Shown here piece after piece: positions 1 to 49,648 of a DNA stretch of 49,648 bases. Every line of letters starts with the position of its first letter. Within the stretch, counting starts at the first letter, position 1. Origin of the DNA: Lentisphaeria bacterium (lineage in GTDB: Bacteria; Verrucomicrobiota; Lentisphaeria; Victivallales; Victivallaceae); contig JAGBWB010000251.1 in assembly GCA_017629975.1 (NCBI GenBank), forward strand, positions 1-49,648. Reading direction: 5' to 3'. The position numbers and the translations under genes are program-made. Under the pieces are notes generated by a model, which worked only from the letters and a program-made list of their open reading frames with translations, was not told the DNA's origin and searched no databases.

Positions 1-165
1 CATAAAGAATTTATAATTAAATTATTCGCTTTTTCCGGTCTTCCCGGACGCAAAAACAACCGCATGTCTTTTTTCCCGTTCCGCCCCCGATTCACAGGCG
101 GGGAACGGAATAATTAAATCATAAAGGCTTGATTTATATACTGTTCCATAGAATGGTACCATTTT
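1..165. repeat. Direct repeat copy A (about 165 bp), 5' leader of the kinase gene
   Basis: This stretch recurs at 3528-3693 with roughly ten mismatches and one single-base length difference in a G run. It is noncoding and holds an AT-rich palindrome near 16-28. It also holds an imperfect hairpin whose arms are CCGTTCC and GGAACGG, around 80-118. The repeat ends about 100 bp before the likely kinase start, so it probably carries the 5' untranslated or promoter region. Copy A begins at the window edge, so its true left boundary is unknown. Confidence 0.9.
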
Positions 166-265
166 ATTGTTTGCGATAATATTTGTTTTCAAGTGTTTGT
201 GGATTGAAAATAAAATACTGGTGTGCTATATTAAAGAAGTATGTTTAATATTGCAGGTATATAAA

Positions 266-3200
266 ATGGATGAACGTGATAAAACAATGGCTCCTGATCG
301 TGAACATGCAGGCGGCAGTGCAGATGTTGTGTTGACCGTTCCGGGCAGTCGTGTGCGTAAAACGGAGGGCAGATTCTCTGTCGGCGATCTGATCATGAAC
401 CGCTACAAAGTCCTTGCTGAACTGGGGCGGGGAGGCATGGGTGTCGTTTACCGCTGTTTTGATGAAGTCAGCAACATTGAAGTGGCACTCAAGACCCTTT
501 CCCAGGAACTGGCAGCAAGCGGCTGGGAAATGGATACCATCAAAAGAAATTTTGAGTTGGTCCAGCAGCTGAACCATCAATATATCGCCAATTACAAGAA
601 TCTTGAACAAGATCCTGTTTCCGGCGGTTACCTTCTGATTATGGAATACGTTGACGGCGAAGAACTGCGTTATTTTCTGCGCCGCAAACAGGATGAGGGA
701 AGCTTCAACGAAGAGCTGGTGATCAAGCTGACCCATCAGATCGCTGAAGCCCTTGACTACGCCCATAAACGCCAGATCATCCACCGTGATATCAAGCCAG
801 CCAACATTATGGTTGACCGCAACGGCGATATCAAACTCCTTGACTTCGGACTTGCGGCACAGATCCACTCAAGTTTGTCCAAAGTCACCAAAGACAGTCA
901 CGAAGATACCAGCGGAACAGTTCCTTATATGTCCCCTGAACAGTGGATATGCAGACCGCAAACAGCAGCTTCAGATCAATATTCTCTTGCGGCAACTCTC
1001 TATGAAGTGTTTTCGGGTAATCCCCCCTTTGACAGTGCCGATAAAGACAATGTACGCAATTGTGCCCTCAACATTGTGCCTGAAATGCTGACCGGTGTTT
1101 CCCCGGCTATTGCCAGAGCGATTGCCAGAGCTTTGAGCAAAAATCCCAAAGACCGTTTTGCCTGTTGCTCCGATTTTGCCGCTGCGCTGGGGGGCAAGAA
1201 GATCAAATCTGCCAAAGTTCCGAAAAAGGGGCGCTTTTCCAAATGGGCGGCGGCGCTGATTATGATTTTTTTACTGGGAGCAGGGGGAGCGGGGTATTAT
1301 TTTACCAGCTCTGAAAAAGAAGCGCCCGTTCCTGCGCCTGCGCCGGTACCACCTGTGAAGTCGGAGCCCAAGCCTCCCGTTGTTCCCCCGTCAAACAATA
1401 TTTCAGCAGAATTGGAAAAATTGTATGGGGAGATCGTGGAACGGCGCTTTGAATTGAATCAAGCTATTGATGGGATCAATGCCAAAACTTATGATGCACC
1501 TTTTCAGGTACACATCCAAAAAATGAATGCCGCTTTCAAGCAGTTGGAGTCCAATTTGAACGATTTGAAAGTCACCACGGTAGCCAATTCCCGTCTGGCG
1601 TATCTGAAAAGCATGAAACGCAATGCCGAAACCCTTGAAAAAGAAATAAAGTGGATCAAAAAACAAGGTCCCGTTTGTGAACAGGCAAAGAGTTTGCGAA
1701 ATGGGGTCCAACAGGCGAAAGCAAGAGCCGGAAAATTCAGTAAGGTATTGAACTTTGCAACTTATAAAACGGCGTCGGAAAAACAGATTTCCGGTGAAAA
1801 ATATTTTAACAGTGGTGAGTTTGATTCGGCAATAAAAGAATGGCGTTTGTCAGAGAAAAATTTTCAGACGGCATACAGTGTTTGTCTGCAATCTTATGAA
1901 ACAGCGATCAGCTCCGCTGTCAGTGCGGGCAATTGGGAAAAAGTTCTCCGTGAGTCCGATGCACTTCTGGCAGTTATGCCGGATCATCAGGGGGCATTGA
2001 AAGCCCGGCACGATGGCAAGGAGGGACTCAAAAAAGCAAAGATTTCCATGGGGTTAAAAGCTGCACACCACGCCTTTGCACAAAAGCGTTGGTCTGATGT
2101 GATAACAAGAGCCAGAGAGGTTTTGGCAATTGAATCCGGTCATAGCGCAGCGGAAAAACTCATTACAGATGCTCAGGAACAAATCAAACTTGAGAAATTG
2201 AATAAAGAGCTGACCTCCGCCCGCAACGCCAAAACAGCAAAGAATTGGCAGCAGGTTTATGACTGCGCCGTTGCCGCCTTGAGGATCGACAGCGATAACG
2301 CTCAGGCGCAGGGTTTGAAAGAGGAGGCGGAAAATAATCTGAAGCCCACCCTTGAAATCGTTGCCACGGTAGATGGAGAGCGGGTCCCTGCTAAAGTCAA
2401 ATTCGGGAATACCGATTTTGATACGATGCAAAGGATTCAAAACTTTACCGAAAATCGCCATTATAAAGGAATCCTGACCTGGCAGACAGGTGAAACTGAA
2501 TATGTCGGCGAGGTCGATTTCACCTGCGACTGGCGGGGACCGAAAAAGTTGACAGTTGCGCTTAAAAAACAGGAATTTGCAAAAATCGATTGCAACGGCG
2601 TTTCACTTGAGATGGTAAAGATCAAAGCTGGAACTTTCACTATGGGGAGCCCAGAAGGAGAACTTGGCAGACATGGTACCGAAAAACAACATCAGGTAAC
2701 ACTGACCAAAGATTACTGGCTGGGGAAATTTGAAGTGACTCAGGCGCAGTATGAAGCAATTATGGGTAATAATCCATCATCTTACAAAGGCAGCAACCGT
2801 CCTGTGGAAAAAGTGAGCTGGGAGGACGCCAAAGAGTTTTGCAACAAGCTCAACGAACGCTATGCGGGGAAACTCCCCACCGGATACAGGTTTGATCTGC
2901 CGACAGAAGCCCAGTGGGAATACGCCTGCCGTGCCGGAACGACGACTGCTTTGAATAATGGAACAAACTTAACATCCGAAAGTGAGTGTTCCAACTTAAA
3001 TGAAGTAGGATGGTATGATAAAAATTGTGGTTCAGCTGGACACAAAGCTGTCGGTCAGAAGCGTCCCAACAATTGGGGCTTGTATGATATGCACGGAAAT
3101 GTATTGGAGTGGTGCAGAGATTGGTACGCTCCCTACACAGGAGATGCTACTGATCCTACTGGTCCCACATCCGGCTCGTACCGCGTGTACCGTGGCGGCT

Positions 3201-3310
3201 GTTGGAGATACAGCGCGAAGGGCTGCCGTTCTGCGGTCCGGTTCTGCATCATCCCCGGCCTTCGCAACAGCTTCTACGGCTTCCGCCTCGCCCTCGTCCC
3301 AGTTCAATGA
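266..3310 (+). CDS. Ser/Thr protein kinase, membrane-anchored, with C-terminal FGE-sulfatase/C-type-lectin domain
   Basis: The 1014-residue protein has an N-terminal Hanks-type kinase: glycine loop GRGGMG at 54-59, ATP lysine K76, catalytic HRDIKPAN from 173, DFG at 193-195 and a GTxPYMSPEQ activation segment. A transmembrane helix lies at about 327-346, followed by a Pro-rich linker and helical, TPR-like repeats (about 380-710). A small beta domain comes next, and residues ~775-1014 form an FGE/SUMF1 fold (AGTFTMGS, LPTEAQWEYA, GNVLEWC, GFRLAL). The start at 266 is preferred over the in-frame ATG at 167 because the first 33 residues look like translated leader. The kinase should be cytoplasmic and the FGE part outside the membrane. 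Codon use changes sharply in the last ~40 codons (see findings). The ligand and the kinase substrate are unknown. Confidence 0.9.
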   Translation: MDERDKTMAPDREHAGGSADVVLTVPGSRVRKTEGRFSVGDLIMNRYKVLAELGRGGMGVVYRCFDEVSNIEVALKTLSQELAASGWEMDTIKRNFELVQQLNHQYIANYKNLEQDPVSGGYLLIMEYVDGEELRYFLRRKQDEGSFNEELVIKLTHQIAEALDYAHKRQIIHRDIKPANIMVDRNGDIKLLDFGLAAQIHSSLSKVTKDSHEDTSGTVPYMSPEQWICRPQTAASDQYSLAATLYEVFSGNPPFDSADKDNVRNCALNIVPEMLTGVSPAIARAIARALSKNPKDRFACCSDFAAALGGKKIKSAKVPKKGRFSKWAAALIMIFLLGAGGAGYYFTSSEKEAPVPAPAPVPPVKSEPKPPVVPPSNNISAELEKLYGEIVERRFELNQAIDGINAKTYDAPFQVHIQKMNAAFKQLESNLNDLKVTTVANSRLAYLKSMKRNAETLEKEIKWIKKQGPVCEQAKSLRNGVQQAKARAGKFSKVLNFATYKTASEKQISGEKYFNSGEFDSAIKEWRLSEKNFQTAYSVCLQSYETAISSAVSAGNWEKVLRESDALLAVMPDHQGALKARHDGKEGLKKAKISMGLKAAHHAFAQKRWSDVITRAREVLAIESGHSAAEKLITDAQEQIKLEKLNKELTSARNAKTAKNWQQVYDCAVAALRIDSDNAQAQGLKEEAENNLKPTLEIVATVDGERVPAKVKFGNTDFDTMQRIQNFTENRHYKGILTWQTGETEYVGEVDFTCDWRGPKKLTVALKKQEFAKIDCNGVSLEMVKIKAGTFTMGSPEGELGRHGTEKQHQVTLTKDYWLGKFEVTQAQYEAIMGNNPSSYKGSNRPVEKVSWEDAKEFCNKLNERYAGKLPTGYRFDLPTEAQWEYACRAGTTTALNNGTNLTSESECSNLNEVGWYDKNCGSAGHKAVGQKRPNNWGLYDMHGNVLEWCRDWYAPYTGDATDPTGPTSGSYRVYRGGCWRYSAKGCRSAVRFCIIPGLRNSFYGFRLALVPVQ
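3170..3302 (+). other. Candidate DGR variable region at the 3' end of the kinase-FGE gene
   Basis: In the terminal C-type-lectin strand region, the residues normally variable in DGR-diversified FGE proteins are almost all encoded by NNC codons (TAC, AGC, GGC, GTC, TTC, TGC, ATC, ATC, GGC, AAC, AGC, TTC, TAC). The invariant framework residues (RGG, W, CRSA, R, GFRLA) are kept. This is what adenine-specific mutagenesis of AAC codons in a template repeat would leave. The end is G/C-rich, as at the 3' end of known variable regions. No template repeat or reverse transcriptase is in the window, so the assignment is inference. Confidence 0.55.
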
Positions 3311-3527
3311 CACACCCCAGTACTGGAAAGCGGTCTGATTGTGCCTGAGTGCGCGGTGCAGCGCATTGTCGGACCTGTCAGACATGTCGGACAAGTCAGA
3401 CATGTCGGACTCAATTGGTGCGCCGCACCCGACACCGCGGCGCTTCTGAAATCACTCGCATCTTAACGTATGACCGATACCCCAGCCCCTCAGTGGTAAT
3501 TGGTGCCATTCCACATAAAAAACTTTC
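3311..3527. other. Noncoding spacer between kinase gene and repeat copy B
   Basis: Apart from the 9-bp tandem repeat, this spacer holds short inverted repeats: TGCGC/GCGCA just before the tandem repeat, and GGTGCG/CGCACC just after it. No convincing gene or canonical terminator was seen. If the upstream variable region is real, structured DNA here could be relevant, because known DGR targets often carry a hairpin just downstream. Confidence 0.5.
3368..3412. repeat. Five tandem 9-bp units GTCRGACNN
   Basis: Five consecutive units of the form GTC(A/G)GAC plus two variable bases lie 58 bp after the kinase stop codon. The R position strictly alternates G, A, G, A, G. No credible gene overlaps it. 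The units have no unique spacers, so this is a simple tandem repeat and not a CRISPR array. Confidence 0.9.
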
Positions 3528-3693
3528 CATAAAGAATTTATAATTAAATTATTCGCTTTTTCCGCTCTTCCCGGACGCAAAAACAACCGCACGTCTTTTT
3601 TCCCGTTCCGCCCCCGATTCACAGGGGGGGGGACGGAATAATTAAATCATAAGGGCTTGATTTATATACTGTTTCATAGAATGGCATCATTTT
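3528..3693. repeat. Direct repeat copy B (about 165 bp)
   Basis: Second copy of the 1-165 sequence, in the same orientation. The CCGTTCC hairpin arm is conserved, but the opposite arm has drifted to a G run, which weakens the hairpin. The repeat ends about 18 bp before the start of a 58-codon ORF that has a strong ribosome binding site. Copy B could therefore supply that ORF's leader just as copy A does for the kinase gene. Confidence 0.9.
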
Positions 3694-3711
3694 CCAAAAA
3701 AGGAGTATCCG

Positions 3712-3888
3712 ATGGCTTTGCTCAAATTTTCATGGCGCGTTATCAGAGCAATTCTGATTATTGTTGCGACTTTGATTTGCATGACCGTTGCCAGTTTTAT
3801 TTGGCCGCTGTTGCTTCTTTTGATATGGCTGCTGCCGCAATCCTCCGGAAGACTTTGGCGGTATGCCGGAACGATCAAGGTCTGGTAA
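3712..3888 (+). CDS. Small membrane protein, 58 residues
   Basis: A short ORF starts at an ATG preceded by a strong AAAGGAG ribosome binding site, 7 nt away. The product is hydrophobic from about residue 10 to 41, enough for one or two transmembrane helices. It has a basic N-terminus (K5, R9, R12) and a basic, Trp-rich tail ending in IKVW. It lies directly behind repeat copy B. The family is not recognised and no function is proposed. The well-placed ribosome binding site and coherent membrane topology make it a likely real gene. Confidence 0.6.
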   Translation: MALLKFSWRVIRAILIIVATLICMTVASFIWPLLLLLIWLLPQSSGRLWRYAGTIKVW

Positions 3889-4031
3889 GAAATTTTTTCT
3901 GCCGGCGATCCGCCCGGTCACCAAGAGCATAAACATCCCACGCTCATTTTTTCCAATCCGGCAGAAGAACCGGTTCAAAAATGATATTTTCAAATTGCCG
4001 GTGATTTTATGATGATCAGCAGATATCCGGC

Positions 4032-4060
4032 TTGTAAAATCTGAAATGATGGTGTATTGT
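4032..4060 (+). promoter_or_regulatory. Promoter for the S66 peptidase gene
   Basis: TTGTAA (4032-4037), 17 bp, TATTGT (4055-4060), located 42 bp upstream of the preferred start codon. Confidence 0.5.
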
Positions 4061-4102
4061 AAAAAACGTGTTTTCAGTGTTTTCAACAGGAGAATGTTTG
4101 AG

Positions 4103-5113
4103 ATGAGAAAAGTTTTTGCCTTTATAAGTGTGTTTTGTGCGGCTCTGATGGTTTCGGGGGCGCCGGTGAAGAATTCTGACCCTGAAATCCTTAAAGTCAA
4201 AGGGGCAAAGCGGAATTATACCGGGGTATTTTCTCCGCATGTTAAAACGATCGCTGTCATTACGCCTGCATCTTATCCCCATCCCAAGTCTTCCCGGGAT
4301 GGAATAGCGCTTCTGAAAGAGGCCGGTTACAAAGTGAAAGTTTATCCCAATGCGTTCACCCGTCCGGAGGGAGTGGAAAAAGATCCTTATACGGCGATCC
4401 CTGCTGCGCTGCGGATCAAAGATTTTGAAGCCGCCTGGAACGACAAAGAAAATGATCTTATCATCTGCACCCGGGGAGGCAGAGGAACGGCGGAGCTTGT
4501 TGCAGGCGTCAATTGGAACAAATTGCCCCGGCGTCCGGAGCTTTATGTGATGGGATACAGCGATGTGACAATGCTTCTTTGCGCGCTGAGCGCCAAAGGA
4601 TATGGCAGACCTGTGGCGGGACCTGTGGCATCTTCTCTTCCGGGGTTGAATCATGCCATGATCCCTCAAATCAAAAAAATGTTTCACGGTGAGGCTCTGG
4701 CTCCCATCAAGCTGAAAGCCTTGAAGCCCGGCGACTGTTCCGGAAAGCCTGTGGCCGGACTGCTCAACCGTTTTGTCCGGAGCGTCCAGAATAAGTACGG
4801 ACTGGAAACAAAAGGGAAAATCATCATTATTGAATGCGTCAAAAGCAAGCCTGAAAATATCCGTTTGAATCTGGATGAACTTTTGAAAGCCAAATTCTTT
4901 GACGGCGCCGCCGGTGTCGTTTTCGGACACTTCCTTAAAAGCGGCGATCCCAAGGAAATCAACGCCGCCTTGAAAGAGTTTGCCGGCAAAGTGAAGATCC
5001 CCGTTTACAGAGGTCTGCCTTTCGGACACAATTCGCGCCATATTGCCATTGATTTTGCCCGGGAGGCGGAAATCAAAAAAGGCGTTCTCTATTTCCCCGC
5101 TGTGAAGAAATAA
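4103..5113 (+). CDS. S66-family LD-carboxypeptidase (muramoyl-tetrapeptide carboxypeptidase-like), secreted
   Basis: The 336-residue protein has an N-terminal signal peptide (hydrophobic residues 4-19). The S66 catalytic triad can be traced: nucleophile Ser153 in GYSDVT, Glu244 in IIIIEC and His309 in GLPFGHNS. The TRGGRGTAEL segment (123-132) matches the family's RGGYG-like motif. S66 enzymes release the terminal D-alanine from murein tetrapeptides. Classical LdcA is cytoplasmic, whereas the signal peptide here points to the periplasm. The start at 4103 is chosen because AGGAG lies 10 nt upstream; the ATG at 4094 would be too close to it. The phosphatase gene follows after 30 bp, probably in one operon. 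Confidence 0.85.
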   Translation: MRKVFAFISVFCAALMVSGAPVKNSDPEILKVKGAKRNYTGVFSPHVKTIAVITPASYPHPKSSRDGIALLKEAGYKVKVYPNAFTRPEGVEKDPYTAIPAALRIKDFEAAWNDKENDLIICTRGGRGTAELVAGVNWNKLPRRPELYVMGYSDVTMLLCALSAKGYGRPVAGPVASSLPGLNHAMIPQIKKMFHGEALAPIKLKALKPGDCSGKPVAGLLNRFVRSVQNKYGLETKGKIIIIECVKSKPENIRLNLDELLKAKFFDGAAGVVFGHFLKSGDPKEINAALKEFAGKVKIPVYRGLPFGHNSRHIAIDFAREAEIKKGVLYFPAVKK

Positions 5114-5143
5114 TCGTTTCCACTTCGGGAGCAGGAGCATGAG

Positions 5144-6043
5144 ATGAAACATATTTCTTCGCTTTTTGTTCTGGCGTTTCTCCTTTTTTGCGGGTGCAGT
5201 GCCGGAAATGACCGCAATTACATCGGCATGACCAAAGAAGAGGTGGCGCTCCATCTGGAAAAACACGCTTTCCGGGACCGTTGGAGCCGCAACCGTTTTG
5301 AAATAATGGTGCCGAAACAATACAAAAGCGATCACTATTTTTCAAATGCTCAGGAGATCTTACGCAGAAAAGCTGTGATGTCGGCAGATGAGTGGAGCTG
5401 CGATTTTTTTCCGCAACGCCATTGGCTTCTGGGATGGAACGGACTCTTTGCACGGTGGACCTTGTGGAAACTGTTTTTCAAAGACGGTAAAGTTGTCAGA
5501 CAACAGCGGATGGGAAACTATTATTGGGTTTATGGTCATGCGGGCGTTTCTCCCTATCCGCAGTTTCCGGGGAATTTTCACAAGGTCAATGACAAACTTT
5601 ACCGCTCCAGTCAGCCGGATGAGGATGAGTTTGAATCGCTCCACACCTTTAACGGTATCCGCAGTGTGCTGAATCTGCGGGAATACTTCAGCGACAAAGA
5701 TGAGATCGCTGCTGTCAACCGCAAAAGAAAAGGCGCTCTTACGCTCTATGAGATTCCCCTTGATACAGGAAAAATTTCAGAGACGGATCTTTATAAAATA
5801 TTGAAAGTTGTGAGAGATGCTCCGAAACCTCTGCTGATCCACTGCTGGCACGGCAGCGACCGCACCGGTTGCGCCGTCGCCGCAAGCCGCATCATCTTTG
5901 AAAACTGGAGCGTTGAAAAAGCCATCTCTGAATTGATGACGCCGGAGTACGGACATCACAAAAATATTTATAAAAATATTCTTGCCCTCCTCCGCAAAGC
6001 AGATTGGAAGAAAATCAAATCAGCGATCCTGAATAACAAGTAG
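5144..6043 (+). CDS. Lipoprotein with dual-specificity/tyrosine phosphatase domain
   Basis: 299 residues. A lipoprotein-type signal peptide ends around Cys18 (FCGC, Gly at -1). Residues ~26-50 (GMTKEEV...) resemble the start of BamE/SmpA-like lipoproteins. The C-terminal half is a Cys-based phosphatase of the DSP family: YRSSQP at 153-158 and the P-loop HCWHGSDRTG with Cys234 and Arg240. Such domains hydrolyse phosphoesters, but the substrate cannot be read from sequence. A good GGAG ribosome binding site precedes the ATG. A surface or periplasmic phosphatase next to a murein peptidase suggests an envelope role. Confidence 0.8.
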   Translation: MKHISSLFVLAFLLFCGCSAGNDRNYIGMTKEEVALHLEKHAFRDRWSRNRFEIMVPKQYKSDHYFSNAQEILRRKAVMSADEWSCDFFPQRHWLLGWNGLFARWTLWKLFFKDGKVVRQQRMGNYYWVYGHAGVSPYPQFPGNFHKVNDKLYRSSQPDEDEFESLHTFNGIRSVLNLREYFSDKDEIAAVNRKRKGALTLYEIPLDTGKISETDLYKILKVVRDAPKPLLIHCWHGSDRTGCAVAASRIIFENWSVEKAISELMTPEYGHHKNIYKNILALLRKADWKKIKSAILNNK

Positions 6044-6081
6044 ATCACAAACCGCAAACAGCGTTTTTCCCCTTTCTTTTC

Positions 6082-6110
6082 TTGACTTTTTTCTTAAAGA
6101 AGTGTATATT
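6082..6110 (+). promoter_or_regulatory. Promoter of the riboswitch transcript
   Basis: TTGACT (6082-6087), exactly 17 bp, TATATT (6105-6110). Transcription would start near 6117, right at the 5' edge of the riboswitch aptamer. Confidence 0.8.
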
Positions 6111-6119
6111 AACAAATTG

Positions 6120-6292
6120 TTTCTCTTCACGAAACGGAAGTACGGTGAAAATCCGTCGCAGACGCGCTGCTGTAAGCTGAACGTTTCTTTGGAAACGGCA
6201 AACAGGAGAATCTTTCAAGTCACTGTTTTTTATGGGAAGACTTGATAAACAGGTGATGATCCTTCAGTAAGCCAGAAGACGACGTGCAGGAG
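6120..6292 (+). ncRNA. Cobalamin (adenosylcobalamin-type) riboswitch
   Basis: The conserved elements appear in the right order: GGTGAAAATCC near 6144-6154, CGCTGCTGTAAGC near 6166-6178, GTCACTG near 6220, GGGAAGAC near 6234-6242, GATGATCC near 6255-6262, and a B12 box AAGCCAGAAGACGACGTGC at 6269-6287. It lies 10 bp after a strong promoter and on the coding strand of the next gene. Cobalamin riboswitches normally repress B12 uptake or synthesis genes when B12 is plentiful. Here the next gene encodes a prepilin-like protein, which is unexpected. Confidence 0.9.
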
Positions 6293-6339
6293 AATTATTC
6301 TTTTGTCTCGCGAAACAGGCATGAAAGGAATCCTTGTAA

Positions 6340-7497
6340 ATGAGACCCCGTATTTTCAGTCGGGGTTGCGGAGCTTTTCCCGCAACCGGTATTTTTTCCT
6401 CCTCAGCATCTGCTGTGTGCCGCAGCTCCCGCTGCCTTTTTGTACCGCTTCCCCTCTGCCGGAAAAACGGTCCCCGATCAGCGTTCACGCTGGTTGAACT
6501 GTTGGTGGTCACCTCACAACTCTGCCGTGATTTTTTCAAACGCTTTATTTGTACGGATCAGTACGGATGTGTACGGAAACATACGGAGAGTGCCGCTCAC
6601 AAAAATACACCGCATCATACTTGCAAAGCAAGTGCTTCATGTTTGCCGCAGGCAAACGCTTCATGCAGCAACGCTGCGCTTCACACGGCGGAGCTGTGCT
6701 TCATTCGATCAGCGTTTACGCTGATCGAACTGCTGGTTGTTATTGCTATTATTGCCATTCTGGCGGGGATGCTTCTGCCCGCTCTGGGGCAGGCCCGGGA
6801 AAAGGGTAAAGCCAGCAACTGTATGGGCAATGTCAAACAATTGACTATGGCAAATCTCTTATACAGTGACGGCAGCAACGGATTTTTTGTCCCCTATGCC
6901 AGAGATATGCTGTATCCGAATACGCAGCGCTGGTGCGGCACAACACCGGCATCAAGCAACAGCGGTGACAGCGCGGCGTATGATCTTTATTCTTCGCCTT
7001 TGATCCCTTATATCGGTTCGCTTCAGGGGATCACCCATTGCGCTTCCCTTGTGAAACCTCCCAAAAGTTTTGAACAAAACTGCGGCGGCTACGGCTACAA
7101 TACACTGGTTGGAACTTTGTATGCAGGAGAATACACTCCGGAAAGTTTTTCCTCCGGCTGTTCTGCAAAGCGGATCCGAAATTCCGGTAAAAAAATAATG
7201 TTTGCCGACTCCGCTATTATGGTTGACAACAATGGTAATTGGAGTTCCTCACCCACGCGCCACGGATACAGCGCCAGTATTGAAGCCCCCGGCCCCGGGG
7301 AGGGGGATTTTGGATGGATCGCCAATCCCACCATGCACTTCAGGCACAATAAAAGAGCTGTTATTTCATATTGTGACGGTCATGTCGGCAGTTCAACTCT
7401 TATTGAGTCCGCCTATGGGGATGAAAAGTATCTTTTGGGGCATCCTTGCGCCAATACCAATGAGATGCGCAGAGAATTTTTCGATCCCCGGTATTGA
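6340..7497 (+). CDS. Prepilin-type N-terminal domain, DUF1559-like secreted protein with duplicated cleavage motif
   Basis: The frame encodes 385 residues. The functional prepilin motif is [18 protein letters not shown], coded from about 6710, followed by the [17 protein letters not shown] helix typical of DUF1559 proteins. The end carries [19 protein letters not shown], close to the family's H-X9-DG motif. A degenerate first copy of the motif ([11 protein letters not shown]) is coded at 6480-6510. It is separated from the functional copy by 77 codons that look inserted. The true start is uncertain: the ATG at 6340 has AAAGGAA upstream but overlaps the putative terminator. Such proteins are exported and processed by a prepilin peptidase; their role is unclear. 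A small lipoprotein gene follows at once. Confidence 0.75.
6345..6397 (+). terminator. Terminator/antiterminator-like expression platform behind the riboswitch
   Basis: A hairpin GGTTGCGG (6364-6371) with CCGCAACC (6380-6387) is followed by GGTA and six T. This resembles an intrinsic terminator. An alternative hairpin, ACCCCG (6345-6350) with CGGGGT (6361-6366), shares three bases with the terminator arm, so the two cannot both form fully. That is the layout of a transcriptional attenuation switch. It also means the ATG at 6340 lies inside the regulatory leader. Confidence 0.5.
6476..6510. repeat. Direct repeat 1 (prepilin motif, degenerate copy)
   Basis: About 34 bp that starts GATCAGCG and codes [11 protein letters not shown]. 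It recurs at 6707-6741 with about six mismatches, many at third codon positions. The copies are 231 bp apart, which is exactly 77 codons. Confidence 0.85.
6551..6590. repeat. Four tandem 10-bp units (G/A)TACGGANNN
   Basis: Four consecutive 10-mers share the core TACGGA: GTACGGATCA, GTACGGATGT, GTACGGAAAC and ATACGGAGAG. They lie inside the 231-bp insertion between the two prepilin motifs. Confidence 0.85.
6619..6726. repeat. Array of five mini-hairpins separated by GCTTCAT-type 7-mers
   Basis: Hairpins with loops of three or four bases follow each other: ACTTGC/GCAAGT (6619-6633), GTTTGCC/GGCAAAC (6641-6657), GCAGC/GCTGC (6665-6677), ACGGC/GCTGT (6685-6697, one G-T pair) and GATCAGCG/CGCTGATC (6707-6726). 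The spacers are GCTTCAT, GCTTCAT, GCTTCAC and GCTTCATTC. The stem sequences differ while the fold and the spacer are kept. The last hairpin is the coding sequence of the functional prepilin motif. Confidence 0.85.
6707..6741. repeat. Direct repeat 2 (prepilin motif, functional copy)
   Basis: Partner of 6476-6510. This copy continues into the hydrophobic IAIIAILAG stretch and so encodes the working prepilin signal. Confidence 0.85.
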
Positions 7498-7514
7498 TGA
7501 AAGGAAAACTTACG

Positions 7515-7748
7515 ATGAAAACGATTCTCTTTGCAGTAATGTTTTCCGGCGTTTTACTGCTTTCGGGATGCGGTAAGAAAACGGTGAAGTCCGATCCCCG
7601 GGTGGAGTCTGCCATGAATGCGCCTGTGACTTGCATCAAATGCAGAAAGAAAGCTCCCCGTGTTTCTTTCGGGAGAGTCAATCAGGTTTTGGTTCAGTGC
7701 CCCGGGTGCAGGAAAATTTTTCCGGTAAAAAATAACACCGGGAAGTAG
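7515..7748 (+). CDS. Small lipoprotein with two CxxC motifs
   Basis: 77 residues. The signal peptide ends in LLLSGC, a good lipobox. The mature part has two Cys pairs, CIKC and CPGC, a zinc-ribbon-like arrangement. The ATG at 7515 is chosen because AAAGGA lies about 9 nt upstream and the signal peptide begins there, although an in-frame ATG exists at 7494. It follows the prepilin-like gene by 17 bp and precedes a strong terminator, so both genes are probably under the cobalamin riboswitch. The family is not recognised. Confidence 0.7.
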   Translation: MKTILFAVMFSGVLLLSGCGKKTVKSDPRVESAMNAPVTCIKCRKKAPRVSFGRVNQVLVQCPGCRKIFPVKNNTGK

Positions 7749-7782
7749 AGAAAACAGAAAACAGATCAATTTTTCAAAAGGG

Positions 7783-7825
7783 ACCGCAAAGAGTGGAGAA
7801 AAAATTCTTTGCGGTACTTTTTTTG
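7783..7825 (+). terminator. Intrinsic terminator
   Basis: A perfect 10-bp stem, ACCGCAAAGA (7783-7792) with TCTTTGCGGT (7806-7815), is followed by a run of seven T. It closes the riboswitch/prepilin/lipoprotein transcript. Confidence 0.9.
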
Positions 7826-7832
7826 AGGAGAC

Positions 7833-7861
7833 TTGACTTTTTTTAATGGTAAAATTATATT
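7833..7861 (+). promoter_or_regulatory. Promoter for the EEP-family gene
   Basis: TTGACT (7833-7838), 17 bp, TATATT (7856-7861), just after the terminator and 38 bp before the start codon. Confidence 0.8.
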
Positions 7862-7898
7862 ATCTGAAGTAGTGTATGAATTTTACGAGGTGCAGAAA

Positions 7899-8684
7899 AT
7901 GAAGTGTGAATTGATCGTCGGATCGTATAATTTGAGAACTCCCGGAGCCAATGACCCTTACCCCAATGACTGGGAAAGCCGTATGCCCCGGATCCGGGCA
8001 GATATCGCCCGGATGGGATATCATATCTTCGGCGCTCAGGAGACCATGGATTTTTACAATGAATATATCTGCTCCGGGAACTCCTTTGCCGCCATCGGTC
8101 ACGGCAGGTGCGAAAATGCCGACGGTGAATCGTGCAATGTTTATTATGACACCCGAAAGCTGGAGCAGCTGTGTTATGAAACTTTCTGGCTTTCAGAGAC
8201 TCCTGAAGTTTACTCTGTCGTTCCCGGTGCCATCTATCCGCGGATCTGTACAGTTGGGGTTTTTGCTGACAAGGCAAGCGGCAAAAAGTTCATCTTTGCC
8301 AATACCCACCTGGAACACCGGGTAAAAGAACTTCAGAAAGTTCAGCTGGAATTTCTTTTTGACAGGATCGGAAAGAAGTATGAAAAACTCCCCATGATCC
8401 TGACCGGGGATTTCAATGCTTACCCCGATGCTCCGGCGGCACGCTATGCCGCAGAGAAACTCCGGGATGCCTGGAACTGCTCTGAGACTCCTGTCACCCA
8501 TCAGGGGGCAACTTATCACGGATACATCTCAGATCCCGCTCAGCGGAAACATTCTGACAGAATTGATTATATCCTTGTTTCAGAAGAGATCCGCGTTGAA
8601 CGCCTTGAGGTTCGGGAGAATTTTACCGGTTTGAATACGGCTTCTTCCGACCATTTCCCCCTGCGGGCGGAAATAAATTGGTGA
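7899..8684 (+). CDS. Endonuclease/exonuclease/phosphatase (EEP) family hydrolase
   Basis: 261 residues with all EEP signature motifs: SYNLRTPG (9-16), GAQET with Glu48, NTHLEHR with His137, TGDFNAYP with Asp171 and Asn173, DRIDYI (220-225) and SDHFPL with Asp251 and His252. Family members hydrolyse phosphodiester bonds in nucleic acids, inositol phosphates or lipids using Mg2+. The short, single-domain form without a signal peptide cannot be assigned a substrate. The ATG at 7899 has GAGG upstream; the longer in-frame start at 7833 lies on the promoter and is rejected. It appears to be monocistronic. Confidence 0.85.
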   Translation: MKCELIVGSYNLRTPGANDPYPNDWESRMPRIRADIARMGYHIFGAQETMDFYNEYICSGNSFAAIGHGRCENADGESCNVYYDTRKLEQLCYETFWLSETPEVYSVVPGAIYPRICTVGVFADKASGKKFIFANTHLEHRVKELQKVQLEFLFDRIGKKYEKLPMILTGDFNAYPDAPAARYAAEKLRDAWNCSETPVTHQGATYHGYISDPAQRKHSDRIDYILVSEEIRVERLEVRENFTGLNTASSDHFPLRAEINW

Positions 8685-8734
8685 CAGGCGGTATAAAAAA
8701 AGTTTCAAATGTGGAAAAATTACTTTCATTCCTG

Positions 8735-8763
8735 TTGACTTTCAATTGCATTTGCGCTATATT
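8735..8763 (+). promoter_or_regulatory. Promoter of the uxaE-secDF-rarA operon
   Basis: TTGACT (8735-8740), 17 bp, TATATT (8758-8763). Confidence 0.8.
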
Positions 8764-8824
8764 ATAACAATTGTATTGTAAAATTGTGTCTTGATTTCAA
8801 CTTATATATAAAGGAATGAATGAG

Positions 8825-10348
8825 ATGAAGAAAATAGCAGAGTCCGTACTTGCCGTCGTCGGCAAGGATTTGAACGGCATCAAAAGCGCCATGTGCATGA
8901 ACTCCGGCGATATTGAGATCTATCCCGATTCAGTTCACAAGATCGGCGATGCTGCCGTTATGATGGGACGCAACAGCGAAGAGCGCTTCCTGATGGTTGT
9001 CGCTTATTCCGAAAAGACCATGCCCGCCGGATTCGCCGGTGAAAAGCTCGCCATCGCTGACGGCGGCGCCGCTCTGGTGGGTAAACTTGACAGCACCAAC
9101 GCTGCCGCCCTGCGTAAATATTTCCCCTGGTGCGCTCCCAAAAGCCTGCGTAATGTGAAGACCACCGTGGGCTGCGGCGACCGTCTCGGTCTTGCCACCC
9201 CCGGACACGTTGCCGCTGCAAAGAAGTTTCAGGTTTCCCCTGTGATCGCCCAGCAGTCCATGCGTGAACTTTCCATGACCAACAGAACGTTCCGCTCTGT
9301 TGTGGATGATACCGTTTTCGGCGTCTTCAAGAGCGACTACCAGCTGGGATGGGGCGCCGACGGCGACCATTTGAAGACCATTCCCGATATTGACGTGGCT
9401 CTGGAAGCCGGTATGCCCATGATCACCCTTGACCTTTCCGAAGTGATGAACGCCGCCGCCGGCGACTGGGAAGACAGCAAGGTGGATGCCGCTTTCGCCG
9501 AAATGGCCGCCGACTTCAAAAAACGCATTGCCGACGAATACTTTGACAAAGAGTTCGTCATCGGCGAAAGCTCTGTCAAAATTGATGCCGCCACCGCACG
9601 CCGCTGCGCTGTCATGTATACTGCGGCTCTTGATTTCGCCGTCAAAGTCTACAATCATCTGAAGTCCAAACGGGGCGATGAATTTGATCTGGAAATTTCC
9701 ATTGATGAAACCACCAGTCCCACTCTTCCTTCACACCATCTTTACATCGTCCGCGAACTCCGCCGCAGCGGTGTTGAATTTTCCTCTCTGGCTCCCCGCT
9801 TCATCGGTGAGTTCCAGAAGGCCATCGACTACATCGGCGACCTTGCCGAATTTGACCGTCAGTTCAAAGTTCACGCTCAGATCGCCAAGGCTTACGGCAA
9901 CTACAAAGTTTCTGTCCACTCCGGCAGCGACAAGTTCGCCGTTTATCCCACCGTGGGCAGAGAGACCGGCGGATATCTTCACCTCAAGACCGCCGGCACC
10001 AGCTGGCTGGTGGCTGTGACCGTCATCGCTGAGCATGAGTGCGCTCTCTACCGCAAGATGCACAAAGCCGCTCTTGCCAGCTTCAACGACATGCTCAAGC
10101 TCTATCACATCACCGCCGACATCACCAAGATCGCTGATGTGGATACACTCCCCGATGCCGAACTTGTGAAGCTGATGGATATGCCCGAAGCACGTCAGCT
10201 GCTCCACATTACCTACGGTCCCATCCTCACAGGCGAACTGCGCGGCGAATTTTTCAAGGCCATGCACAAGCTGGAAAAAGAGTACGAAGCTGCTCTTGAG
10301 AAACACTTTGATAAACACCTTTCACTGCTGGGTGTCCCCGCTCGCTGA
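8825..10348 (+). CDS. uxaE: Tagaturonate epimerase-like protein
   Basis: 507 residues. The segments CGDRLGLATPGHVAA, QQSMREL, VFGVF...WGADGDHLKT and YKVSVHSGSDKFAVYP match what is known of the UxaE family. That enzyme interconverts D-tagaturonate and D-fructuronate, linking galacturonate to glucuronate catabolism in a metal-dependent reaction. The His, Asp and Glu residues in these motifs are plausible metal ligands. The start at 8825 has AAGGAA about 9 nt upstream; 8816 overlaps that site. It heads an otherwise housekeeping operon, an odd place for a uronate enzyme. The gene name is assigned by motif recall. Confidence 0.7.
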   Translation: MKKIAESVLAVVGKDLNGIKSAMCMNSGDIEIYPDSVHKIGDAAVMMGRNSEERFLMVVAYSEKTMPAGFAGEKLAIADGGAALVGKLDSTNAAALRKYFPWCAPKSLRNVKTTVGCGDRLGLATPGHVAAAKKFQVSPVIAQQSMRELSMTNRTFRSVVDDTVFGVFKSDYQLGWGADGDHLKTIPDIDVALEAGMPMITLDLSEVMNAAAGDWEDSKVDAAFAEMAADFKKRIADEYFDKEFVIGESSVKIDAATARRCAVMYTAALDFAVKVYNHLKSKRGDEFDLEISIDETTSPTLPSHHLYIVRELRRSGVEFSSLAPRFIGEFQKAIDYIGDLAEFDRQFKVHAQIAKAYGNYKVSVHSGSDKFAVYPTVGRETGGYLHLKTAGTSWLVAVTVIAEHECALYRKMHKAALASFNDMLKLYHITADITKIADVDTLPDAELVKLMDMPEARQLLHITYGPILTGELRGEFFKAMHKLEKEYEAALEKHFDKHLSLLGVPAR

Positions 10349-10375
10349 AAAACCTTATAAAGGAGAAATTATATT

Positions 10376-10765
10376 ATGTTCAATGCCATTCTTGCAACTG
10401 CCGCCAAAGCTGCGGCACCTGCCGCCCAGGGCGCTGCTCCTGCTCAGCAGACTCAGACCAATCCCATGGGAATGCTGCTCCTGATGGGCGGTGCCTTCAT
10501 CCTTATGTTCTGGATGATGAGCCGCTCCAACAAAAAGCAGCAGCAGAAACGTGAAGAACTCCTTGATTCCATTACCAAGGGAACCGAAGTCATGCTGGCA
10601 AGCGGTATCTACGGAACCGTTTCCGCTGTGCAGGACAAGATCTTTACCGTTGAAATCGCGGACAAGGTCTTTGTCAAGGTCAACCGCGCCGGGATCCATG
10701 ATGTGATCCGTCCCGAAGCTCCGGCTGCCGCCGAAGAAAAAAAAGAGGAAAAAGCTGACAAATGA
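10376..10765 (+). CDS. yajC: Preprotein translocase accessory subunit YajC
   Basis: 129 residues with one transmembrane helix (about 32-48, GMLLLMGGAFILMFWMM). A charged KKQQQKREELL stretch and the YajC core (GTEVMLASGIYGTVSAV) follow, and the tail is acidic and Ala/Glu/Lys-rich. An Ala-rich segment precedes the helix. YajC is the small partner of SecDF in the inner membrane. The SecDF gene overlaps its stop codon by four bases. AAAGGAG precedes the ATG. Confidence 0.95.
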   Translation: MFNAILATAAKAAAPAAQGAAPAQQTQTNPMGMLLLMGGAFILMFWMMSRSNKKQQQKREELLDSITKGTEVMLASGIYGTVSAVQDKIFTVEIADKVFVKVNRAGIHDVIRPEAPAAAEEKKEEKADK

Positions 10766-13353
10766 ATAAAAGACCCCTCATTTTAAGAACTGCCATCGTC
10801 ATCGTGGTGATGCTGGTCTTCTGTACGGCCATGTATCCCCTTGTCCCCCCGGATTTCTATGACGCCTATGTCTCTTTGCTCAAAGATAAAAAAGATACAG
10901 AGGCTGTGAAACTTGTCACCGAAGCCAAGGCGCTTCAGGCAAAAGATCCTCAGCTCTATCAGTCTCAGGCTCTGCTTCAGGCGGCTGACAGCAAAGGTAT
11001 CGATCTGACCAAGAAGGTCAAGGGAACCGATCTGCAGGACAACCGCGACGTTATGAGTCTGGTGCGTAAAGAGGCTTCAAGTTCCATCCGTCTGGGTCTT
11101 GACCTGAACGGCGGTGTGGAGTTCATTCTTCAGCTGGTTCCCGATGAGGAGTTCCTCAAACGGCTCAAATCCGGCGCCAAAGGCGGCGAAAGCCGTGAAG
11201 AGGTGGAATCCCGCATGAGCAGCGAATTTGACCGCTATCGGGACGTTGCGATTGAAATTTTGCGTAAACGTCTGGAAGGTCAGAAGATCTTTGAAGCCGA
11301 GATCGCTCCCTCCGGCGGCGATTATGTGGCTCTGCGCGCTCCCGTTGTCGCCAAGGATGAAAAACTGAAACTTCTTGAACTCATCAAGATGAGTGCCAAG
11401 CTCCATTTCCGTTTTGTCCATCCTGACAACGAAAATCTTGTCCAGAAATATCTTGCCGATGAAAACAAGAGCTTCAGAGTTCCCGGCTACGAGCTGATGA
11501 AAACTCAGGAGTTCCGCGCCGGCGAAGCTCCCCTCATCCAGTATTTCTTTGTTGAGCGTCACGTTGCCATGGACGGAAAAAACATCACCATGGCTATGCC
11601 CACCCGCGACCAGTTCGGTCAGCGCAAGATCGCGCTCCGCTTCAATCTTCAGGGTGCTGAAGATTTCGGACGCATCACCTCCAACAACGTCGGCCGTTCT
11701 CTTGCCATCGTCCTTGATGGCAAGCTCTATTGCGCTCCCAGGATCCAGGGCGCCATCACCGGCGGCAGCGCTGAGATCTCCGGATCCTTCAGCGAAGAGG
11801 AAGCCAAGAGCATCGCTGACGCTCTGGTTTCCGGCGGATTCCCCTTCCAGATCAAAGTCAACGCTGTCTTTGATACCGATCCCCAGCTGGGTAAATCCAA
11901 CGTCAAGAACGGCGTCTGGGTGGGTGTCATCGGTATGGTGCTTGTCTCTGCCTTCATGGTCATTTACTACCATGGCGCAGGTTTTATCGCCGTTTTCGCT
12001 CTGCTGCTCAACATCGTGCTGATCCTGGGCGCTATGGCGGCTTTCAACTGTACTCTTACTCTGCCCGGTATCGCCGGTATCGTGCTGACCATCGGTATGG
12101 CTGTGGACGCCAACGTGCTGGTCTATGAACGAATCCGCGAAGAACTTGCCTCAGGCAAGGGATTGCAGAATGCTGTTGACCGGGGCTACGGCAAGGCTTT
12201 CTCTGCCGTGCTTGACGCCAATGTGACCACCCTGATCACCTCTCTCATTCTGATGAATGTGGGTACCGGTGCCATCAAGGGCTTTGCCATTACTCTGAGT
12301 ATCGGTATCCTTACCAGCTTGTTCACAGCTCTCTTTGTGACCCGTCTGGTCTACGATTACCTCTTCCGTTACGGCAAGATCACCAAAATCACCATGATGA
12401 AGCTGTGGGATAAACTCAACATCGACTTTATCGGCAAGTGGCGCATCAGTGCCGTTGTCGTGGCTCTGCTGGCCATTGTGCTTGTGGCAGTTGCCGCCGT
12501 CAAAGGCAAGGAGAACCTGAGTGTTGACTTCACCGGCGGTACTGTTGTGACCTTCAGTTACGCTGAACAGATCCCTCAGGAAAAAATTGAAAAGACTCTT
12601 GTGGATAACGGATTCAAGCAGGCCCGTGTGACCTATAAGTTCAACATCGGCGCCGGAGAGTCCGGCAACAAGGTTGAGATCCTCATCCGCGGCGACCAGA
12701 CCACCGGAAACTCCGAATCCAGCCCCATGGACCGCATCCAGAAAGCTCTGAACAAGGCCTATCCCAAGGCGAAGTTCTCCGACGGTCTTGAAAGCTCCAT
12801 CGGCGGACTTATCGGTAACGAGTTCAAGAAAGCCGCCGCCATCGCCATTATCCTTTCCATGATCGGTATCGGTCTTTACATCTCTCTGCGCTATGAGTGG
12901 ACCTTTGCTCTGGCAGCCACCCTTTCACTGATGGTGGACGTGGTCATGGTGCTTGCCGTCTTCCTTGCCATGGGCAGAACCATCTCCCTTTCTGTGGTGG
13001 CGGCTCTGCTGACTGTGATCGGTTACTCAGTCAACGATAAGGTGGTGGTCTTTGACCGTATCCGCGAAAACCTGGGTCTGGGAATTTCCAGAAGTTTCCG
13101 TCAGGTGGTCAATAGCTCCATCAACCAGTGTCTCAGCCGTACCCTTATCACCAGTATCACCACCTTTATCACCGTCTTCGTCCTTTTCCTGGGCGGCGGT
13201 GTTGCCATCAATGATTTCGTGCTGATCATGATGCTGGGTGTGATCCTGGGTACTGCCTCATCCATCTTTGTGGCCGCACCTCTTCTCTGCCTCTGGCACA
13301 AGGAGGAGCTGAACAACAATGTGCCCAAAGCTGCTAAGCAGGAGGAGGCATAA
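10762..13353 (+). CDS. secDF: Fused protein-export membrane protein SecDF
   Basis: 863 residues joining SecD and SecF. The first helix is at about 9-28 and the periplasmic P1 domain follows. The SecD signature GLDLNGGVEF is near 113 and the SecF signature VDFTGGTVV near 589. Each half has a five-helix bundle after its periplasmic part, giving about 12 helices. SecDF uses the proton gradient to pull exported proteins to completion. It overlaps yajC in an ATGA junction and is followed at once by ybaB. Fused SecDF occurs in several phyla. Confidence 0.95.
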   Translation: MNKRPLILRTAIVIVVMLVFCTAMYPLVPPDFYDAYVSLLKDKKDTEAVKLVTEAKALQAKDPQLYQSQALLQAADSKGIDLTKKVKGTDLQDNRDVMSLVRKEASSSIRLGLDLNGGVEFILQLVPDEEFLKRLKSGAKGGESREEVESRMSSEFDRYRDVAIEILRKRLEGQKIFEAEIAPSGGDYVALRAPVVAKDEKLKLLELIKMSAKLHFRFVHPDNENLVQKYLADENKSFRVPGYELMKTQEFRAGEAPLIQYFFVERHVAMDGKNITMAMPTRDQFGQRKIALRFNLQGAEDFGRITSNNVGRSLAIVLDGKLYCAPRIQGAITGGSAEISGSFSEEEAKSIADALVSGGFPFQIKVNAVFDTDPQLGKSNVKNGVWVGVIGMVLVSAFMVIYYHGAGFIAVFALLLNIVLILGAMAAFNCTLTLPGIAGIVLTIGMAVDANVLVYERIREELASGKGLQNAVDRGYGKAFSAVLDANVTTLITSLILMNVGTGAIKGFAITLSIGILTSLFTALFVTRLVYDYLFRYGKITKITMMKLWDKLNIDFIGKWRISAVVVALLAIVLVAVAAVKGKENLSVDFTGGTVVTFSYAEQIPQEKIEKTLVDNGFKQARVTYKFNIGAGESGNKVEILIRGDQTTGNSESSPMDRIQKALNKAYPKAKFSDGLESSIGGLIGNEFKKAAAIAIILSMIGIGLYISLRYEWTFALAATLSLMVDVVMVLAVFLAMGRTISLSVVAALLTVIGYSVNDKVVVFDRIRENLGLGISRSFRQVVNSSINQCLSRTLITSITTFITVFVLFLGGGVAINDFVLIMMLGVILGTASSIFVAAPLLCLWHKEELNNNVPKAAKQEEA

Positions 13354-13354
13354 T

Positions 13355-13675
13355 ATGTTCGGCAACCTGGGAGAAATGGCAAAGCTCATGGGCCGCGCCA
13401 AGGAGATCCAGAACGAGATGAAGCGTTTCAAAGAGGAAATGCCCAATCTGGAGTTTTCCGCCACCGGCATGAACGGTGCCATCAAAGTCGTTGTTTCCGG
13501 CGATTTCGCCGTGAAGCAGATTGAAATCGCTCCCGGAGCAGCCAGTGCTCCGGAGCTGGCTGTTGAGATCCAGCGCGCCGTCAACACGGCGATCTTCTCT
13601 GCCAAGCAGAATATCCAGCAGCGCATGAATGAGATCACCGGAGGACTCGGCATTGATCTGCCGGGACTGATGTGA
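13355..13675 (+). CDS. YbaB/EbfC nucleoid-associated protein
   Basis: 106 residues with the family pattern: an N-terminal helix rich in Met, Lys and Glu (MAKLMGRAKEIQNEMKRFKEEM), a beta core (GAIKVVVSGDFAVKQIEI) and a C-terminal helix. It binds DNA as a dimer. The start at 13355 has GGAGGAGG just upstream, so the longer in-frame start at 13319 inside secDF is rejected. It sits immediately before recR, the classic ybaB-recR pair. Confidence 0.9.
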   Translation: MFGNLGEMAKLMGRAKEIQNEMKRFKEEMPNLEFSATGMNGAIKVVVSGDFAVKQIEIAPGAASAPELAVEIQRAVNTAIFSAKQNIQQRMNEITGGLGIDLPGLM

Positions 13676-13699
13676 TTTTTGAAAAAACAGTGAAATGCC

Positions 13700-14317
13700 A
13701 TGAGCAGTTCCTACCCTGAAACTCTGGAAGAGCTTATGTCCGCCTTGCGGCGGCTCCCCGGCGTGGGCCGCCGGGCAGCCGAAAGGCTGGGACTGGCTCT
13801 TTTGGAGTGGGATAAAGAAGAGCTGCGTCAGCTGGGGGAAACTCTTTCCACCTTGCGTGAAAAGGTCACCCGGTGTCCCCGATGTGCGGGACTGGCTGAA
13901 AATAATGCCCTCTGCCCGGTGTGCCGGGATCAATCAAGAGACAAAACGACCCTCTGCGTTGTGGAAACCATGACGCAGATGCTGGCTGTGGAGTCCGGCG
14001 GGCATTTCCGGGGCCGCTATCTGGTTCTGGGGGGGCGTATTTCCCCTCTGGACGGCGAAGACGGCTCCGGACTCAACTTTGACCTTCTGGAAAAGATCCT
14101 CAATGAGGGGGAGATCCGGGAGGTCATTCTTGCTTTGAGTTCTGATGTGGAGGGGTGCGCCACAGCCGCCTTTCTTGCGGAACAGCTGAAAAAATTTCAG
14201 GTGCGGGTCTCCCGCCCCGCCTCCGGACTTCCGGCGGGGGCAAACCTTTCTTATGCTGACGGCGCCACCATTGCCGCCGCTTTTGACGGAAGAATTATCC
14301 TTACTGAGAATCATTGA
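13700..14317 (+). CDS. recR: Recombination protein RecR
   Basis: 205 residues. It has an N-terminal helix-hairpin-helix (RLPGVGRRAAERL), a four-Cys zinc finger (CPRC...CPVC, about 55-73), a Toprim domain (CVVET, then LGGRISPLDG) and the C-terminal RPASGLPAG...YADGATIAAAF segment. RecR works with RecO or RecF in single-strand gap repair. It is three bases upstream of rnhC. Confidence 0.95.
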   Translation: MSSSYPETLEELMSALRRLPGVGRRAAERLGLALLEWDKEELRQLGETLSTLREKVTRCPRCAGLAENNALCPVCRDQSRDKTTLCVVETMTQMLAVESGGHFRGRYLVLGGRISPLDGEDGSGLNFDLLEKILNEGEIREVILALSSDVEGCATAAFLAEQLKKFQVRVSRPASGLPAGANLSYADGATIAAAFDGRIILTENH

Positions 14318-14320
14318 AAG

Positions 14321-15247
14321 ATGCCGAGAAACTCTTATACCGCAGAACTTTCCTGCGAACAGATCACTGCCTTGCAGTCATTTCTTGAGGAAAGGGGATG
14401 GGAGCTTTCTGAAGCTCCTTATGCCGTCTTCAGGGCAAAAAAAGATAAAGTCAACGTAACCGCCTATGAAAGCGGGAAAACTGTCATTCAGGGCAAAGGC
14501 ACAGAGGAATTTATTGAATTTATCCTTGAACCTGAAATACTTCACGATATAGTGGAGCCTGAGGCCGCCCCGGATGAGGAAAGTGATTCAGCTCCGGTAA
14601 CTCCCCACGGCGGCATTGATGAAAGCGGCAAAGGGGACTTTTTCGGCCCCCTTGTCATTGCCGGGGTGGCTGTAACTCAGGAAACAGGGGAGGCTCTGAA
14701 AAAACTGGGGGTGTGCGACTCCAAAAAAATCTCTTCCGACCGGAAAATCGCCGCTCTCGCTTCTGAAATCAGAAAATGCGTGGGCTCAGAAAATATTGCT
14801 GTGGTCCACTTCAAGATGGAAACCTATAACCGTCTTTACAACCGTTTCGGCAATTTGAACCGTATGCTGGCATGGGGACATGCCACCGTTATTGAACAGC
14901 TTCTGGAACAGAATCCCGCTGTGCCGCGGATGCTTTCTGACCAGTTCGCCGATCCCTCCCTCATCAACCGCGCCCTCATGGAACGGGGACGGCAGATCAT
15001 TATGGAACAGCGCACCAAAGCTGAAAGCGACATCGCCGTTGCCGCCGCAAGTATTCTGGCACGGGAGCGCTTTGTCAAGTGCATCGCCCTGCTGGAGGAG
15101 GAAACCGGTTTCACTCTTCCCAAAGGCGCCGGTCCCGGCGTCAAGGCTGTGGCGGCGGAGATCCTGAAAAAATCCGGCGCCGACGGGTTGCGCCGCTGCT
15201 GTAAAAATCACTTCAAGACCTTTGAGGAGGTGCTCAATGGGGATTGA
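14321..15247 (+). CDS. rnhC: Ribonuclease HIII
   Basis: 308 residues. The N-terminal ~85 residues form the TBP-like substrate-binding domain found in RNase HIII but not HII. The catalytic domain opens with GGIDESGKGDFFGPLV (Asp100, Glu101), followed by the DSKK, SDQF and AESDIAVAAASILAR motifs. It cleaves RNA in RNA-DNA hybrids. Its stop codon overlaps the start of the CYTH gene. Confidence 0.92.
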   Translation: MPRNSYTAELSCEQITALQSFLEERGWELSEAPYAVFRAKKDKVNVTAYESGKTVIQGKGTEEFIEFILEPEILHDIVEPEAAPDEESDSAPVTPHGGIDESGKGDFFGPLVIAGVAVTQETGEALKKLGVCDSKKISSDRKIAALASEIRKCVGSENIAVVHFKMETYNRLYNRFGNLNRMLAWGHATVIEQLLEQNPAVPRMLSDQFADPSLINRALMERGRQIIMEQRTKAESDIAVAAASILARERFVKCIALLEEETGFTLPKGAGPGVKAVAAEILKKSGADGLRRCCKNHFKTFEEVLNGD

Positions 15248-15734
15248 GATCGAAAGAAAGTTTCTCCTTAAAGATGAAAGCTGGCGCCGGGAGGTGACGG
15301 CTCTGCCGCGGCGTCTGACTCAAGGTTATTTTTCAAGAGTTCCCGGCGGCCCCACCGTCCGGGTGCGTATTGCTGATGAAAAGGCTTTTCTCACCGTCAA
15401 AGGGCGCTCAAGGGGGGAGTCCTCTCTGGAGCGCAGCGAGTTTGAGTATGAGATCCCTGTTGAAGATGCTTCTGCCATGCTTCAGGAGTTCTGCGGCAGC
15501 CGGGTGGTGAAAAAGCTCCGTTACATCGTGCCTGCGGAAAATGGACTGTGCTGGGAAATAGATGAATATCTGGAAGCCAATCAGGGGCTTTTTACCGCTG
15601 AGATAGAATTGCCCGGTGCCGCCTCTTCTTTTGTGACTCCGCCGTGGCTGGGTGAAGATGTTTCCCGCGACTCCCGTTACTCCAACGGTTCCCTCAGCGC
15701 CAAACCCTACTGCCAGTGGAAGGAGGAGCCATGA
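15237..15734 (+). CDS. CYTH domain protein (inorganic triphosphatase-like)
   Basis: 165 residues starting MGIEIERKFLL, the EXEXK signature of CYTH/triphosphate tunnel enzymes. Alternating basic and acidic residues line the barrel (TVRVRIADEKAFLTVKG, ERSEFEYEI, KLRY, WEIDEY, AEIEL). Single-domain bacterial members are usually inorganic triphosphatases, and some are class IV adenylyl cyclases. The start at 15237 has GAGGAGG upstream and overlaps the end of rnhC. Confidence 0.85.
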   Translation: MGIEIERKFLLKDESWRREVTALPRRLTQGYFSRVPGGPTVRVRIADEKAFLTVKGRSRGESSLERSEFEYEIPVEDASAMLQEFCGSRVVKKLRYIVPAENGLCWEIDEYLEANQGLFTAEIELPGAASSFVTPPWLGEDVSRDSRYSNGSLSAKPYCQWKEEP

Positions 15735-16993
15735 GCGACGGATTCCTTTTTGAACCTGAGGCCCCTGACCGTCCCCTTGCCGACCGCATGAGACCTGAGT
15801 CTCTGGAAGAGGTGGCTGGGCAGGAGCATCTGCTGGGAGCGGGAATGCCCCTGCGGAAGATGATCGACTCAGGGAAGATGTTCAGCTTTATTCTCTGGGG
15901 GCCTCCCGGGTGCGGCAAGACCACACTTGCGCGTATTCTGGCGCGCTGCTCCAGTCTGCACTTTGTGGCGCTTTCGGCGGTTTTTTCCGGTGTGGCGGAT
16001 TTGCGCAAGGCCTTTGATGAAGCCGCCCGCCGCCGGGAAAAGGGGGAGGGAACGCTCCTTTTTGTGGATGAGATCCACCGCTTCAACCGCGCCCAGCAGG
16101 ATGGATTTCTGCCCTATGTTGAGGACGGAACTGTGGTTCTTGTGGGGGCAACAACAGAAAATCCCTCCTTTGAACTCAACAGCGCTCTTCTTTCCCGCTG
16201 TAAGGTCTTTGTGCTCAAATCTCTGAGAAATGACGCCCTTGAAGAGATCATCAAGCGCTCCGAAAAGCTCATGGGGCGCTCTCTGCCTGTGACTCCCGAA
16301 GGACGGGCGCAGCTTCTTGAGTTCGCCGACGGCGACGGCAGATATCTTATCAATCTTCTTGAAAGCATCTACGCCCTCGCCGGTGAAAATGAGATCATGG
16401 GTCCTGAAGATGTGGCACGCTCTCTTCAGCAGCGTTCCCCCATCTATGACAAGGACCGGGAGGGCCATTACAATCTTATAAGTGCGCTCCACAAATCTCT
16501 GCGGGGGTCTGACACTGATGCCGCTTTGTACTGGGCGGCGCGGATGATCCAGGGGGGGGAAGATCCCCTTTATCTGCTCCGCAGGCTCACCCGCTTTGCC
16601 GCTGAAGATGTGGGCCTTGCCGACCCTATGGCGCTCCAGCTTGCCATCGCCGAACTGGTGGTCTTTCTGGGGACCGCTCCCAAATCCAACGCCGTTTACA
16701 AGGCGTGGAACACTGCCGTCAAGGCGGCAAAGGAGTCCGGTTCCCTGACGCCCCCCGCCCATATCCTCAACGCCCCCACCAAGCTCATGAAAGAGATCGG
16801 CTACGGCGCCAATTATCAGTATGACCATGATACCCCCGAAGGATTCTCAGGGCAGAACTATTTCCCTGAAAAAATGGGGCGGCGCAAGTTTTACAACCCG
16901 GTGGAGCGGGGATTTGAACGGGAGATCGCCAGACGCCTTGCCTACTGGGAAAAACTCCGTAATGAAAAGAACAACTCTTCATCAGGGACTTGA
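15731..16993 (+). CDS. rarA: Replication-associated recombination protein A (MgsA/RarA AAA+ ATPase)
   Basis: 420 residues. Walker A is GPPGCGKT (57-64), Walker B LLFVDEIHRF (109-118), and sensor motif VGATTENPSFELNSALLSR follows. The C-terminal part (NAVYKAW, AHILNAPTKLMKEIGYG, YFPE) matches RarA. It acts at stalled replication forks. The ATG at 15731 overlaps the CYTH stop as ATGA, with GGAGGAG just ahead, and is preferred over 15716. Confidence 0.93.
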   Translation: MSDGFLFEPEAPDRPLADRMRPESLEEVAGQEHLLGAGMPLRKMIDSGKMFSFILWGPPGCGKTTLARILARCSSLHFVALSAVFSGVADLRKAFDEAARRREKGEGTLLFVDEIHRFNRAQQDGFLPYVEDGTVVLVGATTENPSFELNSALLSRCKVFVLKSLRNDALEEIIKRSEKLMGRSLPVTPEGRAQLLEFADGDGRYLINLLESIYALAGENEIMGPEDVARSLQQRSPIYDKDREGHYNLISALHKSLRGSDTDAALYWAARMIQGGEDPLYLLRRLTRFAAEDVGLADPMALQLAIAELVVFLGTAPKSNAVYKAWNTAVKAAKESGSLTPPAHILNAPTKLMKEIGYGANYQYDHDTPEGFSGQNYFPEKMGRRKFYNPVERGFEREIARRLAYWEKLRNEKNNSSSGT

Positions 16994-17017
16994 AAAAATC
17001 CCTTTTTATGGTATGTT
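16990..17017 (+). promoter_or_regulatory. Promoter for the SGNH-folE-mur operon
   Basis: TTGAAA (16990-16995), 16 bp, TATGTT (17012-17017), at the very end of rarA and 35 bp before the next start. Confidence 0.45.
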
Positions 17018-17052
17018 ATAACAATGCAACATTTTTATAAAGGATCTGTCTT

Positions 17053-17688
17053 ATGAAACGTATACTTTTTCAGGGTGACTCTATTACCGACGCCGGACGC
17101 AACCGCGAAGCGCTTCCCGAATCCAATACCGGTTACGGCGCCGGATATCCCGCTCTCGTGGCAGCCCGGATCTTCGGTGATCACCTGGGCAATGGATACA
17201 ATATCATCAACCGGGGTATTTCCGGCAACCGCGTGGTGGATCTTTACGCCAGATGGAAAAAAGATTGCCTCAACCTCAATCCCGATGTGCTGAGCATCCT
17301 CATCGGCGTCAACGATACCTGGCACGAAAAATCTGAGAGCAGAAACGGCGTGGAAGTTGAGCGCTACAAGCTCATCTATGACATGCTTCTTGAGTGGACT
17401 GTGAAAACTCTTCCTGAGATCAAACTTGTCCTCATGGAGCCCTTTGTCCTTGAAACCGGCGCCGTTTCCGCCGACTGGCTCCCTGAAATCGCCGAAAGAG
17501 GAGCCGTGGTGAAAGAGCTTGCTGAAAAGTATAACGCCATTTTCATCCCCTGTCAGCAGATCATCAGCGATGCCGCCGCCAAAGCAGGCGCCGATGACTT
17601 GATCCTGCGCGACGGTGTCCACCCCTCTGTTATGGGACATCAGGTCCTTGCCGACGCCTGGCTGAAATATGCCGGTTCCCTCATCTGA
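17053..17688 (+). CDS. SGNH/GDSL-family hydrolase (esterase)
   Basis: 211 residues with the four SGNH blocks: Ser10 in [10 protein letters not shown], Gly57 in NRGISGN, Asn87 in IGVNDTW, and Asp187/His190 in DGVHPS. No signal peptide is present, so it is probably cytoplasmic. Related proteins remove acetyl or other acyl groups from sugars or lipids. AAAGGA precedes the ATG. folE follows after 19 bp. Confidence 0.88.
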
Positions 17689-17707
17689 AAATAAGGAGTT
17701 CAAGGCT

Positions 17708-18247
17708 ATGCAGGAGTTGGTTCGTGATCTTCTTGTGAAGATAGGCGAAGACCCCACCCGTGAAGGTCTGGTCAAGACCCCCGAGCGGGTGGAGCGGAGC
17801 TGGAAGTTCCTCACCCGCGGTTACACCCAGGATCTGAACGCTGTGGTCAACGGCGCTCTCTTTGAAGCTGAATCCGACGATATGGTCATCGTCAAGGATA
17901 TTGAGTTTTTCAGCATGTGCGAACACCATCTGCTCCCCTTTTTCGGGCGCTGCCATGTGGGATATATCCCCAAAGGCAAGATCATCGGTGTCAGCAAAGT
18001 TGCCCGCATCGTGGATATGTTTTCACGCAGACTTCAGGTGCAGGAGCGCCTGACCCGCGAGATCTCTTCCGCCCTTGAGGAAATATTGGGCGCTGAAGGG
18101 GTGGGCGTGGTGATGGAAGCCCGCCATCTGTGTATGCAGATGCGCGGCGTTGAAAAGCAGAACTCTGTTATGACCACAAGCTCCATGCGGGGAAGTTTCC
18201 GCAGGGAACTTGCCACCCGCAATGAATTTACCCGTTTGATCCGCTGA
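17708..18247 (+). CDS. folE: GTP cyclohydrolase I
   Basis: 179 residues. It has [15 protein letters not shown] near the N-terminus, the zinc and substrate motif [25 protein letters not shown], and the second zinc Cys in [10 protein letters not shown]. The enzyme makes dihydroneopterin triphosphate for folate, and also for queuosine precursors. The start at 17708 has TAAGGAG 9 nt upstream; a longer frame from 17669 overlaps the preceding gene and is rejected. Confidence 0.95.
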
Positions 18248-18266
18248 TAAGGAAAGGAGTGATCCC

Positions 18267-18848
18267 ATGTATAAATTGCTTATCGTTTTTTGTGCGGCGC
18301 TGATGTTTCTTGCCGGCTGCGCCGATCCTGTGGTTTTTTCTGAAGTTCTTCAGATGAAGGTGGGGGATAAAGTTTATACCGCCTGCAACATCTGGTATGA
18401 AGATGCTGAAAATATCGACTGCCGCAACATTCAGCGGGGGGCGTTCCTCCCCATCGGCAGTGAGATCATCCCTGTGGAAACGACCGATTTTACCCAGAAG
18501 ATCATCTTCAAGGATAAAAAGGGCAAGGTTTATACGATCCGCTTTTCCGAAGATTACCGGCTCTGTTCCATGGCGGACTATATCGCTTATACCTTTACCA
18601 CTAAAAACAAAGAAGAGCAGCTCAAAGATGTTCCTGCCCGGATCCGCGGCCGCATCCTCCGGGGCGAAGTGGTTCCCGGCATGAATGCCGCTCAGGTCAA
18701 GATGGCTTACGGTCTGCCCCCCGCCATCAGAACTCCTGATTTGCGGAACGACAGCTGGTTCTATTTCCTCAACAGCTCCGATACACTGCGGGTGGTTTTC
18801 CGCGGCGGTATCGTCCGCAGCATACAGAACTTCAATGAATCCAGATAA
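18267..18848 (+). CDS. Hypothetical lipoprotein with SmpA/BamE-like C-terminus
   Basis: 193 residues with a signal peptide ending in FLAGC, a canonical lipobox. The C-terminal ~60 residues (VPGMNAAQVKMAYGLPP...SWFYF...LRVVFRGGIV) resemble the SmpA/BamE fold, in which GM..xxV...GxP...W.Y is typical. GGAAAGGAG precedes the ATG. Its last 14 bases overlap murF. The middle region is unrecognised. Confidence 0.75.
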   Translation: MYKLLIVFCAALMFLAGCADPVVFSEVLQMKVGDKVYTACNIWYEDAENIDCRNIQRGAFLPIGSEIIPVETTDFTQKIIFKDKKGKVYTIRFSEDYRLCSMADYIAYTFTTKNKEEQLKDVPARIRGRILRGEVVPGMNAAQVKMAYGLPPAIRTPDLRNDSWFYFLNSSDTLRVVFRGGIVRSIQNFNESR

Positions 18849-20196
18849 GCCCCGTTTTACTCCCGAGGAGCTCCTTGCTGCAACAGACGGCGTCTGGCAG
18901 GGTGAAAAAGTCGCTGTGACAGGTGTCTTTACCGACACCCGCGTTTCCGCGCCGGGCGCCTTGTTTGCGGCGCTGGCGGGGGAGCGTTTTGACGCCCACA
19001 ACTTTCTTGATAAAGCCGTTGCCGCAGGCGCCGCCGTCTTGTGCGTGGAGCGCTCCAAAGCTCACCTTGCCCCTGCCGGAGTGCCGCTGCTGCTTGTGGA
19101 AGATACTCTTGAGGCGTATCAGCGCCTCAGCGCCTTTCACCGCCGCCGTTTCAAAGATTTGACCGTTTTCGGAATCACCGGCAGCGTGGGCAAGACCAGC
19201 GTCAAAGAGATGCTCCGCGCCATCTGCACCGCCGCCGCAGGCAGTGAAGAAAAGGTGCTGTGGACTCTGGAAAATACCAACAACCAGATCGGAGTTCCCC
19301 AGAATCTTTTCAGACTCCACGCCGGACACCGTTACGCAGTCCTTGAGGCGGGAACCAATCACTTCGGTGAAATCGCCCCCCTGGGGCGCTGTATCGCCCC
19401 TGACGTGGCGCTGGTGAACTCCGTCGCCCCCTGCCATCTGGAGTTTCTCCGGGACCTTGAGGGAGTCGCTGAGGAAAAAAGCCATATCTGCGATGCCCTT
19501 GTTCCCGGCGGAACTGCCGTCTTCCCTGCGGAGTCTCCCCAGTTGGAGATACTGAAGAAAAATGTATCAGAAAAAATCGCTCTTTTCGGCGGGGAAAAGG
19601 GAGATGTCCGCTGTGTCTATCTGGGAGGGACGCTCCGGGGCAGCCGGGTGAAGCTGATCTTCCCTGGTGCAGAAGAGATCACCTTTGATATGCCCCTTTC
19701 CGGCGCTCATCAGGCTATGAATGCCGCCGCCGCCGCCGCTGCTGCTTTTTCCGCCGGTATTGATATCAAAACCATCGCTTCCGGACTTGCCGCAACCCTC
19801 CTGCCCGGCGGACGCAACCGGATCTACCGGTCAGGGGAGGTCATCTGCATTGATGATACCTACAACGCCAATCCCGCCGCCGTCACCGCCGCTTTGAAAA
19901 ATCTGAAAGAGTTTGCCGAAGCTGAAAAACTGGTGCTTCTGCTGGGGGAAATGCGGGAGCTGGGCGCCGCCTCTTCTGACGCCCACGCCGCTGTCAGAAG
20001 ATGTGTGGAAGAGCTTTTTCCCGGCGTCCGTCTGCTGCTTGTGGGGAAATCCTGGGGCAGCGATGCTTATCCTGACTCTGACTCTGTAAAAGAGGCTGTG
20101 GCAGAAGTGCTCCGGCCGGGTGATATCCTTTTTGCCAAAGGTTCCCGGGGAGTGGCTCTTGAAAAGGCTCTGCCCCCCGCCGACGGAGTCTTATGA
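18835..20196 (+). CDS. murF: UDP-N-acetylmuramoyl-tripeptide--D-alanyl-D-alanine ligase
   Basis: 453 residues. It has the Mur ligase N-terminal domain (FTDTR, GALFAAL), the ATP loop FGITGSVGKTS (112-122), TNNQIGVP, LEAGTNHFGEI, and the C-terminal DDTYNANPAAV and LGEMRELG motifs diagnostic of MurF. It adds D-Ala-D-Ala to the murein precursor in the cytoplasm. The ATG at 18835 overlaps the preceding lipoprotein gene; a longer frame from 18685 is a shadow of it. The order murF-murE is the reverse of the usual cluster. Confidence 0.93.
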   Translation: MNPDKPRFTPEELLAATDGVWQGEKVAVTGVFTDTRVSAPGALFAALAGERFDAHNFLDKAVAAGAAVLCVERSKAHLAPAGVPLLLVEDTLEAYQRLSAFHRRRFKDLTVFGITGSVGKTSVKEMLRAICTAAAGSEEKVLWTLENTNNQIGVPQNLFRLHAGHRYAVLEAGTNHFGEIAPLGRCIAPDVALVNSVAPCHLEFLRDLEGVAEEKSHICDALVPGGTAVFPAESPQLEILKKNVSEKIALFGGEKGDVRCVYLGGTLRGSRVKLIFPGAEEITFDMPLSGAHQAMNAAAAAAAAFSAGIDIKTIASGLAATLLPGGRNRIYRSGEVICIDDTYNANPAAVTAALKNLKEFAEAEKLVLLLGEMRELGAASSDAHAAVRRCVEELFPGVRLLLVGKSWGSDAYPDSDSVKEAVAEVLRPGDILFAKGSRGVALEKALPPADGVL

Positions 20197-21659
20197 CACT
20201 TTGCAAAACAATTCTGGGGGAACTTCTTGTTGCGGAGCGCCATGTAAAGGAGCTTCCCTCTTACTTTACTGCCGATTCAAGAAAGGTTCGCCCCGGGTGC
20301 GGATTCGCCGCCATTCCGGGGAGCCGGGCAGACGGCCACGATTTTATCCCTGCCGCTCTTGAAAAAGGGGCCGCTCTCATCCTTATGGAAAAGGAGATAC
20401 CGCTCCCTCCGGGGACTCCGGCGCTGCGTGTCACCGACTGCGCCGCCGCCTTTGCCCTGATGGTGCGTCTCTGTGCCGGGAATCCAGATGGCGCGCTGAA
20501 ACTTTTCGGCGTGACAGGGACCAACGGCAAGACCACAACGGCGTTTCTGCTGGAACACATCTTCAACTCCGCCAACCGCCCCTGCGGATTGGTTTCCACC
20601 GTTGAGTACCGTACAGGAGCCGGGATCATTCCCGGGGAGAGGACTACGCCCGATTCTGAAACGTTGTTTGCTCTTTTCAAAAGCATGAAAGAAAATGGCC
20701 TTGAATGTGCCGCCATGGAGCTTTCAAGCCACTCCCTTGTGCAGAACCGCGCCGCAGGGATCAAACTTCATGCCGCCGTTTTTACCAATCTGACAGGGGA
20801 TCATCTGGATTACCACGGCACCATGGAAAATTATTATCTGGCAAAAAAAAGACTTTTCACCGCATTTCTCCATCCTCAGGGGGCGGCGGTCATCAATACA
20901 GATGATCCCTGGGGCGCACGGCTCAGCAGAGAACTTGCCGGGGTCTGCCGCTGTATCACCTTTTCAAAGGATCAGACAAGTGATTGCCGGATCAAAGAGA
21001 TACGCCTTGAACGTGACGGCGCGTCGTTTGTGCTGGAACACCCCTTGTATGGTGAACTGCCCCTTTCTTCCAATCTGGCAGGTTTCTACAACGTTCAGAA
21101 CCTTGCGGGTGCCGTCCTTGCCGCTCTGGAGTGCGGGATCACTCCGGAACAGCTTTCTGAGGCGTTGAAAAAGAAGATCCGTGTCCCCGGAAGACTTGAA
21201 TCGTTTCAGCTTCCCGGCGGTGGAAATGTTTTTGTGGATTACGCCCATACTGATGACGCCCTTGTCAATGTGCTGAAAACGCTCCGCTCCATTACTCCCG
21301 GCAAAGTGTATGTTCTCTTCGGCGCCGGGGGCGACCGGGACAGAACCAAGCGTCCCCGCATGGGCTGCGCCGCTGCCGGGCACGCAGATTTTCTCTTTGT
21401 CACCTCAGACAACCCCCGCAGTGAAGATCCGCTGGCAATCATTGAAGAGATCCTTTCGGGTGTCCCGGAGGGAACGCCCTGCCGGGTGATCCCCGACCGG
21501 GCGGAAGCGATCCGTGCCGCCCTTGAAAAGGTGACTTCCGGGGATTCGCTCCTGATTGCCGGGAAAGGACATGAGGATTATCAGGAGATCAAAGGGGAAA
21601 AGCTCCATTTCAGCGATATGGAAGAGATCGAAAAGTTTACAGAGGAAAAACGTTCATGA
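20193..21659 (+). CDS. murE: UDP-N-acetylmuramoyl-L-alanyl-D-glutamate--2,6-diaminopimelate ligase
   Basis: 488 residues. The ATP loop GVTGTNGKTTT is at 107-117, followed by ELSSHSL, TNLTGDHLDYHGTMENY and VDYAHTDDAL. The DNPRSEDP motif, at about 406, is associated with meso-diaminopimelate as the third peptide residue, so the cell wall should be of the DAP type. It overlaps murF by ATGA and the next gene by ATGA. Confidence 0.94.
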   Translation: MTLCKTILGELLVAERHVKELPSYFTADSRKVRPGCGFAAIPGSRADGHDFIPAALEKGAALILMEKEIPLPPGTPALRVTDCAAAFALMVRLCAGNPDGALKLFGVTGTNGKTTTAFLLEHIFNSANRPCGLVSTVEYRTGAGIIPGERTTPDSETLFALFKSMKENGLECAAMELSSHSLVQNRAAGIKLHAAVFTNLTGDHLDYHGTMENYYLAKKRLFTAFLHPQGAAVINTDDPWGARLSRELAGVCRCITFSKDQTSDCRIKEIRLERDGASFVLEHPLYGELPLSSNLAGFYNVQNLAGAVLAALECGITPEQLSEALKKKIRVPGRLESFQLPGGGNVFVDYAHTDDALVNVLKTLRSITPGKVYVLFGAGGDRDRTKRPRMGCAAAGHADFLFVTSDNPRSEDPLAIIEEILSGVPEGTPCRVIPDRAEAIRAALEKVTSGDSLLIAGKGHEDYQEIKGEKLHFSDMEEIEKFTEEKRS

Positions 21660-22912
21660 ACACCCTGCTTCTCAAAGATGTGGTCCTTGACGGGAAAGTT
21701 ACAGATATTCTTATTGAAAAAAGCAAGATCAGCCGCATCGGGAGCGGCATTGAAGCTCCCGGAGCAAAGATCATCCATGGCGCAGGCCGTCTTGCCGCCC
21801 TGATCCCCTTCTACAACACCCATACCCACACCGCCATGACCCTTTTGCGGGGATACGCCGATGACCTTGCCCTCTTTACCTGGCTCAACGAACACATCTG
21901 GCCCGCCGAAGCAAAAATGGACGCCCATGATATTTACGCAGGAACCCGGCTGGGCATACTGGAAATGATCAAGTCCGGCTGCTGTTTTTTCAATGAGATG
22001 TACTGGTTCCCCCATGAAGCCATCCGCGCCGCAGGTGAAATGGGCGTCCGGGCGGATATCGGACTTGTCCATCTGGCACTCCCCGGCAGCACCACGGCGC
22101 GCTCCGCCGCCCAGATCAGAGAGGACGCCCTTGCTCTTGCAAAGGAACTCCCCCCCGGCGTGCGGATCGCTCTTGCGCCCCACGCCATCTATACGGTCTG
22201 CGAAAGTGCCCTCAGAGATGTGACCGCCGTTGCAGAGGAGCTTCAGATGCCTTTGCATATCCACTGCTCCGAAACCTTGCGCGAGGTGGAGGATTGCCGC
22301 AGGGAACATAATGATCTGACGCCTGTTGCCTACCTTGATTCTGTGGGACTGCTCAAAGAAAACACACTTCTTGCCCATTGCGTCCACCTGACCGATGAAG
22401 ACAGAAAAATCATTGCCGGACGGGGCGCCGTCATTTCCCACTGTCCTGTTTCCAATATGAAACTTTGCAGCGGCACCTTTGATCTTCAGGCGGCGCTGGG
22501 GGCGGGATGCCGGGTGACCATCGGAACCGATGGCGCAAGTTCAAACAACAATCTTTCCATGGTGGAAGAGATGAAATTTGCCGCTCTCGCCGCCAAACTC
22601 AAAACCAATGATCCCACAGCAGGAAAAGATGAAGATGTATTCCGCTGCGCCACTTTGAACGGCGCAGCTTATGCCCGCGTCAACGCCGGATTTTTTGAAG
22701 GCGCCGACGCCGATATCCTTCTTGTAGAGCTGAACCACTGCCGCATGGTGGGGGATTACAATCTTACCGCCAATCTGGTTTACTCCGCTGATTCAAGCGT
22801 TATGCACACCCTCATCTGCAACGGCAGAGTCATTATGGAAGATCACCATGTCCCCGGCGAAGAAGAGATCATCGCCGACGCCCGGCGCTGCTGCGATAAG
22901 TTCCGCCGCTGA
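21656..22912 (+). CDS. Amidohydrolase, 5-methylthioadenosine/S-adenosylhomocysteine deaminase-like
   Basis: 418 residues of the metal-dependent amidohydrolase superfamily. Metal and active-site motifs are NTHTHTAM with His56 and His58, HIHCSET, LAHCVHLT, ISHCPVSNMKLCSG and IGTDGASSNNNLSM. This combination is typical of MtaD/TrzN-type deaminases acting on methylthioadenosine or SAH. Guanine or other deaminases remain possible. It is translationally coupled to murE, with no obvious functional link. Confidence 0.8.
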   Translation: MNTLLLKDVVLDGKVTDILIEKSKISRIGSGIEAPGAKIIHGAGRLAALIPFYNTHTHTAMTLLRGYADDLALFTWLNEHIWPAEAKMDAHDIYAGTRLGILEMIKSGCCFFNEMYWFPHEAIRAAGEMGVRADIGLVHLALPGSTTARSAAQIREDALALAKELPPGVRIALAPHAIYTVCESALRDVTAVAEELQMPLHIHCSETLREVEDCRREHNDLTPVAYLDSVGLLKENTLLAHCVHLTDEDRKIIAGRGAVISHCPVSNMKLCSGTFDLQAALGAGCRVTIGTDGASSNNNLSMVEEMKFAALAAKLKTNDPTAGKDEDVFRCATLNGAAYARVNAGFFEGADADILLVELNHCRMVGDYNLTANLVYSADSSVMHTLICNGRVIMEDHHVPGEEEIIADARRCCDKFRR

Positions 22913-22985
22913 CAAAAACGGTTTGCTTTTAAAAAAGAGCTATATTATATGAAGTTGTAATTTGAAATTACAGGATGATTTTTAT

Positions 22986-23423
22986 ATGCTGATGAAGATA
23001 ATCGTTGTGGGCAAGCCTAAAGACAAGGTGCTGGGAGCGAAAGCGGCGGAGTTCGTGAGCCGCTGCGGCGCTTACGGCAAGGTGGAGTGTGTGGAACTGC
23101 CCGACTCCGATGTGGCGAAAGAGGGCAAAGCCATCATGCGGGAGCTGGAAAAGGAAAAAAACAGTTTTGTCTTTGTCCTTTCTGAAGAGGGAAAACTTTT
23201 TACCACGGCTCAGTTTGCTCAGAAGATCTCCGCCATTGACCGGAAGATGGTCTTTGTTATAGGCGGGCCTTTCGGACTTGCTCCCGAAGTCAAGGAAAGA
23301 GCCGATCTGCTCTGGTCACTTTCCCCTTTGACATTCACCCACGAAATGGCGCGTTTTCTTCTTTGCGAACAGCTTTACCGCGCCTTGAACTTCAACGCAG
23401 GCGGTTCTTACCACCATCTCTGA
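22986..23423 (+). CDS. rlmH: 23S rRNA (pseudouridine1915-N3)-methyltransferase RlmH
   Basis: 145 residues with the SPOUT knot: FVFVLSEEGK, VFVIGGPFGL and the C-terminal LSPLTFTHEMARFLLCEQLYRA...SYHHL. It methylates pseudouridine 1915 in helix 69 of 23S rRNA. The ATG at 22986 has AGGA about 10 nt upstream; the second ATG at 22992 is also possible. It runs tail to tail with nnr, and the coding ends overlap by 16 bp. Confidence 0.93.
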   Translation: MLMKIIVVGKPKDKVLGAKAAEFVSRCGAYGKVECVELPDSDVAKEGKAIMRELEKEKNSFVFVLSEEGKLFTTAQFAQKISAIDRKMVFVIGGPFGLAPEVKERADLLWSLSPLTFTHEMARFLLCEQLYRALNFNAGGSYHHL

Positions 23424-24886
23424 TATGCCGCCGCCTGAGCGGCAAGAGCGGGGAGTTCATCAGCAATGACCGCGCCGCGCCCGGTGTCACCCGCTGCGCC
23501 GTGGAGAAAGACCCCCAGACGCACTGCGGCGGCAAGATCCTCCATTCCGGAGGCGATCCCGGCGATGATCCCCGCCAGAACATCTCCTGAGCCTGCCATG
23601 GCAAGTTCGGGGCCCCCTGAACCGTTGAGAGTCACGCTGCCGTCAGGAGCTGCCACACAGGTGTGGAACCCTTTCAGCACCACGATACAGTTGAAATACT
23701 TTGCAAGTTTAAGCGCAAATTCAGGACGGCTCCCCGCAGGATCTATTTTGAAACTCTGCGCCAGCCGCAGCGCTTCGCCGGGGTGCGGCGTCATCACCGC
23801 ATTGCTTTTGCCGTTCCAGAGCTGCGGGTTCCGGGCAAGGAGATTGAGGGCGTCCGCGTCAAGGATGACCGGACCCGGAAAATCCAGCACATCTTTGAGC
23901 AGTTCCGGGGAAACATGACTCCCCCAGCCGCACCCGGCACAGAGAAGATCGCTTGCCCCGGCGGCATCACTGTTTGTTTTCAACGCCTCTCTTGGGAGTG
24001 CACCTCCGGGAGCAGGAGCCAGAAGTCGTGTGATGAGCGCCGCCGGAAGAGGAGGCATGTTGGGGCATTGCACCGAAAGAGTCCTGACCAATCCCGCAAA
24101 ATGGAGCGCCCCCTGAGAGGCCAGCACGGCGGCACCCGGATAATCACTGCTGCCGCAGAGAAGCAGGACCCGCCCACGGCTGTTTTTGTGGGCGTTCAGC
24201 GCCGGACGGGGCAGGAGTTTCTCTGCATCCGGGGCTGCGAAAAAGGTGTAAGACAGAGCCTCTGATGAGGGGAGTTCCTCCACGCCGATGGGAACAACGG
24301 CGATCTTCCCGCACATACGGGGACCGTCATTGAGAAAGAGTCCGGCTTTGGGGAGTCCGAAAGTAAGGGTCAGTTCAGCCTGAAGAGAGCCTTTGGCGGC
24401 GATGCCGCTGTCACCATTGAGGCCGCTTGGCAGATCAAAGGCAAGAATACTTTTCCCGGAGGCGGAAATTTTTTCCAAAGCTCCTGCAAGAGAGGGGCGG
24501 ATCTCACTGCCTGTGAAACCGATGCCCAGCAAGGCGTCAACGATGAGATCTCCGGGAAGAAAGTCAAACTCTTCAAGAGGGATGATGTTCAGTTTGCCGC
24601 CGAACTCTTTGAATGCTTCTGCCGCAGCGCCTTTCAGGGCGTGAAGATCCCGGCAGGGAACGATGACATGGGGGAGTTGAAGCGCTCCGGCACAGACCAG
24701 CGCGTCACCGGCATTGTTTCCGCCGCCGCAGAAAAAGACAACACGGCGGAACTTTGAACGGCAATATGTTTCAATAAAGCGTGCCGCTCCTGTTCCCGCC
24801 CGGCGCATGAGGCGGTATTCTGAGATCCCTGACGCCACGGCGGCAGATTCAAGGCGCCGCATGGTATCAACTGAAATGATCTTCAT
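23408..24886 (-). CDS. nnr: Bifunctional NAD(P)H-hydrate epimerase/dehydratase
   Basis: 492 residues. The N-terminal half is the epimerase (GGGNNAGDALV, VDALLGIGFTG, AFDLPSGLNGDSG). The C-terminal half is the ribokinase-like dehydratase (GSSDYPGAAVLA, VILDADALNLLA, MTPHPGEALRL, LKGFHT, MAGSGDVLAGIIAG). Together they repair hydrated NAD(P)H. The ATG at 24886 overlaps the lspA stop as ATGA; the longer frame to 24964 intrudes into lspA and is rejected. Confidence 0.93.
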   Translation of the reverse strand: MKIISVDTMRRLESAAVASGISEYRLMRRAGTGAARFIETYCRSKFRRVVFFCGGGNNAGDALVCAGALQLPHVIVPCRDLHALKGAAAEAFKEFGGKLNIIPLEEFDFLPGDLIVDALLGIGFTGSEIRPSLAGALEKISASGKSILAFDLPSGLNGDSGIAAKGSLQAELTLTFGLPKAGLFLNDGPRMCGKIAVVPIGVEELPSSEALSYTFFAAPDAEKLLPRPALNAHKNSRGRVLLLCGSSDYPGAAVLASQGALHFAGLVRTLSVQCPNMPPLPAALITRLLAPAPGGALPREALKTNSDAAGASDLLCAGCGWGSHVSPELLKDVLDFPGPVILDADALNLLARNPQLWNGKSNAVMTPHPGEALRLAQSFKIDPAGSRPEFALKLAKYFNCIVVLKGFHTCVAAPDGSVTLNGSGGPELAMAGSGDVLAGIIAGIASGMEDLAAAVRLGVFLHGAAGDTGRGAVIADELPALAAQAAAYQRWW

Positions 24887-25449
24887 TTTCCGGCGGACTC
24901 CGCAGCGTTGATCTTTTGCTTGCGGAAGAGATTTGAGATAATGAAAAGTGTCACACCGATGCAAATGGCGCAGTCGGCGATATTGAAGACCGGATAATGG
25001 TAGACGTCAAAGTAGTGGACATGAATGAAGTCAATAACTGAACCGTGCCAGAGACGGTCAATGCTGTTGCCGATGATGCCCCCCTCAATAAGAGCAAGGG
25101 CGCAGTAGCGTTCAGGAAATCCTTCGCTCCAGCGGCGGAAGAAGATGAGAATGCAGATACCCGCCGCAACGCCGAAAGCAAGCAGCAGCCAGGAGTACCC
25201 CGAAAGCATACTCCATGCGGCGCCCAGGTTGCGGACATAGGTGATGTTGAACCACCCGGGAATGACTTCAATGGTTGAATGCAACGGCATGGCACTCTGG
25301 ATCAGCAGCTTGCTGCCCTGATCCAGCACCACAGAAAAAAAGACCAGAAAAGCGCACCAGATCAAAAGGCGCTTTTCTGATTTTGAATGGGGTGTAACAA
25401 AAGAGGACACTTTTTTCAGCGTTCCATTTCTTCGCGTTTGGTCTTGCAT
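24883..25449 (-). CDS. lspA: Lipoprotein signal peptidase II
   Basis: 188 residues with four membrane helices. The catalytic aspartates lie in GIIGNSIDR (Asp131) and FNIADC (Asp159). YVRNLGAAWSML, near 71-82, is the conserved family segment. It cleaves lipoprotein signal peptides, in line with several lipoproteins in the window. The start is uncertain: the ATG at 25449 overlaps the dksA-like gene by 34 bp and has no clear ribosome binding site, while a GTG at 25410, right after that gene's stop, would give 175 residues. Confidence 0.9.
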   Translation of the reverse strand: MQDQTRRNGTLKKVSSFVTPHSKSEKRLLIWCAFLVFFSVVLDQGSKLLIQSAMPLHSTIEVIPGWFNITYVRNLGAAWSMLSGYSWLLLAFGVAAGICILIFFRRWSEGFPERYCALALIEGGIIGNSIDRLWHGSVIDFIHVHYFDVYHYPVFNIADCAICIGVTLFIISNLFRKQKINAAESAGK

Positions 25450-25805
25450 TTGATGCAGAAGACCGCATAGGGACGGACTTTGAGACGGGCTTCGGAAATC
25501 ATTTCACCGCAATCCTGACACTTGCCGTAGTCGCCCCGGGCAAGTCTTTCAAAGGCGTCTTCAATAAGATCCAGCACATCCCCGTCTTCGGAAAGCTGAC
25601 GCAGGCCGATCTCGTGGCTTGCCGTGTCGCTTGACACATCTGCCATGTGGGTGGTGACGCCGCGCTTGTCGGCGCCGCTGCGGTCAAGGACTTCTCCTGC
25701 ACGGAGCTTGATGCTGCTGCTGACCTGATTCCAGGCCTCCACAAGAGCATTGTAATGCTCCAGGTCTTTCCCCGTGTAATTCAGGGGAGTCTTTTTCTTC
25801 GCCAT
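25416..25805 (-). CDS. TraR/DksA-family zinc finger protein
   Basis: 129 residues. It has an N-terminal coiled-coil part (about 10-90) and a C4 zinc finger (Cys96, Cys99, Cys117, Cys120; CQDC...CIKC). DksA-type proteins enter the RNA polymerase secondary channel and modulate promoter response to ppGpp. The acidic coiled-coil tip typical of DksA is not certain here. A good GAGGAG site precedes the ATG, and the gene has its own strong promoter. Confidence 0.85.
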   Translation of the reverse strand: MAKKKTPLNYTGKDLEHYNALVEAWNQVSSSIKLRAGEVLDRSGADKRGVTTHMADVSSDTASHEIGLRQLSEDGDVLDLIEDAFERLARGDYGKCQDCGEMISEARLKVRPYAVFCIKCKTKREEMER

Positions 25806-25858
25806 CAGTTTTCTTCTCCTCGTTCAATTGCACTGTATTATATTGTGACTATCTCTAT

Positions 25859-25887
25859 AATATAGCGCACTTTCTGCGATTTGTCAA
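25859..25887 (-). promoter_or_regulatory. Consensus promoter for dksA-like/lspA/nnr
   Basis: On the minus strand TTGACA (25887-25882), 17 bp, TATATT (25864-25859). The -35 box overlaps the last codons of ychF, so the genes can be transcribed independently of ychF. Confidence 0.85.
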
Positions 25888-26987
25888 ACTGAAAAACGCA
25901 CATGTATCACATCGCCGTCCTGAACGATATAATTTTTTCCTTCAATTCTCAATTTTCCGGCGAGCTGTGCTTTGTTCCATGAACCGCACTCTACCATATC
26001 TTCGTATGAAACAGTTTCCATTCTGATGAAGCCGCGGCACATGTCGGTATGGATTTTGCCTGCCGCCTGAGGAGCGGCGGCGCCTTTGACCACGGTCCAG
26101 GCGCGGGACTCCATGGGACCTGCGGTAAAGAAGGTGATGTAGTTCAAAAGGCGGTAGCCGGTTTTGATGACCTGAGAAAGACCGGATTCAGAGATCCCCA
26201 TTTCGGCGAGGAACTCGGCGGCCTCTTCGGCGGAAAGTCCTGAAAGTTCATCCTCGATCTTGGCGCAGACGGGGATCACCTCCATGCCGTGTGACGCGGC
26301 GCACTCAATGAGGCGTTTGGCGTCGGGATCGGCAGCAAAGGCGTCGCCCAGCTGATCGTCGCCCACGTTGGCGCAGACAAAAGAGGGCTTTGTGCAAAGC
26401 AGTCCCAGAGATTCGACCACTTCAACGGCCTTGGGGGATTCTTTGTCGTAATCGGGCCGCTGACCGGCGTTGAGCTGATCAATGAAACTCTTGATCAGTT
26501 CCAGTTCAAACTTGGCGTCGGCATCGCCGGAGCGGGCAGTCTTGAAAGCCCGGTCGCGCCGTTTTTCAAGGACTTCAAGGTCGGCGAGCATCAGCTCGGT
26601 GAGGATCGTCTCAAGGTCTGCCACGGGGTCGCATTCACCTGCCACATGGACAACGTCGGAGTCTTTGAAAAGACGCACCACATGGGCAATGGCGTCCACA
26701 GTACGGATATGTCCCAGAAACTGATTGCCCAGTCCCTGACCGGCGCTGGCGCCCCGGACAAGACCTGCAATGTCAATGAACTTCAGACTGGAGGGCACGA
26801 TACGGCCGGAGTTTTCCATCTTCGCCAGCACTTCAAGTCTCTCATCCGGAACGGGAACGATACCGGTGTTGGGTTCAATGGTGCAGAAAGGGAAATTGGC
26901 AGCTTCAGCGCCGCCCCGGCACAAGGCATTAAAAAGCGTGGATTTGCCCACATTGGGCAAACCCACGAAACCGCAGGAAAAACTCAT
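25884..26987 (-). CDS. ychF: Ribosome-binding ATPase YchF (Obg-like)
   Basis: 367 residues. It has the G1 loop GFVGLPNVGKSTLFNAL, FCTIEPNTGIVPVPD, the G3 motif DIAGLVRGASAGQGLGNQFL, a divergent G4 (CANVGDD) as in ATP-preferring YchF, a helical insert, and a C-terminal TGS domain ending KNYIVQDGDVIHVRF. It binds the ribosome and hydrolyses ATP, with a role in stress. It lies 39 bp downstream of the TIGR04073 gene. Confidence 0.95.
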   Translation of the reverse strand: MSFSCGFVGLPNVGKSTLFNALCRGGAEAANFPFCTIEPNTGIVPVPDERLEVLAKMENSGRIVPSSLKFIDIAGLVRGASAGQGLGNQFLGHIRTVDAIAHVVRLFKDSDVVHVAGECDPVADLETILTELMLADLEVLEKRRDRAFKTARSGDADAKFELELIKSFIDQLNAGQRPDYDKESPKAVEVVESLGLLCTKPSFVCANVGDDQLGDAFAADPDAKRLIECAASHGMEVIPVCAKIEDELSGLSAEEAAEFLAEMGISESGLSQVIKTGYRLLNYITFFTAGPMESRAWTVVKGAAAPQAAGKIHTDMCRGFIRMETVSYEDMVECGSWNKAQLAGKLRIEGKNYIVQDGDVIHVRFSV

Positions 26988-27026
26988 AATACTTTATATT
27001 TCTTTCAGCAGAACTGCAATTGATTA

Positions 27027-27482
27027 TCAATAGGTGGGGGCAGGGATGGAATCACGGTCGTAAACGAAACTCCACCAGTCATTTTCCACATCAATGACCC
27101 ATGCAGGATACATGATGGGACCGTAACCGGGTCCGAAGCCCTCAGGTGTTTCGGGGCAGTCGGGCAGGGGAACGGGGAAAGTAACGATCTCAAGGACGCC
27201 AACGCCGACGCGGGCGACAAAGAAAGCAAGACCGCGGAGCGTACCATAGGTGAGACCGGCAATACCGCCTGCGCGGTTTTTCACATAGTTCATCTGGATC
27301 GGAACTTCAAAAACGCCGAAAGCAACGTTGGAAATTCCGCGTCCGAGTTTCTCAAGAGGCTTCAGGATCATGGCACCCTTTTCAGCTTCGGGGGCAGCAG
27401 TCAGCTGCTGAGCATCAAGTGAAGTGACCGCAAAGACACCCATGACCATAAGTGCCGCCAACAACATCTTTGTAACTTTCAT
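27027..27482 (-). CDS. Exosortase-associated TIGR04073-like secreted protein
   Basis: 151 residues with a signal peptide (hydrophobic 6-21, AxA-like end). The mature part reads KLGRGISNVAFGVFEVPIQM, then a Gly-rich segment with LRGLAFFVARVGVGVLEIVTFPVPLP and GYGPIMYPAWV. This matches the TIGR04073 pattern as I know it: a gene family that tracks with exosortase systems in PVC bacteria. Its function is unknown. AGAGGA precedes the ATG. Confidence 0.65.
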   Translation of the reverse strand: MKVTKMLLAALMVMGVFAVTSLDAQQLTAAPEAEKGAMILKPLEKLGRGISNVAFGVFEVPIQMNYVKNRAGGIAGLTYGTLRGLAFFVARVGVGVLEIVTFPVPLPDCPETPEGFGPGYGPIMYPAWVIDVENDWWSFVYDRDSIPAPTY

Positions 27483-27504
27483 AAAAAATCCTCTGGTGTT
27501 TCGG

Positions 27505-27530
27505 CATTGTGTATGTAAATCAACACAATG
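27505..27530 (-). promoter_or_regulatory. 5' UTR hairpin upstream of the TIGR04073-like gene
   Basis: An 8-bp inverted repeat CATTGTGT/ACACAATG with a 10-nt loop lies in the leader, 22 bp before the start codon and downstream of the predicted promoter. No T run follows, so it is more likely a regulatory or stabilising structure, or an operator, than a terminator. Confidence 0.45.
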
Positions 27531-27563
27531 CTGGTTTTAATCAATAACAAATATCCAATATGA

Positions 27564-27592
27564 AATATAAGTTGCAAAGGCGAAAAATGCAA
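27564..27592 (-). promoter_or_regulatory. Promoter for the TIGR04073-like gene
   Basis: On the minus strand TTGCAT (27592-27587), 17 bp, TATATT (27569-27564). Confidence 0.55.
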
Positions 27593-27622
27593 GAGCTTTT
27601 TTTAAAAACTTTCACTTTTTTT

Positions 27623-27657
27623 GAAAAAAAGAGCTTTTTTTCCGTTACTGCTCTTTG
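27623..27657 (-). terminator. Terminator of the tRNA-Gly transcript
   Basis: On the minus strand AAAGAGC (27656-27650) pairs with GCTCTTT (27634-27628), followed by a T run. The loop is long (15 nt). Confidence 0.55.
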
Positions 27658-27731
27658 GAGGTGGGGCTATTCCGTTCTGATTCTGAAGATCAACGACGTA
27701 CCCGGGGAATCAAATATAAAGGCAAAAAAAA

Positions 27732-27807
27732 TGGAGCGAGTGACCGGAATCGAACCGGCGACAATCACGTTGGCAACGTGATGCTCTACCAGCTGAGCTA
27801 CACTCGC
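27732..27807 (-). tRNA. tRNA-Gly (anticodon GCC), copy 1
   Basis: 76 nt with acceptor GCGAGTG/CACTCGC, D-arm GCTCAGCTGGTAGAGC, anticodon loop TTGCCAA (GCC), T-arm GCCGGTTCGATTCCGGT and an encoded CCA end. It is identical to the copy at 27828-27903, 20 bp away, and cotranscribed with it. Confidence 0.97.
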
Positions 27808-27827
27808 ACCTGAAGGTTCATCAAAAA

Positions 27828-27903
27828 TGGAGCGAGTGACCGGAATCGAACCGGCGACAATCACGTTGGCAACGTGATGCTCTACCAGCTGAGCTACACT
27901 CGC
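27828..27903 (-). tRNA. tRNA-Gly (anticodon GCC), copy 2
   Basis: Identical in sequence to copy 1, with CCA encoded. It is the promoter-proximal member of the pair. Confidence 0.97.
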
Positions 27904-27919
27904 ATCTGATGATGTACCT

Positions 27920-27948
27920 AATATACCCCCTGTTTTGTGTTTTGTCAA
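27920..27948 (-). promoter_or_regulatory. Promoter of the tRNA-Gly pair
   Basis: On the minus strand TTGACA (27948-27943), 17 bp, TATATT (27925-27920), 17 bp before the first tRNA. Confidence 0.85.
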
Positions 27949-27968
27949 GTGAGAATTTGAAAATTTTT

Positions 27969-27990
27969 TGAAAAAAAGCGTTTTTTTTCA
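27969..27990 (-). terminator. AT-rich hairpin at the end of the GH4 operon
   Basis: A 9-bp inverted repeat TGAAAAAAA/TTTTTTTCA with a short GC-containing loop includes the GH4 stop codon. It is a possible weak bidirectional terminator. Confidence 0.35.
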
Positions 27991-29358
27991 GAAAAATCCT
28001 GGATCAAGCTCCTCTTTGAGTGCTTCAAAGAGCCTGTCGGTCATCTCGCGGATCTCTTGCAGAGAACAGACCGCCGCTGTGAGAGGATCCACCGCCACGG
28101 CGTAATGGATCTTTTCGCGGTCACATTCAAGAGCTCCTTCCGCTGTCAGAAGCTGAACGTTGATCATATTGCGGTTCAAGGCGGCGCACTGCTCCGGATA
28201 ATCCGGGCAGTTCGTGGGCTGGATCCCTGAACCGTTGACCAGACAGGGGACTTCCACCGAGGCGCCCGGAGGCAGAGTGGGGATAAGGCCCTGATTCATG
28301 ACGTTGACGTTGGCGTTGAAGTTCCGGTTGTTCTCAATGGCAGAGATGATCCGCATGGCGTACTCCTGACTGGGGGCTGTGTTCAGCTTTTTCGTGCCGT
28401 CAAGGAGCGCCTGCAGATAGGGGGGCCAGTTGGCCAGACGCTGGACATTGATCCTGATGGCGGCGCCGCTTTCCCCCGCCGTCATGGGGCCGTAATCCAC
28501 GCCGTCCTCCCCCACCCACACGGGGATCTCGGAGTGGCAGTACTCCTCAATAAGGCTCTCGCGCTTGCGGAAATAGGGAATGTATTCACTGGCATGGCCG
28601 CTGGATTCAGTGGGGAAATAGCCGAAGTGGCGCATAAGTTCAAAACGCACCTTTTCCTTGCGGTAGGGAATGCCTGACTTATCGTTCATCACCCGGCGCA
28701 GTTCAGGGAAAAGGTCGTTCCCCTCAAGGTCGGTGAACTTGAGGAAAAAGGCCTGATGGTTGATGCCCACACAGCGGTAGACGATCTCATCAACGCTTTT
28801 TCCCACATAGGAGGCCATTCCCCGGGCTGTGGCCTGGACGCCGTGACAGAGTCCGTAGACCCGGACTTTTTTGCAGAAACGGTTCAAGGCGATGGTGTTG
28901 ATGGACATGGGGTTGACATAGTTGAGCCAGATGGCGCCGGGAGCGGCGGCTCTTTCGGCGCATTCAGCCACCTTGAAAAGCTCTTTCAGCACCCGCAGTC
29001 CCCGGAAGATCCCTCCGGGACCCAGTGAGTCGCCCACCACCTGTTTGACACCGTATTCACAAGGGATCTCATACTCCAGATCCTGCATCCGGACACTGCC
29101 GGCGCGGATGACGGTGACGATATATCTGGCGTCTGTCAGAGCCTCTTCAAGGTTGAGTGTGGCGGAAATATTGGCGTTCACTTTCAGTTCCCGCATAAGG
29201 ATCTTCAGCAATGTGACGGCATGGTTGAGCCTTTCTTCTGAAATATCCATCAATGCGATCTCGCTGCGTTCTCTCAAATCGCCGTCAAGAAGATAATCTT
29301 TGAAAAAGTTCAGAGAAAATCCGATGCTTCCGGCGCCGATGATTGCGATCTTGAACAT
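27988..29358 (-). CDS. Glycoside hydrolase family 4 (alpha-galactosidase/glucosidase-like)
   Basis: 456 residues. The Rossmann start IAIIGAGSIGFS binds NAD+. Family motifs are DIS at 38-40, LNYVNPM (145-151), CHGVQ with the Mn2+ ligand Cys171, and GINHQAFF with His201. The CHGVQ form is close to MelA-type alpha-galactosidases. GH4 enzymes cleave by transient NAD+-dependent oxidation at C3 followed by elimination. No signal peptide is present, so the substrate is an imported oligosaccharide. It is the last gene of a long operon, 17 bp after the Fe-S protein gene. Confidence 0.88.
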   Translation of the reverse strand: MFKIAIIGAGSIGFSLNFFKDYLLDGDLRERSEIALMDISEERLNHAVTLLKILMRELKVNANISATLNLEEALTDARYIVTVIRAGSVRMQDLEYEIPCEYGVKQVVGDSLGPGGIFRGLRVLKELFKVAECAERAAAPGAIWLNYVNPMSINTIALNRFCKKVRVYGLCHGVQATARGMASYVGKSVDEIVYRCVGINHQAFFLKFTDLEGNDLFPELRRVMNDKSGIPYRKEKVRFELMRHFGYFPTESSGHASEYIPYFRKRESLIEEYCHSEIPVWVGEDGVDYGPMTAGESGAAIRINVQRLANWPPYLQALLDGTKKLNTAPSQEYAMRIISAIENNRNFNANVNVMNQGLIPTLPPGASVEVPCLVNGSGIQPTNCPDYPEQCAALNRNMINVQLLTAEGALECDREKIHYAVAVDPLTAAVCSLQEIREMTDRLFEALKEELDPGFF

Positions 29359-29375
29359 TTATAAGTTTCTTTCTC

Positions 29376-30428
29376 TTAATACCAGTCGGATTGAACGTTG
29401 CCGCCGAATCCCTCTTTGTCTTCGGGATCGTAGACAAAGCCGTGATGATCTTCATGGAATTTCTGCGGTTTTTCCTCAAGCATCCACGGTTTTTCATCGG
29501 TGAAATTCCGTTTGAAAAGATTTTTGATCCGCTTGCGTTTTTCCAGATGGTTCATACATGAAATGATACATCCCCGGGCGCCGCAGATGGCGATGGGGTA
29601 GGCGGAAAATGCCTTATAGGTGGGCAGCGCATCAAAGAGGGCGTGTCCGAAGTTCCACCCCTCCACCCAGGTGTTTCCCTGTTCCATCATGGGCAGCACG
29701 ATACCGGGGAAGGTCTTGACAAAGTGGGGGGAGGTGCGGCGGTTGAGTCCGAAGTGGGTCAGCTTGCAGCGTCCAATATTAAGGTCGTTGCAGCGCCATG
29801 TTTTTCCTCCGGCTTTGATCTCAATGCTTTTTTCTTTGTCAATGGCGTTGCCGGGACAATCTCTGACGCAGAGTTTGCATCCGTCGCAGATATGACCGAT
29901 CCTGACGGGATCAGGTTCAAGCTCGGCATCGGTCAGGATTATACCCAGACGCTGACGGGGACCGAAGTCATCGGTGAGGAGCACTTTGCTCCACCCCATT
30001 TCACCCAGACCCGCCATGACAGCGGCGATACGGGCGCTGATATTGATGTTCCGGGGGTATTTACCCCCCTCGGGGACAGGTCCTCTGGGGCCGGCTTCTT
30101 TCAGAGTCGCCGCAGGCGGCGCGGGAACCGCTTCAAAGCCGTGATCCTCAATAAATCTGCCGATACGGTAATTGGCCTGATGGACAAGTTTGGTCAATCC
30201 GGCATAGGCAAAGACCTGATAGCTGGGCCAGTGGGTCCCCCGTTCAATGCCCCGGTAGCAGCCCCGCAGGATGCGGCGGGTGAAGACGATGACCGATTTC
30301 ACTCCGGGGAAGATCTGCCGGGGGTGCATATATTCAGGCGCCGTTTCAAATCTTTCAATGGGGGCGATGCCGATAGCGTCCACACCCACCACCTCTTTGG
30401 CAAACTTTTTCAGTTCTTCACTGGTCAT
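29376..30428 (-). CDS. 4Fe-4S double-cluster protein related to QueG/reductive dehalogenases (1)
   Basis: 350 residues. The segment GLGEMGWSKVLLTDDFGPRQRLG...LTDAELEPDP corresponds to the conserved core of epoxyqueuosine reductase-like proteins. It is followed by ferredoxin-type cysteines 181, 184, 187 and 191 (CDGCKLCVRDCP). Further Cys at 213, 221, 282, 287 and 291 could hold a second cluster. It lacks QueG's HEAT-repeat tail, and a paralogue lies next to it, so queuosine synthesis is unlikely. QueG relatives use cobalamin; whether this one does cannot be read from sequence. It overlaps the upstream paralogue by ATGA. Confidence 0.75.
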   Translation of the reverse strand: MTSEELKKFAKEVVGVDAIGIAPIERFETAPEYMHPRQIFPGVKSVIVFTRRILRGCYRGIERGTHWPSYQVFAYAGLTKLVHQANYRIGRFIEDHGFEAVPAPPAATLKEAGPRGPVPEGGKYPRNINISARIAAVMAGLGEMGWSKVLLTDDFGPRQRLGIILTDAELEPDPVRIGHICDGCKLCVRDCPGNAIDKEKSIEIKAGGKTWRCNDLNIGRCKLTHFGLNRRTSPHFVKTFPGIVLPMMEQGNTWVEGWNFGHALFDALPTYKAFSAYPIAICGARGCIISCMNHLEKRKRIKNLFKRNFTDEKPWMLEEKPQKFHEDHHGFVYDPEDKEGFGGNVQSDWY

Positions 30429-31177
30429 TTTCTGCGTTCCTCAAAGTGTTTGACACAGGCTCTTCCGCAGGCGGCGCCGATACGGTTGGGTTCAAGGCCC
30501 AGAGAGTAGGGGCGGGGGGAGGTCCCGGTGGGGCAGATCTTGCAGCTTTCGGTCCGCAAGGGCCAGTGGGGGAGCGTTCCGCAGGTGCGGCAGGTGTCGA
30601 GGGCTTTTGCGGGACACGCTTCGGCGCACTTGCCGCATTTATCGCAGAGAGTGCCTTCAAAGACAGGATCAGGCTCAAGTTCAAGGTCGGTGAGGACTGC
30701 CGTGAAGACCTGACGGGGCCCGAACTGGGGCGTGAGGAAAAGTTTGCCCATACCCATTTCGCCCAGTCCCGCAAGGTACGCGGCATATTCCATGTCGATG
30801 ATGACGTCAGGCGCCGCCCGGTCAGGGGAAACGGGAACGCCTTTGTCCCGCAGATCGTAGGAGTGACGGATCAGGGGAACGGCTTCAAAGCCGTTGTCTT
30901 CAAGTTCTCTGGCAAAGTGGTAGGTGACCTCCTGCATATAGGTGCACATGCCGGAGGGATCACTTGCCGTGTAACTGCCCCAGTTGCTGCCGTTTTCAAT
31001 GCCCCGCAGAGCGCCCCGCAGAATGCGGAAGGCAAGGATGATGACGGATTTGGCATCCGGCTTGATCTGAGCGGGGTTTTCATTCATGGGAACATTTTCA
31101 AATCTCTCAATGGGGGCGATGCCCACCAGATCGGCGCCCATTTCGCGGGCAAGGCGTTTTACACTTTCGGCGTTCAT
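30425..31177 (-). CDS. 4Fe-4S double-cluster protein related to QueG/reductive dehalogenases (2)
   Basis: 250 residues, a shorter paralogue of the neighbouring Fe-S protein. Both share IGIAPIERFE-like N-termini, GLGEMG and LTDLELEPDPVF. Cysteines 178, 181, 184 and 188 form the first cluster (CDKCGKCAEACP). Three further Cys pairs (196/199, 212/215, 237/241) give ten Cys in the last 75 residues. It overlaps both neighbours by ATGA, so a stoichiometric complex with gene 1 is plausible. Confidence 0.75.
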   Translation of the reverse strand: MNAESVKRLAREMGADLVGIAPIERFENVPMNENPAQIKPDAKSVIILAFRILRGALRGIENGSNWGSYTASDPSGMCTYMQEVTYHFARELEDNGFEAVPLIRHSYDLRDKGVPVSPDRAAPDVIIDMEYAAYLAGLGEMGMGKLFLTPQFGPRQVFTAVLTDLELEPDPVFEGTLCDKCGKCAEACPAKALDTCRTCGTLPHWPLRTESCKICPTGTSPRPYSLGLEPNRIGAACGRACVKHFEERRK

Positions 31178-32217
31178 AAGGGTTTTTCCTTCTTTTTCAT
31201 TTCTGCAATAACTCTGATACCTTCGGCAATGGTTTCAGGAGCGGTTTCATCCTCCTGATATCCCTGACGGCAGCTTGCGGCGAAGTTGGCGTACTGATAG
31301 GCGCCGCTGCGGAATGTGGCAGGGAAGGTGGCGCTTTCTTCAATGACTTCGCCGTTGACCACCACGCGCAAACTCAGTTCCACGCGGGTGAAATCACTGT
31401 CGGCATAGGTGCGGACCTGACGCTTGAAGATGGTTCCATTCTGGAAGTGGAGCGTCATTCCCGCCGGATAATAGACGCCGTCCCCCACGCACAGGGAAGA
31501 ATAGATACTGCCGATGGCGCCTGATTCAAAGCGCATGAGCAGCTGGGCGTTGTCAGGAGTGGGGCGTCCGGTGGCGATGCGTCCGGTGACAACTTCCACA
31601 TTTTCCACCTTGCCCATAATGGCGATCAGTTCGTTGATGCCGTAGATCCCCAGACGGAAGATGGGGGCGGCAGGACAGCTGTCATAGGAATCAAACCAGC
31701 TGCCGTCGGCTTTTTCGTTGTATTTGGCGTAGCTTTCCCAATGGGCGGCGACGGGGCGGCCCAGATCATACTTTGCCTGCCACTCTCTGATCTGTTTCAG
31801 ATCGCAGGAGGGCATGGGGGCGGGGGAGTTCAGATGGACGATGACATTTTTTTCACGGGCATACTTCAGCACTTCAAGAGCCGCTTCAGGATCCAGTTCA
31901 AAGGGCTTGGTGGTGAGGACATGTTTCCCGGCATCGATACATCTTCTGACCAGCGCCGCTCTCCCCGCAGGGGGGACCATGAGCATGATGGCGTCGATTT
32001 CGGGATCCTGAAGAAGTTCTTCCATGTCATAGCAGGCGGGGATGCCGTTTTTTTCGGCGAAAGCGTCTGCTTTTTCAGGGATCCTGTCGCAGACTTTGAC
32101 GACGCGGACATATTTCTGATTTTCAGGATCGTTGAAGATCTGACGCTGAGCAAGGCCTGCTCCGAAGCGGAGTCCGACCAGTCCCAGACGCAGGGGCGGG
32201 GGAAGTTGTGTGGTCAT
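31174..32217 (-). CDS. Gfo/Idh/MocA-family oxidoreductase
   Basis: 347 residues with an N-terminal Rossmann fold (LRLGLVGLRFGAGLAQ) and a C-terminal alpha/beta substrate domain. The usual EKP lysine motif appears as TTKPFELDPE. The GxxxHxxD catalytic motif is changed to GIYGINEL, so the proton-transfer His is not obvious. Family members oxidise or reduce sugars and their derivatives with NAD(P). It is coupled by ATGA to both neighbours. Confidence 0.82.
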   Translation of the reverse strand: MTTQLPPPLRLGLVGLRFGAGLAQRQIFNDPENQKYVRVVKVCDRIPEKADAFAEKNGIPACYDMEELLQDPEIDAIMLMVPPAGRAALVRRCIDAGKHVLTTKPFELDPEAALEVLKYAREKNVIVHLNSPAPMPSCDLKQIREWQAKYDLGRPVAAHWESYAKYNEKADGSWFDSYDSCPAAPIFRLGIYGINELIAIMGKVENVEVVTGRIATGRPTPDNAQLLMRFESGAIGSIYSSLCVGDGVYYPAGMTLHFQNGTIFKRQVRTYADSDFTRVELSLRVVVNGEVIEESATFPATFRSGAYQYANFAASCRQGYQEDETAPETIAEGIRVIAEMKKKEKPL

Positions 32218-35200
32218 TTATCTTTCCTTTCCAGTTTGAAGTCATCCACATGGGCGTGTGCCTGTGCGGATCTGTTTTTCAGTTTGAAGTTGAATTGGGG
32301 CGCAAAAATACAGGGTTTGTTGACCGTGAAGACAAATTCAAACTCCTGCCATCCCGACTTGCGCCACGGTTTGATTTGACCTTTGAGTCCGGTCATAAAG
32401 TTTTGTGAGTGATATGTTTCCACCTTGAAAGAGCCTGTTGTTCCCAGAGGGAAAAGAACACGGGCGCGCTTTTCGCCCTCCGGGATCATGTGGATGAATA
32501 CAGAAGTGCTTTTGTCGATGCCCTCTTCAAATTTGAAGCGGCCAGAAAAAGAGTAACGCCCTTTTTCTATGAAAAGCGGCGCACAGGCAAGAGAGGTGCT
32601 TTTGCCCATGGCCCACTTAGAACTCAGCGTCACCCGCAGGGAGGGGGCTTTTTCGCCGAACTCTTTATGATCCATCCAGCCGAAATTCCGGGAGTATCCC
32701 CGCCAGGGGCTGACCAGTTCCTCCCGCTGCCGGTATTCGTTTATAAGGAGCGGGAACTCCTTTTTTTCGCGCAGGGGCCATGATTTTACAGCGTCATCGT
32801 AACTCATCTGTCTGCCAGCGGGCAGATGCCAGTGGGTGAACCAGTCGGGCGTCATGCTGAAGTCACCGTTGAGGATCTGCCGGGGAGCCGCTTTGCGCTG
32901 CAAGGCGAAAACCTCTTTCAGCAGCTCTTTTTCAGAGGTGTTGTCAAGGACCGCAAGGCGCATGGCGTCCATGGGCCACGCTTTGGGGATCCCCGGCAGA
33001 AAGGCGGCGTAGGCGGCACGCTGTGCCAGGCGCAGATATTTTTTCTCTTTGGTAAGTTCGCTGTAAAACTTCATCAAGGGGTAAAAGAGGGCGCCCCGGT
33101 GGCAGCTCAGGAGTCCGGCATGGATGGGGAGTGTTTCATTCAGAGGGGCTCCGGGATAAAGTTCATTCAGGTCGTTACGGTAAAAATCCAGATTGAGGGA
33201 GTTGCTGATCTCACGATGAAATGAGGGCAATATCTCCTTGTTCCCGGTGAGCAGATACATTTCCATCATGGCGGTGCAGCCGTACCAGACATGAAAAGGA
33301 TCAAGTCTGCCGTGCCAGCGGAAAAGAGTCTGATCTTTCCTGCCGGGTTTGAGTTCATTTTTTTCGGTGTACTTTATCTGTTCCATAAAGCGGCGGGCGA
33401 TTTTTTCATCGCCGGTGAAGCCGTAAAAGTCCGCAAGTCCCAGCAGATAGCGCCCCAGTGAACGGGATCCCTGGATATATTGGTCGTTTATGGGACGGTT
33501 CATGTAGTTGGCGATGACCTCTTTGATGACATCCAGACTCCTGAAATCCCCGGTGAGCAGATAGTGATAGAGGACGCCCTGGGGCCAGGAGTGGGAGAAA
33601 TCGTAGCCCACGCCCCCTGAATGGTTGGAGGAGTGATAACAGGCAACACCCCCTGCTATATCCACATCTCTGTAATGTCTGGCGCGGTTCAGCGCCCACT
33701 TGAAAGGCTCAAGTTCGTTCATGCTGACGGCATAGATCATTTCGGCAAAGTCCAGATAGGACTCAAGATTGCCCCAGCCGCCGTCGCCGTAAACATCGCC
33801 GTAATTGAACACGCCGTGGAGGAAACGCCCCGTGTAGTTGAAGACCCGCTTCGCTTCACCTGAGAAGAAGAATCCGTAATCCCCCATGGACTTCTTGAAG
33901 TGCGGCTGATCGTCGCGCAGGAATCCGGTGGGCAGAATAAAGAAACGGCTCTTTGCAAAGTATTCAGGCTTTGCCATGCCCACACTTTTGTATCCCAGTG
34001 AATCGGGAACATCTTTCCCGTTGGCGGCGGTAAAAACAAACTCCCGGTGAAGAACGGTTCTGCGGCTGAGTATCAGGGATCTCAGATCATCGCTCCACAG
34101 ATGGGCGGTGAATCTGCCTTTTTCATCAACTTCAAGTTTGACGGGGTGACGCAGAGAGGCTTCACGCATGAGGAGCGTTCCTCCGGCACTCCGGACAAAT
34201 CCGCATTTTCCGTCAGGAGCGTGGGTGAATTTTTCAAGTTTGCGGTCAAAATACTGTTTGTAAAGGGCTTTTGCACCGGCTTTTCCAGTTTCGATGTGCA
34301 AGGCGGCGTTTTTGAGCACCATCATGGAGGAATCCGGGTTGCGTATCAGGGCGCTGATTTCAACTCTTCCTGAAAGATGCCACACCTTCTGCCGGACTTC
34401 GTAAGGGGCAAAGAAACGGCTCCCCCTGACAAGTTCCCCTCTGAAAAGATAACAGGTGTAAAGTTTTCCGGAGTATTCAACAACGGGAACGACCTTTTCT
34501 GAAACATATTCCGCGCCGGAACTGTCTGCGGCACTCACGGTGAATGTCAGCGGTCTTCCGACTGGAATGTGTACTTTCACTCCGTCGCCTTTTTTCACAA
34601 CAAAACGGTTCTCCCCTTTCTGAAGATCCGCCTCAAAGGAGAAAAGCACTGAGCGGCAGCTGCCATCCCCGGGCCAGCGGCTCAGTACACGGCTCTGAAG
34701 AGGATAAACTTTCCCCCGGCTGTCGGCAACGTGCATTTCATTTGTGCTGAAATATTTTCCCTGAGGGAGCGGCAGCGCCATCTCAACAGGGACTTGGGAG
34801 CCTTTCACCGGGTAACTTACCAGAAACTCCCAGTTGCCGTCAAGGACCTTCCCCGGAAAGACCTTGTTTTTCCCGCCGACGGTGACGGAAGAGGTGTCAG
34901 GCGCAAGGCGTTTCGCCCCCTCGGCAAGGGAATAGGTTTTGGGGGCATATTCACGCCAGGGGGAAAGTCCCCCTTCTTCGATCTGTACGCAATCCGCCCA
35001 CAGTGTTCCTTTGGAAAGGGGGGTGATGCGGCAGAACAAAGGGGCGGTCCCTGTGTCAAATTTCAGGTACTTTTTAGGGAGAGCAAGGCGCAGACGCTGC
35101 CATTTTTCTGAAAGAGTGAACTCTTTCCCGGCAAGGCGCAGGGGGGAAAAGCGGTTGTAAGAGAAAAATTCAACTCTGACTTTGGCGCCGGGAGCTGCGC

Positions 35201-35798
35201 TTTTCATATAGACCGAAAAAGTTCCCGGGCTACAGAACCCCTCGGTGGAAAGCTCAAGCGGGGAACTCCCTGTTGAGCGCAAGGCGTATTTCCCGTGAAA
35301 CGCCGTTGAACCGTCACGGACCCATGAAAGATCCGCCATGTAATTCTGATCGATCATTCTGTTCCACGGCCCGGGGATCCCCTTTTCAAAGCTGCTGTCG
35401 GGGAAAATATTTTTGGAGCGTGCCAGATTTTTCAGACTTTTGACGGCGTTGGAAGAGAATTTTCCGCCCTTGTATTGAAGTGTTTTCTGATAATACTCCT
35501 TTGCCCTTTCAAAGTCGTTGGCTTTTTCGGCGCAAAGTCCTGCGTACCAGAGACACTCCGCCCGGTGAAGATCGGTCAGATGTTTGACTTCGGCGCATTT
35601 CCGGAAAAGCTCAAATCCCTTTTCATACTCCCCTTTTTTGTAAAAGGAGCGGGCAAAGGAAAGAGCTGTCCGCAAATTTTTGTATCCGGTTTCAGGGGGC
35701 AGAAGCACTTTGCTCTGGGTTTCACGGCTCCAGAGTGCGGGTGAGGAAAAAATGATTCCTCCTGCCAGAAGAAGTTGTAAGAATTTCTTTTTATTCAT
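32214..35798 (-). CDS. Large secreted multidomain protein, possible polysaccharide lyase-like toroid enzyme
   Basis: 1194 residues with a signal peptide (about 1-24). The order is TPR-like helices (about 35-125), a carbohydrate-binding-like beta domain (about 130-285), further beta domains (about 310-640) and an alpha/alpha toroid-like region (about 670-1000). That region contains the HSSNHSGGVGYDFSHSWPQG block followed by HYLLTGD. A second CBM-like domain (about 1015-1194, ILNGDFSMTPDWFTHWHLP) ends the protein. The beta-then-toroid layout and HSW block recall the YetA/PcRGLX rhamnogalacturonan exolyase group, but I cannot confirm this. It is probably the periplasmic or surface glycan-acting member of the operon. 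Confidence 0.6.
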   Translation of the reverse strand: MNKKKFLQLLLAGGIIFSSPALWSRETQSKVLLPPETGYKNLRTALSFARSFYKKGEYEKGFELFRKCAEVKHLTDLHRAECLWYAGLCAEKANDFERAKEYYQKTLQYKGGKFSSNAVKSLKNLARSKNIFPDSSFEKGIPGPWNRMIDQNYMADLSWVRDGSTAFHGKYALRSTGSSPLELSTEGFCSPGTFSVYMKSAAPGAKVRVEFFSYNRFSPLRLAGKEFTLSEKWQRLRLALPKKYLKFDTGTAPLFCRITPLSKGTLWADCVQIEEGGLSPWREYAPKTYSLAEGAKRLAPDTSSVTVGGKNKVFPGKVLDGNWEFLVSYPVKGSQVPVEMALPLPQGKYFSTNEMHVADSRGKVYPLQSRVLSRWPGDGSCRSVLFSFEADLQKGENRFVVKKGDGVKVHIPVGRPLTFTVSAADSSGAEYVSEKVVPVVEYSGKLYTCYLFRGELVRGSRFFAPYEVRQKVWHLSGRVEISALIRNPDSSMMVLKNAALHIETGKAGAKALYKQYFDRKLEKFTHAPDGKCGFVRSAGGTLLMREASLRHPVKLEVDEKGRFTAHLWSDDLRSLILSRRTVLHREFVFTAANGKDVPDSLGYKSVGMAKPEYFAKSRFFILPTGFLRDDQPHFKKSMGDYGFFFSGEAKRVFNYTGRFLHGVFNYGDVYGDGGWGNLESYLDFAEMIYAVSMNELEPFKWALNRARHYRDVDIAGGVACYHSSNHSGGVGYDFSHSWPQGVLYHYLLTGDFRSLDVIKEVIANYMNRPINDQYIQGSRSLGRYLLGLADFYGFTGDEKIARRFMEQIKYTEKNELKPGRKDQTLFRWHGRLDPFHVWYGCTAMMEMYLLTGNKEILPSFHREISNSLNLDFYRNDLNELYPGAPLNETLPIHAGLLSCHRGALFYPLMKFYSELTKEKKYLRLAQRAAYAAFLPGIPKAWPMDAMRLAVLDNTSEKELLKEVFALQRKAAPRQILNGDFSMTPDWFTHWHLPAGRQMSYDDAVKSWPLREKKEFPLLINEYRQREELVSPWRGYSRNFGWMDHKEFGEKAPSLRVTLSSKWAMGKSTSLACAPLFIEKGRYSFSGRFKFEEGIDKSTSVFIHMIPEGEKRARVLFPLGTTGSFKVETYHSQNFMTGLKGQIKPWRKSGWQEFEFVFTVNKPCIFAPQFNFKLKNRSAQAHAHVDDFKLERKDK

Positions 35799-35826
35799 AC
35801 TCTGCCCCCTGTATTTTTATTTCAGC

Positions 35827-37059
35827 TCAAATCTGATTGGCTTTGAAGACCCGGAGGAAGTTCTGCCCCATGATCTTGGCGATCTCTTCATCTTTGAAGC
35901 CTCTTGTGACCAGAGCCACTGTGAAGAGGGGCCAGTTGAGCCATGCCAGACTGCCGTTGGCAAGGGTCTTGCCGGAGTTGTTGGTGTAGGGGTAGTTTGC
36001 CCAGTTGCCCCACCAGCGGTTGCCGTTGAATTCGGCGTTGGTGTAGCCGCGGAGCATTTCTGCGGGAGTGTTCCAGTCGTGGTTGTAGCGGTTGTCGGTG
36101 CAAAGACCCACATGGTCCACACCCACCAGTTTGGCGATGTATTCCACATGGTCCATCAGGGCGTTGATGTCGTTGGAAAGTCCCAGCATTCCGGGATAGG
36201 CAAAGACGCCCACCATACCGCCGCCGTCGGCGATGGCTTTCAGAGTTTCATCATCTTTGCAGCGGATGAAGTTATGCAGCGCCCGGGCACCGGTATGGGA
36301 TGCCATGATGGGTTTTTCTGAAACTTTTGCCGCTTCATAAGAGCTGCGCAAACCGGTGTGGGGCACGTCAACGATGATGCCGCACTTGTTGAGGCGTTTG
36401 ACCAGATCTTTGCCCAGAGCGCTCAAGCCGCCGTTGGCCTCTTCGGCGCATCCGTCGCCTACAAAGTTCCGGCGGTTGTAGGTCAGGTGCATCAGGCGGA
36501 CACCCATGCGCCGCCAGTCATCAATAAGGTCAAGTTCCTGTTCCATATCCTGAAGTTCCCCTGCCATGGGGGGACCGTTGACGCTCCAGATGATAGCCAT
36601 TTTGCCTTCGGCGTTGATTTTGGCGATATCGTCGGCGTTGTCAGCTTTGGCGATGATGTCGCGGAATTTTCTCAAAACCTGAGTATGTGCCGCCATGCGT
36701 TTGAAGTCCTCCATGTGGGATTTTCCTTCGGCGACGGTGGCGACCATGGCGTTGAGGCCTGAAGCCTTCATGGTTTTGCGGAACATTTCGGCGCATTCAG
36801 GATCGTAACAGGTTTCATCATACATGATGAACTCAGTTCTTTTCATCAGCTCTCTCTGACCGACGTTTTTATCTCTCAGGGCGCTGAAAAGTTCGCCGAA
36901 GCGGCGGGTCCTGGCGGAAGTGGGGAGAAAGCCGAAGTGATCCATGGTGAAAAATTCATTGTGGATCTCAAGACCGTGTTCCAGCTGTGCCTGAGTGGGT
37001 TTCAGGATCTCAAGAGCGCAATTCCATGCCTCTTCGTGGATGGGGGAAAGAAAATTCAT
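35827..37059 (-). CDS. Membrane dipeptidase-like (peptidase M19 family) amidohydrolase
   Basis: 410 residues with the M19 barrel: MHLTYNRRNFVGDGC (190-204), DVPHTG with His234, SHTGAR with His255 and GLCTDNRYNH. The usual DGHxD metal motif is EIHNEF (His33, Glu35). The IEGG segment carrying the bridging Glu in characterised members reads SVNGPPM (159-165), so that Glu is absent. No signal peptide is seen. The changed metal site and glycan-operon context leave the substrate open. AAGGAAAAC precedes the ATG. Confidence 0.78.
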   Translation of the reverse strand: MNFLSPIHEEAWNCALEILKPTQAQLEHGLEIHNEFFTMDHFGFLPTSARTRRFGELFSALRDKNVGQRELMKRTEFIMYDETCYDPECAEMFRKTMKASGLNAMVATVAEGKSHMEDFKRMAAHTQVLRKFRDIIAKADNADDIAKINAEGKMAIIWSVNGPPMAGELQDMEQELDLIDDWRRMGVRLMHLTYNRRNFVGDGCAEEANGGLSALGKDLVKRLNKCGIIVDVPHTGLRSSYEAAKVSEKPIMASHTGARALHNFIRCKDDETLKAIADGGGMVGVFAYPGMLGLSNDINALMDHVEYIAKLVGVDHVGLCTDNRYNHDWNTPAEMLRGYTNAEFNGNRWWGNWANYPYTNNSGKTLANGSLAWLNWPLFTVALVTRGFKDEEIAKIMGQNFLRVFKANQI

Positions 37060-37071
37060 TTTTTGTTTTCC

Positions 37072-38151
37072 TTAATATGTTAAAGTTGAAAAAAAGTTTT
37101 TTTCAGGAGCTTTTCCGGTGGTCAGACCTGCAACGGTGAAACATCCGATGGCGCTTTCAGGCTCCGGATCGGCGGAAAAATCGTGGAGCGCCGCCAGATG
37201 CGCCGCCTGCCACCCCATTTCACCTGTGGGAATGTGGATGGCTGTGACCGGCATGTCGGGGATCACCTTTTCAGGGGTGAACTCCGCATAAGAAAGGTTT
37301 TCCGGAATACTTATTCCCACTTCCCGGACGGCGCTCAGAAAGGCGTTTTTCCAGGGGGCGATGCAGACATAGGCTGTAATGGCGGGATTTCTCTCAAGGA
37401 GTTTTTTGACTGCGGAACTTTCTGAAAAGTCCCCGGCAAAGATCTGCACCGTCATGCCTGCGGCAGAGGCGGTGCGCCGCAAAGACTCCTGGCGCTCGCG
37501 CACCCATTTGAGAGATTCAAAGCGTTCAACAAATCCCAGATGGCAATGCCCCTGAGCGCGGAGCATGTGGAGCAGGGACTCCCAGGCAGGGGTGCTGTCA
37601 TAGATGACACACCCGGCTCCGGGAACCTTTTCATCAATGACGATCTGGGGGATCCGCATTTTTGCAAGTTCGCTGATGGCGGGGGGCAGAGGTTCGGAAC
37701 AGGCGCACCAGATGAAAGCATCCACGGCAAAGTTGCGGTAGAGGTCGATGAGAGAGGCGGCGCTAGACCGGTGGGAACCGAAAGAGACTTCAATGGCTCT
37801 GGTCAGGGCAAGTTTCTGGACGCCTGCGGCGATTTCAGCTTCAAAACTGCTGGAAACGGCTCCTGAGGGGAGCATCAGACGGATCTTCCCCGTAACGCGG
37901 GGCATCAGGCACCGTTCCGTGTCGGGGATCACAAAGCTGCCCCGGCCCTGCTTTTTCAGGATGTAATTCTGGGAACGCAGATTTTCCAGTGCCTTGCGTA
38001 CAGTTTTCCGGCAGACGCCGTAGAACTCCCGGAGCTGTTCCTCCCCCGGCAGGGGGTGCTCAGGAGAAAATTCCCCGGCAAGGATCCGGCGGCGCAGGTC
38101 ATGCTCCACCTGACTGTACTTGTTGTAGGTGAGGTTGTTCCCTTGTTTCAC
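37072..38151 (-). CDS. GntR-type DNA-binding regulator with LacI/PurR-like ligand domain
   Basis: 359 residues. Residues ~10-75 are a GntR winged helix (EEQLREFYGVCRKTVRKALENL...GRGSFV). The rest is a periplasmic-binding-protein-like sensor (IRLMLPSG..., GHLGFVERF, AYVCIAP, TAIHIPTGEMGWQAAHLA), as in AraR-type repressors. The start is GTG with GAGGA about 10 nt upstream. It is the first gene of the operon that runs to the GH4 gene, so it probably senses a sugar and controls this operon and itself. Confidence 0.88.
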   Translation of the reverse strand: MKQGNNLTYNKYSQVEHDLRRRILAGEFSPEHPLPGEEQLREFYGVCRKTVRKALENLRSQNYILKKQGRGSFVIPDTERCLMPRVTGKIRLMLPSGAVSSSFEAEIAAGVQKLALTRAIEVSFGSHRSSAASLIDLYRNFAVDAFIWCACSEPLPPAISELAKMRIPQIVIDEKVPGAGCVIYDSTPAWESLLHMLRAQGHCHLGFVERFESLKWVRERQESLRRTASAAGMTVQIFAGDFSESSAVKKLLERNPAITAYVCIAPWKNAFLSAVREVGISIPENLSYAEFTPEKVIPDMPVTAIHIPTGEMGWQAAHLAALHDFSADPEPESAIGCFTVAGLTTGKAPEKNFFSTLTY

Positions 38152-38157
38152 GGTGCT

Positions 38158-38175
38158 TGTATCCTCTTGTATACA
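38158..38175. promoter_or_regulatory. Candidate operator of the GntR/LacI-type regulator
   Basis: Inverted repeat TGTAT-N8-ATACA lies between the promoter's -10 box and the GTG start of the regulator gene. This is a typical autoregulatory position. Confidence 0.4.
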
Positions 38176-38187
38176 TCTTATGGGATA

Positions 38188-38215
38188 AATATAGCACTCA
38201 AAGAGATTTTTTCAA
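38188..38215 (-). promoter_or_regulatory. Promoter of the GntR-M19-Gfo-FeS-GH4 operon
   Basis: On the minus strand TTGAAA (38215-38210), 16 bp, TATATT (38193-38188). Confidence 0.65.
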
Positions 38216-38246
38216 GAAAATATCCTGTCAAAAAACAATATTTCTT

Positions 38247-39209
38247 TCAGCGGCAGCTGTAGATTCTGCGGTGGTAAGAGATGATGCCCACAGCAATGGC
38301 GCGGGCGATCTGCTCCTGATAGGCAGGGGTTGCAAGTTTTCTTTCTTCGGCGGCGTTGGTAATGAATCCCATTTCCAGCAGCACTCCCGGCATGGCAAGG
38401 TTTCGCAGGACGGCGAATCTGCTTCTGCGGACTCCCCGGTCCTGTCCTTTTGTCCGCAGCAGCATGGAGCGCTGGATCTCATAGGCAAGAAGAAAGTTGT
38501 TGGCGTTGAAAGCATTGCCGGGGAAAGCGGTTCCGGAGACCTTCTGGTGGTTGGTGGATGATGCCCCCGCCGGAGTCAGACAATAGGTCTCGATCCCTGC
38601 GGCGCGGGTGTCTTTGCTGGCGTTGCAGTGCAGAGAGATAAAGAGATCCCCTTTGCTGCGGTTGGCAAAGAGGGGGCGCTGGTTGAGAGGAACAAGGTAA
38701 TCTCCCCGCCGGGTGAGGATACAGGTATATCCGCACCGTTTGAGGATGTCGGCAGTCCGTTTGGCGATTTGAAGTACAAGTTTTTTTTCAATGATGCTTT
38801 TACCTGCGGCGCCCCGGTCAAATCCGCCGTGGCCGGGGTCGATGATGATGCGTCTGACGGCGTGGCGGCGGATGCTCTGGCGGGGCATGAAAAGAGGCCG
38901 CAGGAGGGTGTTCACATCAATGGCGCTCAAGTAAAGGTGTCCGCCGATCTGCCGGGCGGGGAAACTCCCTGCCACGGAGATGTTGGAAACACGGAAATCA
39001 GCCCGCTCCGGGCGGAAAGAGAAGTTCTCTCTGCCCCGGGCGATGTAGTAGTTCTTACCGGAAACATAATAGCCGCATTTCAGCTCCCGCGACACAGATC
39101 CTGCGTGACGGTAGACTTTGCCTTTGAGAATGACAGTGGCTTTGGCGCCTGAAAGGGTCACACATGCCAGCAGCAGCAAAAGGGTCTGGAAGAACTTCAG
39201 GTATTTCAT
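38247..39209 (-). CDS. N-acetylmuramoyl-L-alanine amidase (Amidase_3), secreted
   Basis: 320 residues with a signal peptide (about 1-22). The N-terminal ~115 residues form a beta-rich domain like the copper-amine-oxidase-type or AMIN domains of secreted amidases. The catalytic domain carries the zinc motifs IIIDPGHGGFDRGAAG, EKKLVLQIA, LHCNA and VLLEMGFITN. It cleaves the amide between MurNAc and L-Ala, as in cell separation. It overlaps thiD by ATGA. Confidence 0.92.
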   Translation of the reverse strand: MKYLKFFQTLLLLLACVTLSGAKATVILKGKVYRHAGSVSRELKCGYYVSGKNYYIARGRENFSFRPERADFRVSNISVAGSFPARQIGGHLYLSAIDVNTLLRPLFMPRQSIRRHAVRRIIIDPGHGGFDRGAAGKSIIEKKLVLQIAKRTADILKRCGYTCILTRRGDYLVPLNQRPLFANRSKGDLFISLHCNASKDTRAAGIETYCLTPAGASSTNHQKVSGTAFPGNAFNANNFLLAYEIQRSMLLRTKGQDRGVRRSRFAVLRNLAMPGVLLEMGFITNAAEERKLATPAYQEQIARAIAVGIISYHRRIYSCR

Positions 39210-40090
39210 CTTGAAGCGCCTTTGCTCCGTTTTCCGCCGCAGCGCTCCATTTCAATGAGCTCAAGGGCATCTTCAACGGGGGGATACATGGCGGAAATGT
39301 TTTCACCGATCTCCACATTTTCTCTGAGAGATCCGAAAGTGAAGGCTTTGGCATCCTGAAGCATATCGCTCCACGAAAAGTTCAGCGCCGTCAGCGCCGC
39401 CATGGCGGCGGAAAGGGTACACCCCGTACCGTGACCGGCGCAGGGAGGGAGTTTGACTTTGGGGGAGCTTAAAGTATAAAGTTCGCCCCGGTAGCAGACA
39501 TAGTCCACTGCCCGGCTGCTTTTAAGAAAGTGTCCCCCTTTGAGAAGCACATTGACCGCAAAGGTATCGGCAAAAGCTCTGGCGGCATCGGCGGCCTCAG
39601 CTTCAGAGGTGATCTTTCTGCCCAGCAGAAATTCACACTCAGGGATATTGGGAGTGACCCAGAGCGCCCGGGGGAGCAGCTCTTTTTTGATCACATCCAC
39701 AGCGTCATCGGCACAGAGTTTTTTCCCCGAAGTGGAAACCATTACCGGGTCGCAGATGAGTTTGAGATCGTGTCTTTTGACTGCATCAGCCACAGCTGAA
39801 ACGTTTTCGGCAGAGCCCAGCATACCGCTTTTGGCACAGCGGATCGCGATTTTGGATGCCACAGCATCAATCTGGGCGGCGACACCAGCGCCGGGGATCA
39901 GGTCAATACGGGTGACTGTTTCCGGATTCTGGGCGGTGACGGCGGTGATGGCGGCGCATCCGTAGACGCCCAGGGCGTTGAAAGTCCGCAGATCCGCTTC
40001 GATCCCTGCGCCGCCGCCTGAGTCGCTGCCGGCGATGGTCAGGGCGCTGGGATAGTATTCAACGGGAGTATTTTTTTTATTGTCAGCCAT
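39206..40090 (-). CDS. thiD: Hydroxymethylpyrimidine/phosphomethylpyrimidine kinase
   Basis: 294 residues of the ribokinase fold: ALTIAGSDSGGGAGIEADLRTF, AITAVTAQN, CAKSGMLG, CDPVMVSTSG, LLKGGHF and GHGTGCTLSAAMAA. It phosphorylates HMP to HMP-PP in thiamine synthesis. The start at 40090 has AAGGAG upstream and overlaps the end of ppk. A longer frame to 40222 runs inside ppk and is rejected. No other thiamine genes are nearby. Confidence 0.92.
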   Translation of the reverse strand: MADNKKNTPVEYYPSALTIAGSDSGGGAGIEADLRTFNALGVYGCAAITAVTAQNPETVTRIDLIPGAGVAAQIDAVASKIAIRCAKSGMLGSAENVSAVADAVKRHDLKLICDPVMVSTSGKKLCADDAVDVIKKELLPRALWVTPNIPECEFLLGRKITSEAEAADAARAFADTFAVNVLLKGGHFLKSSRAVDYVCYRGELYTLSSPKVKLPPCAGHGTGCTLSAAMAALTALNFSWSDMLQDAKAFTFGSLRENVEIGENISAMYPPVEDALELIEMERCGGKRSKGASR

Positions 40091-42230
40091 GATGTTTTTT
40101 TTCTCCTTGAAATTTTCTGATCTTGAGCGGAGTTCCGGCGGAGCCGTCAAGAGCGGCGGCAGTCCGGCTGCGGAACCAGTCGGCAATGGCCTGCTGGCTC
40201 CGGGCGGCGGTATAATCTTCAAGGGGAACGAAAGGGGTGTACTCCCCTGAAGAAAGAAGTCTTCTGCCCTTGTCGCAGTCGCTGATGTGGAGCGTCAGAA
40301 TGCTGCGGAGCTGTTCCGTCAGCTCCTCCTCTTCCACAGGGAACATAAGTTCGATGCGGCGGTCAAGGTTTCTTGTCATCCAGTCGGCGCTTGAAAGGTA
40401 GTATTCAGGACTCCCCTGATTGCGGAAATAGAAGATCCGGCTGTGTTCCAGAAAGCGGTCCACGATGCTGATGATCTTCAGATTTTTGCTCTGGCTCTCC
40501 CGGGGGCAGAGACAGCAGATTCCTCTGACGATGAGCGTGATCTCTACGCCTGCATCGGCGGCACGGTGGATGAGACGGACCATCTTTTCATCTGAAAAGC
40601 TGTTCATCTTGGCGATGATCTCTCCTTTGCCGCCTGCCCGGACATGTTCGATTTCCCGCTCAATGAGCCGTTCCAGAGCCGCGCGCAGGGTGAAGGGGGC
40701 AAGAAGAATTTTGCGGTAACAGTTTTCAGGGGCGGAGCAGCCGGTGAGGATATTGAACATATTGGCAATGTCGGAACAAAGTTCCGGGGCGGAGCTCATC
40801 ATGCCGATGTCTGTATAGGTCAGGGCGGTACGGTCGTTGTAGTTCCCTGTTCCCAGATGGCAGTAGCGCCGCAGGAACCCCTCTTCGCGCCTGACGATCA
40901 GGAGTGCTTTGGCATGGATCTTCAATCCGGCGATGCCGTAGACCACATGGGCGCCGCATTCATCCAGCGCCTGCGCCCAGGCGATATTGTTTTCTTCATC
41001 AAAACGGGCCTTGAGTTCAAGCACCACCGTGACCTGCTTGCCGTTTCTGGCGGCACGCTGGAGCGCCCGGACCACCGGGGAGTTGCCGCTGACCCGGTAA
41101 AGAGTCTGCTTGATGGCAAGGACATTGGGATCATTGGCGGCCTCTTCCAGCATCCTGACCACCGGGGCAAAATCGTGATAGGGGGGCGCCACAAGGATAT
41201 TTTCATAACGCCTGAGGGATTCAAAGACAGAAACGTTATCCATAAACTCAGGAGGCATGACAGGCAGGTGGGGCGTTTCAGCCAGATGGGCATGGGGCAC
41301 CTTGGCGGCGAGTTCTGCAAACTGCTTCAGGTGGAGCGCGCCACGGATGGGGTACTCAAAAAGAGTCTCAAGAGCAAAGGCGGAGCGGATCCACTCTGCA
41401 AGCGGGCCTGAGGCGCCGGGGGGCAGTTCCAGCCGCACAGGTTCTCTGCGGCGGCGCTGCTGAAGTTTCTGACCGATATATTCCAGCAGATCGGCGGCGT
41501 TTTCATCTTCCACTGAAAAATCCATATCCCGGGTGATGCGGAAGGGGAAACACTCCACGATCTCAGAACCTGCAAAGAGACATTGCAGATTGTCAATAAT
41601 AAGCTCTTCAAGGAGCATGAAGCGTTTCAAGCCGTTTGCCGAGGGCAGCTCCACAAAGCGCTCCAGAAGAGCCGGAACTTCTACAAAGGCGAAGGTATCC
41701 TTGCCGGAATTTGCCGGAAGCAGACGCAGTGCGATCTCTATGGCGCCTGAGTTGAGCTGGGGAAAGGGATGGGCGGGGTCCACGGCAAAAGGGGTCAGAA
41801 CGGGCATGACATCAGAACGGAAAATGTCTGAGGCAAGGAGTTTTTCGGCATCGGTCAGCTCCTGAGGGTGGACAAGGTAAACATCTGAACGTTCAAGTTC
41901 CGGTAAAATCTTCCCGAAAAGCAGTTCATACTGCCTTTGGAGCAGCTGATCTATTTTCTCCCTTGTCTGCTGGAGCTGAGCTGAAGGGTTGAGACCTGCG
42001 GGGTCGCACCAGGGTTCGCCGTTCCGGAACATCTTCCGCAGTCCGGCGATACGGACCATGAAAAATTCATCCAGGTTTCCGGCGGTGATAGCGACAAACT
42101 TCAGCCGTTCCAGAAGAGGATTGGCGGGGATCTCCGCCTGATCCAGCACCCGGTTATTGAAGCTGAGCCATGAAAGTTCCCGGTTGATAAAGAGTCCGGT
42201 CTCTGCGACATCGTGGGGGGAGTGTTTCAT
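40083..42230 (-). CDS. ppk1: Polyphosphate kinase 1
   Basis: 715 residues, the usual PPK1 length. N-terminal FINRELSWLSFNNRVL and AGNLDEFFMVRIAGL, the central KQTLYRVSGNSPVV and ELKARFDEENNI, and the phospho-histidine motif LKIHAKALLIVRR with HLGTGNYNDRTALTYTD are all present. It polymerises ATP gamma-phosphate into polyphosphate. It follows ppx by 12 bp and overlaps thiD. Confidence 0.96.
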   Translation of the reverse strand: MKHSPHDVAETGLFINRELSWLSFNNRVLDQAEIPANPLLERLKFVAITAGNLDEFFMVRIAGLRKMFRNGEPWCDPAGLNPSAQLQQTREKIDQLLQRQYELLFGKILPELERSDVYLVHPQELTDAEKLLASDIFRSDVMPVLTPFAVDPAHPFPQLNSGAIEIALRLLPANSGKDTFAFVEVPALLERFVELPSANGLKRFMLLEELIIDNLQCLFAGSEIVECFPFRITRDMDFSVEDENAADLLEYIGQKLQQRRRREPVRLELPPGASGPLAEWIRSAFALETLFEYPIRGALHLKQFAELAAKVPHAHLAETPHLPVMPPEFMDNVSVFESLRRYENILVAPPYHDFAPVVRMLEEAANDPNVLAIKQTLYRVSGNSPVVRALQRAARNGKQVTVVLELKARFDEENNIAWAQALDECGAHVVYGIAGLKIHAKALLIVRREEGFLRRYCHLGTGNYNDRTALTYTDIGMMSSAPELCSDIANMFNILTGCSAPENCYRKILLAPFTLRAALERLIEREIEHVRAGGKGEIIAKMNSFSDEKMVRLIHRAADAGVEITLIVRGICCLCPRESQSKNLKIISIVDRFLEHSRIFYFRNQGSPEYYLSSADWMTRNLDRRIELMFPVEEEELTEQLRSILTLHISDCDKGRRLLSSGEYTPFVPLEDYTAARSQQAIADWFRSRTAAALDGSAGTPLKIRKFQGEKKHHG

Positions 42231-42242
42231 TTTTTGTCCTCT

Positions 42243-43763
42243 TCAGCTTTCCACGATGCGGACTTTGATACCGAAGACCTGGGAAAAGAGTTCCCCTTTC
42301 AGCTCCAGTTCCCGGATTTCTGAATGGAATCCGTTTCCGCTGCCCCGGAGTTCCAGCACCACGCCCCGGCGCTGCATGACCATCTTGCTGAAACGGCCTT
42401 TTCTGGCGCAGTCAAGGGCATCGGCAACACGGAGTATGGCGGCAAGTTTCAGCACCAGAACTCTGTGTTCGGGGAGCATGGAGCGGCTGCCGGATCTGAG
42501 CATGGCACGCTCCACATCGCCCCGGTGGGCGCCTGCGATCATGGCAGTGATGGTATGCTCTTCGCTTTTCAACCCCGGCAGCTGGGTGGCGGAAATGAGG
42601 TAGGCGGAATGCAGATTGTGATCCCGTGTGTCAACGAATCTGCCGATATCGTGGAGCAGAGCCGCCGTTTCAAGGAGCATTTCTGAACGCTCCGGGAAGT
42701 TGAAAGATTTTTTCAGCTCTTCCAGCAGCATGGCGGCGGTGCTGCTGACGGTCAGGGCGTGTCCGGCATCGAATCCGAACTTGTGTCCCAGAGCAAAGCA
42801 GACACTGCGGAGCTCTTTGCGGAAAGGTTCTTTTTCACAGGTGATCTCTTCACGGATCATCAGCTCCACCGCTGCCTCGCGGGTGGAGATGGAAAAACAG
42901 GAGAACCTGACGGCATTGAATGTTTTCAGAAAGGATTCAAGCATCACAGCCGCACCTGCCGCGGCGGCACTGTCATCGGCGGAAACATTGAGGCGGCTGC
43001 TCAGCTCTTCCACAGGGGTTTCGCGGAACTTCCGCATCATATTGACGGCATCTTCCGGCGCGGCGCTGAATTTGCCTGAAGTGACGCCGGTCAGCAGCCG
43101 GGGGGCGGCGCCCATGGTGACAAAGTGGAGTTCATCGGTGATCTTGAAGTTTGTGGACTCCGCAAGGCGCTGGGGGATATCCAGCGCCCGGAGCTCTTCT
43201 GAAAACTGTTCAAGGGTGATGAAACCTGCACCGAAAAGTTCTGCAAGACGGTCGGTCCCAAGAGGGATCTCTTCGGCAAAACAGAGTTCGTTTTCTTTCA
43301 CCAGCAATACCAGAAGAGAACCTGAACCGATGACCATGGCAAGGACTTGAGAAGCAGGCGCAGGGAGATCCAGCTGAAGCTGCCGGAGCAGCGCCAGAGC
43401 GATGAGTTCCATTTCCCGGGAGGATTCAAGGATCTCAAGGTCAATACCTGAATCCTGTTTGATCCTGTCGATGACAAGCTCTCTGTTCCTTGCTTCACGG
43501 ATGGCACTGGTGGCAAAGGCGCGCACTCTTGAAATGCCGTATTCTTTGAGTTTGGCGGCATAGTCGCACATTACGGCAGAGAAAGCGCTTGAAGTTTCGG
43601 GGGAAACAAAGTGTGTCCTGAAAACATCAGTCCCAAGCCGGGTGGCGCGGGAAAGGCTTTCAAGGAGTCTGTATGAACCATCTTTTTCAACTTCAAAGAT
43701 CTCAAGTCTGACGGCATGGGCACCCACATCTATGATGCCGGTCTGGAAAACGGTTTTATCCAT
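42243..43763 (-). CDS. ppx: Ppx/GppA phosphatase with HD domain
   Basis: 506 residues. The ASKHA-type start GIIDVGAHAVRLEIF and FATSAIREARNR match exopolyphosphatase/guanosine pentaphosphatase. The usual GGGS phosphate loop reads IGSGSLLVLL. The C-terminal part is an HD domain (LLHDIGRFVDTRDHNLHSAYLI). It degrades polyphosphate or converts pppGpp. Its pairing with ppk1 gives both directions of polyphosphate turnover in one operon. Confidence 0.9.
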   Translation of the reverse strand: MDKTVFQTGIIDVGAHAVRLEIFEVEKDGSYRLLESLSRATRLGTDVFRTHFVSPETSSAFSAVMCDYAAKLKEYGISRVRAFATSAIREARNRELVIDRIKQDSGIDLEILESSREMELIALALLRQLQLDLPAPASQVLAMVIGSGSLLVLLVKENELCFAEEIPLGTDRLAELFGAGFITLEQFSEELRALDIPQRLAESTNFKITDELHFVTMGAAPRLLTGVTSGKFSAAPEDAVNMMRKFRETPVEELSSRLNVSADDSAAAAGAAVMLESFLKTFNAVRFSCFSISTREAAVELMIREEITCEKEPFRKELRSVCFALGHKFGFDAGHALTVSSTAAMLLEELKKSFNFPERSEMLLETAALLHDIGRFVDTRDHNLHSAYLISATQLPGLKSEEHTITAMIAGAHRGDVERAMLRSGSRSMLPEHRVLVLKLAAILRVADALDCARKGRFSKMVMQRRGVVLELRGSGNGFHSEIRELELKGELFSQVFGIKVRIVES

Positions 43764-43771
43764 TGCGAAAC

Positions 43772-44353
43772 TCAGAAATTAGTGAAAAAGTTGCTGGAGT
43801 CAGGATTGAAGAACACATAGTTCTTTTTGGCAAATTTAACAATGTTTTTGGCATGAAAATGGTCGATCCCCACTCTGAGGAAGACCCAGGCGTCGTTTTC
43901 ATCTTCCGGAAGTTCCGGGACAAAGCGTGCAAGCAGTTTGCCGTCAACCACAAAGGCGACCTGTTCATCTCTGAATCTGCCTGCCAGCAGCTGCCACTGG
44001 ATCTTGCCCCGGCGGTCAAGTTTCAGCTTCAGATCGCACAGCTCCGGATTGCCGGGGCGGACAACGATCCTGGCATCTTTGAGGTTCTTGCTGGAAAAGT
44101 TCTGATTGGCGTTGATATAGATCTCTCTGCCGTCAAGGTCCCGGATCGGTTTTTCAAGGTCAGTCGCCCGGGGGTACTGGACGATGGAAAAGATCCCCAC
44201 CACAAAGCGGGGGCGGTAATCTTCGCTGTTGGGATTGTCGGTATCAAGCGCGCCTGCCTCAAGAGCTTCTTCGAGGATCTCGCAGCCGGATATCCCCACG
44301 GCAAAGATCGCCATCAGAAGCGGAAGAAGTATCAGATTGAGAAATTTTTTCAT
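43772..44353 (-). CDS. Lipoprotein with SecD periplasmic-domain-like region
   Basis: 193 residues with a signal peptide ending VGISGC, a good lipobox. The mature part (IYINANQNFSSKNLKDARIVV...LKLKLDRRGKIQWQLL...QVAFVVDGKLLARFVPEL) recalls the P1 head of SecD, where a strand of the form VLDGK precedes a helix-strand unit. The resemblance is weak and from memory only. AGGGAGA precedes the ATG. It is the first gene of the ppx-ppk1-thiD-amidase operon, 8 bp before ppx. Confidence 0.6.
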   Translation of the reverse strand: MKKFLNLILLPLLMAIFAVGISGCEILEEALEAGALDTDNPNSEDYRPRFVVGIFSIVQYPRATDLEKPIRDLDGREIYINANQNFSSKNLKDARIVVRPGNPELCDLKLKLDRRGKIQWQLLAGRFRDEQVAFVVDGKLLARFVPELPEDENDAWVFLRVGIDHFHAKNIVKFAKKNYVFFNPDSSNFFTNF

Positions 44354-44398
44354 AAAAAACGGTCTCCCTGTTAAGTCAATAAAAACTGCATTCCATAT

Positions 44399-44427
44399 AC
44401 AATACTTTGATTTTTCAATTTTTTCAA
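44399..44427 (-). promoter_or_regulatory. Promoter of the lipoprotein-ppx-ppk1-thiD-amidase operon
   Basis: On the minus strand TTGAAA (44427-44422), 17 bp, TATTGT (44404-44399), 45 bp before the start codon. Confidence 0.5.
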
Positions 44428-44458
44428 CCGGAAATCCGGGAAAATGTCATAAAAGAGC

Positions 44459-44487
44459 TTGACAAAACGATATTTTGGTATCATATT
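44459..44487 (+). promoter_or_regulatory. Promoter of tRNA-Arg
   Basis: TTGACA (44459-44464), 17 bp, CATATT (44482-44487), about 54 bp before the tRNA. Confidence 0.65.
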
Positions 44488-44540
44488 ATATAAAGTAGAG
44501 ATCGCCGTTTGATGAAGACGGTGTTTTCTTTCTGAAAAGT

Positions 44541-44616
44541 GGTCCGGTAGCTCAGTGGATAGAACAACTGCCTTCTAAGCAGTGGGTCGTGGGTTCAATT
44601 CCCCCCCGGACTACCA
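44541..44616 (+). tRNA. tRNA-Arg (anticodon TCT)
   Basis: 76 nt: acceptor GGTCCGG/CCGGACT, D-arm from GCTCAGTGGATAGAAC, anticodon stem ACTGC/GCAGT with loop CTTCTAA (TCT), T-loop TTCAATT and an encoded CCA. The D-stem has one A-C mismatch and the T-stem one T-C mismatch, slightly weaker than usual. Confidence 0.92.
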
Positions 44617-44637
44617 TTTTTTTTGCAAAAAAATGGT
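44613..44637 (+). terminator. 11-bp AT-rich palindrome overlapping the tRNA-Arg 3' end
   Basis: ACCATTTTTTT (44613-44623) and AAAAAAATGGT (44627-44637) form a perfect inverted repeat with a 3-nt loop. The first four bases are the ACCA end of the tRNA. It may help termination or 3' processing. Confidence 0.4.
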
Positions 44638-44822
44638 AAACGAAGCCGTCCGTCTACGCCCTTGCGGGCTACGCCGTGACAAGCAAGGCATCACTTCACG
44701 CTTTTATGCCAATAAAAGCTCTTTTCTTTCCTGCCGCGGCTTCATAAAATTACGCCGCAATCTTGATACAAAAACGCTGTGGAAAGAATGTGTCAACGAT
44801 TTGCAGATCGACCCGCCAGATG
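44638..44822. other. Noncoding spacer with small hairpins
   Basis: It contains GCCC/GGGC near 44658-44669. A stronger 8-bp hairpin GCTTTTAT/ATAAAAGC (44700-44719) is followed by a T/C-rich stretch and could be the actual tRNA-Arg terminator. An ORF crossing this spacer has no ribosome binding site and overlaps the tRNA, so no gene is called. Confidence 0.45.
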
Positions 44823-46016
44823 TCAGATAGAAGAGTTGAACTCCACCGGCATACGCTGCTTTTTACTTTCCAAAAGGGCGTATGCAATATCGTTGGCAAG
44901 TTTTCCGGCTCTGCCGTCGGCATTGTATGGTTCGGTTTGTTCAAGAAAGGCTCGGGCAAAGTGCTGAAATGCCTTTTCCCAGCCTTTATCGACCTGAAAT
45001 ACCCGTTCGGTCCAGTGGCGATCTTTCAGTTTTTCATAGATAGCATCAATCTGCGCTTCGTAGGGGCGTTCGGAGTGACCGCGTACAACTTTTTCCAGCG
45101 ACAGCCCGCGGGCTTGCAATAATTCTTTTTCCGGCTGAGCCAATGTGCTGCGGAGAGACTCCACAAAGTCGTAACCGTACTGTAGAGTTTCTTCATTGAA
45201 TACCCCCCACGCCGGTGGAATTATTTTGTCGTAAACACCGTAATCACCCCTGAGTTTCACATCGGTAAAATCATCCACCTGTGCCGCAAAGTTGGCAGCG
45301 AAAAATTCGGCAAACTCTTTGCCCAGACCGCCGTTCCCGGCAGTGTTGGTTGATAACAGCTGGAACCGGGAACCATCTTTGTATTCCAATATGATACAGT
45401 CATTTTCGGCATTCTCTGCACCGGACATGTAGACCCGCCGGGGCGCTTCTTTGAAAATAAAACTTGCCAGATCCATAAAATGACACCCCTCGTAAACCAT
45501 GGCTGGACGCTTGAAATAAAAACTTTGGGCGTTGCGCTTCTTATCAAAGTTATCCATCTGCACCCGGTAAGTCACAAACCACGGACGGGGACGCTTGCTC
45601 AACTCCTCAAGCACCAGCGTGTATCCGGGGGCAAAACGGCGGTTGAAACCGATGGCAAGTCTGCCGGGATTGCGTTCTTCGGCGGCAATGATCGCCAGTG
45701 CCTCTTCATCGGTTTCGCACATGGGCTTTTCGCACCAGACCCATTTACCGGCATCAAGCGCCTCAATAATCAGTTTGGCGTGCATATCCTGTTTAGTACC
45801 GATAACAACAATGTCTATTGCCGGATCCTTGAGTATATCTTTGTAATCTTTGGTAAAATAACCCACATCATACCGGGATTTATGTCTGTCAATGATTGAA
45901 TCATCCAGTTCTGCGATGGCCGCAATATTTATATATCCGGTTGCCGCTGCTGTGGGCAGATGTGTACAGCTTATAAAACTGCCGGCGCCGATGAATCCGA
46001 TATTGACCTTTTTCAT
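44823..46016 (-). CDS. Gfo/Idh/MocA-family oxidoreductase
   Basis: 397 residues. The Rossmann start VNIGFIGAGSF binds NAD(P), WCEKPMCETDEEA carries the catalytic EKP lysine, and AIGFNRRFAPG and YEGCHFMDLASF follow, with His in the GxHxxD-type motif. Members act on sugars, inositols or amino sugars. It is divergent from an AraC-type regulator, and its promoter is covered by repeated AATAGCA elements, so control by that regulator is likely. Confidence 0.88.
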   Translation of the reverse strand: MKKVNIGFIGAGSFISCTHLPTAAATGYINIAAIAELDDSIIDRHKSRYDVGYFTKDYKDILKDPAIDIVVIGTKQDMHAKLIIEALDAGKWVWCEKPMCETDEEALAIIAAEERNPGRLAIGFNRRFAPGYTLVLEELSKRPRPWFVTYRVQMDNFDKKRNAQSFYFKRPAMVYEGCHFMDLASFIFKEAPRRVYMSGAENAENDCIILEYKDGSRFQLLSTNTAGNGGLGKEFAEFFAANFAAQVDDFTDVKLRGDYGVYDKIIPPAWGVFNEETLQYGYDFVESLRSTLAQPEKELLQARGLSLEKVVRGHSERPYEAQIDAIYEKLKDRHWTERVFQVDKGWEKAFQHFARAFLEQTEPYNADGRAGKLANDIAYALLESKKQRMPVEFNSSI

Positions 46017-46072
46017 AGAAGACCTTATTATTTATTGTTAAAAAAATTGTTGAAAAATTGAATTTATACTTT

Positions 46073-46101
46073 AAAATAGCACAACTTCATGCTATTGTAA
46101 A
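46073..46101 (-). promoter_or_regulatory. Promoter of the Gfo/Idh gene
   Basis: On the minus strand TTTACA (46101-46096), 17 bp, TATTTT (46078-46073). Both boxes are overlapped by AATAGCA-type repeats. Confidence 0.55.
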
Positions 46102-46106
46102 TAGCA
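46075..46106. promoter_or_regulatory. Candidate AraC-type operator: AATAGCA repeats
   Basis: AATAGCA occurs at 46075-46081 and 46100-46106 as a direct repeat 25 bp apart. Its complement TGCTATT lies between them at 46090-46096. The site sits in the divergent region and covers the oxidoreductase promoter. Confidence 0.5.
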
Positions 46107-46145
46107 AAATAAATATAATAATTTACCAAAAAGTAATATTCCGTT

Positions 46146-46934
46146 ATGATTGAACTGCTTTACTGGAGCATCGGACCTGCCGCGCGCAGTGAAAAAATCC
46201 TGCTGCACCGGCACGATTACTGCCAGCTGGAAGTCATTCTGCAAAGCCGCCGCCGCTGCTGTTTATCTGACCGCAGAACACTTGCGCTGACCCAGGGAGA
46301 TGCTGTGTTTATTCCACAGGGGGTACTCCACGGATTTGCCCCGGCGGAAGTTGATGATCTGAAATATTTGAGTTTCAAGTTCCGGCTTGACAAAACAGAC
46401 ACTCATCTGCCGGAAACACCTTATGCGGTAAAACATGATTTTATGACAGACTTTCTGATAAACAGTTTCCGGGAACTTGCCCTGAAGTGCAGCACTGCCG
46501 GTTCGCCTCTTCATCTGGAGCTGCTGAATGGGTTGCTTGATATGTTTGTAAAGCACATACTCCGGGAGCACCGCACTGCTCCTGAACCGGAACTGCTGAA
46601 GAAAATGCGTGAACAGATTTTTCGGCACGGCGCCAAATGCAGCGTAAGTTCAACTGCCGAAGCCCTCGGTCTGAGTCTGCCGCAGTTGCGGAACAAATTC
46701 CGCAAAGCCATGCACAGTTTGCCGCCGGAAGCCGCTCATTACAGCCGTCCCGCCGGATTCATTGCCGCCGAACTGACTGCTATTGCCGGGCGGCATTTAC
46801 AGGAAAGCGATCTTGAGATCTCCAGAATTGCTGAACTTCTGCAATTCAACAACATTTACACTTTTTCAAGATTTTTCAAGCATAATACCGGATTTTCTCC
46901 TCAAGCTTACCGCAAAAAGAACCGGCGCTTTTAA
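46146..46934 (+). CDS. AraC-family transcriptional regulator
   Basis: 262 residues. The N-terminal cupin-like sensor (LHRHDYCQLEVIL, GDAVFIPQGVLHGF) is followed by two helix-turn-helix units. The second ends DLEISRIAELLQFNNIYTFSRFFKHNTGFSPQAYRK, the AraC signature. It probably senses a sugar and regulates the divergent Gfo/Idh gene. A TATAAT box lies at 46114-46119 without a good -35 box, which would fit activator-dependent expression. Confidence 0.9.
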   Translation: MIELLYWSIGPAARSEKILLHRHDYCQLEVILQSRRRCCLSDRRTLALTQGDAVFIPQGVLHGFAPAEVDDLKYLSFKFRLDKTDTHLPETPYAVKHDFMTDFLINSFRELALKCSTAGSPLHLELLNGLLDMFVKHILREHRTAPEPELLKKMREQIFRHGAKCSVSSTAEALGLSLPQLRNKFRKAMHSLPPEAAHYSRPAGFIAAELTAIAGRHLQESDLEISRIAELLQFNNIYTFSRFFKHNTGFSPQAYRKKNRRF

Positions 46935-46996
46935 AATGTAAGCAGGTATCCCGCTGCTGCACAAAGAAAGCTCTCCGATGCCGGGAACAAATAAAA

Positions 46997-47040
46997 AGAG
47001 AGCGCCGGGGAAAACTCCCTGACGCTCTCTTTGCGTTCTT
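46997..47040. terminator. Bidirectional intrinsic terminator
   Basis: AGAGAGCG (46997-47004) pairs with CGCTCTCT (47033-47040), with an inner stem CGGGGA/TCCCTG. On the minus strand it is followed by TTTTTATTT, so it mainly ends the AAC(3)-fusion transcript. It can also serve the convergent araC gene. Confidence 0.85.
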
Positions 47041-47052
47041 CCGGAAAGGAAA

Positions 47053-48489
47053 TCACATATTCTCAATAAGGCGCCGGAAATCGGCAACCATGGATTTGAG
47101 ATCCTGAGAGGTTTTGATGCCTCCTGCCAGACACATGAATCCTGAGAAGCTGGCACAGCGGGCGATGGAGATCATCTCTTTGATCTCAGCGCCGCCCCGG
47201 GCAAGCTCGGTAACAGTGCCGTCAGGCAGAATGTCGTTGATATCCAGCTGACGCATGGTCTTGATGTAACGTCCGGTGCGGTAGACGCCGAAAGCGCGTT
47301 CACCGGCCATAACGAAGTTGGCGGGGTTGAAGCAGATACCGCAGTCGGCGATTTTTTCTTTCCGCCGTGCCAGAGCCGCGTTGGAGCTGGCACTGGTCAG
47401 ATTGACGTTGAAAAAGTCAACCGCAATTCCCGCAGCGGCACAGGCACTTGCCGCAGGAGCGGAACTGGAAAGGGGCAGGATCACCCGCTTGATACCGGCA
47501 GCGCTCAGTTTTGCGGCGAAATCTTCAGCCTTGTCAGGCGCGGCAAAGGCGCGGAGCGCACTCACTTCAATACCCTCTGCGGCAAGTTCCGCTACGGCGG
47601 CGGTGAGTTTGGCGGCATTCATTGAAGCGGCAGGAACACCCTGAATGTAATCCAGTTCAAGATATTTGACGCCGGCGGCTTTGCACTTTTCAACCATTTC
47701 AGGGATATAACGCCCTGCCAACCGGGAGGAGGCAGTGAGTTTGAAATCTTCTTTGGCAAAGAAGTCGCTCATCAGCGCGGCACGCTGGCGGACGCAGTCA
47801 TTGCATCCGGGATTGTCGCAGAGAATGAAAGCAGGATCAGCTGCTCCCAGTTCCATTCCGCACTCCCACATGCCTTTGGCGTCAATAAGGCGCACCTGGC
47901 TGTTGCCGATGCGGCTCTGTTTCATAAAGCCCCGCTCTTTGAGTTCATGGTCAATGGCGATGAAATCGCGGTGGGGGCCGGGGTAGTATTTCCAGGTCTT
48001 GCTGATGGTTTCGCCCTCAGGAGTGGTGTACTCTTTTGACACGGAACCGAGATAGGCAAGACGCAGTTCAGCTTCAATGCCGTGGAGAGAGGTGTTGCGG
48101 TCCTGATCCACGCCCATGAGGCAGACATATCCCCCCTTGTCGGCAATGCGCTTGAAAGGAGTTCCTTCGCCGTGGCAACTGACAGGTTTCCAGTGGTCGC
48201 GGCAAAGCTCTTCGGCATCCTTGCCCAGAGCGGCGACGGTGCCCACAGGACAGGGACTGACAATGGCGCCGGGACGGTTTTTCAAAGTGGTGGTCAGAAT
48301 GCCCAGGTCTCCGAACACGGGAACCAGCAGAGTTCCTGCGGCGCCGATGGTTTCAAGAAAGGCGTCAATGACAGCGTCGGGACCGCCCTCAACGTGTCCC
48401 AGACTGTAAAGAGAGCTGTGGAGCAGAACGATATCCCCCTCTTTCAAGCCGAGAGAGCGCAGACCGTTGATGATTTCCTGTTTGGTCAT
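47053..48489 (-). CDS. AAC(3)-type N-acetyltransferase fused to a TIM-barrel (sugar phosphate isomerase-like) domain
   Basis: 478 residues. Residues ~1-245 match the AAC(3)/FrbF acetyltransferase family: VLLHSSLYSLGHVEGG, GTLLVPVFGD, and NTSLHGIEAEL with the likely catalytic His136. A Cys cluster (224, 229, 232) follows. Residues ~255-478 look like an AP-endonuclease-2/xylose-isomerase-like barrel (VKYLELDYIQG, VILPLSSSAP, ICFNPANFVM, GRYIKTMRQLDIND). Some AAC(3) relatives acylate metabolites rather than drugs. The gene is 24 bp after the NahK-like kinase, so an amino-sugar substrate is plausible. The fusion is unusual to my knowledge. Confidence 0.75.
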   Translation of the reverse strand: MTKQEIINGLRSLGLKEGDIVLLHSSLYSLGHVEGGPDAVIDAFLETIGAAGTLLVPVFGDLGILTTTLKNRPGAIVSPCPVGTVAALGKDAEELCRDHWKPVSCHGEGTPFKRIADKGGYVCLMGVDQDRNTSLHGIEAELRLAYLGSVSKEYTTPEGETISKTWKYYPGPHRDFIAIDHELKERGFMKQSRIGNSQVRLIDAKGMWECGMELGAADPAFILCDNPGCNDCVRQRAALMSDFFAKEDFKLTASSRLAGRYIPEMVEKCKAAGVKYLELDYIQGVPAASMNAAKLTAAVAELAAEGIEVSALRAFAAPDKAEDFAAKLSAAGIKRVILPLSSSAPAASACAAAGIAVDFFNVNLTSASSNAALARRKEKIADCGICFNPANFVMAGERAFGVYRTGRYIKTMRQLDINDILPDGTVTELARGGAEIKEMISIARCASFSGFMCLAGGIKTSQDLKSMVADFRRLIENM

Positions 48490-48513
48490 AGGAGTTGTTC
48501 CTTAATTTTTTTC

Positions 48514-49587
48514 TCAGAGAGAGTCGGTCAGTTTCCGCATGGCGTCAAACTGCTCTTCAATGGAGCTGACCAGCTTGAGCTGGGTACGGCAGCGGTCAAG
48601 GTTGTGGCCGGGACGTTTGGTCTTGAAGTAGACATCCCCTGAGAGATAGTCGGTCAGGAAGCGGATCCCGATCTCAAGAGTGATGAGCTTGCCGGAGAAA
48701 GGCAGCAGGGATTTTTCCAGAGGATTGAGGAATTTTCCTGCGGCAGAAAGATATCCGCGGAGCAGCGCTTCAAACATCTCAAAGCGCATACGCACCTTTG
48801 AAAGATCGGTTTCATCCTCAGCGGCGGGGCTGGTTCCGGTGCGGACCATGTCGCCGAAGTCGTAGTGAGGCAGTCCCGGCATGACGGTGTCAAGGTCAAT
48901 GACGCAGATACCCTTTGAGGTGGCGTCATCAATAAGAACGTTGTTCAGCTTGGTGTCGTTGTGGGTGGTGCGCTCCACGATCTCGCCCTTTGCCTGAAGA
49001 TCAAGAAGCACGCCGCAATCCTTTTCCCGTGCCATGACAAAGTCAACTTCAGCGCTCACCTCTTTGAGGCGTCCAACCTTGTCGGCGGCAACAGCGGCCT
49101 TGAGTGCGTCAAGGCGGGAAACAGTGTGGTGGAAATTGGGGATGGTCTCAAAAAGACGGCCTTCCATATCGGCAAGATAGTTCTGGAATCTGCCGAAAGC
49201 GGCGGCGGCTTCAAAGGCCTGAGTGTCGTTTTCGATGATATCATAGGTACGGGCTTTGTCAACGTAGATGTAGCTGCGCCAGAAGTTGCCGTCGGCATCC
49301 CGGAAGAAAGGTTTGCCCTCAGCGTTGAAGAGGGGGGCAAGAGTCTTGTCGGCGGAATCGGTTCCGGCCAGTTTTTTGCCGATGTGTGAAGTGACCCGGA
49401 CAAAGTTGTCCATCAGCTCTTCAGGCTGCTGGAAGATGGAGGTGTTGACCCGCTGAACGATGAGGGTGTTTTTGTCAGTTTCCACCTTGTAGGTGTCGTT
49501 GATGTGTCCTGTTCCGTAGGGGATTCCGGAGACAAATTTACCGGCACCGGTGAAACCGCTGCACACTGCGCTGAGATCGTGAGCCAT
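48514..49587 (-). CDS. APH/choline kinase-fold sugar kinase, N-acetylhexosamine 1-kinase-like
   Basis: 357 residues. The N-terminal GIPYGTGHINDTYKVE, VQRVNTSIFQQPEELMDN and the catalytic THNDTKLNNVLIDD plus VIDLDTVMPGLPHYDFGDM match NahK-type anomeric kinases, which make HexNAc-1-phosphate for salvage. The start at 49587 has AAAGGAT upstream and is preferred over 49617. A -10-like TATATT on the minus strand (49645-49640) suggests the promoter; its -35 box is outside the window. It is the first gene of a two-gene operon. Confidence 0.82.
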   Translation of the reverse strand: MAHDLSAVCSGFTGAGKFVSGIPYGTGHINDTYKVETDKNTLIVQRVNTSIFQQPEELMDNFVRVTSHIGKKLAGTDSADKTLAPLFNAEGKPFFRDADGNFWRSYIYVDKARTYDIIENDTQAFEAAAAFGRFQNYLADMEGRLFETIPNFHHTVSRLDALKAAVAADKVGRLKEVSAEVDFVMAREKDCGVLLDLQAKGEIVERTTHNDTKLNNVLIDDATSKGICVIDLDTVMPGLPHYDFGDMVRTGTSPAAEDETDLSKVRMRFEMFEALLRGYLSAAGKFLNPLEKSLLPFSGKLITLEIGIRFLTDYLSGDVYFKTKRPGHNLDRCRTQLKLVSSIEEQFDAMRKLTDSL

Positions 49588-49648
49588 TTTTTTATCCTTT
49601 TTCTGTTTGATATTCAAGAAAGTTTGATGCTTTATTTTTAATATAGCA

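Follow-up and report, generated by a model that had tools for sequence, protein, structure and literature searches.

A variable region of the diversity-generating retroelement type at the 3′ end of a receptor-like kinase gene in a Victivallales bacterium

The last 45 codons of a kinase gene in a Victivallales bacterium make up a variable region (VR) of the kind produced by diversity-generating retroelements (DGRs). The gene lies in the window, by which is meant the whole 49,648-nucleotide stretch of DNA that was analysed, and its 3′ end is DNA-homologous to VRs and to AAC-rich template repeats (TRs) that belong to DGRs from its own order and family, in agreement with the DGR target proposed by an earlier, sequence-only reading of this stretch. 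There is little doubt that the VR has a DGR origin as such. That the gene is a current or recent target, diversified in trans by machinery encoded in the same genome, is held with moderate confidence and is the reading favoured here. Under it, a template RNA with AAC or AAT at the ligand-face codons would be copied by a DGR reverse transcriptase (RT) that misreads adenines, and the resulting cDNA would take the place of the last ~135 bp of the gene (mutagenic retrohoming). The NNC/NNT codon plan would exclude stops and spare the framework, and RT and template, encoded at another site in the genome, would act on the VR in trans. Bound to a changing set of ligands on the cell exterior, the variable domain would set the activity of the kinase within.

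The encoded protein carries a Ser/Thr kinase domain and a C-terminal FGE-sulfatase/C-type-lectin-fold domain (Table 1), with a probable membrane helix between them, assigned from hydropathy. Pfam domains and hydropathy uphold the layout suggested earlier, of kinase, helix and external FGE/C-type lectin (CLec) domain; domain order and helix together suggest that the kinase lies inside and the FGE domain outside the cell, in a signalling role. The C-type lectin/FGE fold usual for DGR targets is recognised by sequence, both from the PF03781 match and from T. denticola TvpA, a DGR variable protein (PDB 2y3c, E=2.7e-39), which is the closest PDB entry by sequence match and ranks above the FGE enzymes. 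TvpA presumably has no kinase, unlike the window protein. FGE (sulfatase-modifying factor) enzymes share the same Pfam domain and fold family and have two active-site Cys: in the alignment of PDB matches the first aligns with variable codon TAC 3209 (Tyr) in the window and the second is kept, so that the pair of active-site Cys of a catalytic FGE is incomplete. Because one of the two positions is a variable codon, the domain is probably a binder rather than an enzyme, and catalysis is unlikely.

Table 1. Features of the window and of the DGR cassette on contig L074 of genome G109 (same order); window coordinates unless L074 is named.
Feature	Position	Strand	Basis or remark
Kinase-FGE target gene	266–3310	+	ORF of 1014 aa plus stop, starts MDERDKTMAP; ATG at 266, stop 3308–3310
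Ser/Thr protein kinase domain, Pkinase PF00069	404–1165	+	hmmscan E=9.4e-51; cytoplasm expected
Probable membrane helix AAALIMIFLLGAGGAGYYF	1247–1303	+	Top hydropathy segment, residues 328–346, between kinase and FGE
FGE-sulfatase/C-type-lectin-fold domain PF03781, probably non-catalytic	2609–3292	+	hmmscan E=3.1e-46
VR, last 45 codons of gene	3173–3307	+	Compared with the G109 and G070 TRs and 27 further VR-like ends
Variable codon starts in VR	3179, 3188, 3206, 3209, 3212, 3221, 3236, 3242, 3245, 3248, 3251, 3260, 3266, 3269, 3272, 3275	+	
Conserved VR 3′ end GGCTTCCGCCTCGCCCTCGTCCCAG, putatively in place of an initiation-of-mutagenic-homing (IMH) site	3278–3302	+	Strong conservation among relatives
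Strong hairpin, formed by TGTCAGACATGTCGGAC repeats, about 55 nt beyond VR	3360–3440	+	RNA fold about −32 kcal/mol, without shuffle control
G109 VR	L074, 30–165		At contig edge
G109 HRDC-domain ORF	L074, 321–833		PF00570, E=3e-15
G109 RT gene	L074, from about 781		Overlaps HRDC ORF; motifs IPIGNLTSQ, YMDD
G109 template (TR)	L074, 1745–1880		Sequence GSNRVIRGGSWNNNANNCQVANRNNNNPDNRNNNNGFRLALVPAQ

The VR codons read GSYRVYRGGCWRYSAKGCRSAVRFCIIPGLRNSFYGFRLALVPVQ, with the stop next, and they have the form of a DGR target: a stop-free stretch at the 3′ end of the gene, with variable codons from AAY (NNC/NNT). At the 17 VR codons that are Asn in the template of relative G109 or G070, the window has NNC in 14/17 and NNY in 15/17, compared with third-position C in 24.6% of codons elsewhere in the gene (p=9e-7). 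In a 42-codon scan of the gene the VR stretch was the most C-ending (29/42; next best elsewhere, 22/42). The sequence-only reading had remarked on both points, describing the variable CLec/FGE positions as nearly all NNC and codon use as changing abruptly at the gene end, and both are real. Three of the 17 codons are not NNC: AGA 3206 and AAG 3218, which may be framework in the template of the window's lineage (the G070 TR has AGG at the position of AAG 3218), and CTT 3260, which corresponds to AAT in the G070 TR. NNC density by itself is nonetheless weaker evidence than is apparent, because the framework codons of the VR are also C-rich (15/28), and it was rejected as proof of a DGR on its own; it is comparison with templates and relatives that decides the matter.

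Such templates occur within the order. G109 carries a DGR on a 3.4-kb contig (L074, G109:C126), in which VR, HRDC gene, RT and TR follow one another in a cassette of ~1.9 kb. The variable codons of its TR are nearly all AAC; VR and TR are 84% identical across 141 bp, and 21/22 of their differences inside the 45 codons lie at template adenines. G070, from the window's own family, has an RT end with a template (GSNRVNRGGSWNNNARNCRSANRNNNSPDNRNNNLGFRLAL) directly after it and a VR about 600 bp further on, which adjoins a fragment of a kinase gene. A third genome, G083, has a TR together with an RT and an HRDC-like gene; upstream lies an FGE gene end with a broken frame. In both G109 (L074:781–1890) and G070 (L118:3–506) the RT ORF runs on in frame through the TR, which lies at its 3′ end, and its tail there is FGE-like.

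When the window was compared with the G109 TR at codon positions 1 and 2, 24/37 adenines and 4/53 other bases were changed (p=7e-9), the concentration of substitutions at template adenines that the sequence-only reading had expected of a DGR. Taken alone, this test was rejected as non-specific, since C63, an ordinary paralogue from the host genome, passes it too (26/37 adenines, 6/53 other bases against the same TR). Because of that score, the adenine-site test by itself marks only the loop positions of the FGE fold; it is the third-base and framework tests that separate window from paralogue. Without any DGR, this would be an ordinary FGE end with a surface loop that selection drives to change fast, lying in C-rich DNA acquired by recombination or horizontal transfer. 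The same loop positions do vary in FGE domains that have no DGR, C63 departs from the templates at these very codons, and the C-richness of the framework codons also favours such an origin; even so, it is very improbable. NNC occurs at 6/17 and 5/17 of the codons in the own-genome paralogues C63 and C281, against 14/17 in the window, and over 51 aligned FGE ends NNC counts fall into two groups (10–16/16 and 4–8/16). Entropy at the variable codons of the 27 VR-like ends, window excluded, is 1.72, 1.55 and 0.82 bits at positions 1–3, compared with 1.47, 1.27 and 1.32 bits in seven ordinary FGE ends, a small control set drawn from protein or family searches. Moreover, both the family and the order contain TRs that share this framework.

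From 19 relatives, with the window left out and the AA start of variable codons taken from real templates, a template was inferred that predicted 85/92 of the window's non-A bases (7/92 changed), and A sites differed at 22/34 (p=2e-10). Third bases at the variable codons agree with this template in 15/16 cases. Against relatives' templates, the window VR is thus a near-repeat whose differences lie at template adenines. The comparison with gene G106:C2 is similar: nucleotide identity is 56% in the upstream FGE region and 96% in the VR framework, while at variable codons positions 1–2 are identical in 11% and the third base in 78%; in ordinary paralogues 28–44% of these third bases are retained. 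VR framework against upstream identity in the same domain is 94% and 61% for G110, 93% and 70% for G034:C96, and 93% and 73% for G025, with the proviso that most VR-like relatives were found via DNA similarity to the window VR or a TR, a route biased towards similar framework DNA. The framework residues noted earlier as intact beside the variable positions are encoded by DNA up to 96% identical to that of relatives. In most cases ordinary paralogues showed no rise of synonymous identity at the gene end. A mosaic of constant framework and variable codons might also be made by gene conversion among FGE paralogues, of which these genomes hold several, instead of by retrohoming. This too is very improbable: no gene end that could serve as donor, with framework DNA to match, lies elsewhere in the host assembly, and conversion tracts would not replace the first two bases of single codons and spare the third. 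Non-DGR causes, even when combined, are quite unlikely.

The location of the machinery is a separate matter. Neither an RT nor a second VR copy lies in the 49,648-nt window, as the sequence-only reading had stated of RT and template repeat. The host assembly is a draft (3.07 Mb, 404 contigs, 77% complete), and within it no second VR copy, no TR and no DGR-type RT ([IL]GxxxSQ, YxDD) was found. Its only RT match (G000:C9, L002:257–817), at a contig end, carries GVPFGAPTA/YADD and matches RT_UG26 of the DRT group; being UG26/DRT-like, without the DGR motif, it was rejected as the DGR RT. An RT similar to it is present in G042 (L040). Nor was a DGR RT found in the searched genomes of the window's genus, though several carry VRs. 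A template and an RT of the kind that the sequence-only reading proposed to look for in the full genome were found in relatives (G109, G070) and not in the host assembly, and the description of the gene as a remote or orphan target fits this outcome. The favoured reading is at its weakest in this missing RT.

An orphan VR would be one that the DGR of an ancestor or donor once diversified and that, RT and template having since been lost, is now inherited as an ordinary gene end. This is a genuine, if lesser, possibility. It agrees with the host assembly, in which neither RT nor TR was found, and with VR-bearing genomes of high completeness in which no such DGR RT was detected (G108, 97%; G106, 95%; G058, 94%; G035, 90%); T. 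denticola isolates with targets and without a core DGR have also been published (PMC4891356). However, the framework DNA is 93–96% identical to VRs of other genera and another family where upstream DNA of the same domain is 56–73% identical, and this, together with the agreement of third bases with the inferred template, argues for recent copying from a template. Absence of the RT from draft genomes is, moreover, weak evidence, because near-repeats no more than about 2 kb apart flank the RT in G109, L194, L195, L198 and L204; we infer that it tends to land on short, repeat-broken contigs of a type that metagenome binning drops, which suggests that draft genomes hide the RT of such systems. For a gene that is a current or recent target in trans, the host template is predicted to resemble GGCTCGAACCGCGTGAACCGTGGCGG...TGCCGTTCTGCGAACCGGAACAAC.

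The conserved VR 3′ end has no further match, at up to 3 mismatches, elsewhere in the host assembly. The hairpin past the VR may act as a terminator, or it may be associated with homing. A direct repeat of ~165 bp (95% identical, 1–165 and 3528–3693) flanks the kinase-FGE gene; it has no copy elsewhere in the host assembly and, being confined to this contig with no link to a DGR, was rejected as a DGR part. Because the contig starts inside this repeat, the assembly may lack a tandem copy of the gene. Elsewhere in the window there is a tandem pair of tRNA-Gly(GCC) genes (27732–27903; 96-bp units, 94% identical).

Similar DNA stands at the ends of other FGE genes in these bacteria. A search of 78 genomes of the family found it in G034, G024 and G025, with shorter matches in G042 and G043, and a search of 137 genomes of the order gave a match in 18 genomes. 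In all, 28 VR-like ends were counted in the order, on kinases, caspases and other proteins. The kinase-FGE layout with a VR tail recurs in G034:C46, G024:C43 and three genes of G106; the other VR-bearing proteins have a caspase domain, zinc ribbons or no recognised partner. G111 encodes two caspase-domain (Peptidase_C14) proteins with the same VR-type FGE tail (L079:5675–7672; L081:2595–4283), as in putative cell-death conflict systems. Two ORFs have tandem FGE domains, two in each (L076:6128–10168; L084:7620–9383), and in L084 both ends bear the VR signature. It may be conjectured, tentatively and with some doubt, that a dispersed, lineage-wide Victivallales repertoire of proteins for signalling and death (membrane kinases, secreted, caspase-fold and zinc-ribbon proteins), all with the same kind of diversified FGE tail, is served by one DGR template family, and that a small RT–TR cassette, whose template doubles as the in-frame C-terminal tail of the RT, drives it in trans.

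Other retroelements were encountered. The DGR-like RT of G022:C27 (motifs IALGSQVSQ and YMDD) was rejected as the window's machinery, its repeat (114 bp, 96%; near-repeat pair at L051:8234–8347 and 8844–8957) encoding a different, non-FGE target. The RTs of G122, G129 and G130 were set aside likewise, having a DGR-type motif and a different, non-FGE target beside the RT. DGR-type RTs with adjacent near-repeats of 105–137 bp were seen in G081, G122, G129 and G130 (L089–L092, L203); G129 and G130 have near-identical RTs beside the same target gene, with a VR that differs between the two. Two IMG/VR contigs, L189 and L190, contain an FGE template, a VR and a DGR-type RT (GNLTSQ, YCDD), with the same repeat pair in both.

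The window system is of a known kind, a kinase-CLec protein and probably a remote target, and what appears to be new is its occurrence in Victivallales: DGR targets with a kinase-CLec layout and remote ones have been described before, chiefly in cyanobacteria (PMC7517822, PMC10907252), and no earlier description of such a DGR system in Victivallales was found in a literature search that was not exhaustive. The finding adds Victivallales (Lentisphaerota) to the lineages with DGR-diversified receptor kinases and provides a concrete VR, a predicted template and a receptor candidate in which an internal kinase would be wired to an evolvable external binding surface. The cyanobacterial DGR variable proteins are alike in having an N-terminal Ser/Thr kinase and a C-terminal CLec domain with the VR at the gene end, and their remote members are, like the window gene, dispersed targets tied by TR/VR homology (PMC7517822). 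They are, however, mostly predicted to be cytosolic (PMC7517822), whereas the window protein has a membrane helix and a long linker between kinase and FGE, and its host is a Victivallales bacterium in whose assembly RT and TR were not found. Thiohalocapsa PB-PSB1 likewise has FGE/CLec sensors on kinase and other effector modules, support for diversification in trans, and incomplete loci; most of its loci have been shown to vary in nature, whereas the window VR is known here from sequence comparison (PMC10907252). T. denticola, the source of TvpA, the best match of the window domain among solved structures, has HRDC-type DGRs in which the HRDC accessory gene overlaps the RT gene, as in L074, and its remote and orphan targets are known (PMC4891356). 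L074 and L118 differ from these T. denticola DGRs in having the TR at the 3′ end of the RT gene, read in the RT frame.
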